A DNA stretch of 64,000 bases, from positions 1,488,001 to 1,552,000 of the forward strand of contig JBBPFI010000001.1 in assembly GCA_037974965.1 (NCBI GenBank), given 5' to 3'. This DNA comes from Dacryopinax spathularia (taxonomy: Eukaryota > Basidiomycota > Dacrymycetes > Dacrymycetales > Dacrymycetaceae). The notes beneath the pieces are model-generated. The model was not told the origin of the DNA. It made no database searches and saw only the letters and a list, made by a program, of their open reading frames with translations. The translations under genes were made by a program, and so were the position numbers. Below are positions 1 through 64,000 of this stretch, piece by piece; within the stretch, counting starts at the first letter, position 1, and each line of letters opens with the position of its first letter.

Positions 1-207
1 GATGAGGGCGGCAGTAGGAGAAGAGCAAGGGGTAGGGGCGGGAGGAGGAGGAGGAATGGGGATCCTGCCGCTGCGCCGCGCGAAGCTGGAGCCGGAGGGG
101 GAGGAGGTGGGGGTGGGGGTGGGGGGAGACGGTCCAATGCCCGACCGAGGAAGAACCAGGATGAGCTTGATGCAGAGTTGGAGGCGTACCTTAATGGAGG
201 CGCTTAA
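1..207 (+). CDS. YRA1: Yra1/ALY (THO subunit 4-type) mRNA export factor, 3' end only
   Basis: Frame 1 is open from the window edge to a TAA stop and encodes the last 68 residues. The tail is Arg/Gly rich (an RGG-like stretch and a run of about ten glycines) and ends in RPRKNQDELDAELEAYLNGGA split around the motif DELDAELEAYLN, which matches the C-terminal FoP-duplication/UAP56-binding tail of ALY/REF proteins. Family knowledge: these RNA-binding adaptors hand spliced mRNA to the export receptor in the nucleus. The RNA-recognition domain would lie left of the window. The call rests on the short C-terminal motif plus RGG composition. Confidence 0.8.
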   Translation, partial: DEGGSRRRARGRGGRRRRNGDPAAAPREAGAGGGGGGGGGGGRRSNARPRKNQDELDAELEAYLNGGA

Positions 208-457
208 TACTCTTAGTAGTAGTAGTAGTACTGCTTACCTTTTTTGTAATATTTGCTACAGGGTCAGATACCATACACACCTCACGTCTTGCATTCAATG
301 GCGCGCATGCAATGGGGAGAAGCACGGCTTTGGCGCGTCGTGTCAGGGTTCGAGTTCTTCGTTCTTTGCTGCGTGCTAGCTTCTGTTGCCTCGACATCCA
401 AGAAAGATGGCATTGTAAGATTCAACCCGCAAAGCAGGAAGATAGTGGCTAATGCTG

Positions 458-1659
458 ATGTGCAGAGAAGCTCTTTACTTGGACCCGGCAATCCGGGACT
501 GGGTGAGTTCACCAGATTTCCCGAAGCTGGACATGTCCTGACCGACATTGCAGGTCCTATTCCCGATCACGTTGGTGATGGTGTGTCCTCGTCACTTGCG
601 TATATGCATCTGCTCAATATTAATCCTCTGGTAGATACTGGTTGGCGTACTACGACACTACGTAACCCAACTCCTCAACACCACCCCGAAACCTCAACCC
701 CGAAAGGTGATCCGTGAGCAGTGCGTCCCCCTCCCCTCCCCTCCCCTCCCCTCTCCTCCTCCTCCCACCCAAATCCCCACTAACACCCCCAAACCGACAG
801 ACGAGCGCTCGTCCGCTCCCAAATCCTTCGCGCCACCGCCCCCGCCTCCCCCATCCCCCCACACCACTACCACTCCATCTCCTCCTCCCTCTCTTCCGCT
901 TTCTTGGCCGGTACGTTTTTAAAAGATGGCCCGCCCAAGGAAGCGGACAAGGACCGGACGCCTCCGAATCCGTTGAGTGATCCGAGCCAGATGGAGGGCA
1001 TGATGGATGGGATGAAGAAGCAGATGGTTATGATGGTGCCGCAGATGGTGATAATGGGCTGGATCAACTTTTTCTTTCAGGGGTTCGTGCTCAGTACGTC
1101 CACTTCCCTGCTCCTGTTAGGGAGGGCGCAATGTTGACCGTATATAACAGTCAAGCTCCCCTTCCCCCTCACGCTGGGGTGGAAACCGATGATGCAGCGA
1201 GGAATCGAGACGCCCGACATGGACGTCCGCTGGGTCTCCTCCCTCTCATGGTACTTCCTCAACCTCTTCGGCTTGAACGGGCTGTTCAGGCTCATCCTGG
1301 GGTCGGATAACGGTGCGTCTCCCTTCCCCTCCCCTCCCCTCCCTCCTCCTTCTGTTCTCCTAGTGCTGTTGAAGAGCGATTACTGATGAGGGGACATAGC
1401 TGCCGCGGATCAGCAAGCTATGATGGGCGCTTCGCCCTTTGCGGCTGCGTCTGGTGCTACCCCGGGTGCGCCGCAGGACTACGTAAAGCTGTTCGCGGGC
1501 GAGAGGGATAACCTCGATCTCTCCGAAAGTCTGTATCATTGGGCCGGGGCAGATGTCGAACGACGCGTTCTGGAACGATGGGGGAAACTGCCCAAGAGCA
1601 GTGAGGAGGTCGAGGGCGGTGTGCCTGTTGCCGTGACGGGGAAGAGGAAGCTCGCTTAG
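458..1659 (+). CDS. EMC3: ER membrane protein complex subunit 3
   Basis: Six exons (458-502, 554-580, 635-720, 801-1093, 1151-1312, 1400-1659) give 290 residues, the usual EMC3 length. The start ATG leads into [18 protein letters not shown], the conserved N-terminal membrane segment, followed by [11 protein letters not shown]. Later blocks are [40 protein letters not shown] and [19 protein letters not shown]. All introns have GT-AG ends and keep the frame. EMC3 belongs to the Oxa1/YidC-like insertase superfamily and forms part of the membrane-insertion core of the EMC in the ER. Exon 2 is a 27-nt micro-exon that lies inside the first membrane segment. It follows the Yra1 gene on the same strand by about 250 bp and converges with NCS1. 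Confidence 0.95.
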
Positions 1660-1912
1660 ATACTCATTGTTGCTCATCTTGTGAGGCGGTGAGCTTGTGA
1701 TGGATAGGCGTAGCAGGCGCGGTTATGGATACAGCATTTGATCTCTAGGTAATTGGCAGATTTGTGGCAGTACAGACAGGATGTTTCGGTCCGTACGTAC
1801 GTTATTGGACAACAGCTTTCACCAAGCCAGGGAGAGAAACAACGTGCGAGTGCAAGGTACAGCATACAATGAACACAAGAGCACACAGAGAACGGAGGTA
1901 TAGAGGTATAGA

Positions 1913-2804
1913 CTAGACAAGCCCGTCGTACAGCGATAATGCCTAGTACACCAGTGTCAGATGATATGATACGGGATGAGGGATGAGGTAGGCTGTTAGG
2001 GAAAGGGGAAGGAGGGAGGAGGGAGTACGCACCTTGACGATTGTTGGATCGCGTTTGCTCCCTTCGACAAACTCGTCGTATGTCAGCCGGGCGTCTTTGT
2101 CCCTGTCCATGCCCCGGAAGATCTTGTCCACTCGCTGTGCGCTGCGTCAGTACCACGAGCGAGCGTGGGAGGAGAGGATGGGTGGCTCACCTTCTCGGGT
2201 GTGTCCTCGTCTGGCGGCAAGGGCACCATTTGCCCGGTCATCTTGTATATTGACCTGACGATCTGGAGCATCTCGTCGTACGTGATATACCCATCCCCGT
2301 CAATATCATACAGCTGGAACGCCCCTACCCAACAACGCCGTCAGATTCACTGCGCTTTCCAAGTTGCAATTCATGGAGGGAGCGACGCACATTTCAGCTT
2401 CTCATCCAACACCCCCCGACTAGTGACGCTCAGCGCGCATATAAACTCCTTAAAGTCAATAGTCCCATTCTTGTTCTCGTCAAAGACGTTGAACACGTAG
2501 TCGGCAAACTGGCTCGGGTCGCCGAAGGGAAAGAACTGCTTGTAGATCTTGCCAAAGTCGTTCTTGTCTAGTTGGCCCGAGGGGCAGTCTTTCAGGAAGC
2601 CTTTGTACCTGTAGCGAGCGTTAGCTCGCTAGACTGGGTGAGGGCACGTAGGCTGAGAGGATCTGACCATTGCTGGAGCTCTTTCTTGTCAACTACGATG
2701 GTGTCAGACGCGCCCGTGGGCAAGAGAGAGGAGGACGCACACTTGGTAGACTTCTGCAGCTCCGCCAGCTGCTCAGGCGACAGCTTGCTCTGTGATTTAC
2801 CCAT
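1913..2804 (-). CDS. NCS1: Neuronal calcium sensor 1 / frequenin
   Basis: Six exons on the minus strand (2741-2804, 2668-2692, 2391-2608, 2191-2324, 2033-2134, 1913-1942) give exactly 190 residues, the canonical NCS-1 length. The N-terminus MGKSQSKL fits the N-myristoylation consensus. EF-hand 1 is degenerate ([11 protein letters not shown]). EF-hands 2-4 carry intact loops: [24 protein letters not shown] and [12 protein letters not shown]. The protein ends in ALSLYDGLV. Fungal NCS-1 (Frq1) binds and activates phosphatidylinositol 4-kinase Pik1 and acts in calcium tolerance; that role is family knowledge. The 25-nt second exon and 30-nt last exon are short but in phase. It converges on EMC3 with about 250 bp between stops. 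Confidence 0.96.
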
Positions 2805-3583
2805 CTCCCTCTTTCAACAAACAGCTGGTAATCGTAGTCGTAGTAGTCGTCAAGAGTCAAGCAGATCCAACGCAGAGCAACAGCGCCCCCTTCGTCCTCG
2901 TATGTAGGCGCTTGGTCGATGGCGGGAGTGTGGCGAGCTGGCCTGGCCTTCTGCTCGGGTTTACGTTACTGTGCTTCCTCTCCCCAAGTCAGGGATTGGG
3001 TGGATTCCGTGGCGATCGTGCGCAGTGGATTCCGGTGGGGCTGGAGCTGAGGCGTCGCGCGGGCAGATAGTCGCTTATAGCGTTTACAGAACTGTGCACT
3101 ATTTCGATAGTATAAGAGGCAAGATGGACGTTGTGGAGATGCAGGTACTGGTGCTAGGAGAGGGCGGGCGGCGGCGTCGTGTTGGCCCAACCGCGCGGCG
3201 CCAGTGACCACGCTCACCGGGTATGCGACGACCGGGCTCGGCCACACTTAAAGGAGACTTCACGCGGCTTGGCGCGCCGTCATCGCCTCACTTTTGGCAC
3301 TTTTTGGCCTGGAGCAAACCGCATCCGACCACCTACTTATCGGGCTGGGCACTGGGCATGATCTGGGCGTATACGGTCGGATATCCATCCTGCCCCTATC
3401 ATGATGTGTGGTAAGGTGCCAGCGAATGACCTGTGTGGTGATGATATGGATGGCGTTTGGGAGGACGGCACGCAACCCATGTGTGCTCGTTGGTCTAATT
3501 TGAGAAACAGTGTGCGTTTTCGTTGCTCTCACCATGCTTTGATAAGTAAGTACGCAGATGAACCTGTCAATAACGACGGTACT
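2805..3583. other. Intergenic region left of the CACTA element
   Basis: This holds the presumed upstream region of NCS1 and the left flank of the transposon insertion. Short open frames on both strands resemble no known family. The last three bases (ACT, 3581-3583) are the left copy of the target-site duplication. Confidence 0.6.
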
Positions 3584-3601
3584 CACTGCGTTCAGGGGTC
3601 C
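3584..3601 (+). repeat. Left terminal inverted repeat of the CACTA element
   Basis: CACTGCGTTCAGGGGTCC, preceded directly by the ACT target duplication. It differs from the right end at one position (T/C at base 4). Confidence 0.93.
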
Positions 3602-3778
3602 ATAGGAGACCCGCAGCGTAGGCGCGTGATGGTCCCGTACGCGGACGTACGGGCTGTCACAGCCACAGGGACCATAGGGGAAGGGGAGTGTAGCCCGGGT
3701 TAGGGCACACTCCCCAAGGTAGGAGGATCTCTTTTTTTTTAAAGTACAAATTTTTTATTGTATCTATTATTTGTGTAG

Positions 3779-3793
3779 TACAATTAGATACAA
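3779..3793 (-). promoter_or_regulatory. Left copy of a subterminal inverted motif
   Basis: TACAATTAGATACAA is the exact reverse complement of a 15-mer at 15421-15435. The two copies lie 195 bp and 160 bp inside the element ends, within AT-rich zones. CACTA transposases bind short subterminal repeats, so these are candidate binding sites; the function is inferred. Confidence 0.55.
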
Positions 3794-3801
3794 AAAATTT
3801 C

Positions 3802-4500
3802 TAATTAATGAAATACAATTATTTCTAAAATTTTGACCTACAGGAAGCGCGTGCGAGTCCTTCCTTGTAGGGTCCCTACAAGCACCTACGCGCGAGTCGT
3901 TGCAGGTCACGTGGCTAGGGACTCACCGTAGCCTCGAGGCCACCTCATGCCAGCGCCTACGCTAAGTCCCGAGCTCGTCGTCTACACCGACGACACCACC
4001 ACCTTCCCCCCCAACACCACCTCCCCCACCACCACCGACACCACCACCTTCCCCACCACCACCTCCCCCACCACCACCTTCCCCACCACCTGTTCCCCCC
4101 TCCACTCAACTTGAAACTTACCCCCCCTCAAGGCCCGACGACGACGACCACCTCAAGCCCCGAACCCCAAGGCTCCCTTCCTAGCTCTTCAGACCTCTTT
4201 TTGGAGGGTTGCTGAGCGAAGAAGGACGAAGACTATCGACGACCTCGAGCTCGAGGACGACGTTACCGAACCTCTGCAAAAGTTGAGGTCAGCGTCTCGT
4301 CCTCAACCCGAACGCAGCCAAGCAAGAGCTGCTATACAAACCGATCGTTTCCTATCGTTCGTTACGATAACCCACCAGCGGGTAGTTCTACACGTCGAGC
4401 GTGTAGAACAAGAAAGATTCGAGATATCCGGAGCGGGTTAGAGGCTGTCGAGCATTCGTTAGGTACGTATGTTCATGACCATGGCGAGAAATCGCCACAT
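3802..4500. other. Left subterminal zone and unresolved 5' part of the accessory gene
   Basis: The GC-rich part (3840-3960) carries short mirrored strings such as CTACAAGCACCTACGCGCG. An ATG at 3947 opens a frame coding for tandem T/P/F-rich pentads (TTTFP, TTSPT) up to a TGA near 4113. A second frame is open from about 4119 to 4440 (motif QTSFWRVAERRRTKT), and a third from 4216 runs straight into the Q-rich accessory protein. Some of these are probably 5' exons of that gene, but I could not fix the splice sites. The segment 4190-4211 is an exact copy of 10739-10760. Confidence 0.4.
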
Positions 4501-6074
4501 ATGCTGACGTTTCGCAGAGATATGACGTTCGCTACCTGGGAGAGTGGGTTTCGCAACGCCCCACGCGAACGCACCGAGTACGAGGAGAAGGTAGCGAGCG
4601 AGCTGGGCTTGCAGGTCGTCAAGCCAACGCCTGCAAAGGTGGATGGTAAGTTTGTTAATTGGTATTGTCATTACTCTAACTAACGACATTCCCAGATCCG
4701 CCACAAGCCAACTTCAGCGGGTCAAGGCACTTTACGCTGTACGACCGATGGCACAAAGACTACGCCCACCGCTTTCTCGACCAGCCCAGCACCCTCCGCA
4801 GGCGTGTCGACAACGAGACCCTCGCCATGTTCTCGGTTGAGCAGTTCCGAACCGCCCAGATCGAGGACCCGGCCGATCTCTTCAAGACGTCCACGTATGC
4901 AGAGCGCAGGGCTCGCTTCCTCGACCTTCGACAGCGATTCCTGGCTACCCAGAGTGGCCAGGGCGAGGACGAGCTCGCTTTCGTCGCCGAAGACCACGCC
5001 AAGAACATGTGGGTGCGAAGTCGACTCGATTGGACGGTCTACGCCCAGTCGTACGACCCCAAACGACCCCACCGTCCCTACTGCGAGGGTCCCCCACCAG
5101 ACGCCACGAACGCCATGGTCTGGTGGGCACCCCACCAGCTCCTCTGGTTCAGCCCGGTCTCCGTCAAGGGGGCTGCACCATGGAGCCGTGGCGAGCTCGA
5201 TCAGCTCTACGGTGGCATGGCCGGCTTCCTCAACGCCTGGTGGGCGAAGACATTGTGCGACGCCCACGACCACTTCCTCAAGACGGCTACCGACCTTCTC
5301 CGCCAGTACGCCGACCACGACCCCATCAAGATCGCGTATGGCGACCTCAGCAAGTTCTGGGGCGCCAATTTCGACATCGAAAAACGCGATTTATTTGATT
5401 GTATGACCTACGAGATGGGAAGGCTTGTGTGGCTTCGTGCCCAAGCCAAAGTACGCGATCTCCATGGCATTGTCAACTTCCTCCTCGCCCGCCTCCACCC
5501 CAACCCCCACACCCACGACAACCTCCCCACCGTCCACAACTACGTGGGCATTCGCATAGCCAGCCTCGGCAAGGACAACATACCCGAGGACCTGCCAGCA
5601 GACGTCCTCGCCAACCTCCTACACGATGGCGTCCCCGTCCTCCTGCCCCAGCTCGACCACAGCAAGCTGGAGATCCGTCCAGACGGTACAAGGTGCCCTG
5701 CACCTTGGAAGGACCGCAACCTGACCCTCGAATGGGTCAAGAAGACGCGCAAGTCGATCTACGACGCGCACATTGCGGCAGGCGGGGAAAAATTTGACTA
5801 CGAAGCGAACGCCATCTCGCCCTTCGCCAAGACGCGTGAGCAAGCTCGTGGATCGAGCAGGAAGGGGAAGAGGAGTCGTCCCGAGTCAGACGAGCCAGCA
5901 GCCGGGAGCAGCAAGGCTCCAAAGCTGGACGGCTTCCTCGGCAAGGTCAGGCAACGCGTCCACAACCTCAACCACTCTGCCAAGACGTGGGCGCCAGGGA
6001 TCGGTCGTCCACAAGTCCGATACGCGAGGGAACCGGGGACTGCTCCAGATGGCATTCAGCTGCCTCCTCCGCCT

Positions 6075-6127
<53 letters not shown>

Positions 6128-6150
6128 GCAACAACAGCAGCAACAACAGC

Positions 6151-6203
<53 letters not shown>

Positions 6204-6479
6204 CAGGAGCAGGAGCAGGAGCAGCAGGAGCCGCTCTTCCTTCGCGAGACTCCTCTGCCAGACGGACAGGCTGGCCCCTCCCGGTTCCCTCGCTATCCCT
6301 CCCCCTCCCCTCCCCGTTTCGACTCAGAAACGCCAGAGCCGCAGCGCCTGACGTCCGTCCCCTTATTCCTCGCCGATACCCCTCCACCTCCAGCACAGCC
6401 CGTCCGTTGCATTAACTTCAGCGATAAAGCTGCCCGGGCGGAGCTGCTGGCCAAGCTGAGGGCCAAGAGGGAGCAGTAG
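4501..6479 (+). CDS. CACTA accessory protein with poly-Q and Q/E tracts
   Basis: Exons 4501-4645 and 4696-6479 join in phase (donor gtaagt, acceptor cccag) and give 642 residues from the first in-frame ATG. The frame is open without an ATG back to 4216, so the true start may lie further upstream. I recognise no domain. The body is rich in W, H and D (LYDRWHKDYAHRFLDQ, NAMVWWAPHQLLWF, FLNAWWAKTLCDAHDHF), like the accessory proteins that accompany tnp2 transposases in CACTA elements. Near residue 480 lies an uninterrupted glutamine tract encoded by CAG/CAA, passing into alternating Q/E, then a Pro-rich tail ending in a basic segment (LLAKLRAKREQ). It is transcribed in the same direction as the transposase that follows 314 bp later. 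A role in transposition is inferred from position only. Confidence 0.65.
6075..6233 (+). repeat. CAG/CAA and GAGCAG microsatellite inside the accessory gene
   Basis: A (CAG)n tract with scattered CAA passes into (GAGCAG)n. It is in frame and encodes poly-Gln followed by Gln-Glu alternation. CAA interruptions tend to stabilise such tracts. Confidence 0.9.
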
Positions 6480-6714
6480 CGGGGTTCTCTTTCCTCATAG
6501 GTGAGTTTTCATTACTAACTAAATGCCTGATACTAACTTTACATATAGTTAGCTGTAGATCGTACTTTTCTCTTTCTAGGTTAGATATGAATACAACGCG
6601 TTAATCCCAGCATACACGAGTGGTTCCCCGGAGAACGATGGCCTTTTCGGGCACGAGCGTAAGTTAGGTCTGTTTTGGTAAGCTTCTTACCATTCTAGGC
6701 AGCCATCCTGGGAG

Positions 6715-6772
6715 GATCTGCCTGGTCTGCTTGCTTTGAGTCCCACGACTCAAAACGAGGACCAGGCAGGTC
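6715..6772 (+). promoter_or_regulatory. Two-tier hairpin in the tnp2 leader
   Basis: The outer arms CTGCCTGGTC (6718-6727) and GACCAGGCAG (6760-6769) are perfect complements and extend to 13 bp with one G-U pair. The inner arms TTTGAGTC (6735-6742) and GACTCAAA (6747-6754) pair perfectly around a 4-nt CCAC loop. The structure ends 21 nt before the transposase ATG. A hairpin this close to a start codon would be expected to lower translation; the effect is inferred. Confidence 0.6.
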
Positions 6773-6793
6773 TTCCTTCGCCATTCCCTGGAG

Positions 6794-9700
6794 ATGCCTC
6801 GGTCAGGCGCCAAGGGGAGGATTGTAGGGGTCAAGAAGTCGTCGGTAAGTGGGTGGGTAATCATTAGAGTCCTACTAACCTACTGTACAGCACGTATATC
6901 AACTCAAGGCACTCGAGAGATGCACCTGCGCACTGTGCAAGTCAGTTCATCCCGATGGGCGAGACATCAACAAGGTCAAAAAACGCGAACACGAACAACG
7001 AGAGCGCCGTGTGTCGAGACGACCAAATCGAACTCAAGCGCCGAATGCGATTGCCACGCCAAGCGCAATCCCACGCGAGCGCGTCCTCACACAGCTGATG
7101 GACGCGCTGTTCGAGCAGACGGATGTGGAGATGGGGGTGGTGGAGAGGGAGGAGGAGTTGATGAGGGAGCTGGGAGGGTTGGAGTTGGGCGAAAGGGAGG
7201 AGACGAGTGGGGAGGGAACGCGTACAGAGGGGGAGGGAACGGTCGAGATGGAGGATAGCTGGGAGACTGCTCCAGTGTGGGAGCCTCTGCCTGAGCCTCT
7301 GCAGGAGGAGCAGCAGGCGCAGGAGGAGCAGCAGGAGGAGCAGCAGGCGCAGGAGCTGGAGGAGCAGCACGAGCACCAGCACGAGCACGAGCACGAGCAA
7401 CATCAACAGCAACAGCAACACCAACAGCAACACCAACAGCAACAGCAGGACCAGCAGCCGCCTCAGCCGCCTATGCTACCCTCCGAAGACGACACGCTGG
7501 GCAGCGTGCAGGAGGTGTACACCAGCCTGCACGATGCGTCTCTAGTGCGTGCTGTGGCCCTCCTGCTGGTGTTCGCCCACGCCATCTACCACCTCCCCTT
7601 CGCCGCCTGCAACCTCTTCGCCAACGTCCTCTACGACGTTCTGCGACGCGCCGGAATCGACACGCAAGGCGGACCTCGAACGCTCACGACGATCTACAGT
7701 CGTCTGGGCATTGAAGATCGATTTGCAGTGAAGGTCGTCTGCAAGCGGTGCTGGTCGGTCTTCAGAGGTCGATTCGCCGAAGAAGAGGAAGTAGAAGCGG
7801 ACGCCGCCCAAGATCTCTGTTCAAGATGCGGAGAGTCATTGTATGAGCCAGTACTTGGCTCAGACAAGGTAGAGGCGCGACTTCGAGCGCCATACGACTC
7901 GCTGGCACAACAGCTCCGTGCCCTTCTCAAGGAACCGGCATTCGAGGACGCCTGCGAGTCTTACCTCGCCGAACCGCCGGTGCCCAACGGGCCCTACAGC
8001 ACCATCTACAACGGCAGCGTTTGGCGCAATCTCAAGGATACGCAAGGCAAGCCATTCTTCGAAGCTGAGAGCTTGGAGCCTGGGGAGATGCGACTGGGCA
8101 TCATAATTGGATTAGACTGGTAAGTCTGCCTACATGCGCTATGGAACTCTCGCTAACGACAAACCAGGTTCACTGCCTTCACATCCATCGGTGCGCCTGC
8201 CTACTCTGCAGGTGCGCTATCGGTCTGCATCGCAAATCTTCCCCCCATCCTTCGGTACGTGTCCTTGACTGTTGACGTGCGCGTAACTGACTGACTGTGC
8301 CAGATTTCACGTACACAACCTGATCCTCGTGCTGATGACGCCAGGACCGAAAGAGCCGAATGGGGATGAACTGGGACGCTTCTTGGAGGAGTTTGTGGAC
8401 GAGCTGGTGGCTTTGTATGAGCGAGGGATGATAGTGCGGACGCCGAGGTATCCTGCAGGTGCGCCCCAGTCGTCTCTGCCTTCTATGAGCATTACTAACT
8501 TGTACTTTAGGTCGATTGGTGCGCGTAGCGGTCGTAGCTGTGGCCTGTGACCACCCAGCACTCTGCAAAGTGTGCGGGTTCCCAGGCCACACCTCTTGCA
8601 AGCGTCCCTGCACGCAATGCAACGTAGAGACGGCCTCTCTTGGGGACAAGGCTGGCTACGATGTCAGGAGTGAGTTCTCACTCCCACTCTCTATTAACGC
8701 CTTGCTAACCTGTCTCTAGAAGTGTGTCTACTCGATGGTGAAGGCCACAAGCAACTGGGACGCGACTATCGGGTGTTGGAGAGCAAGAAGGACTGGGAGA
8801 AGTTCTTCAAGGAGAAGTTCGCCCGTTGGTCTGAGCTCTCCCGGCTGAGCTACTTCAACCTGGTGACGATGGCGGTGATTGACCCCATGCACACCTTCTT
8901 CCTGGGTGAGCACGCTGCATACGTACTTGACAAAGCTGACATCTGTTTAGGTATCATGCGACACCTGTGGTTCAACATCTGGGTGCTTGGTGGCAAGCAG
9001 AAGAAGCCCATCTTCCGCAAGAACACGGCTGCCAAAGAGCGCGAGCTCGAGCTGGTCAAGGAGGTGATTCGCTCGGTGAGTTCCTACTTGACTTGTTTAC
9101 TTGAACTCACCCTATGTATGCAGTGCGAGATGCCCAAGTGGTTTGGGCGGTTGCCAGCGGAGGTTGGGTCGCCGCCGGGTGGCTCGTTGACTTCAGATGA
9201 ATGGAAGACGATGTTACTGGTTGTGGGGCCCCTCTGTGTAAGTCTCTTTGACATTATAGCTCTTATTAACCCTGCTAACTGCTCTTAAACAGTTCCCGTA
9301 CATCCTCAAGCAGCTGAGCGCGGCAGACGACCTCGCTTCTCAAGGACAGGCACCGGCGGGCACGGGAACTTGCTTCCTCCACCTTGCCTGCGCCTGCAAG
9401 ATCATGCTGCAACGACAGGTGGCGGAGGAGGAGCTGGAGCGGGCAAGTGAGTTGTACAGGGAGTTCTACAGGAGCTTTGTCGAGGTGAGTCCCCTAACTC
9501 CAACACATGCGCGTATGCTGATCCCTCTGCAGATGTTTGGCAAAGAAAACCTTACGCCGACCTTTCACTGGCTCGTACACATGCCAGAGCAGATACGAAG
9601 ATACGGCGCCGTCCACAACATCTGGACGTTCATCTTCGAGCGGCTAAACAAGGAGCTGAAGAGCACGGCGACGAACAAGCATGGGAAGGGGAAGATGGAG

Positions 9701-10676
9701 GAGACGTTCGTGCGAGAGAGACAGAGGAGGGAGAGGATGAGACTCCTGGTGCGTGGACTGTGCTCACGGAATATGATCATTACTAACTACAAGTATAGCT
9801 ACGCGTCCTGAGAACGCAGGACGCGGATCCCTGTGCCCAGAGCACGGCACAGAGGATTACCGAGCACCTCGAGCAGGCCCAGGGCAGAGGGACGCTCGCT
9901 ACAATGGCAGCGCTCGAACGCGAGCAGGAGGCTGCCGAGGAGGACTGTACGTATGGTCCTCCAGCTTCTTTTATAGATGCTGACTTGGCGCAGATCGCGT
10001 CCCTTTCGGTCTGAGGCAACCCAAAGGCAATCGTACGCTGCCCAGGCCAGCTCTCAGGCAGCTCGCAGTGCACTACGCAGCTCAAGCACCCGATCGCCCA
10101 CTAGCCATCCTGCGCAACACGGCATCCTGCGAAAGACCCCATGTTGGCTTTCTGTGCGATCAGGGTGCCTATTACAACACAGTGGTTGTACAGGGATGGC
10201 GCGTAGATTGCAGCGCGGATCGCAGCCTGTCCCAGCACAATTCGCTCGTTGTGCTCGTGCAGGACGGGCGGAGATGGGTGGGCGAGCTCGAGGAGCTCTT
10301 CCTGCACACGCAGGCGTCTCTGCAAATGTCTTGCAGACTGGCCAAGGTGCGCTGGCTGGTAAGAGCCGAGCATACTGATCTCGAGCCCCTCTACGAGCCC
10401 TTGTAAGCGCTCTCCATTTCCCTGCTAAACTCACTCACTCACTGATCGCTTTGACATTAGCCCTGAACTCGAAGTTGACATTTGGGAGTACGACCAGTAC
10501 TTAGAATCCGGTAAAGGGGGACCGGACCAGTACGTATTGGCAGAGCGACTTGTGGGCTCGGCCGCTCGAGTGATCCTGGAGATTGGCGAGCACGATCGCG
10601 TGTGGGCTACAATAGCTCTGTACCGCGTAAGTCGCCTCCTTGAGTCGCTTTACACTTGCTGACATTACTCCAGTAG
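6794..10676 (+). CDS. CACTA transposase, tnp2 family
   Basis: Fourteen exons, all in phase: 6794-6844, 6891-8119, 8168-8254, 8304-8458, 8511-8669, 8720-8905, 8951-9075, 9124-9237, 9293-9484, 9533-9748, 9799-9946, 9994-10402, 10461-10626, and a stop codon at 10674-10676 that is its own exon (intron retention would add 11 residues). The product is 1,079 residues. Recognisable tnp2 blocks are LGIIIGLDWFTAF, PGPKEP (about 469-474), CDHPALCKVCGFPGHTSCKR, IDPMHTFFLG (about 614-623) and FHWLVHMPEQIRRYGA. The N-terminus holds a CTCALC cysteine pair followed by a basic stretch. Residues about 175-220 are Q/E/H rich (CAG/CAA/GAG repeats). Introns are 46-60 nt and many carry a CTAAC-type branch site. 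No frameshift or internal stop is visible, so the enzyme looks functional. It should recognise the CACTG/CACCG ends described here. Confidence 0.93.
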
Positions 10677-11188
10677 ATACAATTAATACACATTATTATT
10701 GTTAACCTACTCGTCCCGTGTCACCCTTTCCACGCGCCCAGACCTCTTTTTGGAGGGTTGGCATGCATGACTTGGCGTAGATATTATCTCCCCCTCATAC
10801 CCTTAACGACAGCCAGCAAGGATATCATTATTAAACCCCGGCCCTTGCGATACATTCTCAGGGGTAAGTCTTCCCCCGATGATCTTCTATCGCATCTATC
10901 TAATCTACTCCGTAGTCCCTGACGATCAGCTTCTCTTCGAGAATCCCTCCCCCGCATCCCTAAACAGGTAAGGCGGCATTGCAATTGGAGGCGTCGAAGA
11001 CTTACCGTGTCTTCTCAAGTCCTCCCGACACCGCCCCTCTCCATCGTCTGCACCGTTTCGTCAGCCGGCACAAGCTCGGCACTCAGGTAAGTCCCGGCCT
11101 CCCCTCCTTCTTCTTCTTCTTCCTCACTGTCTTCGCAGCTCTCGCAACCACCTCAACAACAACCACAACAACTACAACGCCCAACAAG
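10677..11188 (+). other. Spliced leader region of the 137-residue CACTA gene
   Basis: No coding frame is convincing. Three GT-AG intervals (for example donor ggtaagtc near 10863 and acceptor ccgtag near 10915; donor cag|gtaagt near 11085 and acceptor cgcag near 11140) suggest 5'-UTR introns. Bases 10739-10760 exactly repeat 4190-4211. The last 60 nt before the ATG are rich in CAACAAC, typical of a fungal leader. Confidence 0.5.
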
Positions 11189-11646
11189 ATGTTTACCGCC
11201 CTTCGCCGCCCTGTTGCCAACTCGGTTGGCCTTCGTCTCGCGCCCCGCTTCGCCCGCATCGTGCCCACTCTCGCTGTGGGTCGCGTTTTCGCCGTCGGGA
11301 GTGGCCATTTGGGAGTTGCTGGACCGGCTAAGCCGGTCATTAATCGAATGAGCCTGAGGGCTCGTGCGAACAAGGTAAGTGTCTCTTTCATTGAGTGACG
11401 TTGCTGACCTTTGTACAGATTGCCCTTTGTATGGGCTCGCGGGCGACCTATGGACTCGGGATCGTCGGCACTGCTCTCGTAGGGGGCTACTTTGCGTACG
11501 TTTTCGTGTGCAACGAGCTCGCGCGCATCAAAACCGCCTTGCACGATTACGAAGACATCAAGGAGACTGCCCCGCGTGTTTACAAGGACGTCAAGGCGGT
11601 CGGGAGTGCCGTTTGGGAGTGGGGTAAGAAGTTCCTCGGGAAATAA
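11189..11646 (+). CDS. Small membrane protein with mitochondrial-type presequence, carried by the CACTA element
   Basis: Exons 11189-11374 and 11419-11646 join in phase and give 137 residues. The first 35 residues hold seven Arg, no acidic residue and regularly spaced hydrophobics (MFTALRRPVANSVGLRLAPR), a typical mitochondrial targeting profile. One hydrophobic segment follows at about residues 70-90 (YGLGIVGTALVGGYFAYVFV), then a charged amphipathic tail (TALHDYEDIKETAPRVYKDV) ending WEWGKKFLGK. I recognise no family. It lies inside the element between the transposase and the reverse-strand gene and has its own spliced leader. It may be captured host cargo or an element-specific gene; localisation is inferred from composition only. 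Confidence 0.65.
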
Positions 11647-11998
11647 AGGGTTTAATTAGCTTTGTGAGTTTCAGTCGTCTAAGTGAAACCGGTTACTGAC
11701 TACTTCGGCAGAGATTAACTAGTTTTACAGCACCGCTCAGGCTACAAGTGTACGAATGGCTCCAAAATGGTGAATAATGTTCCCCTCTATTTTTACTCAG
11801 TCCCAGGCGCATGCCTGGTGACTCTTTGTTGATTTCTGGCTGTACTCGTGCGCTAAGGCGGCGAGTACTACTTCTTAACTGGTGATATTACCCGGGCAAG
11901 CCCCTACTACAAGAGGCGACGAGGGAACTCGCTATGACTTATGTAGACCCACTTGGGACCACTTTCTGGTGGGCCCAGGCGTGTTCTACACCTGTATC

Positions 11999-12200
11999 AT
12001 CAGCTTCTTCCTCTTCCTCTTCTTCTTCATCATCATCCGCATCTTCAACTTCATCTTCATCTTCCTCTTCATCATCTTCTTCATCTTCATCATCCTCTTC
12101 CTCCTCTTCTTCCTCGTCTTCTTCCTCCTCTTCTTCCTCGTCTTCTTCCTCATCTTCGTCTTCCTCGTCTTCTTCGTCATCTTCTTCTTCAACTTGCTGA
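11999..12200 (+). repeat. CTTCTTC/CATCTTC low-complexity tract
   Basis: About 200 bp of interrupted pyrimidine-rich trinucleotide repeats (TTC, CTC, ATC). It keeps several frames open (poly-Ser, poly-Phe/Leu, poly-Glu/Asp on the other strand), so the long open frames here are not evidence of a gene. Confidence 0.85.
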
Positions 12201-12228
12201 TCCCCTCTTGCAGGCTGTACTACGCGAG

Positions 12229-12279
12229 GTAGGAATGCTTCGAAGTATACCCCGTATATTTCTCGAAGCACTCCTACAG
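12229..12279 (+). repeat. Hairpin intron-like repeat, copy 1 (51 nt)
   Basis: Starts GTAGGAATGCTTCGA and ends TCGAAGCACTCCTACAG. The two arms are inverted complements at 14 of 15 positions, and the unit begins with GT and ends with AG. It is preceded by the 15-mer GCTGTACTACGCGAG, itself directly after a CAG. Confidence 0.7.
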
Positions 12280-12445
12280 GTGCATATCCGCGCGTATGCA
12301 ATATCGGCAAGGCGAACTGCAACAAACAGACGCGAAAAGGTACGGTCTCGTGCTCCTCATCGTCCTCATACTCATCCTCATCCTCGTCCTCCCTCTTTTT
12401 CTCCTGCCGCTCGCTAATACCGTGTCACAGGCTGTACAACACTAG

Positions 12446-12496
12446 GTAGGAATACTTCGAATTTCACCCCGTGAACTTTTCGAAGCATTCCTACAG
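12446..12496 (+). repeat. Hairpin intron-like repeat, copy 2 (51 nt)
   Basis: Same layout as copy 1: GTAGGAATACTTCGA ... TCGAAGCATTCCTACAG, preceded by GCTGTACAACACTAG after a CAG. Arms match at 14 of 15 positions and the loop keeps a central ACCCCGT. Confidence 0.7.
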
Positions 12497-12698
12497 GTCA
12501 ATCCCGGCACTTTCGCAAGATCGTCAAGCGGGTTGCGAACAGCCACCCAACGGTAAGTACGCTCAACTTGATCTGCTCGCCTGCACGCAACTGACTACGT
12601 TGCCCTACGTAGCCATTGCACAGTCGAATTCGCCGGACTTTCGCGTACTTAAACGCTCCCTGCAGCTCGCTCCCTCCTCCAAGTCGCCAACCACCACC

Positions 12699-12980
12699 AT
12701 GCAGTTCCCTGGCGCGTTTCAAGGCATCAAGAGCTTTTTCAAGGTAAGTAAAGTCTTGTTTTGGCATTCATTACTAACCTTACATAAGCTTATCTGGGGG
12801 CACACCCCTTCGTTCGAAGCCCTGCTGCTATTTGCCAATCGGGCCCATAAGTTGATTGCGGCCATCAACCTTGTCCTCACTGGCCTGAAGACAATGAGGG
12901 GACTGTTGAGGGAGTTGAGGGATGGGGGGGAAAGGGGGGAAAGGGGGGAAGGGGGGGAAGGGGGAAATAACCATGTGTAA
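12699..12980 (+). CDS. Small amphipathic protein of the CACTA element, 78 residues
   Basis: An ATG in good context (CCACCACCATGC) opens a 45-nt exon, MQFPGAFQGIKSFFK. A GT-AG intron (12744-12788, acceptor ataag) joins it in phase to 12789-12980. The middle is helical and hydrophobic (ALLLFANRAHKLIAAINLVL) and the C-terminus is a G/E/R repeat encoded by runs of GGGGGAAA. There is no known family. The leader contains two of the hairpin repeats. This is the second small gene between the transposase and the reverse-strand gene. It could be a decayed or very young gene. Confidence 0.4.
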   Translation: MQFPGAFQGIKSFFKVSKVLFWHSLLTLHKLIWGHTPSFEALLLFANRAHKLIAAINLVLTGLKTMRGLLRELRDGGERGERGEGGEGGNNHV

Positions 12981-13508
12981 CTGAGATTTCTCAGTAATCT
13001 TCTCTAATCTTTCCTGTGAGCGTTTCCAAGTCGTTCGCACTAATTTCATTACTAACTACTTTCGCAGCATCGTAACTTACAGATTGTGCTCATCTCTCGT
13101 CTCCCCACTCATTCCTAATGGTACTTCCGTTTCCCCTCTCTTCCCTCCTTTCGTACTTGTTCCGGCCTTGCTCTAAGACCGCTTTCTGGCGGGTTTGGGC
13201 AAGGTCATTAATATCGTCATTATCATTGTCATTGTCATTGATATTGACAATGTTTTCGTAGGCGTCCAAGGGTCTGCGAGGTAAGAGTGTTTCGACACTT
13301 ATCCATGTGAGGATTAGTTTGTCGTAGCATTCTTACAGATCCATATGCCTTTGCCAGGACCGGGCTTTCTCACTCGCTGCTAAGTACTGTCACTGTATCT
13401 CATTCTGAAGTCACTAACTACATTTTACAGGCTTTTCTATACTACTTAGGAGACAGACTAACTACGTAAGTCCTTTTTTTTGGGTTTTTCTTTGGGTACT
13501 TCGGCTGA
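12981..13508. other. Region between the two convergent ends of the CACTA gene set
   Basis: No gene is seen. It holds a short TCATTATCATTGTCATTG run near 13205-13250 and, at 13281-13338, the third hairpin intron-like repeat. It is bounded on the right by the stop of the reverse-strand gene. Confidence 0.5.
13281..13338 (+). repeat. Hairpin intron-like repeat, copy 3 (58 nt, diverged)
   Basis: Starts GTAAGAGTGTTTCGACA and ends TTGTCGTAGCATTCTTACAG. The outer arms still pair (GTAAGA/TCTTAC, CGACA/TGTCG) but less perfectly than in the two copies near 12.2-12.5 kb. Confidence 0.55.
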
Positions 13509-15106
13509 TCAATCCTCTGAGAAATACAGGTCCTCGTCGATCCAGGGGGCATTTCCCTCAATCGCCTGCTGGAAAGTCTCCTCATCAGGGAAGCATTCAG
13601 GTCTGCCCTGAACGGGCTCCCAATGCACCAAGTCGCCGATATTAGACTCTTCCCACTTCGGATCAACCATCCACTGCCAAGGATCCACTCCAGGCAGCCG
13701 ATCCGACTTGCGATTCAAATTCGCACGCATGTAGTGAATCTGCGATTTCGTTCCTTTGCCCTTCCCTTTGCTGATCCTGGCCGGTTTCCCCTTCTTCTTA
13801 GAGAGCCTTTCGAGCTGCTGAAGCAGCTGAAATACCTAATACAGGTGAGTAAGTTTCTTCCATTGTCCTTCACTGCCGCTGCTTACCGACTTCTTCATCC
13901 ACGCTGGTCGTTGCACCTCCACGACGGACACCTCGTCAGCAACGCTGGGATCGCTCATACCCAGCTTCTTGAGTACCGATCCCCGCCAATCGGTACCATC
14001 CTCCATCTCGCCGTCGGACACTTGATCGGGCATCCACTCGTGGTCGAGGAGCTCGGTTGGATCCCATTTCGCCTTGTTGATAAACGCGCGGATGGTTTGC
14101 TTGTCCTTGAGTTGGTCGGAGTACTTCAGCATGAGGTGAGCAAGATGGATCTGCGGATGAGTAGAGGGCTTACCACTTTCCGCCTACTCAAACGCCTGTT
14201 TTGCGACTTGTGAGTTTCATTGTTGTCTACTCGCTCGGATTCTGGCTCAACCCCATCCAGCCATTTGCCCTTCATCGTACTCCACGAGCCCTTCGCGATT
14301 ACTTCAAGGGCGTCTGATTTGAGGAACTCGGGAGAGCTAAAGGTGTCTGCCTATAGAACGATAAGGTAAGTATATGCTCTCTCATAGTGCGGTATGCTCA
14401 CATTAATGGTGCGTAGGACGTTGTCGATCGCCTTTTTTATGATGGCCATGTTATCGGGTGCGTTGACGTTCTTAGAGAAGTCGGGGATGAGAAACGGCTC
14501 AACGCGACCTTCGGGTAGGATAAGGGCTGTGTCGCCCTTGCTGATCATGAGGTTGTACTCCTCATATCCCACGATGGTAAACATTTCCTTTCTGATATTG
14601 TTCTAGCTGACAGTTAGACAGGTTGTTTAACCGCGAAGAGACGAAAGGGACTCACTTGCAACCAGGTACGGTCGTCGTTCTGCTGCTGGCTCAGCTCCGT
14701 CTTCTTCTTCTTAGCAACCTCTTTCCCAGTCTGATCCCCCGGCTCCTCCCCTGGCTCACGCCGCCTCGCTCGCTTCTTGCGAGCGGACATGGCCGCCTGG
14801 CCTTGTACCAGCTCGCGGAGCTGCTTGATCTCGGCCTGAAGCGCGTCAATGCACTCGTCATCGCCTCCCCAGCCATCCGAGGTACGCTGGGTAGTCCTTG
14901 CTGGTGTGAGGGGCCTTTGCTGACGCGCGCGTAGGCTGCTGGAGACTTTTGGTGCGAGGGGAGGAGCTTGCATTAAGGGGGAGAACGGGTCGCTGTCACT
15001 GGCTTGGGTAAGTTCTGAGTATATGCGCCCAAACGAGTACTTACCTTTGGCCTAGCTCGCGCTCGTCGCTGTCCAGTCGTTCGAGCTCATACTCAGTGGA
15101 CGACAT
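13509..15106 (-). CDS. Second large CACTA protein, reverse strand, function unknown
   Basis: Exons 15045-15106, 14656-14998, 14402-14602, 14174-14350, 13887-14150 and 13509-13835 give up to 457 residues. The step between exons 4 and 5 is uncertain: the nearest phase-preserving intron would be only 23 nt, while an acceptor ending AAG at 14124 gives a 50-nt intron and 448 residues. The N-terminus is acidic (MSSTEYELERLDSDERELGQ), then a coiled-coil-like stretch (DALQAEIKQLRELVQGQ) and a strongly basic patch (RKKRARRR, KKKKTE) that could be nuclear-localising. Near the C-terminus is DRLPGVDPWQWMVDPKWEES. CACTA elements usually encode a second DNA-binding or helper protein besides tnp2; that role is an inference from position and charge. 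It converges with the transposase unit. Confidence 0.75.
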
Positions 15107-15420
15107 CTCAAGGGAATCGGAAAGCGGGCGGGAGAAGCTGAGGCTGGTCGAGGGGGAGAAGGGAAAGAGAGAGGGAAAGAGAGAGATGTATGCACGATAC
15201 GACGTGCATAGGATAGACTAATAAATCCCGTCTACCCTCCTCTAGCCCGAGACGAAGGAAGTCGACATAGGAGGGACTACAATAGCCTTTTTGGGTATCG
15301 AGTACCCCCGCGTACGCGCGCTTCCTGGCCGATCATGTACGGGTGCCTGCGCAAAACATCGCGCGCCCCTCCAGCAAGTAGATAGAATAATTTTTTTGTA
15401 TATTAAATAAACTACATTAA

Positions 15421-15435
15421 TTGTATCTAATTGTA
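15421..15435 (+). promoter_or_regulatory. Right copy of the subterminal inverted motif
   Basis: TTGTATCTAATTGTA is the exact inverse complement of 3779-3793, in the AT-rich zone near the right end. A further TTGTATCTAA overlaps it. Confidence 0.55.
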
Positions 15436-15577
15436 TCTAAACTACAAAAAAAAACTCCCCAGGCCAGGATGGGGTGAGTATCCGGGCCTGGAGAGCACCT
15501 CCTCGTACGCGACCTACAGTCACGTGCGGGGACTTCTTGTAGGCGCCCTACGCGCGCCTACAAGACCCTGGGGATAG

Positions 15578-15595
15578 GGACCCCTGAACGCGGTG
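15578..15595 (-). repeat. Right terminal inverted repeat of the CACTA element
   Basis: The reverse complement reads CACCGCGTTCAGGGGTCC and is followed directly by the ACT target duplication at 15596-15598. Confidence 0.93.
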
Positions 15596-15598
15596 ACT

Positions 15599-17474
15599 GC
15601 GGTCCACTGGTAAGTGAACGCCCGGCCAAGTTGATCCGTGCATGCCATGGACAAGCACGATCTCCCGATCTCCTGCGCACGAAAATCCGGCTCCCGCTGC
15701 GGAATAACAAACTCGCCTCCTCTTGTCTCCTTGCCATCCTCCAGATTACCTCCTCCCCAACCGATCGCTCGATCACACTCCATTTTTCTTCCAATAAATC
15801 CAGGAAATACGCTCTAGCTGTGATATACATAGTATTCGGCATGAGTGGGTAACTTAGGTGATTGCGGTAGATTCGGGAGATGTCCCGTCTGTGCGTGTTG
15901 CGTCGCTCCTTCTCACTGACCAGTCATCGAGGAGGCAAGCCTGGCTGGCGCGAACAAACTTCTAGACGTATTTCATTCGGCAGCAATCCTATTGCCCCTT
16001 CTCCTCCTTCGCTTTCGAGCGCTCTTCTGTCTCATCACATCACTGACGCAGATCACTGGGTGAGATGTGGTTTGATTTCTAGTGTGGGAATATGGTGACG
16101 ACACGCGCCCCCGGGGCGCCCGATGAGGGAAGGAAATGGAAGGCGACTGCAGAAGCCTGCTGTCCGCCTTCTGAAGCCGGTTCGTTCGGTGAGCGATGGT
16201 TTGGTTGCCAGGCGGGCCGGGGCCCTTCGCGACCGGTTGGAATTCTGTCTTTCCTTCCGATGGCCCGGGGGCGGTTCCTGACGCAACGAAAGGGGGTGAG
16301 GGACAAAACCGTGAATTGATGTGTCTTGGGCAAGGGTTGCAGGCCGGGCTGAGCTGAGCTGAGCTTGTTGTTGTGGAAGGAGAGTTTCGGCATGATGGGG
16401 TCGTGTGCATGGCATGCTCGTCCCCGATCTCGATTTTGCGTTTGAATAGGTTCAAATTACCCAACGAGATCTGGGACACTCGTGAAACTGAGGGAAAAGG
16501 ACGAGCAAAGGGGGTTGGTTGAGGGACGACGAGGTCTGATGCAGCAGAGCACAAAAAGCTGTCGAGGATTGGGGCTTTTCTTCTCACCGTTCTCCCCTTT
16601 TCCCTCTCTGTTCTCGTGTCCGCCGATCTTCTTCAGCAGCTTGCGGTCGTGATATCAGGAAGCGCCGGTGTGTTCCGAGACCTGGTCGCCTCCTATCTTT
16701 TTCCCTCGTTTCCTCGCTGGTGTCGCCGCTGTATCGGTGTATTGTAAAAGCGCCTGTTGCGTGTGGAGCAGACGAACCATACGGGGAGATCCACGGGTGA
16801 CCATCCATTCCCATCTCCGGGTGATTTCAGGCCGACGTTGCCGGGAAGGGAAGGAGGGTGAGGTCGCGGACACACGTGTTGCGCGGAGCACGGGCAGATT
16901 GCCGTCTATCAGCGCGGGTGGTGCAGCGAGGAAACGGGTGAAGGGTCAGGCCAGCGATGGCATACATCGGCACACGCTGACAACGCACAACGCACACCCA
17001 AATTCGTACTCGTCGGCCTTCCGCTTTCCACCCTCACAACCAAGAAAAGCCATTCCGCATATAAAAGAACACTGTGTAATCGCCGTCTTAGCACCGTTCT
17101 CGAACAACATATCCCCGGAACATCACTACTCGCTCTCCCACCTCGTCACACTCACCCCTTCAACGTGCACAGACGAGTCACACGAACCTCAACTTATCCC
17201 AAACACACATCGTCGCCGCCGCTGACTCCTACCAACCCGCGCTCCATACAACACCAATAGCCCCTATCCCACCCATCTACTCCGCCTCAATAACCCCGCA
17301 CACAGCAAGCATCAAGCTGCTCGCATACCCCGCCTATCCCCGTACTCTCCATCACCGACCAACAGTCCAGGCACAGCAACCAACCCAGGACGTGCCTCAC
17401 ATTCCAGCAGTACCTTACGCTCTCCACCCAAATTCCGCTCCCGCACTGGCCGTCGCCCACCCAGAGCAGCAGCC
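15599..17474. other. Long intergenic region, right flank of the CACTA element
   Basis: No gene was recognised. A minus-strand frame at 15558-15842 crosses the element end, so it cannot be an old gene as it stands. The last 200 bp are C/A rich with CACCC and CAACC runs and probably form the promoter and leader of the gene at 17475. If the CACTA element is removed, the two flanks do not join into a frame I recognise. Confidence 0.5.
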
Positions 17475-18709
17475 ATGTGCATCCCCGCAGACCCCAACGC
17501 GATCGCCGTGAATGCGTGCGTGCTCTGCAGCAGGGTACGCCTGCAGCCTGTCTGCCACCACAAGTGGGCGACCTGCAAGGAACGTCAGAACCACCCAGGA
17601 CACAATAGTAGTGAGTTACAGTTGCTTGCCCGGCGCTCGCAAGGGGCACGAACCTTGCTTCAGCCACACCGTATCACGTACGCACGCTAACGCTTATTCC
17701 GCAGTCTCCTATTTCACAAATGCCGAATACGACATCTTCAACGGGTGCGGATTCTGCAAGGTGCGTCCCCTGCTGCCTCGGCTTCTAGACAAGCTGATGG
17801 CGGTTGCTGTAGATGGCCGCCCTGATGGCCGCTGGCAAAGTGCCACCTGGCAAGAACCGCGGATTTCCGGGATGTTGCCGACCGCCCACCGAGGCCGACG
17901 CTGACCTCATACATGACTCCTTCTGGCCCGCGGCGGCGGCGCTCTGGAAGGTGCCGATACCGGAGAAGGTCCTCCGGCGAATCAGCCCAAGATCCCTACA
18001 GCAAATGCAGCTGAGGAAAGAGGACGGCGGGTCGCCGACGACTTCGAAGTTGTCGCTCAAGACGGCCCTGCCTGGCTCGCCGAGTGATCGCAAGCCCAGT
18101 CCACCAACACCCAGCACCCGAAGCAGTAAGATAACCAGCTCGCCGACAGATACCATCCGCCGCTCAGTCGAGCCTTCTCGACCGGGCATACCTTCCTTCC
18201 CACCATCAACGCGGTCATCACAAATCCGCCCATCACCATCGAACGGCGCGAATGGCCTTTCGAGCCGGATCTACAACCCCCCACCGCCGGTATACATCAC
18301 CATCGATCAATCCGATTCTCCCCCTCCCCCACCTCCTCCCAAGCCCGCCCCGGCACCTGCCCCACCACCCTCAAACGGAAACGGTAACGAAGACCTCTCC
18401 CGCTCCTTCGCCCGTCTAAACGTCTCCAAGCCCCACCTCACCGACCCCAGCAAGAGGAACAGCATCGGCTCCCTCTCCTCGCTGAGCGAAGCCACAGGCT
18501 CAGACTTCACAGACTACCTCTCTGACGCCTCAGACCAGCGGATCCAGCGCGAGGCAGAGGAGAAGGTCACGCAGAAGTGGGACGAGAGGGAGTTCTTACA
18601 GGCCAGGAATAAGGTGGCGGGGATGGACCTCCAGCCGCCGGACTTCTGGGCCAGGAGCGGGAGGTATGGGGAACCGCTGTCGGTTGCGGGGGGGAGGAGG
18701 TCCCGCTAG
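17475..18709 (+). CDS. Conserved-looking cysteine-containing hypothetical protein
   Basis: Exons 17475-17610, 17705-17760 and 17813-18709 give 362 residues. The N-terminal 65 residues hold paired cysteines and histidines (NACVLCSR, VCHHKWATC, FNGCGFCK) that could form a zinc-binding module, followed by RGFPGCCRPPTEADADL. The rest is Pro/Ser rich and probably disordered (SPPPPPPPKPAPAPAPPP), with a short charged helix (DQRIQREAEEKVTQKWDERE) before the C-terminus GGRRSR. I do not recognise the family. The short second exon falls inside the cysteine module, which supports the splice model. The gene lies upstream of TERT on the same strand. Confidence 0.75.
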
Positions 18710-19405
18710 CGGTCTACCGAGGTGCGTGCATATATTCTCCCATTAGACGCATATATGCTGACTATGGGATGCGATACAAGGAAAGAAAGTGATCTCTTAT
18801 ATGCCTATGGATATCCGTCACCCCGTCTCCTTCATTTCTCTTCATCCTTCCCATCCGGACTACTCTACCGCATCGCATTTGATACCTAATCCTCTCCAAA
18901 TCACACCGGAGTCATTCCCCGCACATACCTATGCCCCCACCCATCCAATTTCCACCATTTCCACTTCCATCTCGCACCAATTGTATACTTGCGCAACCAC
19001 TTTCCAGCCTTTGCCTTTGTTTCCCACATGACGCATCTTATCCGTCTTCATATCTTTGATTTTGGCTCGACATGTCTGGCACAAGGGCTTAAGTAGCGCG
19101 ATAGCTGAATAATGGTACATTTTGTCCATGTCACCCCGTGCGCTCGCTTAGAAATGTACATGCTTTGGTTAAGTAACTGGGCTGATGGCGCTGTGAACAT
19201 TGGTCTGGTTGCCCGCGAACATTGGAACTGACTCGGAGAAGCGGAAAATCAGAAGCCGAGCAGACCCCCTCACAAAAGACGCGTCGCGCGACGCGCTTCG
19301 GGAACCGCCGAAACCTGCACTTCTGCAGATCTCCTCGAGCTGACTCCGGCAACTTCAATACTGTCGACTTCTCTCTATCTGTCCTGGCTGGTCTGCTGAA
19401 AACGG
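18710..19405. other. Intergenic region upstream of TERT
   Basis: Nothing gene-like is seen. It should contain the TERT promoter; no clear TATA box is visible. Confidence 0.5.
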
Positions 19406-22400
19406 ATGGACTCCAGCCCACCAAGCGGCGTCCGGATCCTAGGCAGTCTTTATACCTACGTTGCTCCTCTCCGGACATACCTCTGCACGATCCTGGCAAC
19501 AGACGTCCTAGCTCAGCCGACAGGCAACGATACACTAGATCATGTGCTCTCTACTACTCTCGTGACCGCGGATACTCCTCCCCAGCAGGGGATGTTCGTT
19601 TCTTCCAGACCCTTTTCTACTCAGGCTGAGGTGCTCGATCTGGCGAGATCGAAGTTGTTCACTTCGAATAAGGAGAAGTATTCGAATGTTATCAATCTGG
19701 GGTATCGGATGGTACTGCCCCTGTCTCTATGTATGCTATGGGAGTATCTCATCAAGACGATAGGCGGACACGCGCGGAGAAGCGCACAGCTCGGGTCTGT
19801 CAAACTTCTTTACGAACACGACGGCGGACATACTCCAGACGAGGGACTGGCAGATCTTGCTTGAGATGTATGCTACCCTTTCTCCGATGAGCTGAGATCC
19901 CAGTGCCTGATGATGAACAGGATAGGGGAGAAAGGGATGCTTCACCTCTTAACGACAACAAGCATGTTCCTCAGCTTGCCGAACGACTGCTGGTGTCAAG
20001 TCCTCGGGAGGCCGATCTACCAGCTGATTGTCCGTGGTCTTCCTGCCAAGCCGGTTCGCCCCGTCCCAACGGATGGGAATGCTGAAGCTGGCCCCTCGAA
20101 CCCGCATGCGTTGAGGAAACGAAGAGCGCCGACGGATATCCAGCTTGTAAGAGCGAGGATATTTTATTCTAAGCCTTCGAGAGCGCCGGATGGGAAGATC
20201 CGGGCTGGTCTGCCACGCATCCGTTGGTTCTGTCACTTCCACTCCTTCAAAATCGGCCTGAGATGGTAATAGACATGCTCAACGACCTCCGCCGCGATTT
20301 CCGCTCGGATAACGCCGCCCGACATGCGCTGAAGTATATCTTCCCTTCGCTGCATGGGCTACATAATGTCTTCACGTCGGCGCTCGATCATTCTAACCCT
20401 GGATTCCGGTTCAAAGACTACTCAGATCGGCATGATGAGATCCTCGTAAGTAAGATATCGTACAAAGGATTGAGTGTGCTCAATGTATGCAGGCACTGGG
20501 GAGGGTGAAGACGCCAAAGCGCCTGAAGCAGCTGATGCCGCTGGCGAAGAAGCTGCTCCAGCTGCATTGTCAGACGAGCTATAAGCGGTTATGTGAGATG
20601 GCCTGTCCCAGCAAGGTACCGTTTTGACCCATCTCACTCGCAGTTTCGCTGAGGAACGGGCCAGGTCCTGAACAACAAAGCCGATCTAACGGACACCAGC
20701 GTCATACTGGTATGTAACTGCAGAACCTGCAAGCCCGCGGCTGAATACGGTCGGACAGGACATCATGTCGGAGGTCGCCCAGCTCCGGACGCAAGAAAAG
20801 GTGGAATCGATAGAAGTATCGCATGCGAGCGAGATATACCCTCATGGGGCAAGTACGGCCCAGGCCGCCGTGGCTGCCAAACCTCGCTTTATCGAGTTCG
20901 CGTGTAGCCATAATGAGGTGAGTACCACTGTCCTTCTTGTGTTCCACGTAATTGGGAAGGGTTGCTTACCCGTGTGCAGGTGTATCGATACCTGGCTGCC
21001 GTAACGAGGGCTGTTATCCCGCATGCTTTCTGGGGCAGTGACCGCAACTTGCGCTGTATCCTGAAGAGTGAGTACATCCCTAGGCTAGCAACATCTATCT
21101 GATTATGGGCAGAAATCCGATCGCTCGTCAGAGCTCGAAGATACGAGACCATGAGCTTACACGACCTGGTCCAAGGATTCTGCATATCCGACTGTGAATG
21201 GCTCTACCCCTCAACCGAGGCGGCCAAGCACCAGCGCATGACGGCTGCAGAATCGATGAAGCGACAAGAGCTGCTCGAGGAATTTTTGTACTGGTTCTTC
21301 GATTCGTTCATCCTAACCCTGTTAAAGGTGTGGCTCTCCACACAACCGTTTTACCATGGAGGTTGATCAGAGCCGTAGAACACCTTCTACATCACCGATT
21401 CGTCTGCCTATCGTAACCGCGTGCTCTATTTCCGGCATGACGACTGGAATACCGTCTGTCAACCCCTGCTGGATCGCTTGAAGTCATGTAACTTCGTACC
21501 TCTGGCGAAAGTAAGTGCCATTGGTCAAGCGCTACGTGCGTCAACTAAGTATCATCAGGATGACCTCACTCGAATGATGAGACACAGAAGATTAGGCTTC
21601 TCGGTTATCCGGCTTCTGCCCAAAGATACTGGTGTCCGGCCCATTGTCAACCTACGTCGACGAGCGGCAAAGCTGGTACGCCATGATAGCGGTCTGTGTT
21701 TGCGCTACTGATCCCAGTGCAGATCACAGCCGCAAATGGTAGACGACGCATCCTGCCCGGCAACTCGATCAATCAGATCCTGCAAGCCGCATTCCAGATT
21801 CTGACGCTGGAAAAGGTCAGTTAATTCGAGTTTGGTTGTGCCTCCATCCTTAATTCTACGTGACCAGAATCGGAATACTCATCTCCTCGGAGCATCGGTC
21901 CTCGGCCTAAATGAGATATATGAGAAGCTCAAATCATTCAAGGTGAAGTTGCTGGCAGACTTGGGTAAATTGTGAGGCTTCCACTCCAATCCTCGCACCT
22001 TTAATGACCCGTTGCAGGCCGAAGCTCTATTTTGTGAAAGTGGATGTCAGAGCCTGCTTCGACACAATCGACCAGCATCAGTTGCTCTCCATCCTGGAAC
22101 AAATGGTCATCGAGGTACGCATCTCGTCCTTGCAAAGGCGGAGAGTAGCCTTACACATGTCTGTAGGACGGATACCTTGTGCAGAAATACGCACAAGTCA
22201 TGCCGACTGCTGGGAAAATGAAGCGCACATTTTCTCGAAAGGCTTTCCCGGACTGTGAGTATGCCGGCATTACTTGCAGCCTGACAAGGTGACCATTTTC
22301 TTAGCGGAACACCCATCGTTTTTGGCTCTCGCCATGCAGCTCGCTCTTGCGCTAAGACATGCAATCTTTGTTGACCAGGTCAGCACATATTCTCGTTAAT

Positions 22401-23825
22401 CAATTGCACCCTCTTCATACAACGGTCAGGTGGTATACGCGGTCGAAGAGCGGGATGAGCTGAGAGCTCTCTTGAGAGAACATGTGATGGAAAACGTGGT
22501 CAGAGTAAGCACCAAAGCCACGCTCTGCTTGGTCCTTCTCATCGATTCGAGAAGATCGGAGACACTGTCCATCGTCAGAGCATCGGAATACCCCAAGGAT
22601 CCGTCTTATCCACGGTTCTCTGTTCCTTTTTCTACGGAGACCTGGAAAACACAAAGTTGTCATTCACCCATGATAAACATTCTGTATGTTTAGCCCATCG
22701 CCCCAGAAGCATGCTTTGACCGAACCCTCAGCTGTTGCTACGGTTTGTCGACGACTTCCTCTTCATCACTCCAGATCACGGGAAAGCCGTCCGATTCCTG
22801 CAGGAAATGGAAGCCGGTACGTATCAAAATTCGCGTCTCATCATTGATCTGACCAAACGCCTGCAGGCCACCCTGAATATGGATGCTTTATCACCAAGGA
22901 AAAGACATGCGTCAACTTCCCTGTGGACGGAACCTCAGCGACACCCATAACATTCTTGAGGACTCCTGGTGCGTCTGACATAGTGATGCTTTCTAAACAG
23001 TGTTGACGCATTATCGTAGAGTTCCCATGGTGCGGCTTGGTCATTAATACGAGAACACTTTGCGTCAATGCGGACTACGGACGCTACAATGACGCACGTG
23101 AGTTTCATCACGCACCTGACTGGCAGATATATGCTTACAAGGCATACACAGAGATGAGCGATACGCTATCAGTAGACGGGACGAAGAAAGCTGGTATCGT
23201 TTTCCGCCAGAAACTATTCCAGTGCGTTCCCTCATCATGCTCTCCAAGCTCGAATGTACCCAATCTTCTGCAGATCTGTAAAACAAAGAAGCCATATCAT
23301 CTTCAATGACAGCAACCTTAATACCCCTCGCACAATATACCTGAACATCTACCAAAACTTCGTGGTCTCCGCCATGAAGACGCATACATACCTGCGGGCT
23401 TGGCATTCCGACCTCGTCCGCCATGCTGCATACATCGCTCGTACGCACCAAGAATGGGATTCATTCATGCGTAATATTGACCAATTTTCAGAGACCATCC
23501 TGGATGCCATCCATTTCGGCTACTTTTCCATCATCAACAAGTTCCATGGAAAGCTTGCTAAGGCAAACGGCGCTCGCTGCACACTACGGCGTTCTTTCGT
23601 CATATGGTATGTCGCCACTTCTCTGGTTCACGTCCAACCCGAACTTGTTACAGGCTAGGGCTGCACGCTTTTCACCATATCCTCTCATTACGGAAGAGCG
23701 GCTACACGGCGATCTTGCCCATCCTATATGCGGAAATGTCGCACCCTAGGCTGGCTGCAAGTAGACGACAACTCGCGGGCGTCGTCAAGCAAGGACTGAG
23801 CTCCCTGAGCTGCGTTGCTTTCTAG
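19406..23825 (+). CDS. TERT: Telomerase reverse transcriptase
   Basis: Twenty-five exons in continuous phase give 1,071 residues: 19406-19711, 19764-19867, 19921-20222, 20273-20445, 20493-20615, 20665-20709, 20759-20917, 20980-21067, 21113-21327, 21379-21510, 21559-21675, 21723-21815, 21868-21971, 22018-22114, 22167-22254, 22305-22378, 22430-22504, 22552-22683, 22732-22816, 22867-22968, 23020-23097, 23152-23221, 23274-23440, 23492-23606, 23654-23825. Landmarks: the N-terminal block MLHLLTTTSMFLSLPNDCWC, the RNA-binding block KPRFIEFACSHNEVYRYLAA, T motif NTFYITD, motifs 1-2 RLLPKDTGVRPIVNLRRR, motif A FVKVDVRACFD (Asp 663), motif B' RQSIGIPQGSVLSTVLCSFF, motif C LLRFVDDFLFIT (Asp 816-817) and motif D-E FPWCGLVINTRT. 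All three catalytic aspartates are present. The enzyme copies the telomerase RNA template at chromosome ends. The 51-nt interval 23441-23491 is in frame and its removal is probable, not certain. Confidence 0.97.
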
Positions 23826-24129
23826 TAATATGGCCGCGACATGTCGCATGATTTTGAAAGTCGAAGAGTGGGCCACTGCACAGGACACCGCTATCTACCG
23901 AAGGGCTTGTTTGGGTTATGGAAATCGCCTTTTCGCCTGAAGCCCGCTGTAATTCTCCCTATCCAGGTGCCCATCTCGGGTGCCTAGATTCAAACCAGTA
24001 ATGCAGAGTGTAGGGTATTAGGTAGTCAGGCGTCCTGTTGTCGTGGACGGTTCAGTGAAAGGAGTCATCAGCCGGGATTGTGAAATGTCTGCGCAGCCTG
24101 CGGTTCTTGTGGCTGTACCCTCAACTGCA
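23826..24129. other. Downstream flank of TERT
   Basis: No gene is seen. It ends at the 10-bp target duplication of the MITE. Confidence 0.5.
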
Positions 24130-24696
24130 TCATACAGGGGAGCGAATGACTCGGATGACCCCTTCGGCCCGCATAACTGACGCGGATGACCCCTTCGCGG
24201 CGAATATGGCTCAGCTGACCCCTCATAAGGGTCTTCAGAGTAAAGATAAGTTCTTAACACTCTCTCTTGCATGTAACAGATACCAGTATATAGTCGAAAC
24301 ATGTAAAATTAAATCGCCTGAAATTAGTAGAAAGGGACGGGCAATATCACTTGGCTTGGAACAAAGCCTCTTTCCTATTGCTGAAGGATCGATAAGTCGG
24401 ATATAAACTGCACACACTAGAAAATATTACAGAGTATTTGATTGGGTCAACTAAATCTTACCCATGTTATCTCTTGCAAATGAAAAGCCCAGCAGGGCCC
24501 GTTTGGTTTCAATTACTTAAATATATAGTTGTGCTAAAAAAGCTGTACCTGGAAGAGCTAAAGCAAGACATTGCAAATTAAGTCGCACTTATAGACCCTT
24601 ATAAGGGGTCATCCGAGGCATATTCGCCGCGGAGGGTCATCCGCGTCAGTTATGCGGGCCGAAGGGGTCATCCGGGTCATTCGCTCTCATACAGGG
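24130..24696. mobile_element. Mutator-like MITE, 547 bp, with 10-bp target duplication
   Basis: The element spans 24140-24686. Its ends both begin GAGCGAATGAC and form long inverted repeats (24140-24233 and 24594-24686, about 93 bp, roughly 90 percent identical by eye). TCATACAGGG flanks both sides exactly (24130-24139 and 24687-24696). Long terminal inverted repeats with a 9-11 bp duplication are the hallmark of Mutator-like elements. The interior (about 360 bp) is AT-rich and encodes nothing, so it is non-autonomous. The inverted arms contain several GGATGACCC repeats. It sits between TERT and verprolin, about 130 bp upstream of the verprolin start. Confidence 0.88.
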
Positions 24697-24812
24697 TCGT
24701 CTGCGTTCTACGTTCCCTTCTGTACATCACATCCTCGCACTCTCCACCTCTCAACCCTTCAAAATATCGCAAACCGCTGAACAAAATATAGCAAAACTAC
24801 TCGGGGACCAAT

Positions 24813-26615
24813 ATGGATCCCAATGTGCTTGCACAAATCCAAGCAGGCAAGCGGCTGAAGAAGACGGTGACGAATGACCGCAGCGCACCGATGGTCGATG
24901 TCAAGCCCTCTGGCGGCGGAGGCCTAGGAGGCGGCGGGGGCGGAGGAGGCGGTGGAAGGAATGTAACTCGCTCTGGGGACGATGGAGGTGCTGGCGGTGG
25001 GCTGGCGGCTGCTATGGCTGGTGGTGGGCCGCCTCAGCTTGGAGCGTTGTTTGCGGGTGGGATCCCGAAGCTGAAGCCAGCAGCGAGTCAACCGAGTATG
25101 TATTCTTGCTATCAGAACAATGAGTCTACTGACGATGTTGTCTAGTAAACACGGCCAATCTGGCGAAGCCACCATCGATACCAGGTCGAGGTGCCTCGCC
25201 AGCTCCTCCCTCTCACGCACCACCGCCGCCACCACCCCCTCCATCAAGCGGAGCACCTCCCCCGCCGCCGCCGCCTCCTCCCGGTCCTCCAAGCAGGGGA
25301 GCACCTCCGCCTCCTCGCGCAGCGCCGCCGGCACCTACACCTCCGAGGCCGGCTGCGGTACCACCCCGGCCTCCTGCCGCCCCTCCTGCTAGGCCAACGA
25401 CTGCACCACCGCCACCGCCTCCTCCTCCTTCAGCACCTCCTCGTCCGAGTGCTGCACCTCCCCCACCCCCACCACCGCCTGGCCCTCCTGCTAGGCCGGG
25501 AGGGGCTCCTCCGCCCCCGCCCCCACCTCCCGCGCCTCCTGCTGCACCAGCGAGGAGTGCCCCACCCCCTCCGCCCGCGCCGCCCAGGCCGATGACTGCC
25601 CCTCCAGCTCCGCCGCCTCCGCCGCCCGCGCCTGCGCCTGCCGTTGCACCGAGTCTGCCAGGACGGAGTGTCCCGCCTGCTCCTCCGCGATCGACTCCTC
25701 CTCGGCCTGCGCCTCCTCCTGCACCTCCCCGACCTGCTTCACATGCTCCGCCTGCGCCGCCCCGTTCGCCTGCTCTTCCACCGAGACACGAACCGCCTTC
25801 CCTTCCTGGACGTCCTGCCCCCCCTCCTCCACCCGGCGGTCACCCACAACTCCCTCGCCGGCCTCCTCCTCCCCCTGCACCGGGATCTCCAGGCGGCGGA
25901 GCAGCACCCCGCATGCCTCCCCGCCGCGTGCCTGCACCTCCGCCTCCTCGTCCAGTAAGCGAAGTGGTCCGGCCTTCCACACCTCCCTCACCTCAGCCAA
26001 CATCCCGTGCCCCTCCGCCACCACCACCTTCACTTCCAGGTCGTGGTCCCCCGCCTCCTCCGCCTGGTCGTCCTGCGTCCGCAGGAGCGCGCGTCGTCTC
26101 CGCTCCTGCTGCCCCTCCTCCTCCTCCGATGCGCAGCTCACTAGCCCCTCCGCCTAGGCGTGAACCACCACCCCGTTCGCCTGCGCCACCCGAACCCGAA
26201 CCTGAAGAAGACGAGGAGGAAGCACCGCCGACGCGACTCGCTCCTCCCTTGCCGGCTGTGGACTCTAGCGCGAGGGCGGCAAGACGCAGTCTTGCTCCAC
26301 CGCCGCCTCCCCCGCCTGGAGGGGGAATGACGCGTAGCGTGAGCGAAGGAGGCACGAACGGGTTGGCAGCAGCAGCGATCGATGGGTTGCCGCAGAAACG
26401 TGTTTCTCGGAGTACGTACTCCTCCCCCTTACGGATATCTTGTAAATGCTGACAATATTGCTCCCCTAGTTCCCTCTCCACCGCCGACTTCGGGTGGTCA
26501 TACTTTCCCGACCAGCGCGCAGTTCCCGCCTCCTAGGCCTTTCAGAGGCGAGGTCAAGACGTATATGAGTGGCGCGAGGCAGGGAAGCGGGTTCAACCTC
26601 GCCTCTCTTGAATAA
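24813..26615 (+). CDS. VRP1: Verprolin / WASP-interacting protein
   Basis: Exons 24813-25095, 25146-26411 and 26470-26615 give 564 residues. The N-terminus carries a WH2 actin-binding motif (VLAQIQAGKRLKKTVTNDRS) with the LKKT core, then a Gly-rich linker. The large middle is almost all proline runs (profilin and SH3 ligands) with repeated LPGR elements. The C-terminus RPFRGEVKTYMSGARQ ... GSGFNLASLE resembles the WASP-binding tail of WIP/verprolin. Family knowledge: verprolins couple WASP to Arp2/3-driven actin assembly in endocytosis and polar growth. The Pro-rich exon keeps all six frames partly open, so overlapping frames there are shadows. The MITE just upstream may lie in its promoter. 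Confidence 0.92.
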
Positions 26616-27166
26616 ACCTTGCTCTCCTCCAGCGTACACAGCATGAAACGCATCGATATTCCCCAAATCCTGCTCATTGTCACAAGCTGCATTTACAGAT
26701 ATCAGATCGTGTAGTGTGGAGACATCCTTGTACATGGTTCGAATTTCCACTATATTTCCTATTTCTTCGAGCCAGCATTAATACTGCTTGCTGTGTCGTG
26801 TGCTGCCACCAAGAGACTCCGACGTGGCACATCAGAATCCCCGAGAATCCCTCACCGCTCGTCCGCATGCCAACCGCAGATTCACGCGCTTCGCTCCTCA
26901 CGCGTCTGAGGGATCTGCGCCCAAGCGAGTGATGACTAATATGCGCCACTCCCTGAAGAAGGCTTGCCTGTGGACGTGGACATGGCAGCAAAGGGCCCGC
27001 ACGCAATGAACCGCTTCGGGAGCAGAAGTATATCTCGCGTACTGACAAGGCATCCCATAAGCAACCTTTGCTCTCCACGTCCTCTCTTCCCGCCTCCCTC
27101 ATTCCTTTCCTCGCATCTCAAGAACAACTGCACGACCTGCAAGAATAGGTCACTAAAACGCACAAA
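26616..27166. other. Intergenic region between verprolin and PDI
   Basis: Nothing gene-like is seen. It contains the PDI upstream region; CCACGT-like strings occur near 27075, but no unfolded-protein-response element could be assigned with confidence. Confidence 0.45.
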
Positions 27167-28681
27167 ATGCGCGCTTTCTCTTTCCTCCTCCCTTTCCTGT
27201 TTGGCGCGACAGTGCTCGCTCAGGAAGATGGCACGACCGCGTCGTCCGACGTGCTCGACCTGACCGCGGACACGTTCACCTCCTCCGTCTCAGGCGAGCC
27301 GCTCATGCTCGTCGAGTTCTTCGCGCCCTGGTGCGGGCACTGTAAGGCCCTTGCGCCGCACTACGAAGAAGCGGCCACGCAGCTCAAGGAGAAGGGGATC
27401 AAGCTTGCCAAAGTGGACTGCGTGGCCCAGGCGGAGCTGTGTCAGGAACACGGCGTCGCGGGGTATCCGACTCTGAAGGTGTTCAGGAATGGAACGCCGA
27501 GCGAGTATGGCGGGAATAGGAAGACGGAGGGGATCGTGAGCTATATGGTCAAGCAGAGCTTGCCGGCCGTGACGGACGTGACGGAGGGGATGCACGACGA
27601 GTTCACAAAGGCTGACCGGGTCGTCGTCATTGCCTACTTGCCCTCGAGCACCGATGCGCCCGCACCGGTCTTCTCATCTGTCGCCGAGGCGCACAGGGAT
27701 GACTATCTGTTCGGTATCTCCACCGACCCGGCGGTCGCGAAGGCCGCTGGTGTCACCCCACCCGCCATTGTTCTCTACAAATCGTTCGATGAGGGACGCG
27801 ACGACGTGCCGTCCGAAGGCATCGAGCATATTGGCCATGAAAGGCTCGAGCAGTTCATCGTGGACAACAGCATGCCCCTGTTCGACGAGATCTCGGGCGA
27901 GAACTACGGCAAATACGCTATGACCGAGCTTCCTCTCGCCTACGTCTTCCTCGACCCATCCGACGAGGCCGCCAAGTTTGCCGTCATCAAGGACCTCGAG
28001 CCCGTCGCGAAGGAGTACAAGGGCGTGGTGAACTTTGTCTGGATCGACGCGAACAAGTTTGCCGAGCACGCAAAGAACCTGAACGTCAAGGAGCCCAAGT
28101 GGCCCGCATTTGTCATCCAGGACCTGAAGGAGAACGCCAAGTATCCGCTTGATCAGTCCAAGCCCGTCGACGTCGAGTCCGTCCGCGCGCTCACCAAGGG
28201 TTTCCTGGACGGCTCTGTCAAGCCTACGCTTAAGAGCCAGCCTATCCCCGCGAGCCAGGACGAGGACGTGTTCGTGCTCGTCGGCGACGAGTTCGACAAA
28301 GTCGTGTTCGACGACAAGCGGGACGTGTTTGTCGAGTTCTACGCTCCTTGGTGCGGGCACTGCAAGCGCCTTGCGCCGACCTGGGACTCGCTGGGGCAGA
28401 AATACGCCGATCAGAAGGACAAGATCCTGATTGCCAAGATGGACGCGACGGAGAACGACGTCCCTCCCTCCGCAGGCTTCCAAGTCCAGAGCTTCCCAAC
28501 GATCAAGTTCAAGCCTGCGGGAATGGCGAGCTTCATTGACTATGAGGGCGACCGGAGCCTGGAGAGCTTGAGCGAGTTTGTAGAGCTGAGGATGAGGAAC
28601 AAGCTCTCGGGATCGGAGGGCGTCAAGGCGCAGGACGCGGCCCAGACGCCGTTGGCTCAGACGGAGCATGACGAGCTGTAG
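27167..28681 (+). CDS. PDI1: Protein disulfide isomerase
   Basis: A single uninterrupted frame of 504 residues, the usual PDI length. A signal peptide (MRAFSFLLPFLFGATVLAQE) is followed by thioredoxin domain a with APWCGHCK (active site 56-59), two redox-inactive domains b and b', and domain a' with APWCGHCK (396-399). The C-terminus is HDEL, the ER retention signal. It forms and rearranges disulfide bonds in the ER lumen. It is the only sizeable intronless gene in a window where nearly all genes have several introns. Codon use is strongly GC3-biased (CTC, GTC, AAG, GAC), consistent with high expression. Confidence 0.97.
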   Translation: MRAFSFLLPFLFGATVLAQEDGTTASSDVLDLTADTFTSSVSGEPLMLVEFFAPWCGHCKALAPHYEEAATQLKEKGIKLAKVDCVAQAELCQEHGVAGYPTLKVFRNGTPSEYGGNRKTEGIVSYMVKQSLPAVTDVTEGMHDEFTKADRVVVIAYLPSSTDAPAPVFSSVAEAHRDDYLFGISTDPAVAKAAGVTPPAIVLYKSFDEGRDDVPSEGIEHIGHERLEQFIVDNSMPLFDEISGENYGKYAMTELPLAYVFLDPSDEAAKFAVIKDLEPVAKEYKGVVNFVWIDANKFAEHAKNLNVKEPKWPAFVIQDLKENAKYPLDQSKPVDVESVRALTKGFLDGSVKPTLKSQPIPASQDEDVFVLVGDEFDKVVFDDKRDVFVEFYAPWCGHCKRLAPTWDSLGQKYADQKDKILIAKMDATENDVPPSAGFQVQSFPTIKFKPAGMASFIDYEGDRSLESLSEFVELRMRNKLSGSEGVKAQDAAQTPLAQTEHDEL

Positions 28682-29885
28682 ATTGTAGCGTAGCGTAGCG
28701 TGACTAGCGTTGTGCGGACTGTTGTCGCTTTCTTCATTTCTTGTCTTACAATCTAAGTATATCCATTCTCTTTCAGATCACCCGTTGAGAAGCAAAGCCC
28801 CCAAGCTCAAGTATATGCGCCCAAGTAGAAAAGAGGGAAGAACCGATCACCCGCTCCCAACTGTCGGCACACAACGATCTCGGCCGAAAAAGTCTCCGTT
28901 CTATTGCAGCTTGGCTCTGGGAAACCATATCATTCAGCCCCAGAGAAGTTCGGGAAGTCGCCCCGACCATCCCGGTCAATACGGGTCCTTGGCCCCGCAA
29001 AATCCCCAGCGTTCGCCTGACTCGGCCAATCTATTTCGTGTGTGCAATGAGAAATCCGAACAAACGATTGATAGCGTGATCAATAGGCTCGATTGCGCTC
29101 TTCTCGCTGTTCGCACTGACCTGGCACTGCAAATTTCCGCCTCTCGCAGCAGTCTGGTAGTCCTCGCCTGTACTTGCAGCAAGTGGGGCATTGCGTGCTT
29201 GTGCTGACTGATATCTCCATCGGTACACGTACACGCAGAAAGTCGGCGGCGATTGACCCCTCACACTATCCCCGCTCGGCGCGAGAGACAGAGACAGGCT
29301 ACATCAGTAAATTGCATCCGCAGCCCATAGCGGTTTTCTCTATGGGCGCTATATGGAAGCGTGACCTGCTATGGGGGCTGTGTAGCCCCCTGGCATGCTA
29401 TGCAGCGAGACCCTTTTCAGACCACTGCAGGCTGTGGTGCCGACATGGACTCCGAGACCATTGTAAGGTGCAGACCTGAGGTCCAGTCGTCGAGTAAAAC
29501 AGGGTCTACACCTGCTCTCGCCTCAGTACTACTACGTCGCCACCTGCAGCATCCTTCGTCCTCGGTTGCAGTCAACATCGCGATAGCCTTGACTCCTGTC
29601 TTTCACTGATCGACAACGCCAGTTTGTCTTCGATAACGTCTTGAGGAAATTGGATACAGGATTACGCAGTCTGTTTCCTCGAGCAGGCGAAGTGCTACGG
29701 CCACGGGGCAGTGACTACAGCTGCAGGGGACGCTTAGTATCCTGTGCGAAGCAATCATCTGTTGAGATGGGTCTACAGCAGCTGACGGCTCTGAGCAACC
29801 TCCAGGTCTTGACGAGACTTTGTCCCTCTCTGTGACCAGCTTTCTTTCATTGGGTGAAGTGTCTGCAGGAAGCTTGCCTACTGCA
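28682..29885. other. Intergenic region with CTATG-rich palindromic sequence
   Basis: No gene is seen. Around 29290-29420 the sequence holds repeated CATAG/CTATG strings and short inverted repeats (CCCATAGCGG, TCTATGGGCG, GCTATGGGGGCTGTGTAG). Parts resemble the complement of 60570-60745 (GCTATGGTGGCTGTGTAG). It may be a degraded short transposon copy. Confidence 0.4.
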
Positions 29886-31379
29886 ATGACTGCCTCGCCG
29901 CTGTCCTCGCGTGCTCAAGAAGCCTACGATCGGCGAATTTCGATAGACGTTGGTCGCGATAGGAAGGCCTCGATGTCGGAGGGTCCAATGGATGCTCAAG
30001 GACACGCACTCGGCACTGTACCAAGCGTTCCATGCGACAACCCTCAGAACATGATTTTGCCGTTGCATTGGTCAAGGGGCGGATTGCATGTCCATGTTTG
30101 TCTCCCTTCTGATCCCTCCGAGATGCCGGTTCTTGCTCTTGGCGAAGATCTACCTGCCACTCGTGGGGCTGACACGTACCAGAAGGAGGGCCGCAGGGCA
30201 AGGCGAGTACGGCAGTCTGGCAAGCCAATCCGTTCGCGGCGAAGAAAGACCGTCTCTGTCCAACCTGTCGTGGTCAGCGATCCTGCAGGGGATGACTCCA
30301 CCCAGTCCTCCGGCTCGGGTGACAACTTATCTGATTATCCGGAGATGTGGGATACGCTGCAGCTGGCGAGGAACGAAGTTCGCAAGTACCATATGACGGA
30401 GGACATGGTGCCCAGCGGGTCCAAGCGCGATGAATTCGTCGAGAGGGCGAAGAATGCTGCAAACACGGCGGCCCTTGCTTCAGATCCAAATGCTTGCTTG
30501 ATCGATTTCGACAAATTCCCAGGGCAACGTGCACTGGTCGGGGTGTTTACTTGCTCGTCGCGTCCGCATCTGACATTCTGTAGCTCAATAAGGTCGGCCC
30601 CACTCTGCGGACTCTCTTTAAGACCAAAGCCGCGAAGAAGCTCGAAGAAGAGCATCCGAACCTCATCCGTGTCTACAACGAGCTTCATACAGCTGCAGAT
30701 GAAGGAGACAAGAGCGACCGGAAGATCTCAATGTCTACCAAAAAGCGTGAACGTTTGACCAATCAGTTCCGGGCGGAGGTCAAAACGCTGCTGAATGATT
30801 TCCGCTTTGCGGCTCGTGACGTAAGCTGGCGAGGCGACCTCGACTTCGACGGTAGTACTAACTTATTCACGGCAACCCAGGCGCCAACTGCCGCCCTTCC
30901 AAGCCTTACATTCGCGAAGGATTCAGTCATTCAACCCGTCATACAGCTCGTCGCTGCAATGTGCTATATGCGTCCTGAGCAATCCAGCGATTGCAGCCTT
31001 GCGGCTCTTGAGCCCGCGCTGTTCGATCCGGTCCCGCTTCCGACGTTGGCCTACTCTCTTTTCATGGCGAGTCCCTCTTGGAATTTGGTTGGGATGGCTC
31101 CGCTGATCCAGCCCTGCCGCTTTCACAGTTCGATCACATCCTGTCATGTTACGAAATGGGCGTGGAGAAGCGCTGCTCCATTCTCAATGCGAGATACACC
31201 AAAAGATATCATGAAACCCTCCGCTGGTTGCGTGAGTATGGAAGACTGCAACCTGAACAGTTTAGAAGCAGCATGTCAGTAATCACCGCTGCGTGCTTGT
31301 AAGTGTTCTCTCCACTGGGCCAAGCAATCTGCTGACGGTTGTACGTTCCAGCGAGGTGAATGGTATTACACATCAGTAA
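29886..31379 (+). CDS. DUF6532-like hypothetical protein A
   Basis: Exons 29886-30536, 30584-30820, 30881-31066, 31129-31298 and 31352-31379 give 423 residues. Splicing is in phase throughout, but the intron at 31067-31128 must start with GC (ATG|gcgagt). The N-terminal half is polar and basic (QEAYDRRISIDVGRDRK, RRRKTVSV). The C-terminal half has a helical block (KKRERLTNQFRAEVKTLLND, KDSVIQPVIQLVAAMCY, FDHILSCYEMGVEKRCSILN, RYTKRYHETLRWLREYGR) that I recall as the layout of DUF6532 domains, common in Agaricomycetes and of unknown function. The assignment is from memory of the pattern and is tentative. Confidence 0.6.
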
Positions 31380-31776
31380 AAGTTTAACTGGCTGTTGCTA
31401 TGGATAGTCGTATTTGCTTTGCTATGTAGGTTTCGGGAAACGCACATGGAGTTTTGTAATGATATGTACTCCGAATGACGAGGTCATGGACCGGATTCAC
31501 CTATTCAATCATTGGCGCGCGATCCATCGCGAACATTGTCGATAACATCGCGGCGCACCAAGTGGGAAGATGTGCGACCCCCAGCCAACCAGCCTCAGCC
31601 TTGACGGCATGTCGGACAGTGTTTTTGTACGCCCCAAATCCAAACAGAAACTAGGTTGTATTTGCCGTGGAAATCCGAGTACATGCAACGACAGATTGGG
31701 AGGGGGACACGTGAAATCATGGTGACGGCCTACTGGATGGTGTATACAATGCCTTGGAAGAAGGGTTCTCGCCAGC
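31380..31776. other. Intergenic region
   Basis: Lies between the convergent stops of the genes ending at 31379 and 31777. Nothing is seen in it. Confidence 0.5.
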
Positions 31777-33872
31777 TCATGAGAGAGCCTCAGCACTCCT
31801 CTTCCGCAGCCCCGAGAGAAACTTCTTTGCCGAAGAGAGTTTTCGCCGAAGATCTGGGATTTTCAACGCCAGAGCGTTAATATCGAGAGCTTCCTTTGAA
31901 TTCACCTTCCCCGGTCTTGCCGTAAGTCTCAGGGCTTGCAACACCTGCTCAACGTCGGCAAGCGGTCTTGCAGATACGTCAGCAGCGGGATCCAGGTTCT
32001 TCCCCGCAGCCACGAGATCTGGTCCTACTGATTCCTCTTCGGAACGGAATCGAGCGGCTTGCGTTTTCCTCTTCTTCGGCGTGGACGCCAGCTCATCCTG
32101 ATGTGGCCGCTTTCTGGTGTTACTCGCGGAGCCTTCTTCTCCCGATATCGGAGGGCGTGATCCGCGGCCTGAAGGGGTGCGATTCACAGAAACGTTGCAC
32201 AATAGACGACAAGGCTTACCAATTACGTACTCGCAGCTAGTAGGCTTCTCCCTTCGACTGCCAATGTTATTTTGCTCCTTCACTACATTTGGCTCTGCCT
32301 GAGAGAAATCCATGTCCTGGTCACTGCGGGAAGACGGAGTCAACAACAGAATGGAAAGACTCGTAACGTTTGCAGACCTTCCATGGTCGGGTCGAAGGTC
32401 CGGCCGTTGCACGGCTTCTATGCTCTTTGCCAGCCCGGAGTGCTCTGCAACTCTCGAAGTGACGAGTTCGACGCCGATTGGATTCTCGAGTCCGAATACC
32501 AGCGCCAAATCCTTAGCGGTCCTCAGCAGAGTGATGAGTGCCGCTTCAAATGACCCTAGATAGGGAAGCGGTTCATATAGCTTGTAGAGATGAAGTACGT
32601 CCTTCTGTGATTGTACGAGGTTAGATCTCCGGGGACTCGAAAATTCAAGTGCATTACCAGTACATCCCAAGTGGAGAACCAAGACAATACCGATTCCCGG
32701 GTGGGCGTTTGTCCAGGCTCACCTGGCCGAGTGGATAGAAGCTGTTGAGCAACGGCGGCCGAGCGATAGTATAGAACTTCGGGTATTTCAGATATCGGTG
32801 TATCCTGGCGGATTTCGAGTGTGGAGCATATGCCGAGAGCCTGGCATATCTCCGGGCTCCGTAAAAGTCTTGCCTCGCAGCCAAAGCCCGCACACCAACA
32901 ACTCTCTCGCTCGTAATAGACGCTTGCTACAGTCAAGAGCTCCTCGGTTAGTCCGTTCGGATCAAGGGTTACCCTGCTGAGAAGGGCATTCTGGAGGGTA
33001 AGAGAGATCTCACACAACAAGAGACGGGAGCGTACCAGATGGCCTGATACTGAGTCCAGCCAGCGCTGTCCGTGCTTCTTCGTCCAGTTTTCACCGCTCG
33101 GGCTTAATCCCTCTTCGCGCAATGCGAGAAGGCATGTCATTTCACACTCATCGTGCTGGAGCTGATCAGCTAAGCTCAGGAGGCCGGCGACCGTAGCGGG
33201 AGGCTCAGAATGGTTATCTGTCCAAACTGTTCCCGGCTCCTCCTCCTCCCTTGCCACTCTCGCCTCCTCCTGCCTCGTCGCACTCGTCTCCTCCTGAACC
33301 TCTGAAAGGGTTGAGCGTGTTTCGAGATCGTCATCTGAAGTCGTCTGGTCTGCCTGTTCCTCCCAATACGACACAATGGCCGTAACGAGAGAGAGAGTCG
33401 ATTGCATCGTCTCGCTGAGCACAACTTGCGATCGTTCCCATGCCTCACGCAACAGATCCTGCAAAATAACACACGTTGTATAATATCCAAAACGGATCAA
33501 TTGCGGGGCACTCACCACGTATCGTGAGACGTAGTAGCACCATTCTCTGAGGAGTCCACTCCCCGAGCGTACCTGATCCGGTCGATGGATCAGGGCTTCA
33601 CGAAGGCCCAAAAGGAAGTAAGCCTTCAAGGCCGATTCTCTTCCCACAGCTAGCAGGTCATGCTCTGGGTCATCAGTGTCCACGTATGACAAGTCGGTGG
33701 TGGAACTAGCAGAAGGAAGGCTGGAATTCCTTGATGACATAGAATCGGACCGAGTCCTCCCATGGACTTCTCGCCGATGGCGGTGTGAAACCGGGGCATG
33801 CCGGATTGGAAAAAAAGGGGGGGTAGCTCGAAAAGGGCTATCGACGGCGTCTGCCGGGTCGTTAGAGGTCAT
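31777..33872 (-). CDS. Hypothetical protein, 611 residues
   Basis: Six exons (33516-33872, 33036-33458, 32658-32990, 32378-32604, 32220-32323, 31777-32168) join in phase through introns of 45-57 nt. I recognise no family. The N-terminus is Arg/Ser rich; the middle is helical with long acidic stretches (QEEARVAREEEEPGTVW) and a cysteine cluster (ESCWCAGFGCEARL). The C-terminal third is basic and nuclear-looking (ASNTRKRPHQDELASTPKKR), then a Leu-rich helix (FLSGLRKRSAEALS). An upstream minus-strand frame (34023-33912, MMPSPTVSVHSVDSSASWSA) looks coding but does not join in phase, so the true start may be further up. Confidence 0.65.
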
Positions 33873-34660
33873 GGTCTGCTCTTGCCCAAACTTTGCCGTG
33901 TCGGAGCGTACCTTGCGCGGTCAAGTACTGCTCGTCAGGAGAAAGCAGATCAAGCTCGTCTTCCGCAGACCAGGAGGCAGAGCTATCCACGGAATGGACA
34001 GAAACCGTTGGCGATGGCATCATTCTCACACCTTTCTGGCGCGAACCAGTAAGCACGAAGTTACGACGTCACCGTTTGAGTTTGAACGATGTCTGCTGCT
34101 CCAGGGCCAGCTGTATGCACCGGGGCGACAACGCGTTCCTCAGGACAGCGAACGCGTATTCCACAGCGCCGTATATGGCACGCGTCGCCGAGCTCCAGTC
34201 CGCGCGTCGCCGAGCTTTGATCCCCGCGTCGCGGATCCGTGGTCCGCGCCTTTCGCGGGCGCCACAAGTTCGGGGATGATTGCAAGCAACTTCTAGTACT
34301 TTCAGGCGATCTACATCTACGAGTCGGGAAAATGAAATGCATTACTGGATCTTGAATGATCTGGATGTTCTGTTCTGTGCGAGGTGAGACTAGCAGGTCT
34401 ATTAGTAATTACACATTACGCGTATGCGCAAGGGACTCTATGCATCTCCATCGGTTTCCACGGTCCCTCCATCCTATCTCCCATACAGAGCTCTGATCTT
34501 AGCAGCTAAGCACGACCTCTTTGAAATTGGATGCTGAAGCCAGCACCACCTCAAGCTGATGAGAAGAGACTACCACCTCCACCACCCGAAAGCGAGGTTC
34601 GTGCCCAGGGCCGAGGGAAGCAGACGCAGCACTTCTATTCATCGCAGTCGCACTCGGGAC
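33873..34660. other. Intergenic region with one orphan coding-like frame
   Basis: The minus-strand stretch 33912-34023 (SSASWSAEDELDLLSPDEQY) looks like an exon but could not be linked. The rest shows nothing. Confidence 0.35.
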
Positions 34661-36349
34661 TCACTGCTGTCGAATAGTCATCGAGCTCAGGAGGGGTCTG
34701 TGCCTGACGAGATCTGTTAGAATGTCGAGGTCACAAAGTAGTTGGGAGGAGCGACGTACACTTCCACTAGTAGCTTGCATATCGCTCAAGTAACTGACCA
34801 CTTCGCGCAGCCGCCTGGTAGGATGAAGACCTTCGATCTTTGCATTCGGAAAAGCAAGGAAGGCCGTACAAGCGAGGGACAGCGGCGACGAGATCTCTGC
34901 ATCATCGAGGTGAATGATTCGCAGCGAGCGGATTGGCTGCCATGCCCCGCTTCGATCTATCAATCTCTCAAGTGCCCCTGCCCAGCCCCTGAAATCCACG
35001 TGTGCTAGGCGAAGGACGCGCAGTGATCGAGAGGGTCGGATTGCAGAGAAAACTCCTTGAACGCTGAGGGGAGTGCGTACACGTGCTGCGGAGGAGTCAC
35101 CACGTTGGACCCAGCGGAAAACGAGAACTTCGAGGTCCGGCCACCCCGATACGAGTTTGGCAAGGTGGGAATCGTCAAAAGTGAGAATTGAGATCAAATC
35201 GGATCGAAAGACGAATTCCCGGATATGGTGACATCCATGGAGGGCTTCCATATGAGACCACTCCAGATCTGGGCTTTGCCGGTATCCTGGACCACAGGGG
35301 AACCGAATGTGGAGGACTGTCAGATGAGGACAACAGGCTGCAACGGTTTCCGCCAGAACGCGAAGTGGTGCGTCATCTGGATCGAGGTTGATCGTTAACA
35401 TGAGTTTGGTAATGTGTTTTCCTAGGTGGCGTACGAGTTGGCTCGTGTGTGCCACATCACCGGATAGGTGCAGAGACGTGAGCGAGGAATACCGTCCACC
35501 ACCGACGAGGTTGAAGGCGTCCTGAAGGTCAAGAGCATCATGAAGTTCCTGGGTATGGGTGAGATGCAATTGCACGAGGCCAGGCAACTTGGAAATCCTG
35601 TCCATAGCGACATCATCCAGGAGACCACACGTCAAGGAGATAAACGTGGGACGACGCAGGGCATCCAGTACAGGTTTGAACAGCCGAGGGGAGTGCGACG
35701 AGTGGTGACCCTCTCCAAAGGGCCCAATCAGTTGGAACGTCTTAAGAGAGGGAGCAACGTTCGTGATTTGTTCGACGAGGACGCATATATCCCAGTTACA
35801 CCACCGACTTTCGAAGTCCACTCTGATTCGTAGGTGCTGGAGAGTTGGCAGAAGGAGTTTCTCGGTAATATCAAAGTCGAATTGAGTATCGAAGTTTACA
35901 TCGAGCTTGGTCAGATTGGGAAACAGCGTCAGATGGGGGAAAGAGGTATGGAGAAAAAAGAGCGCGTCGCGAGACTCAGGAGCGACATGCGGCTGGCAGA
36001 AGTCGATGCGTAGCTCGCGAATGAGGCCGACGTAGAAGCACACGAGATCGCGCGGCTACGGCAGATAAGTTGTTGCAAAAGAAGCAAGATCATCCGGACG
36101 TACTCTGGTCAGCCAGTGACGAGTACTTGGATCGTGGTATTCGTCAGCAGGAGCATTGAGGCGATCCACAACCATACGCCTCAAGTTGCGTATATGCGCA
36201 TGAGTCGCGTATCGCCATCTATGGGACAACGCGAAGGGCGTGAGCCGACTGCCAGCCAACGCGACTTTAAGTAAGATCTTGCTATCATTGGGCAGAAAAC
36301 CCAGGATCCGATCGAGCAGTTCGGGAACGAGGATGGAAGGGGCTGACAT
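34661..36349 (-). CDS. F-box protein with leucine-rich repeat-like region
   Basis: Exon 1 (36104-36349) carries an F-box-like N-terminus (LVPELLDRILGFLPNDSKIL, then ALSHRWRYATH). A 48-nt intron with perfect donor GTACGT (36056-36103) removes an in-frame TAG. Exon 2 runs on with many Leu-spaced segments (LTLFPNLTKLDVNFD, SLTSLHLSGDV, LRVLRLAHVDFRGW), typical of the large F-box/LRR families of basidiomycetes. A second 48-nt in-frame GT-AG interval (34711-34758) near the C-terminus is a probable intron with a CTAAC branch site. The substrate is unknown; by family it would present proteins to an SCF ubiquitin ligase. Confidence 0.75.
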
Positions 36350-36644
36350 GGTGGTTAATGGTAACCAAAAAGCGACGCGCTAGCTGGAGGGTCCATCTTC
36401 TATACAACGCGAGGCGCGAAGTCGGGAGCGTGGCTGCATAAGGGTAGGCTCGCGTCCGCATTATCAAGAGCGCCCTTTCTTCCTACCATAAAGTAGTATA
36501 TGCTATTCTCAAGCGCTAGTCCAAGTCCTACGGTTTACCCACACCGGCACCAAGTGCTTTTGAGCAACCTATTGTCGCACGCCCAAAGATCCAACGCTGC
36601 TGTCGCCGAGATCACTGCTTTGGCCAAGTGCGCGTCATTGTGCG

Positions 36645-38796
36645 ATGATTACGATTCTTACCCAAGAAATCGTCGCAAAGCTCTGGCTGCCTGCGCTCGA
36701 TGCTCATGGCACGCCTGGGACAGATGATCCGCAGGTGCTACACGACTGTTTAATGCAATACGCCAAGGCATGGGTGAGTCGATGAACTGGTTTGATGATC
36801 ATCGCGCATGCTCACTTTTGAAACAGGAAATGATTGTCGAGAGATATCAAGACACCGTCACATGGCACCCGCAAATGCTTATACGACTGGCGTACTTCTT
36901 ACTTGCCTGTCTTGAAGAGAGCGAGCTGCTGAAGGGTGACTCGTCACTGCGACGTGTACGCCAACACCTGATTCCCCAGTATGTCATCGAGAATGTGATC
37001 TTACTCCGGCGAGATCTACACCTGGACTCCATGAGCTCGCTCGAACTCGACTTTGATGCTCTTACCCACCCTGTATTCTCGCTACGGCCGGCCATCCCTC
37101 ATCCAGAACTCAGTATCCCCGGTCCCAAGACATGCTCACATGTCCGAGGCAAGCACCGATATCGATATCCGTTCCAACGACGAGACGGCGCGGCTACTGC
37201 TCTAGAGCACCGCTTTCTTCACCGCTTATACGAGATTATCGTCTTCGCGCCCGCGACTTCCCCGTTCGCGCGTAAGACGATCTACTTTGAATGGATGCCC
37301 CGCGCTGAGCAACTTCTGGTACGTTCATATTCCCTTCATGCCTGCCTGCGCTCTTCAGTTTCTTCCCAGATAGACATCAAAACCTTCTTCGACTGTGCCC
37401 GAATCCGGTTCGATGAAGAATTTGGGCAAGTGTACATGTTCGCTCTGAAGCTCGTGCGGCTTCTGTCAAAGCGTTACGAGAAGGAGGATAAGAAGTTTCC
37501 GGAAGCCTTGGACGACGTAGAGCTCACCAACAGATTGCCGTACGTCATGTCGCGCGCGGCAAGCGAATATCTGAGATGCGCATACCCAGTTGCCCCGCCC
37601 ACTCGGATCGACGAGGAGAGTAAAGAGATTCGCGAGCTAAACGAAAGGGCGCGGATTCATATTATTGGGATGGGAATGGCGCCATATGGGTCCGAAAATA
37701 CTCCGTACACTGCAAGGGAATGGTTAAAGCAGAATGCGCAAATATGGGTGAGTCTACGGTATGAGGCGACCTTACCGGTACAACTTGTGACGCTCTTTAG
37801 AAGGAGGTGGTCGACGATTTCGCCCACATGCCAGACGAAATCGACCCTATCCTCGGCCACCTGATTCAACACCAGTATGAGATGCATGTCAATCTACATG
37901 TCGAGCACGATATCGAATGGGAACTGGACGAGAGCGTACTATCTTTTCCGTGGAGTGAAGAAGTCTATCTACATCCTCCACCAAGTCTCCACGACTCTTT
38001 TATTCCGGATCCCGACGAGGCAGTCCCCGTGCTCTGCGGTCTTGTTAGCCGAGTAACGAGGTGTCTTACCGATATCAATACAGATCAAAAAATGGATCAG
38101 TGGCTCGATGAGCTCGGAGTCCTGGTATGGGCTCCGCTTACTAGCTTCAAGCAGACGGTTGATTGACGCGTGGCTTTTTGCTAGAACTTCGCCCTCGAAA
38201 GATACTACGAGTTAGAGATCCCATACGAGCCTACTTGCTACCGAAATCTCCTCGATATCTTATGCACTCTAGGCCAAAATAAGCAGAGACTGAAGCGACC
38301 GCTCTCGTTGAGGTGGAAGTACCTGCCCGATGAAGCGCTTATCCATGCAAAACTGATGAGTCCGGCGGATTCATCTGTTGTCGAGGAACTGCGCGATTTG
38401 CCGTTGGTTTTCTGGCTTGACGAGAACAATCACGAGAGCCGGGAACCATCTCCATTGGGGCGTGTTGAGGAGAACGCAGGCCCTTGCGACACAGAGGGCA
38501 CGCGCCTTCCTCAGACGCGTCCTCGCCCTCATATTTCTGAATCGCCGCTTCCGGCAGCGCGCGCTATCCCATCCCCTTCAAGGCCCTCTAACACTTCTGT
38601 GGAACCACAAGTGTTGTCTCCGGGCGTTGTCGATGATGCAGCTACCGCTGCCCGGATACTAGCGGAGGTTGACGATACTTTGGCCCTCGCTGAAGAACAT
38701 CCGGATACCCTTACTTCTGCTGTCTTAGACCGCTTGATATGCCGGCTGGAAAGGCTTCAAACATATCTCCGAGCTTGCGGATCTACCAGACTCTAG
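36645..38796 (+). CDS. Hypothetical protein, 644 residues
   Basis: Exons 36645-36773, 36827-37318, 37370-37747, 37801-38124 and 38185-38796 join in phase. There is no recognised family. It is mostly helical, with a start MITILTQEIVAKLWLPALDA, an Arg/aromatic-rich middle (FARKTIYFEWMPRAEQLL, IDIKTFFDCARIRFDEEFGQ), an acidic stretch near VVDDFAHMPDEIDPILGHLI and a Pro/Ser-rich linker before a final coiled-coil-like helix (DRLICRLERLQTYLRACG). It is divergent from the F-box gene, with about 300 bp between starts. Intron positions and clean phases argue that it is a real, intact gene. Confidence 0.7.
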
Positions 38797-39110
38797 GTCC
38801 GCACTAATGTAGAAACTTCATTATTAATATGTGGATGAACACCGGTGAAATAATGTCTGTGGACTGCAGGTCCACACCATGCACAGGAACAGAGAACATG
38901 CGCGTGGACTTCAACTCGACGTCCATCCCTTGTCGGCGTGGGTACTCCCTTGCATTTGCTTGTCAAAGTACAGTGGTGGTCATTCCGGTACTATTGGCAT
39001 TGTATAGCAAGTGCTGGCCTTTACGATCGCACCGGGAACGATAAGCGGGGTAGTAAAACAAGCACAACAGGATATGCCCAGGTGGACAATACATTATCTG
39101 GAAGAGCTGG
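38797..39110. other. Intergenic region with a GTGGAC palindrome
   Basis: GTGGACTGCAGGTCCAC (38859-38875) has perfect 6-bp arms, with GTGGACTTCAACTCGACGTCC about 30 bp further. Similar GGACC palindromes recur near 59.96-60.06 kb. No gene is seen. Confidence 0.4.
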
Positions 39111-41009
39111 TCAGTCTGTAAGAGCCTGGAGCTTGGCCTTCTTCATATTGTCCACCAGATGGACGCTGGCGTCGTAGCCCAGTGTGGACTCAGAAACGGA
39201 GAACCAGCACGCGGGATGCTCCTCGTAGTATAGCTGGCCAACGCAATCGACCGCGCCCGCAGTCGAGACATGGGCCTTGCTCGCCCAGGTCAATACAGCC
39301 TGGTACATCTGGGTAGGACAAGTGGGCAAAGCTTTCCCTTGCTTTCAGAAGGCTGGCCGAACTCGGCCGGCTCAGTAAGGTTTGAGGAAGAGGAATCCTG
39401 GGTAGACTTCGGAATGCATAGATCCGCAGCGCCTTCCCTGACTGCAGCATACAGTAATTGGAGAGGAGATCGGACGGATAGGGACTGTTTTGAGATCATG
39501 CGCTTGTCGAAGTCATAATCGGATGCCGAGCGAGGGGGAAACACGGAAGCATGATCGGCGACCTCTGAGGTGGACAACACATCGCTCCCCAAGTCGTTGC
39601 CGGCCGTGCCATGATTAGCCGAGGAATACGCGCTTATGTTGAAGAGACTTTGGGGACCGTATGTCGCGCTTAAAGACGAGGATGATGATGGAGGAGACAG
39701 GTACGCCGGAGATTTGCTTGGAGTCAGGACATCAGCGAAAGAGCGGTGCCGCGTCGTAATTGGAGTGCCGGTCCCCGCGGCTGAGGCATGTTCCCGAGCC
39801 TCAGAATGAGGAAGACGGTCACTCGGCGCCGCAATCGTACGACGACCTTGAGGACTAGTTACAATCGACTCAGCGGGCGCGTCCATCTCTTCCAAAGGAC
39901 TGCACTCGGAGAAAGGATACGGCGGTGCATGGACCAAAAGTCGTCTTGAGCAGCTTTCGCCCGCTGCGAACCCTCGGGGATGTTGAAGGGAAGTGGAGAA
40001 GCAGGCGCTGTGAAGCACGTATTGAAGCTGTCATCGGGGCTCTGAAATAATGTTAGTAACGCTTCCAGCATCTTAGCAGTGCAGGGCCGGACCCGAGGTG
40101 CGTTGGTTTTTGCAGAGTGGGAGGTTATACTTGAAGCGATGGATGGGGACTGGACATACCGCAGGATTGGGACTGTTAAGTCCTCATACCGTGCATGATG
40201 ATGGTGGTTCCAGGTAGGACCTGACCGGCGTGGTCTGACCGGGAAGGTATATGCGCTAATACAGCTTCCGGATGGAGGGCATACTCGCGGACCAGTACCG
40301 GCTTCATGTTGGTGGGACGTTCGTGAGATATATCTTCTTGAGGCGATCGGCGTCTTTTGAAGATCTGAGTACAGTGGATGGGTGTGGACACGTTCTCGAG
40401 AGCATGGCGGGAGCAGTCGATCATCGTCTGCACAGTGTGGGCGACCGCTTCGGGATGTCCTGCGACAGCCGCCGAAGTCTCCTGAGCATCCAAACGAAAA
40501 CTCAAACTGCCCGCACTCGATGTCGAAGCTATCGTTCCCGCCATCAGTTGCCACAGCGTCTGTGGCCGAGAGTAAGTGAATATATGGGCACGCAGACTTG
40601 ATTGGCAATATCATACGCGCCCGGGTCAACGAGGGATTGCGCGCCCAAACCATCGCCGTACGAAGCTTACGAAGTTCATGGTGCTGATAGCTGGGGTGCT
40701 TGACATCCGGGGGTCGAGACGCTAAACAGTCCAAGGGGTGAGAAGGGCGCAGTGTAGGATGTGATGTACCAATGGGAGCGCACACGGCGGGGTTGACTCA
40801 AACTCTTCAAGGGGATCTTCTTCTAGCATCGCTCTGCCGTCCCCATGAAGTGTACGAAGACTTATGGAGGCGTCTAGGGACTCGGAGGTTGGCGTTCGGC
40901 AGCCGAGCGAGATGAAGCTGTCTTGAGTTGGATGTTCGTCAGGAAGGAAGCCTTCAAGGAAACGACGCGGACACGGCGCGCTCCCTTTTGATAGCCCTCG
41001 CGCGGTCAC
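39111..41009 (-). CDS. Hypothetical Ser-rich protein, exon structure only partly resolved
   Basis: Several coding-like minus-strand segments follow each other. 41009-40755 (RFLEGFLPDEHPTQDSFISL) is followed by a GT-AG interval ending TTTAG before 40734. 40565-40205 carries TLWQLMAGTIASTSSAGSLS and QTMIDCSRHALENVSTPIHC. About 40018-39370 is Ser/Pro rich (HRSFADVLTPSKSPAYLSPP). A last segment (39326-39111) encodes MYQAVLTWASKAHVSTAGAV to KKAKLQALTD. I could not place all splice sites or an ATG start, so the outer limits are approximate. No domain is recognised. It could also be two genes or a decaying one. Confidence 0.4.
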
Positions 41010-42154
41010 TTAACTGTCACGCAGTGCTTCAGCCATTAAGCTCGTCCCTCAACGACCACTCCGAATTCCGCTGCACACCCTTACTGCGTCGACTGAAGCG
41101 CTCTGACGAGAGACGTGTGCTCGTTTAGGAGGAACGTGATATTGGGAAAAGCGTTGTCGTAGACAAAGTGTTGGTAGATACACGATCAACATCACCCACC
41201 GGGAGATATTAGACTTTACAGCTCTTTATTTGCGCACCTCTGCTGGCATTCTGGGTTTCAACGGTCTCAATATAATAGTCTAAGGCTGCAACATACTAGG
41301 TCTCCGGCGATGCATACACCGCCAAGGCTCGGAGCTCCGGATAGCCGGTTTATAGGTCAATTAGTGAGAGTACATATCCAGACTCGTGAACCCACGATGA
41401 GGAATTTTCTTCATTGTGCGCATCCCGGAGACCTACTTCACACAAGAAAGCCAAAGAAACGGGTAGGTCTGAGGTTGTTAGGAGCATGCAAATGCCGGGG
41501 TTGTACTATGAGACCTTGAGATCCCGCATGCGGAATAACTCCTTTGCAATGCAAGACACACTAGTCTGGCCAGATTAACACGTTCAACGACCCAAGGAGG
41601 TGGCATTAGCATACTATAGCTACATGTATCATTCATAGTAGAAGGTGAAGCAGCGCGAAATACACAGCTCAATCCCGCCCCTATATGCCAAGTTTTTGTC
41701 CGAATCCCCTAGTATCCGCTCTTACACGGGTGTATAGCCACGTATCATCAGTGATACTCGCGTGGCGGTAAAAAAAGGCGTCCGCCGCACTGTGAACGGC
41801 CTCCCATGTTTTGGCTCTTTTCTTGATCCTCTGCCTCAAGATTTACAGCCTGTCTTGGTCGGTTGCAAGAGCTAGTTCCAATTTTTCGCTGCTCCAAGCA
41901 GTATATTCACGACCTGCGCACCGCGTCGGTCAGTCATCGCAGCCAGCCTACCCCGAAGCCAACGAGACGATTGTGTGCATAGGACAGTGAGCGACGGCAT
42001 ATTGCCACACATGCTGGTTTGTTGGATGCCATGATTGATTTTGATGCAGACCAGCTAGGCGTTGCCAGAAAGCCACGTAGGTGAGAATCACCCGCCGACG
42101 TCCCGGCCGCCCGCCCTGAGGCGCAACTTGTCGAGTTCAGCGTTCGAAAGCAAG
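41010..42154. other. Intergenic region
   Basis: AT-richer than its neighbours, without any frame that looks coding. A short imperfect palindrome (CGTATCATCAGTGATACTCG) lies near 41744. Nothing else is seen. Confidence 0.5.
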
Positions 42155-45100
42155 ATGGGGGGTACGAGTGCTCCGGGAGGCCGGGCAGGAAAGGGGCAGC
42201 TGGGAGGAAAGGTCGACAGGAGGAATGGGCCAGCGGTAGTGTCACGGCTCGCGGAGGAGTCGAGTCTGCCGCCTACAACAGGTGCGCCCCTTGAGCTTCT
42301 GGATTACTTTATAACTGAGCCGCTTATTTTCCCCCCGCAAGCGCGATTGTTACTTGAGGAAGGCGCCGATGAATCAAGCGACTCGTTCGATCTTGTGGAT
42401 GCAAGTGACTGCGAAAGCAATTCCCCCCGCCCTTGCCAAGAAGGTCGTCAGAAAGGCCGAGACAAGACTACTGCTCCTATGACTACGCGTCGCATGTTCC
42501 AAATAGCGAAAACAAACGCAAAAGCCGTCCCTCAGAAGACAAAGACCAAGAGCCAGCAGCAAACTATGCAGGGCGTACGTCGTGGTGATCGTGTCGTGCA
42601 AGCTGGCGAGTACGACTCAACGCCAGGAAGTGGTGACGGAGTAGCGAAGCCTGATAATCGGGCGCGGACCCGACTTCCGCGCCATGCCAATATTGGCGCC
42701 GACCACGGGTCCACGCGTGCCTCCCCTCCACCGGCCGCACGCCGCCGGAAGGCGAGAAAGCAGCAAGGTACGTCGCGCCGTATGATGCTCAGCAAATTGA
42801 TACTCACGCTCACATAGCCTCGGAGAATTCCTCTTCTGAATCTGAATGGTACGATCTGTCAGTCGGTCCGGGCAAGGGTCGCCCTGCCGTCCGGAACGAG
42901 AACCACAGTCCTCGGGTGCGTCATTATGCTCTTCTCAGTGTATGACTGTACTGACGCGATAGCAGTATCGTGTCGTTTCTTCCGAGCGTATCTCGGCACC
43001 CAAGCCAAAAGGCCGCCTGGTGAACAAGACTCCTGTTCCACGGTCGCCTTCGCCAGCCACGCCTCAGCACAAGGCGTCCAGCTCACACGTCCGCATGGTT
43101 GATCAGAGTCCTCATACGAAGGCATTGTGCTCCCTGACAAACTCGTTCTATCGCATGAAGCTCAGCAATGAAAACGCCTTTCCCTCCTTGGTGCAACGGG
43201 CAACGTGGGTGCGGCTCTGCTGGAAAGGCGCCTGCGAGAAGATGGACCTCCTGGAAGAGTACTACCATGGTCGCTTCAAGAAAAATTCCACCTACGCGGA
43301 CAAGATGCGCAACATTGTGAGAGCTTCCAAACTGATGAGGCATCAACTGAACATCCTCGTAGATCGAGCAGCGCGATTCACAGTTGCGAGGAGAAGTGAA
43401 GAACTGCGCGGCAAGATTTGTCGCGCAGTACTACAACTTGCCGCTCTCGCAAGGAGCGGACGCTATCGTGCGTAAAGTGAACCGCCTGCTGAACAAGTCG
43501 AGGTTCATCTACGTCGACACTCAGGACGCTTACGTGCGTAATTGGCATTCTATCCGGATGGATGTTGATTAAGTTTAGCCTTACGAACATCCTTGCATAA
43601 GGGCAGTATATCGGGAGATGTGGTTTCGAGACGCTAAGAGCGAGGGGGTGAGGTTCCAGCAGGTGTTCCAGAAAGGATACGCGGCTACATTGGCTCTCGT
43701 CGTAACCAGTGTACTTCTCATTCATCCTCTGAGTTGCACGTACTGACGTACGCATTTAGATTCACTGTGGTATTGAGCAATGGTCAACAGGGGAAAAGAA
43801 GCCATCCCGCATCCACAAGTTCTCCGATTCGTCATGGGGGCCCGTGTACGCCAAACACCTGAAGGCCGTCAAGCTGTATCAGACCACATGTCCTGCACGA
43901 TATGGCAAATTGATGAACGACCTCCTGAAGCATGGGTTGTGCGTCCATTCAAGCCATCTTGTGCTCTCCAAGCTCATATGACCTTTCTGCCAGAATCCAT
44001 AGCGGAGTATGGCAGCAAGCTGAGTCTTCTGATGATGACTACATGGCCGATTGGGTCGCAAAGAAGAAGGCATCCGGGAAATCGCCCGATGACTCGCGCC
44101 TGCGGGAAGTATCAGATGAGGGATCCAAGTCTCTTAAGGAATGCGTCGAGGGCGACCACTTGACGCCCCTCGGGCGAGCGGCCGCAAACCTTCCCGACGA
44201 GACGATAGATATCGATGACTGGACGCTTTCGGATATCGCGAATGTGAGGCACCCGTCGCATTGCGGAAGCCGGACCATTCTCATAAGCTCGGAGGGCGCG
44301 GATCTGTCTAGCGTATTGGCGGAAGGGACCCGGCTCGCCATGGTCAATCATCGCAGTCTATCACCCTCACCCGAGGGCCTTTGCTCTACGCCGCAAACCT
44401 TCAATTTCTCCCGGATACCTTCGAAACATTCCCCTGTTCGGAATAGTCATGGTTCTAGCTCCTTGCTTGTGGAGCGACAAATGAGGCAATCCAGCGATGC
44501 TCTGTTCAACTGCGTCTTCGCGACGAGACCCCCTGTGGTGAGCAGCCCTCCATCGGCTACTCCCACCGGCTTCTTCGGTGGCCCCCCCTTAGAGAAGAAC
44601 GAAGCATGGAAGAATAATCAAGCGGATTTGCCTGCGTCGAAGTTCGGTCGATCGGGCAATGAGCCTGCAGCGTGGAACGCAGGCGAGTCAGCTTCTTTTT
44701 GCCTTCAGTAAGTTGTGCTAACTTGTGCCGTCCCGTTGCAGACCCTGCTTCGCTGGCCTCATTTATGGATGAATCTCCGGAGAAAGGAGCTAATGCTGCT
44801 TTTGCACAGCTTCCCCCGTTCTCTTCCTCGGTGGCCGACAAAGAACAACTGGAAGCAGCTGATTTCGATCCGCCCACGCTCACGACTCTGCACTCTGAGA
44901 GTAGAGAGTCGCCCTTGCCGTCCCGTTTCCGCGCGCGGCCGATCGTGAAGAAGCTTCGTTTCCACGGCACGACGACACCGAGCGCGAAGATTGTACGGCA
45001 CCACGGCATTATCGACCCATCACCCGCGCCTAAATCGGGAAGAGACCTGATTAGCCGCATTGGGCTCGAACCAGATCACTCGCTACCGGACATCACCCCC

Positions 45101-45721
45101 AGGATCGATACGCAGTCAACTCCATGTTTAGCTTCTGTGCCGTCTAAGCTTGATCCCCCCACCTCTAGGAGCAGGGCCCCCGCGATGGTACCTGAGAGAG
45201 GCATGACGTCAGGGCAACAAGCGAGAGGTCGAGACCGCTCTTTTCTGCCTCAAGGATGTTCCTTTCTCAACCCTTTTGCAGATGCATCTAACAGCGCGAG
45301 TGTACACGACATGCTGCCGTTGGGAGTGGATGAAGCCGCGAAAGCGGTGTCTGTGGCGGCAGCAACGCATACGACAGTACACAATGTGCCAACTGCCCCT
45401 CACTCAGTGGGAGAATGTTCCGGCAACCAAGCGTCAGCATCACGACTTCCAGGAATCGTTGTTGATGCCAACCTACCAATTCACACCCCAACCTTGCCAA
45501 CTCGGTCTCGTGGCCGTGTGGTCCCGGCGCGAAAAGGAGGAGCGCCAAAGAGCAGCCCCGGACCACGACACAATGATAGTTCCCCGCCGATCTCGACCGC
45601 CGCCGAAGCTGCTCCTCCTTCTACGCGACGAGGTCGTATCATACGAGCTCCTGCTCGCTTTGATCCCGAGCCACCTATGACTGCAAGGCGTACGCGCCGC
45701 CGAAAGGCTAACAATTCATGA
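42155..45721 (+). CDS. DUF6532-like hypothetical protein B, 1,032 residues
   Basis: Nine exons in phase: 42155-42281, 42342-42767, 42818-42915, 42966-43316, 43384-43537, 43607-43710, 43760-43938, 44003-44682 and 44742-45721. The intron at 44683-44741 begins with GC (gcgagt). The N-terminal quarter is basic and disordered (TTRRMFQIAKTNAKAVPQKT, RRRKARKQQ). Residues about 300-560 form the domain I recall as DUF6532: LRGEVKNCAARFVAQYYNLP, LYREMWFRDAKSEGVRFQQV, GYAATLALVVTSIHCGIEQW, PVYAKHLKAVKLYQTTCPAR. The C-terminal half is long, Ser/Pro rich and ends in an Arg-rich tail (RRGRIIRAPARFD, RRTRRRKANNS), suggesting a nuclear or DNA-associated protein. Function unknown; the family call is from memory. 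Confidence 0.7.
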
Positions 45722-46069
45722 AGCGCGCGAAGTTACCATTCAGTTATTTTTCATGGCGACCTGCCATGGGTGAGCGCAGCTCATGTTCTATCTATGACCT
45801 ATTCGTACGCGTATGCCTCCTTGCTATGCCCATTAAGCTATGCCTATGATATGTTTTGCTCCCATAAGCTACGTTAGAGAGTACAGAAATTTCGTCCTTC
45901 TGTGACCGCATCGCAGACCCATCCGAAGTACGGACCTAAAGGGTTTTAAAGGAGGCGTTTTAGGAATATCGGTGAAGGCTGACCGATGGCCGGGCTTCCT
46001 GGCCTGATTTTCAGATGTTAATTACCGACAAAATATTGCACTCTCCAATGCTCCTCAATCCGGACGACC
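45722..46069. other. Upstream flank of the Plavaka gene
   Basis: No gene is seen. It was searched by eye for a terminal repeat matching the right flank (49.6-50.2 kb) and none was found. Confidence 0.45.
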
Positions 46070-49000
46070 ATGACGGCCAGCTCGTGCCCCTCCTGTCATG
46101 CGCACTTCGAAAGTGAAGCCCAGCTACAACGTCATGTCTCTCAGAAGAAGCGTTGCCACGACTGGGTGATTTATCAACTCCAAGCGCAAGACCGCTCGAT
46201 TGCCCTTGGTCCCCAGTCTCAAATCGCATCGTCCGCGCTCCAATGTGTTGCGCGCTCCTCAAGCCAAGAAGAGGACAGCATTCTTCATGCTCTGAAAAAA
46301 ATGGAATCCATCCCCTTCGCATCAACTGGAGCTGAGCGTCAGTGCACTGATTTACCTGAACATACGCCTGCATCACAATCTCTGAAATCCTTGGCCCACT
46401 CTTCATCCCACGAGAGTGCGAATGCAGACGGCACAGCCAGCGTCTTCCAAGAACTGCATTTCGGCCCTAGGAAGATACGGTGCTTCCCCGGATGCCCCGC
46501 CAAAGTTCTAGCAACTGGCCAGAAATTACGTTATGCCGATTGGCAAGCTCAGGGCGGAGATAATCCCTATCATCCGTTTCGCTCGGAAGTCGATTTCCAC
46601 CTAGGAACATGGCTCAAGGCGGAGAACGTTAGTAATGCCGCTGTCGACCGGCTGCTTACAAAATCGGTATGTCGGGATGCTTTGCAGTGCTTATGCGGCC
46701 ATGACATTCGTACTTGGACAGCTCGTGGAAAGTCTGCAGCTCTCCTTCAAGCGTTCCGAAGAACTCAACAGGATCGTGGACCACTGCTTGCCAATAGAGG
46801 GGCTGCAGTGGACCAGAACGGAGTTTTCCTTGATTGGGACGAGCGAGAAATGCGTCTTCTGGCATCGCGATGTTCTTGAAGCAATACGCTTATTATATGG
46901 AGATCCACGCTTCGCCGCGGACATGAAATTTTCCCCAGAACAGCATTTCGCGGATGACGACATGGAGAACAGAGTTTTCGACGAGCTATGGACTGCAAAT
47001 TGGTGGTGGCGCACCCAGGTACGGGCCTCTTTCTAACCCACCTGCGTTGATTTGGCTGTAACGGGAGCGTCTGTTCCAGAGCGAATTACCGGAGGGAGCC
47101 ACAATCATTCCCCTGATTTTCAGCTCCGATAAGACTCTTCTTACCCAAATGAGCGGGGATCGCCAAGGGTATCCCGTATATATGAGTATCGGAAACATCC
47201 CGAAAAGAATCCGACGGTCCCCGTCGGAGCGTGCTATGGTGCTGCTTGGGTACCTTCCAACGGAGCACTTGAATACTTCAGATCTCAGCGAAGATGATGC
47301 TCGAATGGCTCGACAAAGGATCTTCCATCAATGCATCTCTCATCTCTTACAGCCAACAATCGATGCAGCAAGAAACGGAATTCCCCTGGTCTCTGGGGAC
47401 GGGTGCCTTCGGATGTGTCATCCAATATTGGCCGCATGGTTGGCCGATTATCCGGAACAGTGCTTACTTACGTGCACACGTCCCTTGCGGTGTCCAGTAT
47501 GCAACATTGACTGGCGGAAAATGGGGGATGAGCTGGATGGGACTGAACCGCCCGAAGATAACATCTATCGCCATTCGTGCATCCCCCGCGCTCAAGCTGC
47601 CACGTGGAAGGTCCTCAGAGGGAATGTGAAGACGAATGCCACAGTGGATCTTTCAATGGCCCAGAATCCCATCGTCCCCAACGCAAAAAGCGGCACAACT
47701 CTGGCACCTCTGGTGGCTGTCCCGCCTGCCGCTAGCTGCCAAAGCTCGGAAGGCTTGGAGGCGTCTAATGCCTCGGATGAGGCTAACATAAAGATACTTT
47801 CATTCGACTCGGACAATGAGTCTGAAAGCGACTCAGAAGGCGACGAGCAGGCCCTTCATATACCCTGGCATGCGTCTACTCACACGAAAAAGGGCGAATT
47901 TCGTACCTACAAGGTCCTGATGAAAGCCCTATCCTTGATGCCCATCCGTCAACCGTTTTGGGCGGAGCTCCCATTCGCTGAGATACATGCCGCCATGGTA
48001 CCGGACATACTACATCAATTACTTCAAGGGGTCTTGAAGCATTTGGTTGAGTGGCTAACACCTATTGTGGGTCAAGATGATTTGGATCGCGGGTTTCAGG
48101 CTCTACCGCAAACACACGGCATACGGTCCTTCAACGATGGCTTGCGAAACATGCTGCAGCTTACCGGTAGGGAGCGAAAGGCAATCGCCCGCGTCCTACT
48201 TGGTGTTGTGACTGCCTGCCCCAAGATAGCAGAAAGCGGAGAGGCAGGCCAACGCGTCGTCAGGGCGACCCGGGCCCTCCTTGATTTCATATATATTGCT
48301 CGGTTGGAGCGGCACTCGGAGCAAACTGTGGCACTTCTGAGGCAATCGCTACTCCTCTTTCATGCGAACAAGAGTGCGTTCGTGCACCTTGGGGGAAGAC
48401 GAGTTCACGATCAGGGTGAGTACGGAATCGAACACCCTCTTCACCCTCTTGCTTCGGCTTTTGACCATGCAAAGATAACTGGTTCTGCATACCGAAGCTA
48501 CATTCTTTAGTCCATTACACTTGGGCGATCTACGAAGTGGGATCTCTTGACAACTGGACGACGGAGATTTCAGAAAGATTACACATTGATTTTGCAAAGG
48601 TTCCATTCCGTCACACCAGCGGCAGGAAAGACTCCACAATGCAAGAAATGGCGCTATGGGTTCTACGTCGTGAAAAGCTCCTGGCGTTCGAGTCATTGGT
48701 GTTGTGGAGCTCGGGTGACAATCACCGGTGGTCTTCGTGGCGTGGGTGCTGATCAACTGCATAGGGAAAGGTTTTCGGTCCTCCCCTGGGCCATCCTCCC
48801 GTCCACATCCACTCGCATTCGGTTACCAGTTGGCGAAGGCACCTGAATTGCGGTCCGTCAGTCTTGCAGAGGTCGTCGACCCAGATTCTTGGGGTTGCGT
48901 GCATTTCCTCCACGCATTGAGGGACTTCGCAACAAGGCAACGCAAGGCACAACACCGCTCGAACAATAACGCCCCTTCCCTTCCGGACATGCGCGCTTTA

Positions 49001-49581
49001 CCCATGTCTGTGTGGATCAAGTGCAGATTCTCGGGTCCCACGTTAAAAGATGGTTGTCCTGATCACATTTCCATCGTTTCCTGCTACCGCGCGCGCTCCA
49101 GCAGCGAGCGAAGGGTAAAGAAAGCGAGAGACGCACGGTTTGATTACGTGCTTGTTGACCCAGAAAGGAAGGGCGGGTATGATTTACTCTGTAAGCACAC
49201 TATTGTTCGGCTGAGTTCAGAACTCAAGCGTCCCGGGCAGCTTTGCGCATCGCACGTTTGAAGCTTATTTTTGAACTGCATCCCGACGCCAGTACCATCC
49301 TTTTCGGAGTAAAGTCGAGAGGACCACTGGCGTACGTGGAATGGTTTTCGCCTCCCTCGGACCCGTCTGTGGAACCCTCCGGCATGAGTAGGGTGACTCC
49401 ATGCCTCACGGAGAGAGGTCAACAGCTCGCGTCAGTCATAGAGCTGGACCGTGTGAGGAGGAACTGCATGCTGCAGCCGACCGGAGAGAACGGAGGGGTT
49501 GATTCGGGAAAAACAGAGTATTTCGTGAACCCCTACCAGGACAGGCAGCTGTTCTGCATGGCGGAGGCGCGCTTGGCATGA
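46070..49581 (+). CDS. Plavaka-type transposase (KDZ superfamily), intact
   Basis: Exons 46070-46666, 46722-47018, 47080-48415, 48475-48714, 48765-49190 and 49241-49581 give 1,078 residues without a stop or frameshift. The N-terminus is a C2H2-like finger (CPSCHAHFESEAQLQRHVSQ, KKRCHDW). Diagnostic Plavaka blocks are DKTLLTQMSGDRQGYPVYMS, IGNIPKRIRRSPSERAMVLL, a further GYLPTEHL, HPILAAWLADYPEQ with CPVC (a cysteine motif), VPDILHQLLQGVLKHLVEWL, FCIPKLHSLVHY, ISERLHIDFAKVPFRH and the C-terminal LAYVEWFSPPSDP. An acidic insert (DSDNESESDSEGDEQ) lies in the middle. Plavaka elements are abundant in Agaricomycetes. I could not find terminal inverted repeats or a target duplication around the gene, so it may be an element with undetected ends or a stranded/domesticated transposase. 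Confidence 0.88.
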
Positions 49582-49720
49582 ACGTTCCCGTTCGTTACCT
49601 GGCTTTGACTGGAAGCATCGTTGGGCTTTGACGGCAACGGGTTTCTGAATGTCGCATCTCGCAAATCCAAATGCTATGCTTGCTTAATGTTCCAGGTCTT
49701 GAAACGCGCGCAGCCGTCCG

Positions 49721-49838
49721 CTCCCAGGGCAGGTGTGGGGGGTCACCTCCAATGTCCATTTTGGGGGGCGGAGCTCGTGTCCACTCCCAGGGCAGGTGTG
49801 GGGGTCACCTCCATTGTCCATTTTTGGGGTGGATCCCG
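49721..49838 (+). repeat. Tandem 63-bp repeat, about two copies
   Basis: CTCCCAGGGCAGGTGTGGGG followed by GGTCACCTCCAATGTCCATT and a G-run recurs at a spacing of 63 bp (49721 and 49784) with few differences. It lies 140 bp downstream of the Plavaka stop. Confidence 0.8.
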
Positions 49839-50289
49839 AGTCTGCCTCCGGATACTCATGACGTAATTTCAGGGCTCAACCACCCCCGGCTAAAGGGTAA
49901 ATGCTCTCATTTGTCCTTTCTAGGCATATCTAGAGCACAGCCTTTTGGTGTTTGACACCAGCATCCGCATCCGCACTAGAAACCGTTTGGGTGGGTCAAC
50001 CATGTGGTCGGCAGCACAGCTGAATAGGAGTGGAGTTTGCATTTGCTCCCGCACAGATACGTTGTCCCTGTCGACCACGAAGCTCATAATCCGGCCCAGC
50101 GCCAGTCTACCCAAGCACCGTCATCATCAAACGCAACCAGCCTCCGCTTGACAATAAGCAACTATCGTTCTGGAGAAGTCTGAAATATCAATCAAGCGTT
50201 CCCACATCCCCTACCGCAGTCTTTCTGGCAAGCTTTGAGTGCTCGCACTCCACTCCTGCAAGGAACGTCGCTTTATCTAGCGAGCCACG
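49839..50289. other. Intergenic region
   Basis: No gene is seen. It may contain a 5' exon or leader of the gene at 50290. Confidence 0.4.
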
Positions 50290-52439
50290 ATGGGAGGACA
50301 GAGCAGGAGACGTCCTGCTTCCATTGGAACGAAGACATTATCCTCGGTCGCTCATTTGAAGCGCGGCAAAGGAGCACTGGCATATCACTCTATCAAAGTC
50401 TCGACAAATGTGACTCCCACCACGAAGCGGCCCTTCCGCCGCAACGGTGCTCGCACTGATAGCGGCGTCGCAGAAGGGAGTGGAGAGGCGGATGTTTCTG
50501 CGGCGGTTCTCGTGATCAAGGATAAACTGCGGATTGTATCCCCACCGTCGTCCGGCCAAATAACCTGGATGTTCCACGCTGGTGGTTTTGCATTCCGCGG
50601 CACTCTCGATGGGCGGGTTGAGTGCCTGAGTCTTACGACAGTAATGACGGATACGACAGACGTCCCCGACACGCTGGTCGCCCACTGGACGCCACCCGGC
50701 CTTGCAGAAGGGATGGTCCCACTAACCGGATGTGCTGACTGCGTAGCAACTGGCTACATAACGCTTTCGGTTTCCTTCGGTTACCCCTTTGGAACCCCCG
50801 AAAACGCCCACAAGAGGACAACCGACGAGGATCATGCGGATGACCCATTGAAGGCTGGAACTTCCTGTTTCACCGCGAACCTCATCCTGGCAAATGGCAC
50901 GCTAGCCCTGCTACATCTGCGGCGGTCGTCCTCGCATGCGCTGTGCGTCACGCAGAAATGGTCTGTATGCGCGCAAATGGATGCCACCTCTTCGCTGCAC
51001 ATGGTCCTCTGGGAGCGCGGACTGCCTGCTATCGATCTTCTCTCGAACCCCTTCGTAAGTTAGTCCATTACACGAGGGTGTACCGCTAAACAAACTCCTG
51101 CTAGGAACCGACGCGGGCAAGCAAGATCATCAGGGATCTGGTTATACTCGTCAAGGTCGATCACCTAGAGGTTTTCCGATTGGAGGATGTGCAGAATATG
51201 GCGCAGACCAATGCGAAGGGACCAGTTTCTCCCGTTCTGGTCCACGATTTCGACCACGCCGTCTGGGCAGCAGACATTGTAGAACAATCCACCCTCTTCC
51301 ATATCGATGGGGCAAACAACCCAGTATCGGCCTTCATCCTCGTCCGAACTCCGTTCGGCTTCCAGTTATATCAAGCCACCCAGTCTCAGCAAGAGGAGAC
51401 ACCCGACATTCAGGTGCGGTGCATCGCAGAGCTGAGACGTCCGACAGATGTGTACGTCGCATCTCCACGACTTCTCATGAACCACCGGTGTTTCATGTGG
51501 ATCGAACATGATGTAATTGAAGGCACGGACGTTTGGGAGCCTTCCGAATCCTCAATCATGGTCGCTACCTTCAAGCCGGATGGTGAGACAAATTGGGTTT
51601 GCTCCCCTGCTCGTCCTGTCGTGCTCCAAGAAGATCTTGGTATCCTGACACTCTGCGATCGACTGGAGGTCGACGAGAAGAGTCAATCCATGACTGTATA
51701 TCAACGATTCTCTAAATTAGCTGTCACGGGCCGGTACAGCATCCAGAAGATGGCTAAGAATCGTGCCGAAGCGGCGGAGCCGGCAAGCTTCGACGTTCCT
51801 CTCACTCATCCGCGCTTGGTTTCGAACGAGCTTGAGAGGTCCGCTGTGATCAATGATCCGATTCTCGTGAGCACGGTTTACCGGTTTAAGGCATATGCGG
51901 ATTCTCACATATTTTAGGACAATGTCACAGTGTATCGAGAAAACGGCACTATTCAGGCTGGCACCCCACCAGACTTCGTCATTGAAGCCATAAGCCGGCT
52001 GCGCGATAACTGGCGTGAGCCTGAGCCCGTTATGAAGCAGTACTTCTATGGATCTCAGTGGAATGGCGCATATATCTTCAGGAGAGGATTCGATGTGCAA
52101 GCTGCCCCCATTCTCGCAGGCTATACTGCTTCGCAAACGGCATTCCTGCTGGTTGTCTTTGCGCGTGCATGGCATTTCGCAATCATGTATGACAACTCCG
52201 AAAGTTCCGACGACATCCAGCTGCAGTACAGCCTGGAGCTGATTCCGCACGACGTTCCTGCCCTGTCGCCCAGCGTCAATCCATCGAGCAAATGGACTTC
52301 TGACCCATATGGGCGAATCAACCTGGACAACTTGCGAATGGACAAAATCAGGCGTCATCTCCGAGATCGTCTTCGGTCCGATACCGATTGGAGGCAGCTT
52401 GCTGCCATCTTCGGTCACTGGGTTTCGGTCAAGGCATGA
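50290..52439 (+). CDS. Hypothetical protein, 682 residues
   Basis: Exons 50290-51054, 51105-51866 and 51918-52439 join in phase. There is no recognised family. Beta-rich segments recur (AAVLVIKDKLRIVSPPSSGQ, LVHDFDHAVWAADIVEQSTL, CFMWIEHDVIEGTDVWEPSE, FLLVVFARAWHFAIMYDNSE), which could suggest a propeller-like fold as in F-box proteins with beta-propellers, but no repeat is clear. An upstream exon carrying an F-box cannot be excluded because the upstream 400 bp were not resolved. Confidence 0.6.
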
Positions 52440-52806
52440 AGCCGCGTTTATTTCCATCGCCCAACTCGCAGCACGATCTTTCCATTGTACCAACAGTAAA
52501 TTTCCGATTATCGCCTTGTTTCGAATCAGAAACTTTCCCCCTCTGCCGACCTCTGTCAATCCACAAGAAGGAACTTTTATTACCACCACCTCCCTAGCTA
52601 CTACACGAATCGATTCTCGCCTGTATATCCGACATCGAAACGCTGCTGCAACGTGACCAGCGACCAGCGACCCTCCAAATCCTCTAATCGGCTTCACATA
52701 TACACAGCAGCTGCTTCAGCCTCAGACATCGGACCTCGGCCTCGAATATACCATCCCCGTTTCCCTCCGCAACATCTGCCTGTCGTCTGCAGTACCTCTG
52801 CAAGCT
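52440..52806. other. Intergenic region between convergent genes
   Basis: Holds the 3' flanks of the genes ending at 52439 and 52807. Nothing else is seen. Confidence 0.5.
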
Positions 52807-54889
52807 CTACGCGGGTTGCGTCCCGGTCGATGAGGAAGCTTTCCCCTCTCTGGCCGCAGGGGCCGTAGCGGCGACTCCCGAGTTCTTAAGCGCGTTCTTC
52901 GCGTCCTTGAGCTCCTTTTTCTTGGCGTCGTACTTCTTGCGCCATTCATTGGGTACGGGACCGTACTTGTCCTCCATGGCTGCTATCCAGTTGTTGATGG
53001 TATCCACGTCAAAGGTCTTCACAGCGGTCCAGTTGCCGTTTTCGTCGAGATTCAGAAACTCGACTGATTGCAACAAAGACGGGAACTGCGCCTTCAGCAT
53101 CATCAGGACCAGTTGGCATACGACGCAGCAAGGCATCGAGTGCGGCCGCTTCTTCAGTTTCTTGACGAAGTCGTCGATCGACTCATTGCTAGTCTCGCTG
53201 AGAAAATCGGTGGCGATAGCAATCCCCGTCTGCGGAGTGCGAAAGCTCATGATATAGAACTTCCGACCAGTCCAGCTTGCTACGGCTGCCGCTTGCGTCA
53301 TTTGAAAAAGCTCTGCGGCAAGTCTTTCAAGAAGTCAGTAGGTGACCCGGACGAGATGTGGATGCTCACGTCAACCAGAAGCACGCCTCCGCGCAATTCC
53401 CAGGAGGTACGACTTGAGCAAGATCGACCTTCAATTCCAGCAAGGGTTCCACCAAGCCGTACCACGCCAAAGCAACAATGGTTCGCATGATCCACACGAC
53501 CCGGTCGGAGCCAATATATTGCGCGAGTTGCTTGCAGTAGTTGGCCTGCGTGATCACCTTCGCTGAGTAGTGAGGCTTGTCTGGCCGACCTCCTCGTCTC
53601 ACAGGATTGCTGCCCCCGCAAGCAATGCTGAAGCTGTTTTGGGCGGTTGGTTCGTTCCAGAAGTCGATGATGCTGTCATCGGGGGTGTTCGCGATCGTTG
53701 CCGATATCACGTTACATCCGTTTTCGTCCTCCAGCAATCCGTCCCTCGCAAGACTCGCCCAATAGAGGATGAGGATCATCCAGGAGATGGTGTGGTCGAT
53801 CGTGTTGGGCGCAAATACGGCGGAGGTGATATGAACTACAGCAGGAAATCAGCACGGAGTGCTAAGAAGCAATTTCACGTACGGAAAGCCGTCAATATGT
53901 GCGTAATCGGGATACTAGCGCGCTGCACCGATACAACATCGACGACGACGGGCTTGGGAGGTTGGACTCCCCTCTTCTTCTTGTCTGCGGCGATGTCTGC
54001 GGCGGTTTGGCCCCCTGTACCCGAGAGAAACTGCAGAGCCTCGAGGATGTCTTCATGACCATCCAAGTTCTCAGCCAGGGATGCAGGCAGCGACGCGTGT
54101 GGAGAGTCGCCCACGACCAGTTGGTACCCGCCCTTCGTAAACTCGTGGACCGGCTTCAGCTTGGCCTTGCCTTTCCCTTTTTTGCTCCCTTTCCCCTTCA
54201 CCTCGCCGGCTTTGCCCACCGCCACAGCCGTACTCCCCGCCTCAGCCGTACTCTCCGCCACAATTGTACCCCCCGCCGCAGCCGTACTCCCCGCCTCAGC
54301 CGTACTCTCCGCCACAATCGTAACCCCCTCCGCAGCCGTGCTCCCCGCCTCAGCCGTACCCCCCGCCTCAGCCGTACTCCCCGCCTCAGCCGTACTCTCC
54401 GCCACAATCGTACTCTCCGCCACAATCGTACTCTCCGCCTCCATCGTACTCTCCGCCACAATCGTACTCTCCGCCTCCATCGTACTCTCCGCCTCCATCG
54501 TACTCTCCGCCTCCATCGTACTCTCCACCTCCATCATACTCTCCACCTCCATCGCATGCGTGACCTCCATCGCAGGAGCGCTCTGCGTCGCAGACGCGCT
54601 CTCTGTTGCGGGCGTACTCCCCGTAGTAGTATCTGCTGGGACGTGTATTGCCGGAGTAGCCGTGGAAGCTGTAGTTACATTATGGTCGCTGTTGCCCGCG
54701 GGGCGCTCGTATACGCCTCCCTGGAGCCAACATTCCAGAAGATGTCTGGCTGCGGGATTGACGCCGATCGTCGGTTGTTGATTGAGCCAATCCAGTTGCT
54801 GTAGAGCACTCAGCCAAGAGCTCGCAGAATAGCTACTTACTCACGTCTTTCTTTGACATACGAAACATTTCCTTAGACGCCCCGACCAT
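52807..54889 (-). CDS. Hypothetical protein with about 18 hexapeptide repeats
   Basis: Exons 54845-54889, 53883-54798, 53370-53835 and 52807-53323 join in phase and give 647 residues (the acceptor before the last exon ends AAAG). A short N-terminus (MVGASKEMFRMSKKD) precedes QLDWLNQQPTIGVNPAARHL. Next comes a tandem array of hexapeptides (MEAEST, IVAEST, AEAGST and variants), a basic linker (KGKGSKKGKGKAKLK) and a globular C-terminal half (ILILYWASLARDGLLEDENG, MRTIVALAWYGLVEPLLELK, SMPCCVVCQLVLMMLKAQFP, YGPVPNEWRKKYDAKKKELK). I do not recognise the family. The acidic array resembles low-complexity spacers. Confidence 0.65.
54218..54555 (-). repeat. 18-bp minisatellite encoding the hexapeptide array
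   Basis: On the plus strand the units read CTCCGCCTCCATCGTACT, CTCCGCCACAATCGTACT and CCCCGCCTCAGCCGTACT. They stay in phase (18 nt) and form blocks of like variants, as expected from unequal exchange. Confidence 0.85.
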
Positions 54890-55583
54890 TGCTTGACGCC
54901 TTCTATAATTGCTGCTTGCAGAAGAGCAGTGGCGAGGTGAAGTCCACACTTAAGAGACGATCGGGTGACGGAGGAATGAGTGAAACCGATGGACCCTTAG
55001 GTTGCCGCTCAAAAGGATAGCGCGTCCCGCGTGGCATACTATAGAATATGAGTGGCTGTGCAGTTCGCGTTCTCAAGATGAAGACGGCACGCACAACCCT
55101 GTTCCACTTTAGTACATGATAATTATGCCTATTCTCGATGTCCTTATTTAAAGCTCCAAGCTACGACTTCTCGCTACACTCCACATACTTAGCCCTTGCC
55201 AACCTCAAGCTTTCTATGGACCAGACGCAGGACTTTGACAGAGCGTCGTTGGCGGATTCAAGTTGGACGCGGCATTGGATAGAGACGGTTGGGATCAAGG
55301 GTAACAGAGAAGTCCTCTGACGCTATAGCTGGTTACAGGCGGGAGGCTCGCGACGAAGATACGAACTGCGTCGGAAGGTGTATGCAGTCGTCTCGCTCCT
55401 GCATGGCTATGACATCCTGCACCTTCTATTCATGCATGCGCCTGTCTCCTACAATCCATATCTATGCTATTCACGTCCTACAAGGCTAGGTCTTTCTTGC
55501 GTATCATATCCATGATGCGATAGAGGCGTCCCCGATCGCGCCCATGTAACCACTTCCCCCAGTATGCGTTAGTGCGGACGGGT
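54890..55583. other. Intergenic region
   Basis: Nothing gene-like was recognised between the start of the hexapeptide-repeat gene and the 3' end of the next minus-strand gene. Confidence 0.45.
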
Positions 55584-56261
55584 TCAATCTGACCCATAAG
55601 GTTGAGGGAGGAAGCGATGCATGAAGTAAAAGAGATACTCGTACGCGTTCTGTCCAGCCCCTCCAACTAGACACCCTTCCGGTCCAGCGAAATGTGTCGT
55701 CGTTCGTAAGCCATGTAGCCATAGATCGCTCCAAAGCTCTGTCGGAAGCACCTCCGCCCCATGGGATTGGAAGGGTGTGGTCTCGTACCCACTCCGGTCG
55801 ATGAAGGCGCGGTTTGAATTCCACAAAATCGTTGTTCTTGCTTTTCCACATACGTGCCGTCCCTGCCTGGTTAGTCAGCTACGGAAGTAGGTTGTTACGC
55901 GCCGCATACATGCAGGTCCAGAGTATGCCATGATGGTGGAACGAAACAGAGAGACGAGCATGACCACGCTTTAGGATGGAACGCCATGATGGCATCTCCA
56001 TTAACTCCGCGGCCGTAATGCTATCGTGCATTCGCTGGAAAAGTTCAGGACTCCAAGTTCCTGCCGCTAAACATACAGAGGCTATCACTACGTCCTGTGG
56101 CTCCTTATAGTATCACTCTAGTCCATGGCTCAAGACAGGCATTGATATGCCCGACCCTGTATGCAGAAGTCGGTACTGAGTGCAGCTCTTCGTTCCAGGC
56201 AGCTCTCTACGCGCAATATACATGCGAAGGCGATGCCATCCTGCTCTTGTAGTCCATTCAT
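55584..56261 (-). CDS. Hypothetical protein, 5' exons unresolved
   Basis: Two coding segments join in phase across a GT-AG intron ending taaccag (about 55870-55911): upstream SVCLAAGTWSPELFQRMHDS to GHARLSVSFHHHGILWTC, downstream ARTTILWNSNRAFIDRSGYE to FYFMHRFLPQPYGSD. A candidate first exon starts at ATG 56261 (MNGLQEQDGIAFAC), but its splice to the next segment could not be brought into phase. No family is recognised. Confidence 0.45.
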
Positions 56262-56352
56262 GCCCGGGCGTAAGGGTGTGTCGATCAACGTCTCATGTAT
56301 CACTCGTCGAGTCTGATGATGACGAGTACTAGGATAGCTGCTTCAGAGCGAG

Positions 56353-58657
56353 TCACCTCGGACAGTTCAACAGGCGTACGGAGCGTCTTTCTTCCGGTAG
56401 TAGCAGTAGTTGCCGCATCAGAGCTCGCGTCTCCCGCTTATTAGCACGAGGAACTTCCGTATCCTGAACCTTAGTCAGTACGGGTAAAATATCAGAAGGA
56501 TAAGCATACCGAGTGAAAGCCCGATAGCACATGATCGAATACGACCCCACTCTCCACGCGCTTCCATGTGGAAATGCCCAGGCAGCACTGATCGATTTCC
56601 TTCAATACATTGCGCTGAATCACAACTGATTTCTGAAGCGTTGCTGGCAATGATAACGTCCGCTTGTCGTAAGCAACACTGGTATAGACGGAATTTGTGC
56701 CGACGATGCAGGAGGGCACAGGCTCCTTGGGCAGCCGCACATGATACGCGCCCATGTGTACCCGCACGGCGATGAGCTTTTGCTGCTGCATTGATAGAGT
56801 ATCGAGTTCGTGGAGAACATGGTCTACCTAAGGCAGAGATTAACCAAGGGCAGAACACGGGAATTGAGTCGTACCCCTGCCTTCCGCCACTTAGGACGTA
56901 CCGACTCCCAAACGGTCACCATATGATTGTCCACTAGGCCACGACGCACTCCAGCCCGCTGGGAGATTGTCGCAGCCCAAACATCCCGTTCATCATCATC
57001 AACGTCGTCTCCTGCACTCGAGTAGTCGTCCGACATGACATCGAGAGTGAGGAGCGGGGACGGATCGAAGCCGTGAGCGCTGGCGAAGAGAGCGCAGGCA
57101 GCAACCCGGGCAGTCAGTTTCTTCTCAAGGTCAGTTTGGTGCAAACGAATACGCCTCTCACTCACAGCTTGACGTCGCTTGTCTCGTCGTCTCTTCTTGT
57201 TTGCTTCCTTAGCCTTGTTCCGAACCAGGGGAACATTCTGTACACGCCAGATATGCAGCAGGCTCTTCCAAGTAACGTGGAGATAGAAACTGGCCAAGGT
57301 CGGCTTGGTTATCAACACTGCATCTTCCTCGGTAAAAACGTCTTGATCGCGCCTCGCCTAGAGTATTCAGCAGATGCTCGTATCCATAAAGGTACAACGC
57401 ACCCGTAAATCGTTGTATGCCATGTCTACCACCTTCGCCCGAAATTGGACATTTAAATCGCTATGAGGACCACCCTGGAAGTCGGGAACCAGGATATGAC
57501 CGTTCGTGTCATCTGCGCCATGTCCGTATTTCGGGATCACCTTGTCCCGGGAGCCCATGACAATCCAAGAGGCTCTCATAAGGCCCGACTGGAAGCGTCA
57601 GCAGGATTCTTGATCACGGAGACATGCCTTACTATACAGTTCGATCTCAGTCGGGGCGGAAGCAGGCTTTCATTGGATTGTGCAGCGACCTTCTTACGAC
57701 CCCTCCGCGGCCGGGTGGGTCTGGCTTCGCCGCGGTCACCATCGTCTTCCTCATAGGAACCGGTGTCCTCATGCGATGTGTCTTCTTCACAACCGGGAAG
57801 GGGTTCTGGTGCACTAGTCCGTGATTGAGCGTGAGATGTGGTCCGAGCACTTGCACCGTCTTCTCCCTCCGCGCGGACAGCCTTCGAGCTTTTCTTAGCG
57901 GAGGAACATCTCTTCTCCTGGTGACGCCAGGCTCGCAGCTCTTGTTTAGCCTCCTTGAGCTCCCGTGAAACTCCTTGATATCGCGTTTTGAGGTCGGCAA
58001 TCTCCCTAGAATGCATTAGTGGCGACAAGCATGGACAACACACAGGACTTACTTTCTTAGCTGCATGATATCGACAGCCCTGTCTGCTTTCAGTTCTTCG
58101 AGGCCCATGCGTAGGGAACGCTCCAGCTCCTCCAGGTCTCCGCGATTCGTGGACTGGAGCTGTATTCCCTTTCCGCGATCATGTGGTGCGTCGAACTCCG
58201 ACTCGTCGCTATAAACTCTGCTGTTGCCACCGTTGCGGCCCATTCGCTTCCGCTGCGAGCGTTCGACAGGCCGGGTGGGCGAAGTATCTGCTGCGTGGTT
58301 TGTCTTGGTTAAGATACCTCCACGCGATCCTCCCCGGCCCCTCTTCGATGCAAGCGGTGACTCGAATGGCGAGTTCTCGTCCTCGACTTCGCTCCTTTGT
58401 TCGACAGGAAGCCGGGACGAATGGTGCGGACGCGCACCTCCTCCCATACTTGTGTGCTTTGTCTGGGTCTCCTTGGTGGTCGCGGGCACGTCGGTAGGCA
58501 CTGTGTCCGAAGGACGGCTTGTCGCAGGCGGGGCGGCGGGGCGTGCTAGTTCGTCAGATCGGCGGCGTTTGGGCGGCACCTCTTCGACTCCCGATTGAGA
58601 GCTGACCGCACTTCTCCCGCGCTTTGCATTGGTCTTCGTGCCAGAATCATCGCTCAC
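56353..58657 (-). CDS. Hypothetical coiled-coil/basic protein, 678 residues
   Basis: Exons 58053-58657, 57633-58005, 57403-57588, 57166-57357, 56875-57120, 56510-56827 and 56353-56469 join in phase. The N-terminal third is basic and disordered (AKRGRSAVSSQ, PPKRRRSDEL, ERSQRKRMGRNGG). A coiled-coil follows (LEELERSLRMGLEELKADRA, LKTRYQGVSRELKEAKQEL), then an acidic segment and a globular C-terminal half (SGLMRASWIVMGSRDKVIPK, ITKPTLASFYLHVTWKSLLH, RALMRQLLLLPEERRSVRLL). The 45-nt in-frame interval 57121-57165 is probably an intron but could be retained. The family is unknown. The frame at 58900-59307 may supply an additional first exon. Confidence 0.65.
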
Positions 58658-58899
58658 GTCCTTGTTGATAGAGGTAGACGCGCAAGATGGAGGTACAGTA
58701 GTGCCCTGGGCAAGATATGAGTATATATGCGCATATTTGGGTGTAAATTGGCTTGCACGGGCCTGTTTGTGCTTCTGTGCTATGCGAACGAACGAGATCT
58801 CCCTGAAGTTGAGTCTCGGCTTATTGATTGACGGAGCAGCGGGAGCAGGTACTTTGAAAGCCGGGACAGAAGGCCTGCGCGTGCCTGCCAGTTTATGTG

Positions 58900-59307
58900 T
58901 TACGTCAATACTACAATAGTCAAAAGTGCGGGCAATGACGCACTCGTTGCGAGCTTAACCACTTGCACCTTCTTCCGCTTCTTAGGAGGAGGCTTCGGTG
59001 GCCAATTTTCGGGTATGCTTGTGGTGGCTTGTGTGCTGAATTCCGAGATCGGGGAGGGAGGCGCTAGCTCTTCCGGCGTACCGAAAGCAGCATATGGGTT
59101 GAAGCCGAACAGAGGTTTTCGAGCGTTTCCGGTCGTACGCCCTCGCTTTCGGGAGGAACGATTCTGTTCCTGGTTGCCCTGCACGAAGACAACATCATCG
59201 GACGAGCTTGACAACTCGTATACATCGGGTACCACCGTCTCGCTCGATATATGCGGGTCTGCCGCAGGACGAGAACCACGATGAGCTGAGGGCCTGGACG
59301 TCGTCAT
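58900..59307 (-). CDS. Small basic hypothetical protein or first exon of the downstream gene
   Basis: An ATG-started frame of 135 residues: TVVPDVYELSSSSDDVVFVQ, RKRGRTTGN, PLFGFNPYAAFGTPEELAPP, then a Pro/Lys stretch (ENWPPKPPPKKRKKVQVVKL). Composition matches the disordered N-terminus of the gene starting at 58657, and a GTAGTA donor near its end could splice onward, so it may be an upstream exon of that gene. Confidence 0.4.
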   Translation of the reverse strand: MTTSRPSAHRGSRPAADPHISSETVVPDVYELSSSSDDVVFVQGNQEQNRSSRKRGRTTGNARKPLFGFNPYAAFGTPEELAPPSPISEFSTQATTSIPENWPPKPPPKKRKKVQVVKLATSASLPALLTIVVLT

Positions 59308-59968
59308 TCTAGGGACTTGAAGTCAGGAGATCTCCTCTGTAAGCGCTGTGTGGAGGCCGGGTCCAGCGATGTCGGTTGCGTACACGGAAGAGGGATCTGG
59401 AAAGGCAAAGACCATGACACTGTCGGGTGGTGGCTGTAAGGGCCCTCGTGACCTCGGACGGACGCGCGCGCGCAGAAGGCAAGCCCCACGATTTCCTGGG
59501 TACGGCGTGTTCAAATTAGAAAGGGTTGTACCAGATGAAGTCGGTACAAACGTCATTCGGCTCACCTCGCCCATCAGCGATGTTAACCCTCCAATTCACC
59601 TCAATTTGGGAATATCTAAGGACCCGAGGCTGCCAGCGGAGTCGCTTCATGCGGGAGAGGCACTGGCATGTTAGAGCGGTGGTTTGAATCGCTGTAGTGA
59701 TTGTAGCAGTTGGAACAGAGGCGATCGACAGGGGACACCCTCGGAGGCTGTCGCAAGATGGGTGTCAAGATCACAAGATGGTAGGAATTACAAGTGAATG
59801 TGCTCACACAGACCGTGCCTGCCTCGTCGCTATCGATTCCACCTCCGACAGTATCACCCTCTCTTTCCACAACCTCCCCTGTCACCTGAGGTTGCTGGGC
59901 ACATGCGTTGAGCAATCAGCATTGATCTGATGCATCGTTCCCTTTAAGGACCTGTTGCGGACCGGAGT

Positions 59969-60060
59969 TCCACACCTCAGTTTGGACGCGGACCGCGGTC
60001 CACACCTCAGTTTGGACGCGGACCTCAGGTCCGCGCTATCCCGGGAGACCTCAAGTCCAC
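59969..60060 (+). repeat. 30-bp tandem repeat and GGACC palindromes
   Basis: TCCACACCTCAGTTTGGACG followed by CGGACC occurs twice at a 30-bp spacing. It is followed by GCGGACCTCAGGTCCGC, a near-perfect palindrome with 7-bp arms, and GACCTCAAGTCCACGTC. Similar strings occur near 38.86 kb. Confidence 0.7.
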
Positions 60061-60569
60061 GTCAATAACAAGCAATGCTGCTGCAACTGAACTTACCTGT
60101 ACTGCAAGTCCCGCTCTAGCCGGGTCGTAAGCCATCTGTGCAACATGTAGGGTGCGTAGACACAGCCAGAGTCCACCGTCGAGAAGTTTACGTCGATGAT
60201 CGCCCCACAAGAATGAAAGCCGCAAACGAAAGGGCAGCGCGCTCCCCTACCTATTCACTAGGCTGGGCACTTGCAAGCGGCTGGCACAACTGGAAAGCCA
60301 TAGAGGAGGGGCAGACAATAACCGAGCCTCGTCGTGGCGAACAGTGTTCTCGTTTCATGGCTGGCCCGGTCGGCCCGCTTCAAGCCTGCACAAGCGGAAC
60401 CAAGTGCCGGCAGCTCACGCGGGCGGTGCCTAGCTGCTGAAGCCCTCAATGTTGCAAATCTCCTCAAGTTACTTATCCCGTCTAGCTATGCTGATGGGCA
60501 AACGGTTTGGGGGCATTTCCAGGTTGACCTATAGTGTGGTATATTGTGTTACAAACCACCGGTGTCACC

Positions 60570-60745
60570 AATGGCTTGGCTTGCATAGCACCTCAGAAGC
60601 TACATAGCGCAGGGGTCTACTGCATAGCGGGGGCAACCGCTATGGAAAAGGCTTCCGTACTATGCCGCGCGATCAAGTCAGGGCTTGGCCCTGGCTGCTA
60701 TGGCTTCTACACAGCCACCATAGCGCTATATAGGGACGAGGCCTT
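60570..60745 (-). repeat. CATAG-rich palindromic sequence
   Basis: GCATAG, ACATAGCG, GCATAGCGG, CCGCTATGG, GCTATGGC and CCATAGCGC follow each other within 150 bp. The complement shares GCTATGG-GGCTGTGTAG with the region near 29.36 kb. Confidence 0.4.
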
Positions 60746-60782
60746 TATTACCTGAGTAGGGACTTCAACCGTGACGGACCGG

Positions 60783-62656
60783 ATGCGCTCAGGCTTAGCA
60801 CGCTTTTTGGTCTCTTCCTTCTCTCCCTCTTTCGTTGCACCTCGACTTCGTCCAACATTTGGATATACGACAAGCGGGCTTAGACGGGCTTTATCGACTT
60901 CCACTCCCCCTGCCGCTGCGATAACTCCGGCTAGTTCAGTGCTCAAGCCGAGCAACACAGAGACGACCTCGAAAGCGTTGACAAGGACGATGGCGACCAG
61001 TGCGAGCGTTATCAAGCAGAGTGACGGTGTCGTGCCGTTCTCCAGCCGTCTGCTGGAGGGTCGTGCGCTCGAGTTAGACGTATGGAGTATCTACAAGTAC
61101 GTCCCCTCACCCCTTCATCTCCCCTCAATTCGCTGACCATGCCCGTCCGCCTATCTATCACAGTGCCCTCGCTCTCCCAGCAGACTGTGTGAACCTCGGC
61201 CAAGGGTACATGAACTTCCCTCCCCCGGACTGGGTGAAGGAAGCCGCCGACGAAGCTATTGCGACTACTGCGGGCAACCATTATTCGCATCCTAAGGGTC
61301 GTCCGCGCTTGCGCAAGGCGATTAGCGAGTTCTATTCGCCGCAGTTCACGAACCTGAATGGGAGGAAGCTTGATCCGGAGACTGAGATCCTCGTCACGAG
61401 CGGTGCTAACATGGGTGCGTCCTCTCTATTACATCCTCTAAACCGGAAGTTGACGTATGTTGGTATGGGGTATGATAGGCATGTACTCTGTCTGGGGCGC
61501 CTTCCTCGAGCCCGGTGACGAGGTCATCCTCTTCGAGCCCTACTTCGACCAGTACCTCGCCAGCATCACGTTCAACGCCGGCAAGCCCGTCTTCGTCCCC
61601 CTGCACCCTCCGCCGGGGCATAACGCCTCGCACGGCCCGAGCGCAGCGAGCGAATGGACGATCTCTATCCCCGAGCTCAGGGCCGCTATTACGCCCAAGA
61701 CAAAGATGATCATCGTCAATACCCCGCATAACCCGGTGGGGAAGGTGTTCACCCGCCGCGAGCTGGAACAGATCGCCGATGTTGCCAAGGAGTTCAACCT
61801 CCTCGTGATGAGCGACGAGGTGTACGACTGTTTGACGTATGACGGTGCTGAGCATGTGAGGATTGCCACCCTCCCTGGCATGTGGGAGCGCACAGTCACC
61901 GTCGGATCAGCAGGGAGTACGTCCCCACCCAGAATATGCGCATATATGCTGCTTTACTAACTTGACGCTTTTGCAGAATCATTCGCCGCTACGGGCTGGC
62001 GTATCGGCTGGCTCATCGGCCCTCCTACGATCATCGCCCCCACTCTGGCAGTGACGACGCGCACGGTCTTCTGCACCAACTCGCCGCTGCAGGAAGCGGC
62101 TGCTGCTGGTTTGGAGGGAGCGGCGAAACGGAACTACTTTGAGAAGCAGAGGCAGGAGTATGAGGAGCGGTTGAAGGTGCTCGAGAAGGCGTTTGATAGG
62201 CTTGGGTTGAGCTATGTCGAGCCGCAAGGGAGCTACTTCTTGCTTGTGGTAAGTAGTCCTCCTATTGCTCTTGGCACAATCTCTGACAGTCGCGTCCGCA
62301 GGACATTGACGACGTCGAATGGCCAGAAGACTACCCCTTCCCCAAGACGATCGAAGGTCGCGGCAAGGACTTCAGGTGACCCCCCCCCCCCCCCCCTCTC
62401 CCTACCACCGCAACCCCGCAATACTGACTGACCCAACCCAAGGTTCTGCTGGTTCGTCGCCCAGGAAATCGGCGTCTCCGCCATCCCCGTCTCTGAATTC
62501 TACTGCAAAGAGCACCAGCACATCGGCGAGAAATACGCCCGGTTCGCTTTCTGCAAGGATGTCGCTACGCTCGAGCTTGCGGGCGAGAGGCTGCAGAAGT
62601 TGAAGAACTACATTAAGCCGAAGGGGGCTGCGAATGGCGTTAATGGGGCGCATTGA
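60783..62656 (+). CDS. BNA3: Kynurenine aminotransferase-like PLP enzyme
   Basis: Exons 60783-61096, 61164-61414, 61479-61916, 61977-62248, 62302-62375 and 62443-62656 give 520 residues. The first 45 residues are a mitochondrial-type presequence (MRSGLARFLVSSFSPSFVAP, then RLRPTFGYTTSGLRR). A second in-frame ATG at codon 70 (MATSASVIKQSD) would give a cytosolic form. Class I/II aminotransferase blocks: NLGQGYMNFPPPDWV, YSHPKGRPRLRKAI, TSGANMGMYSVWGAFLEPGD, IIVNTPHNPVGKVFTRRELE and the PLP-lysine motif GSAGKSFAATGWRIGW. The sequence pattern is closest to kynurenine aminotransferase/cysteine-conjugate beta-lyase (KAT III, yeast Bna3), which converts kynurenine to kynurenic acid. Intron 5 holds a run of about 18 C. 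Confidence 0.88.
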
Positions 62657-63130
62657 TCGGCTGATTACGGGGGTACGTACAATATGTGCGACGGTACATC
62701 TTATTTTGTCGGATCTTGTCAGCGTTTTTTGAATTAGAAATCTTTCTGGAGACTTTATATTGAGAGCTGTGTTGAATAGCTGGGAACGATCAGGTGGAAA
62801 GCATTTGGAGATGTTCAGAGCGGCAGGTTGAACCGCCGTCTTGACGCAAGCTGCACGAACCATCGACCCCCGTCCGACATCGGGACCCAGTCCTCCTCCA
62901 TCAGACCAAGTTTATCGCTTATTTCTTGACGACAACGGAGGATTATTGCTGCTCGAGGGCATCATTGTCTTCGTCCGCACTTGCGACGATGACCTAGGCC
63001 GCCCGTTCTTTGGTAACTGGGCGGAATGAGGCGAAAACACTGACGTGCCTGTACTAATTGCCGGCCGGAGTAAGTAGATCACTCCGGGTATGAGTATCAG
63101 AGCACTCTTGAGGATTTCCCAACTGTTGCT
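62657..63130. other. Intergenic region
   Basis: 3' flank of the aminotransferase and 5' flank of the tRNA. Nothing else is seen. Confidence 0.5.
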
Positions 63131-63224
63131 GGTGTCGTGGCCGAGTGGTCTAAGGCGTCTGACTTGAATTTCCTTCGAGATCATATGTGCATCGCACGCG
63201 TAGGTTCAAATCCTGCCGGCACCG
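63131..63224 (+). tRNA. tRNA-Ser (anticodon TGA) with an 11-nt intron
   Basis: The acceptor arms GGTGTCG and CGGCACC pair fully (one G-U). The D arm is GCCGAGTGGTCTAAGGC, the long variable arm GTGC-ATC-GCAC, and the T arm GTAGG-TTCAAAT-CCTGC; discriminator base G. The class II shape fits tRNA-Ser. The anticodon loop starts CTTGAA (anticodon 63165-63167), and an intron at 63169-63179 sits at the standard position after base 37. The anticodon stem TCTGA/TCATA has one C-T mismatch at position 28-42. A and B box sequences are present. Confidence 0.88.
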
Positions 63225-63231
63225 AAATGTC

Positions 63232-63236
63232 TTTTT
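63232..63236 (+). terminator. RNA polymerase III terminator of the tRNA
   Basis: TTTTT, seven bases after the end of the tRNA. Confidence 0.75.
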
Positions 63237-63735
63237 GTTTGTTTTGTAGTTCACGCTTGATCGCTTGGCCATATACGGAACCGGGCTGCCGCTTTCGTCT
63301 TATTTCTATGTGTACGAATGATCTCCTCTTGATGCGAGTTTGAAAAGCATGAAGTGTATATCTTAACGTGAGCATCCATGTTTTGGTGGGAATCGTCTCT
63401 TTTGTGGCGATACGCTGCATCCGTCCGATCGCGCTCCGCTTGGCAGGGCTTCACGCTGTCGATTACAGGGGACCTCGCACGACCGCGTCTCAGCGTCTAC
63501 CTCGTTGCTCTGCACGTCTCTTCGCTTCATCTGCACCTCACTGGTACATTCCTTTGGAAAACTTCCTGTCGATCCTACGATCTCGTCATAACCAGCCTTT
63601 CTGAGCACACCCATCAATCAGTCTTCGCGATCCCGGCAGTAGCGCCCATCAAGTCACCGCTTTCCCGGCCTGTCAGACAAGGTCATCGGTACACCCTGCC
63701 GCGCCTGCGCGACCTAAGGATATAGACATCGCACA
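63237..63735. other. Upstream region of calcineurin B
   Basis: No gene was recognised. It presumably holds the promoter and leader of the gene at 63736. Confidence 0.45.
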
Positions 63736-63954
63736 ATGGGTCAGACATGTGCGTGCTCCATCAGTTCTCTCTGGTGTGGACGACGAAAGGCTCAATGGAA
63801 CGGTTTCTCGCAGCTTCACAGTTCATGGATGAGATGGGGAAGAAGGCGAACTGTGCGTACGCCTCTATCATGCCCTGGGCTGTCTGCTGATGCCGCGATC
63901 AGTCACGCCTGCTGAGTTGGAGCGACTCAGGAAGCGGTTCATGAAGCTGGATAG
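63736..63954 (+). CDS. CNB1: Calcineurin regulatory subunit B, N-terminal exons
   Basis: Three in-phase exons (63736-63748, 63814-63852, 63903-63954) encode MGQTSSQFMDEMGKKANFT followed by PAELERLRKRFMKLDR, and the donor gtgagc at 63955 leads out of the window. The N-terminus fits N-myristoylation, and the ERLRKRFMKLDR block leads into the first EF-hand of calcineurin B. The subunit binds calcium and activates the phosphatase catalytic subunit. The 13-nt first coding exon is very short but conserved phase and sequence support it. The remaining exons lie right of the window. Confidence 0.9.
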
Positions 63955-64000
63955 GTGAGCCCTGGGCTCGGCGTGCTAATTTGGGTCGTGCTGATTCATG

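Follow-up and report, generated by a model that had tools for sequence, protein, structure and literature searches.

Structure and gene content of the element

The window analyzed here is a stretch of 64,000 nucleotides from Dacryopinax spathularia. It contains, at positions 3584-15595, a 12 kb element with five genes (Table 1) that is a CACTA (EnSpm) transposon, having short CAC(T) terminal repeats, a 3 bp duplication, subterminal repeats and a Tnp2-type transposase with DDE residues and C(2)C and H(3)H motifs. The initial annotation of this DNA had described a complete CACTA element with 18 bp ends matching at 17 positions, an exact ACT duplication and five intact genes with about 20 introns. 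The ends, the duplication, the Transposase_21 and DUF4218 domains and the open frames bear this out, and after splicing the five genes are open, with 21 introns in our models. The termini are CACTG..CGGTG, so that the terminal repeats start with CACTG or CACCG and not with CACTA itself.

Table 1. Features of the element and of its target site, in window coordinates
Feature	Position	Strand	Description
Target site duplication, left copy	3581..3583		ACT
Left terminal inverted repeat	3584..3601	+	CACTGCGTTCAGGGGTCC; 17/18 match with right end
Left subterminal region	3584..3903		short repeats CCTACAAG and CGCGTACG
Gene 1	4522..6479	+	two exons (4522-4645, 4696-6479); 635 aa protein starting MTFATWE; Pfam and PDB sequence searches without a match
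Transposase gene	6794..10676	+	13 coding exons and a stop-codon exon; 1,079 aa; Transposase_21 (PF02992) and DUF4218
Cargo cassette	10843..13063	+	common to second CACTA lineage (C7, C8 and C14 copies)
Gene 3	11189..11646	+	137 aa; one intron
Gene 4	12699..12980	+	78 aa; one intron; partly hydrophobic
Gene 5	13509..15106	-	six exons; 449 aa; nothing above the Pfam cut-off
Right subterminal region	15276..15595		short repeats CCTACAAG and CGCGTACG
Right terminal inverted repeat	15578..15595	-	CACCGCGTTCAGGGGTCC (reverse-complemented)
Target site duplication, right copy	15596..15598		ACT

The spliced transposase matched Transposase_21 (PF02992) with E=6e-15 (55.4 bits, cut-off 28.6) and DUF4218 with E=3e-6 (27.3 bits, cut-off 27). 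The family assignment comes from this spliced protein; the PF02992 genome scan does not list the window copy because introns split its exons. The frame is open across the 13 coding exons, separated by 12 GT..AG introns of 45-58 nt, and an extra intron found by eye ahead of the stop gives the 14 exons annotated initially. The predicted DDE triad is D426, D521 and E802, and these residues align with the D, D and E of the Tnp2 protein of a second lineage present in the same genome (see below). Between the second D and the E are located a C(2)C motif (CTQC541) and an H(3)H motif (HWLVH778), following the C(2)C / H(3-4)H definition in the consulted sections of PMC12730594.

Gene 1 is open, with dN/dS values of 0.11-0.16. 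It gave no match in a PDB sequence search with E up to 1, its AlphaFold2 prediction from a 6-sequence alignment had no usable fold (mean pLDDT 40.5), and no Pfam domain was recognised in either gene 1 or gene 5. The plant TNPA is a DNA-binding accessory protein of CACTA/EnSpm elements, and by analogy we would guess a DNA-binding role for gene 1. Gene 5 is open over its 6 exons (dN/dS 0.30-0.35), and each of its five introns is still bounded by GT..AG in all three copies that were compared; its matches are restricted to C1 (the window copy), C2, C13 and, in diverged form, C12. Genes 3 and 4 are also open, each with two exons in the models. The N-terminal 62 residues of the gene 3 protein include 11 basic and no acidic ones, and the protein has one hydrophobic stretch.

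Ends and insertion sites

A pattern for the terminal repeats allowing up to 2 mismatches found 22 sites in the 29.2 Mb genome against 2 with the reversed pattern as control. In this search for ends with 3 bp duplications, which the initial annotation had proposed, 14 of the 22 sites could be joined into seven pairs of ends, and in every pair the two flanking 3 bp copies were identical. Four sites without a partner or an adjacent A-N-T (C9:804172, C13:177740, C6:901688 and C21:17493) were left out of the insertions. The second genome pattern scan for ends gave 54 sites against 15 in the control, about half of them unpaired. All 13 paired insertions had an A-N-T target duplication, and in 11 of them at least one end had been recovered by a pattern that did not include ANT. 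The ends also agree with the limits of the C13 and C2 copies, where similarity begins 1 base outside the left end of the window element and stops 4 and 12 bases past its right end. When the flanks of the window insertion were joined and inspected by eye, no convincing interrupted host exon was found.

The 8-mers CCTACAAG and CGCGTACG, which were picked after inspection, appear 4 times each in both 320 bp ends combined and never in the interior of the C1 copy (random segment pairs as control, 0/294), with CCTACAAG missing from the ends of the C12 copy. Short GT..AG hairpins were considered as a genome-wide introner-like family and rejected, since the pattern with up to 3 mismatches gave 94 matches against 73 in the reversed control and 11 of the 16 matches with up to 2 mismatches lie inside the cassettes of these elements.

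Copies in the genome and age

Besides the window copy, the genome contains three further long copies (11.9-12.2 kb) and four short relatives of about 1-1.5 kb. The nearest copies, C2 and C13, were 82-93% identical to the window copy per aligned block (about 7-18% different), with synonymous distances of 0.17-0.32 over the transposase and gene 1. These values do not support the young age initially proposed from the perfect duplication. The duplication cannot serve as a clock, because a perfect one flanks each of the 13 paired elements, even C2 with the in-frame stop in its transposase. Identity along the window copy is a mosaic: against C2 it was 94-100% at every 150 bp step from 13034 to 14533, and gene 5 had a dS of only 0.075 in the same comparison, indicating that part of the element has a more recent shared history with C2. 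The transposase is open across all 13 exons in both C1 and C13, with dN/dS values of 0.16-0.26. The C9 locus, whose transposase lacks residues ~122-595, and the C5 locus were handled as fragments; neither had recognisable ends within the stretch read.

The short elements had been considered as simple deletions of the window copy. This was rejected, as the likeness is largely confined to the ends, where about 145-295 bp per end are common at 67-89% identity; in C6 an insert interrupts this part. Their interiors gave low-complexity matches only, except for one 45 bp match between C10 and C2, and they are thus better described as relatives with similar ends.

A cassette common to two transposase lineages

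Gene 3 matches, together with gene 1 homologues (43% amino acid identity to the window gene 1), were also found at C7, C8 and C14. These loci belong to a different CACTA lineage, with the left end CACTAGAGACGCGCAAGGGTCC at each and a Transposase_21 protein that was only 26% identical to the window transposase over 239 aa. Their right ends were not found, one end being recovered per locus, so the cargo is placed in them by the left end and the transposase only. In gene 3, the synonymous distances from C2 to C8 and C14 were 0.25-0.28 (0.25 to C8), whereas C2 and its sibling C1, within one family, differed by 0.64 (the C7 row was left out of this comparison). The gene is open in all six copies read in frame, with dN/dS of 0.13-0.41, including the one in C9 with the broken transposase. 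No match was found in C13, whose transposase remains open. Weaker matches at C9:673k and C9:757k adjoin gene 1 matches, and there is another at C9:685k.

A switch of type was seen across gene 4 in C14. Within a tract whose limits were set after viewing the identity, the left one not being sharp, 31 of 32 informative sites were of the type common to C1 and C13; with limits set in this way, the p-value of the comparison is descriptive only. Downstream, 24 of 26 sites were of the sister type, that of C14's own lineage, some of them reflecting a single shared indel context. Altogether, outside the tract 25 sites were of the sister type, 6 of the window family type and 1 of neither. These sequence comparisons show that the cassette with genes 3 and 4 is homologous in the two CACTA lineages and that pieces of it have crossed between them, and it is for these two genes only that exchange is demonstrated. 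Gene 1, with 33-43% identity between the window family and eight gene 1 loci near the second transposase, could have been inherited vertically. The cargo held in common and exchanged with the second transposase lineage is the most unusual feature of the element and was missed in the initial annotation.

Comparison with known systems

Other groups could be discarded. Plavaka elements have TGT..ACA or CATCA..TGATG termini and 2-3 bp duplications according to the portions consulted of PMC12730594, and the ends of the window element are CACTG..CGGTG. ESTA or CNEST-like elements, with TA dinucleotide duplications, are ruled out by the 3 bp A-N-T in 13/13 pairs. TET/JBP cargo in the window element is ruled out too, no such domain having been matched.

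Full-length fungal CACTA elements were already published, among them the mobile CNIRT6 of Cryptococcus neoformans, with 7.5 kb, CACTG ends, 24 bp TIRs and 3 bp duplications (PMC12810828, in the parts consulted). The view that such elements are rarely described in detail therefore holds only partly, given CNIRT6 and the EnSpm elements of rusts (PMC12730594). CNIRT6 is similar to the window element in its CACTG ends, 3 bp duplications and CMC-type DDE transposase, but it is shorter, has one annotated gene of 6.9 kb and its mobility has been shown; its duplications are of variable sequence, whereas in the window family they are A-N-T throughout, and the sections consulted mention no cargo exchange (PMC12810828). 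TET/JBP genes carried by EnSpm families in rusts and in further fungi are reported to have passed between transposon lineages. These families resemble the window element in their 5'-CAC..GTG-3' ends, 3 bp duplications, C(2)C and H(3-4)H motifs and extra cargo, but that cargo is a dioxygenase and its transfer was inferred from phylogeny, while here a crossover tract is visible within one genome (PMC12730594, as far as consulted). The plant En/Spm (TNPA/TNPD) also has Transposase_21, subterminal repeats, a 3 bp duplication and more than one protein (partly from PMC1636069, in the portion consulted). The window element differs from it in its five genes, 13 transposase introns, cross-lineage cargo and CACTG instead of CACTA.

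Interpretation

The reading we prefer, with a probability of roughly 0.85, is a cut-and-paste DNA transposon of the CACTA (EnSpm) type that is structurally intact over its full length and evolves as an assembly of exchangeable parts. Its engine consists of the CACTG ends, the A-N-T target preference and the Tnp2-type DDE transposase, which would cut at the ends and insert into A-N-T, generating the 3 bp duplication. In this it is probably assisted by the product of gene 1 or gene 5, acting as a DNA-binding partner on the subterminal repeats. The apparent autonomy initially proposed is plausible at the level of sequence, considering the DDE residues, the open frames, dN/dS values of 0.11-0.35 and the dispersed copies and short relatives. 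An old, inactive CACTA, with frames open by luck or recent conversion and no autonomous copy now, would agree with the absence from the genome of a second full copy of nearly identical sequence, the stop in C2 and the truncated transposase of C9. However, C1 and C13 keep the transposase open with dN/dS well below 1, and at such divergence the chance survival of open frames is unlikely, so that we find this explanation rather improbable.

With regard to the cassette, its pieces moved between lineages by recombination or gene conversion, presumably between co-resident copies, and the cargo may be retained by selection. We would suggest, quite tentatively, that genes 3 and 4 circulate among CACTA lineages with different ends and transposases ~26% identical, as divergent allelic types kept by their own selection, forming a selfish unit longer-lived than the transposase. 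Descent from one ancestral CACTA that already had gene 1 and genes 3 and 4, followed by fast divergence of the transposase and loss of cargo in some lineages, would account for the gene 1 identities, which fit an old common origin; it is very unlikely, and for the cassette already contradicted, by gene 3 being closer across lineages than within the family and by the switch in gene 4 of C14. Genes 3 and 4 might instead be host genes captured once, spread by the elements and now selected for a host or selfish function. The open gene 3 in every copy read in frame, even beside the broken C9 transposase, is in favor of this, but we identified no copy standing alone as a host gene, the C9:673k and C9:757k matches adjoin gene 1, and C13 keeps an open transposase without any gene 3 match; we regard such a capture as doubtful. 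Returning to the exchangeable assembly, we read the element as a chassis bearing exchangeable cargo.

DNA transposons are usually classed and traced by their transposase, and the rest of the element is assumed to have the same history. In the single genome studied here, the transposase and the cargo have had separate histories, and one breakpoint of an exchange between families can be read at the base level. Cargo transfer between fungal transposon lineages had already been inferred for the TET/JBP genes (PMC12730594). To this precedent our data add a second, unrelated cargo, a group of elements living side by side along which the exchange can be traced and a clear A-N-T target preference, and suggest that transposons of this kind evolve via the exchange of parts.

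Ends and copies of the element

The two 18-bp ends, matching at 17 of 18 positions, and the flanking ACT duplication lie where the initial annotation had placed them. The window corresponds to C1:1488001-1552000 of the genome (G000, 29.2 Mb in 24 contigs; C1, C2 and so on name contigs and the element copies on them). We searched this assembly with the 18-bp end, allowing up to 2 mismatches, and found 22 sites genome-wide against 2 for the reversed control. Fourteen of them form seven pairs, each with a 3-bp duplication, and four more (C10:55228, C3:377589, C12:884171 and C16:736305) were partnered by ends from a second search, whose pattern included ANT (54 sites, control 15). The remaining 4 of the 22 had neither a partner nor an A-N-T alongside. 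All 13 pairs carry A-N-T duplications, identical on both sides. Two (C3:2357910 and C5:1516828) are known from the ANT-containing pattern alone, and in 11 of the 13 one or both ends, with their flanks, came from the pattern that lacked ANT; at 1 in 16 per site, A-N-T in all pairs is by this count far beyond chance.

Paired ends found with the 18-bp search, and loci of the second transposase
Feature	Location	Ends	Duplication	Gene 1 match beside second transposase
Window's element (C1)	window 3584-15595	paired	ACT	
Copy	C2:727236-739397	paired	AGT	
Copy	C13:235542-247411	paired	ATT	
Copy	C12:719396-731274	paired	AAT	
Short element	C2:2670456	paired	AGT	
Short element	C4:860792	paired	AAT	
Short element	C6:28021	paired	AGT	
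Second transposase	C7			yes
Second transposase	C8			yes
Second transposase	C14			yes
Second transposase	C16			yes
Second transposase	C10 (two loci)			yes
Second transposase	C9:1173k			yes
Second transposase	C2:1236k			yes
Second transposase	C5:2036k			no
Second transposase	C7:286k			no

At C2:739474, 77 bases past the right end of the C2 copy, AGT is followed by the left end CACCGCATTTAGGG of a related element, with related transposase matches at C2:743k, so that two related elements adjoin. Left of the window's element (about 780-2630) are what we take, by the look of their translations, to be an EMC3-type membrane protein and an EF-hand calcium sensor.

In the window's copy, CCTACAAG and CGCGTACG each occur 4 times in both 320-bp ends taken together and 0 times in the interior, a pattern seen in none of 294 random segment pairs. 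CCTACAAG is absent from the ends of the C12 copy. A short stem, CCTC-loop-GGAGG, appears ahead of gene 1 (4190-4211) and in or near the gene 3-gene 4 cassette (10739-10760 and 13175-13196), the third copy with a paired change, CCGC/GGCGG. By eye, stems of similar form also lie close to gene 1 in the C8 element.

Gene content and age

The spliced transposase has 1,079 aa, with 12 introns of 45-58 nt and one more ahead of the stop. It matches Transposase_21 (E=6e-15) and DUF4218 (E=3e-6), both above the curated cut-offs, DUF4218 narrowly. Its catalytic D, D and E line up with the Tnp2 protein of a second CACTA lineage, and between the second D and the E are C(2)C (CTQC) and H(3)H (HWLVH), the motif set given for this clade in the accessible text of PMC12730594. 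Gene 5 has six exons and 449 aa. The Pfam search of genes 1, 3, 4 and 5 gave no family above cut-off. The N-terminal 62 aa of gene 3 contain 9 Arg, 2 Lys and 0 acidic residues, and there is one hydrophobic segment; this composition hints at most at a mitochondrial membrane protein.

Among C1, C2 and C13, dN/dS ranged from 0.16 to 0.26 in the transposase, from 0.11 to 0.16 in gene 1 and from 0.30 to 0.35 in gene 5. The transposase has no stop in C1 or C13 and one in C2. Together with the ends and the duplication, these open, constrained frames make the complete CACTA element with intact genes real, and possibly autonomous as far as its sequence indicates.

The element had also been called young, which was not borne out. 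By aligned block, identity to the window's copy was 88-93% for C2 and 82-92% for C13, and the synonymous distances from it were 0.17-0.32 for the transposase and gene 1. The genome yielded no full copy nearly identical to it. The element is partly closer to C2: over 13034-14533 that copy is 94-100% identical in every 150-bp step and dS in gene 5 is 0.075. A perfect duplication also flanks the C2 copy, with its broken transposase. We therefore regard the element as intact and under constraint, and the youth of its insertion as unsupported.

A second lineage and the exchange of cargo

Gene 1 (27 matches) and gene 3 (20 matches) were also found at C7:1279-1283k, C8:961-966k and C14:988-992k. Each of these loci has one mismatch-free occurrence of a 22-bp left end, CACTAGAGACGCGCAAGGGTCC, whose inverted partner was not found at up to 3 mismatches. 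The C8 element encodes, on the strand opposite gene 1, a Transposase_21 protein (E=8e-23) with 26% identity to the window's over 239 aa. At these three loci the aligned portions of gene 1 and gene 3 lie about 1.5 kb apart, unlike the window's element, where the transposase sits between them. Beside the left end of the C8 element, on the minus strand of C8:959400-960780 (L079), is what we presume to be a PIF/Harbinger-type transposase.

With the C8 transposase as query we found at least 10 loci, 8 of them no more than about 10 kb from a match to gene 1. The window's transposase, counted with one exon stretch as query, has at least 15 loci, with gene 1 at 5 (C1, C2:732k, C13, C12:725k and C9:782k) and not at 10; among the loci counted, gene 1 is seen more often beside the second transposase. 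C16:736305-749287 combines a second-lineage transposase (57% to C8) with window-like ends and an ATT duplication, a possible hybrid of ends and transposase.

Identity along C1 in 150-bp steps is mosaic. C2 is 82-100% identical outside 10634-12883, and inside falls to 69% or is unalignable in places. C12 is 86-99% identical over 4184-6583; across the transposase its identity does not exceed 82% or no alignment is possible, almost every step of the cassette (10843-13063) gives 78-99%, and the right arm is largely unalignable. No gene 3 match was found in the C13 copy. The C9 transposase lacks residues about 122-595, its gene 1 and gene 3 still being open; recognisable ends were not found within the stretch read.

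Gene 3 has two types, one in C1 and C12 (96% identical protein) and another in C2, C9, C8 and C14. Its dS is 0.25-0.28 between C2 and C8/C14, which belong to the other transposase lineage, against 0.64 between C2 and its sibling C1. In gene 4, the same 200 bases of C14 are 93-98% identical to C1/C13 versus 78-80% to its sisters C7/C8. Among 64 informative sites, C14 sides with C1=C13 at 31 of 32 within a tract at 1780-2000 of L053 (a stretch read elsewhere in the genome), and from 2013 onward with its sisters at 24 of 26, a run partly in an indel-rich stretch. Upstream there are just 5 informative sites, 4 of them in agreement with C1=C13, and the left limit of the tract is not sharp. Plain common descent of genes 3 and 4 does not account for the dS contrast and the C14 switch; gene conversion or recombination between elements does.

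Stretches of about 50 nt with inverted repeats were seen by eye at window 12228-12278, 12445-12495 and 13274-13330, and in L051, L052, L053, L060 and L071, likewise read elsewhere in the genome. Starting with GGTAGGA or GGTAAGA and finishing with TACAG, they resemble introns bounded by inverted repeats; the CTAAC branch site that other introns of the element commonly have is missing. They are present in the cassettes of both lineages.

Relation to described elements

From CACTA biology, the transposase would cut and paste at the element's ends, and a helper protein, perhaps the product of gene 1 or gene 5, would bind the subterminal repeats. The closest described element that we found is the mobile element CNIRT6, in the accessible part of PMC12810828. 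The SmTRC1 paper, in its consulted portion (PMC1636069), places fungal elements in the superfamily and notes that tryptophan and glycine are swapped in the first motif, as they are in GLDWF of the window's transposase. The element is a new family within a known superfamily.

Judged by title or abstract start, our searches of open-access papers turned up no report of cargo exchange between CACTA lineages. The nearest precedent is PMC12730594, whose abstract reports that TET/JBP cargo genes have passed from one fungal transposon lineage to another, EnSpm being among the carriers. Structure, target choice, constraint and exchange are established here at the level of sequence comparison, and the reportable part is a modular cargo history that crosses CACTA lineages.
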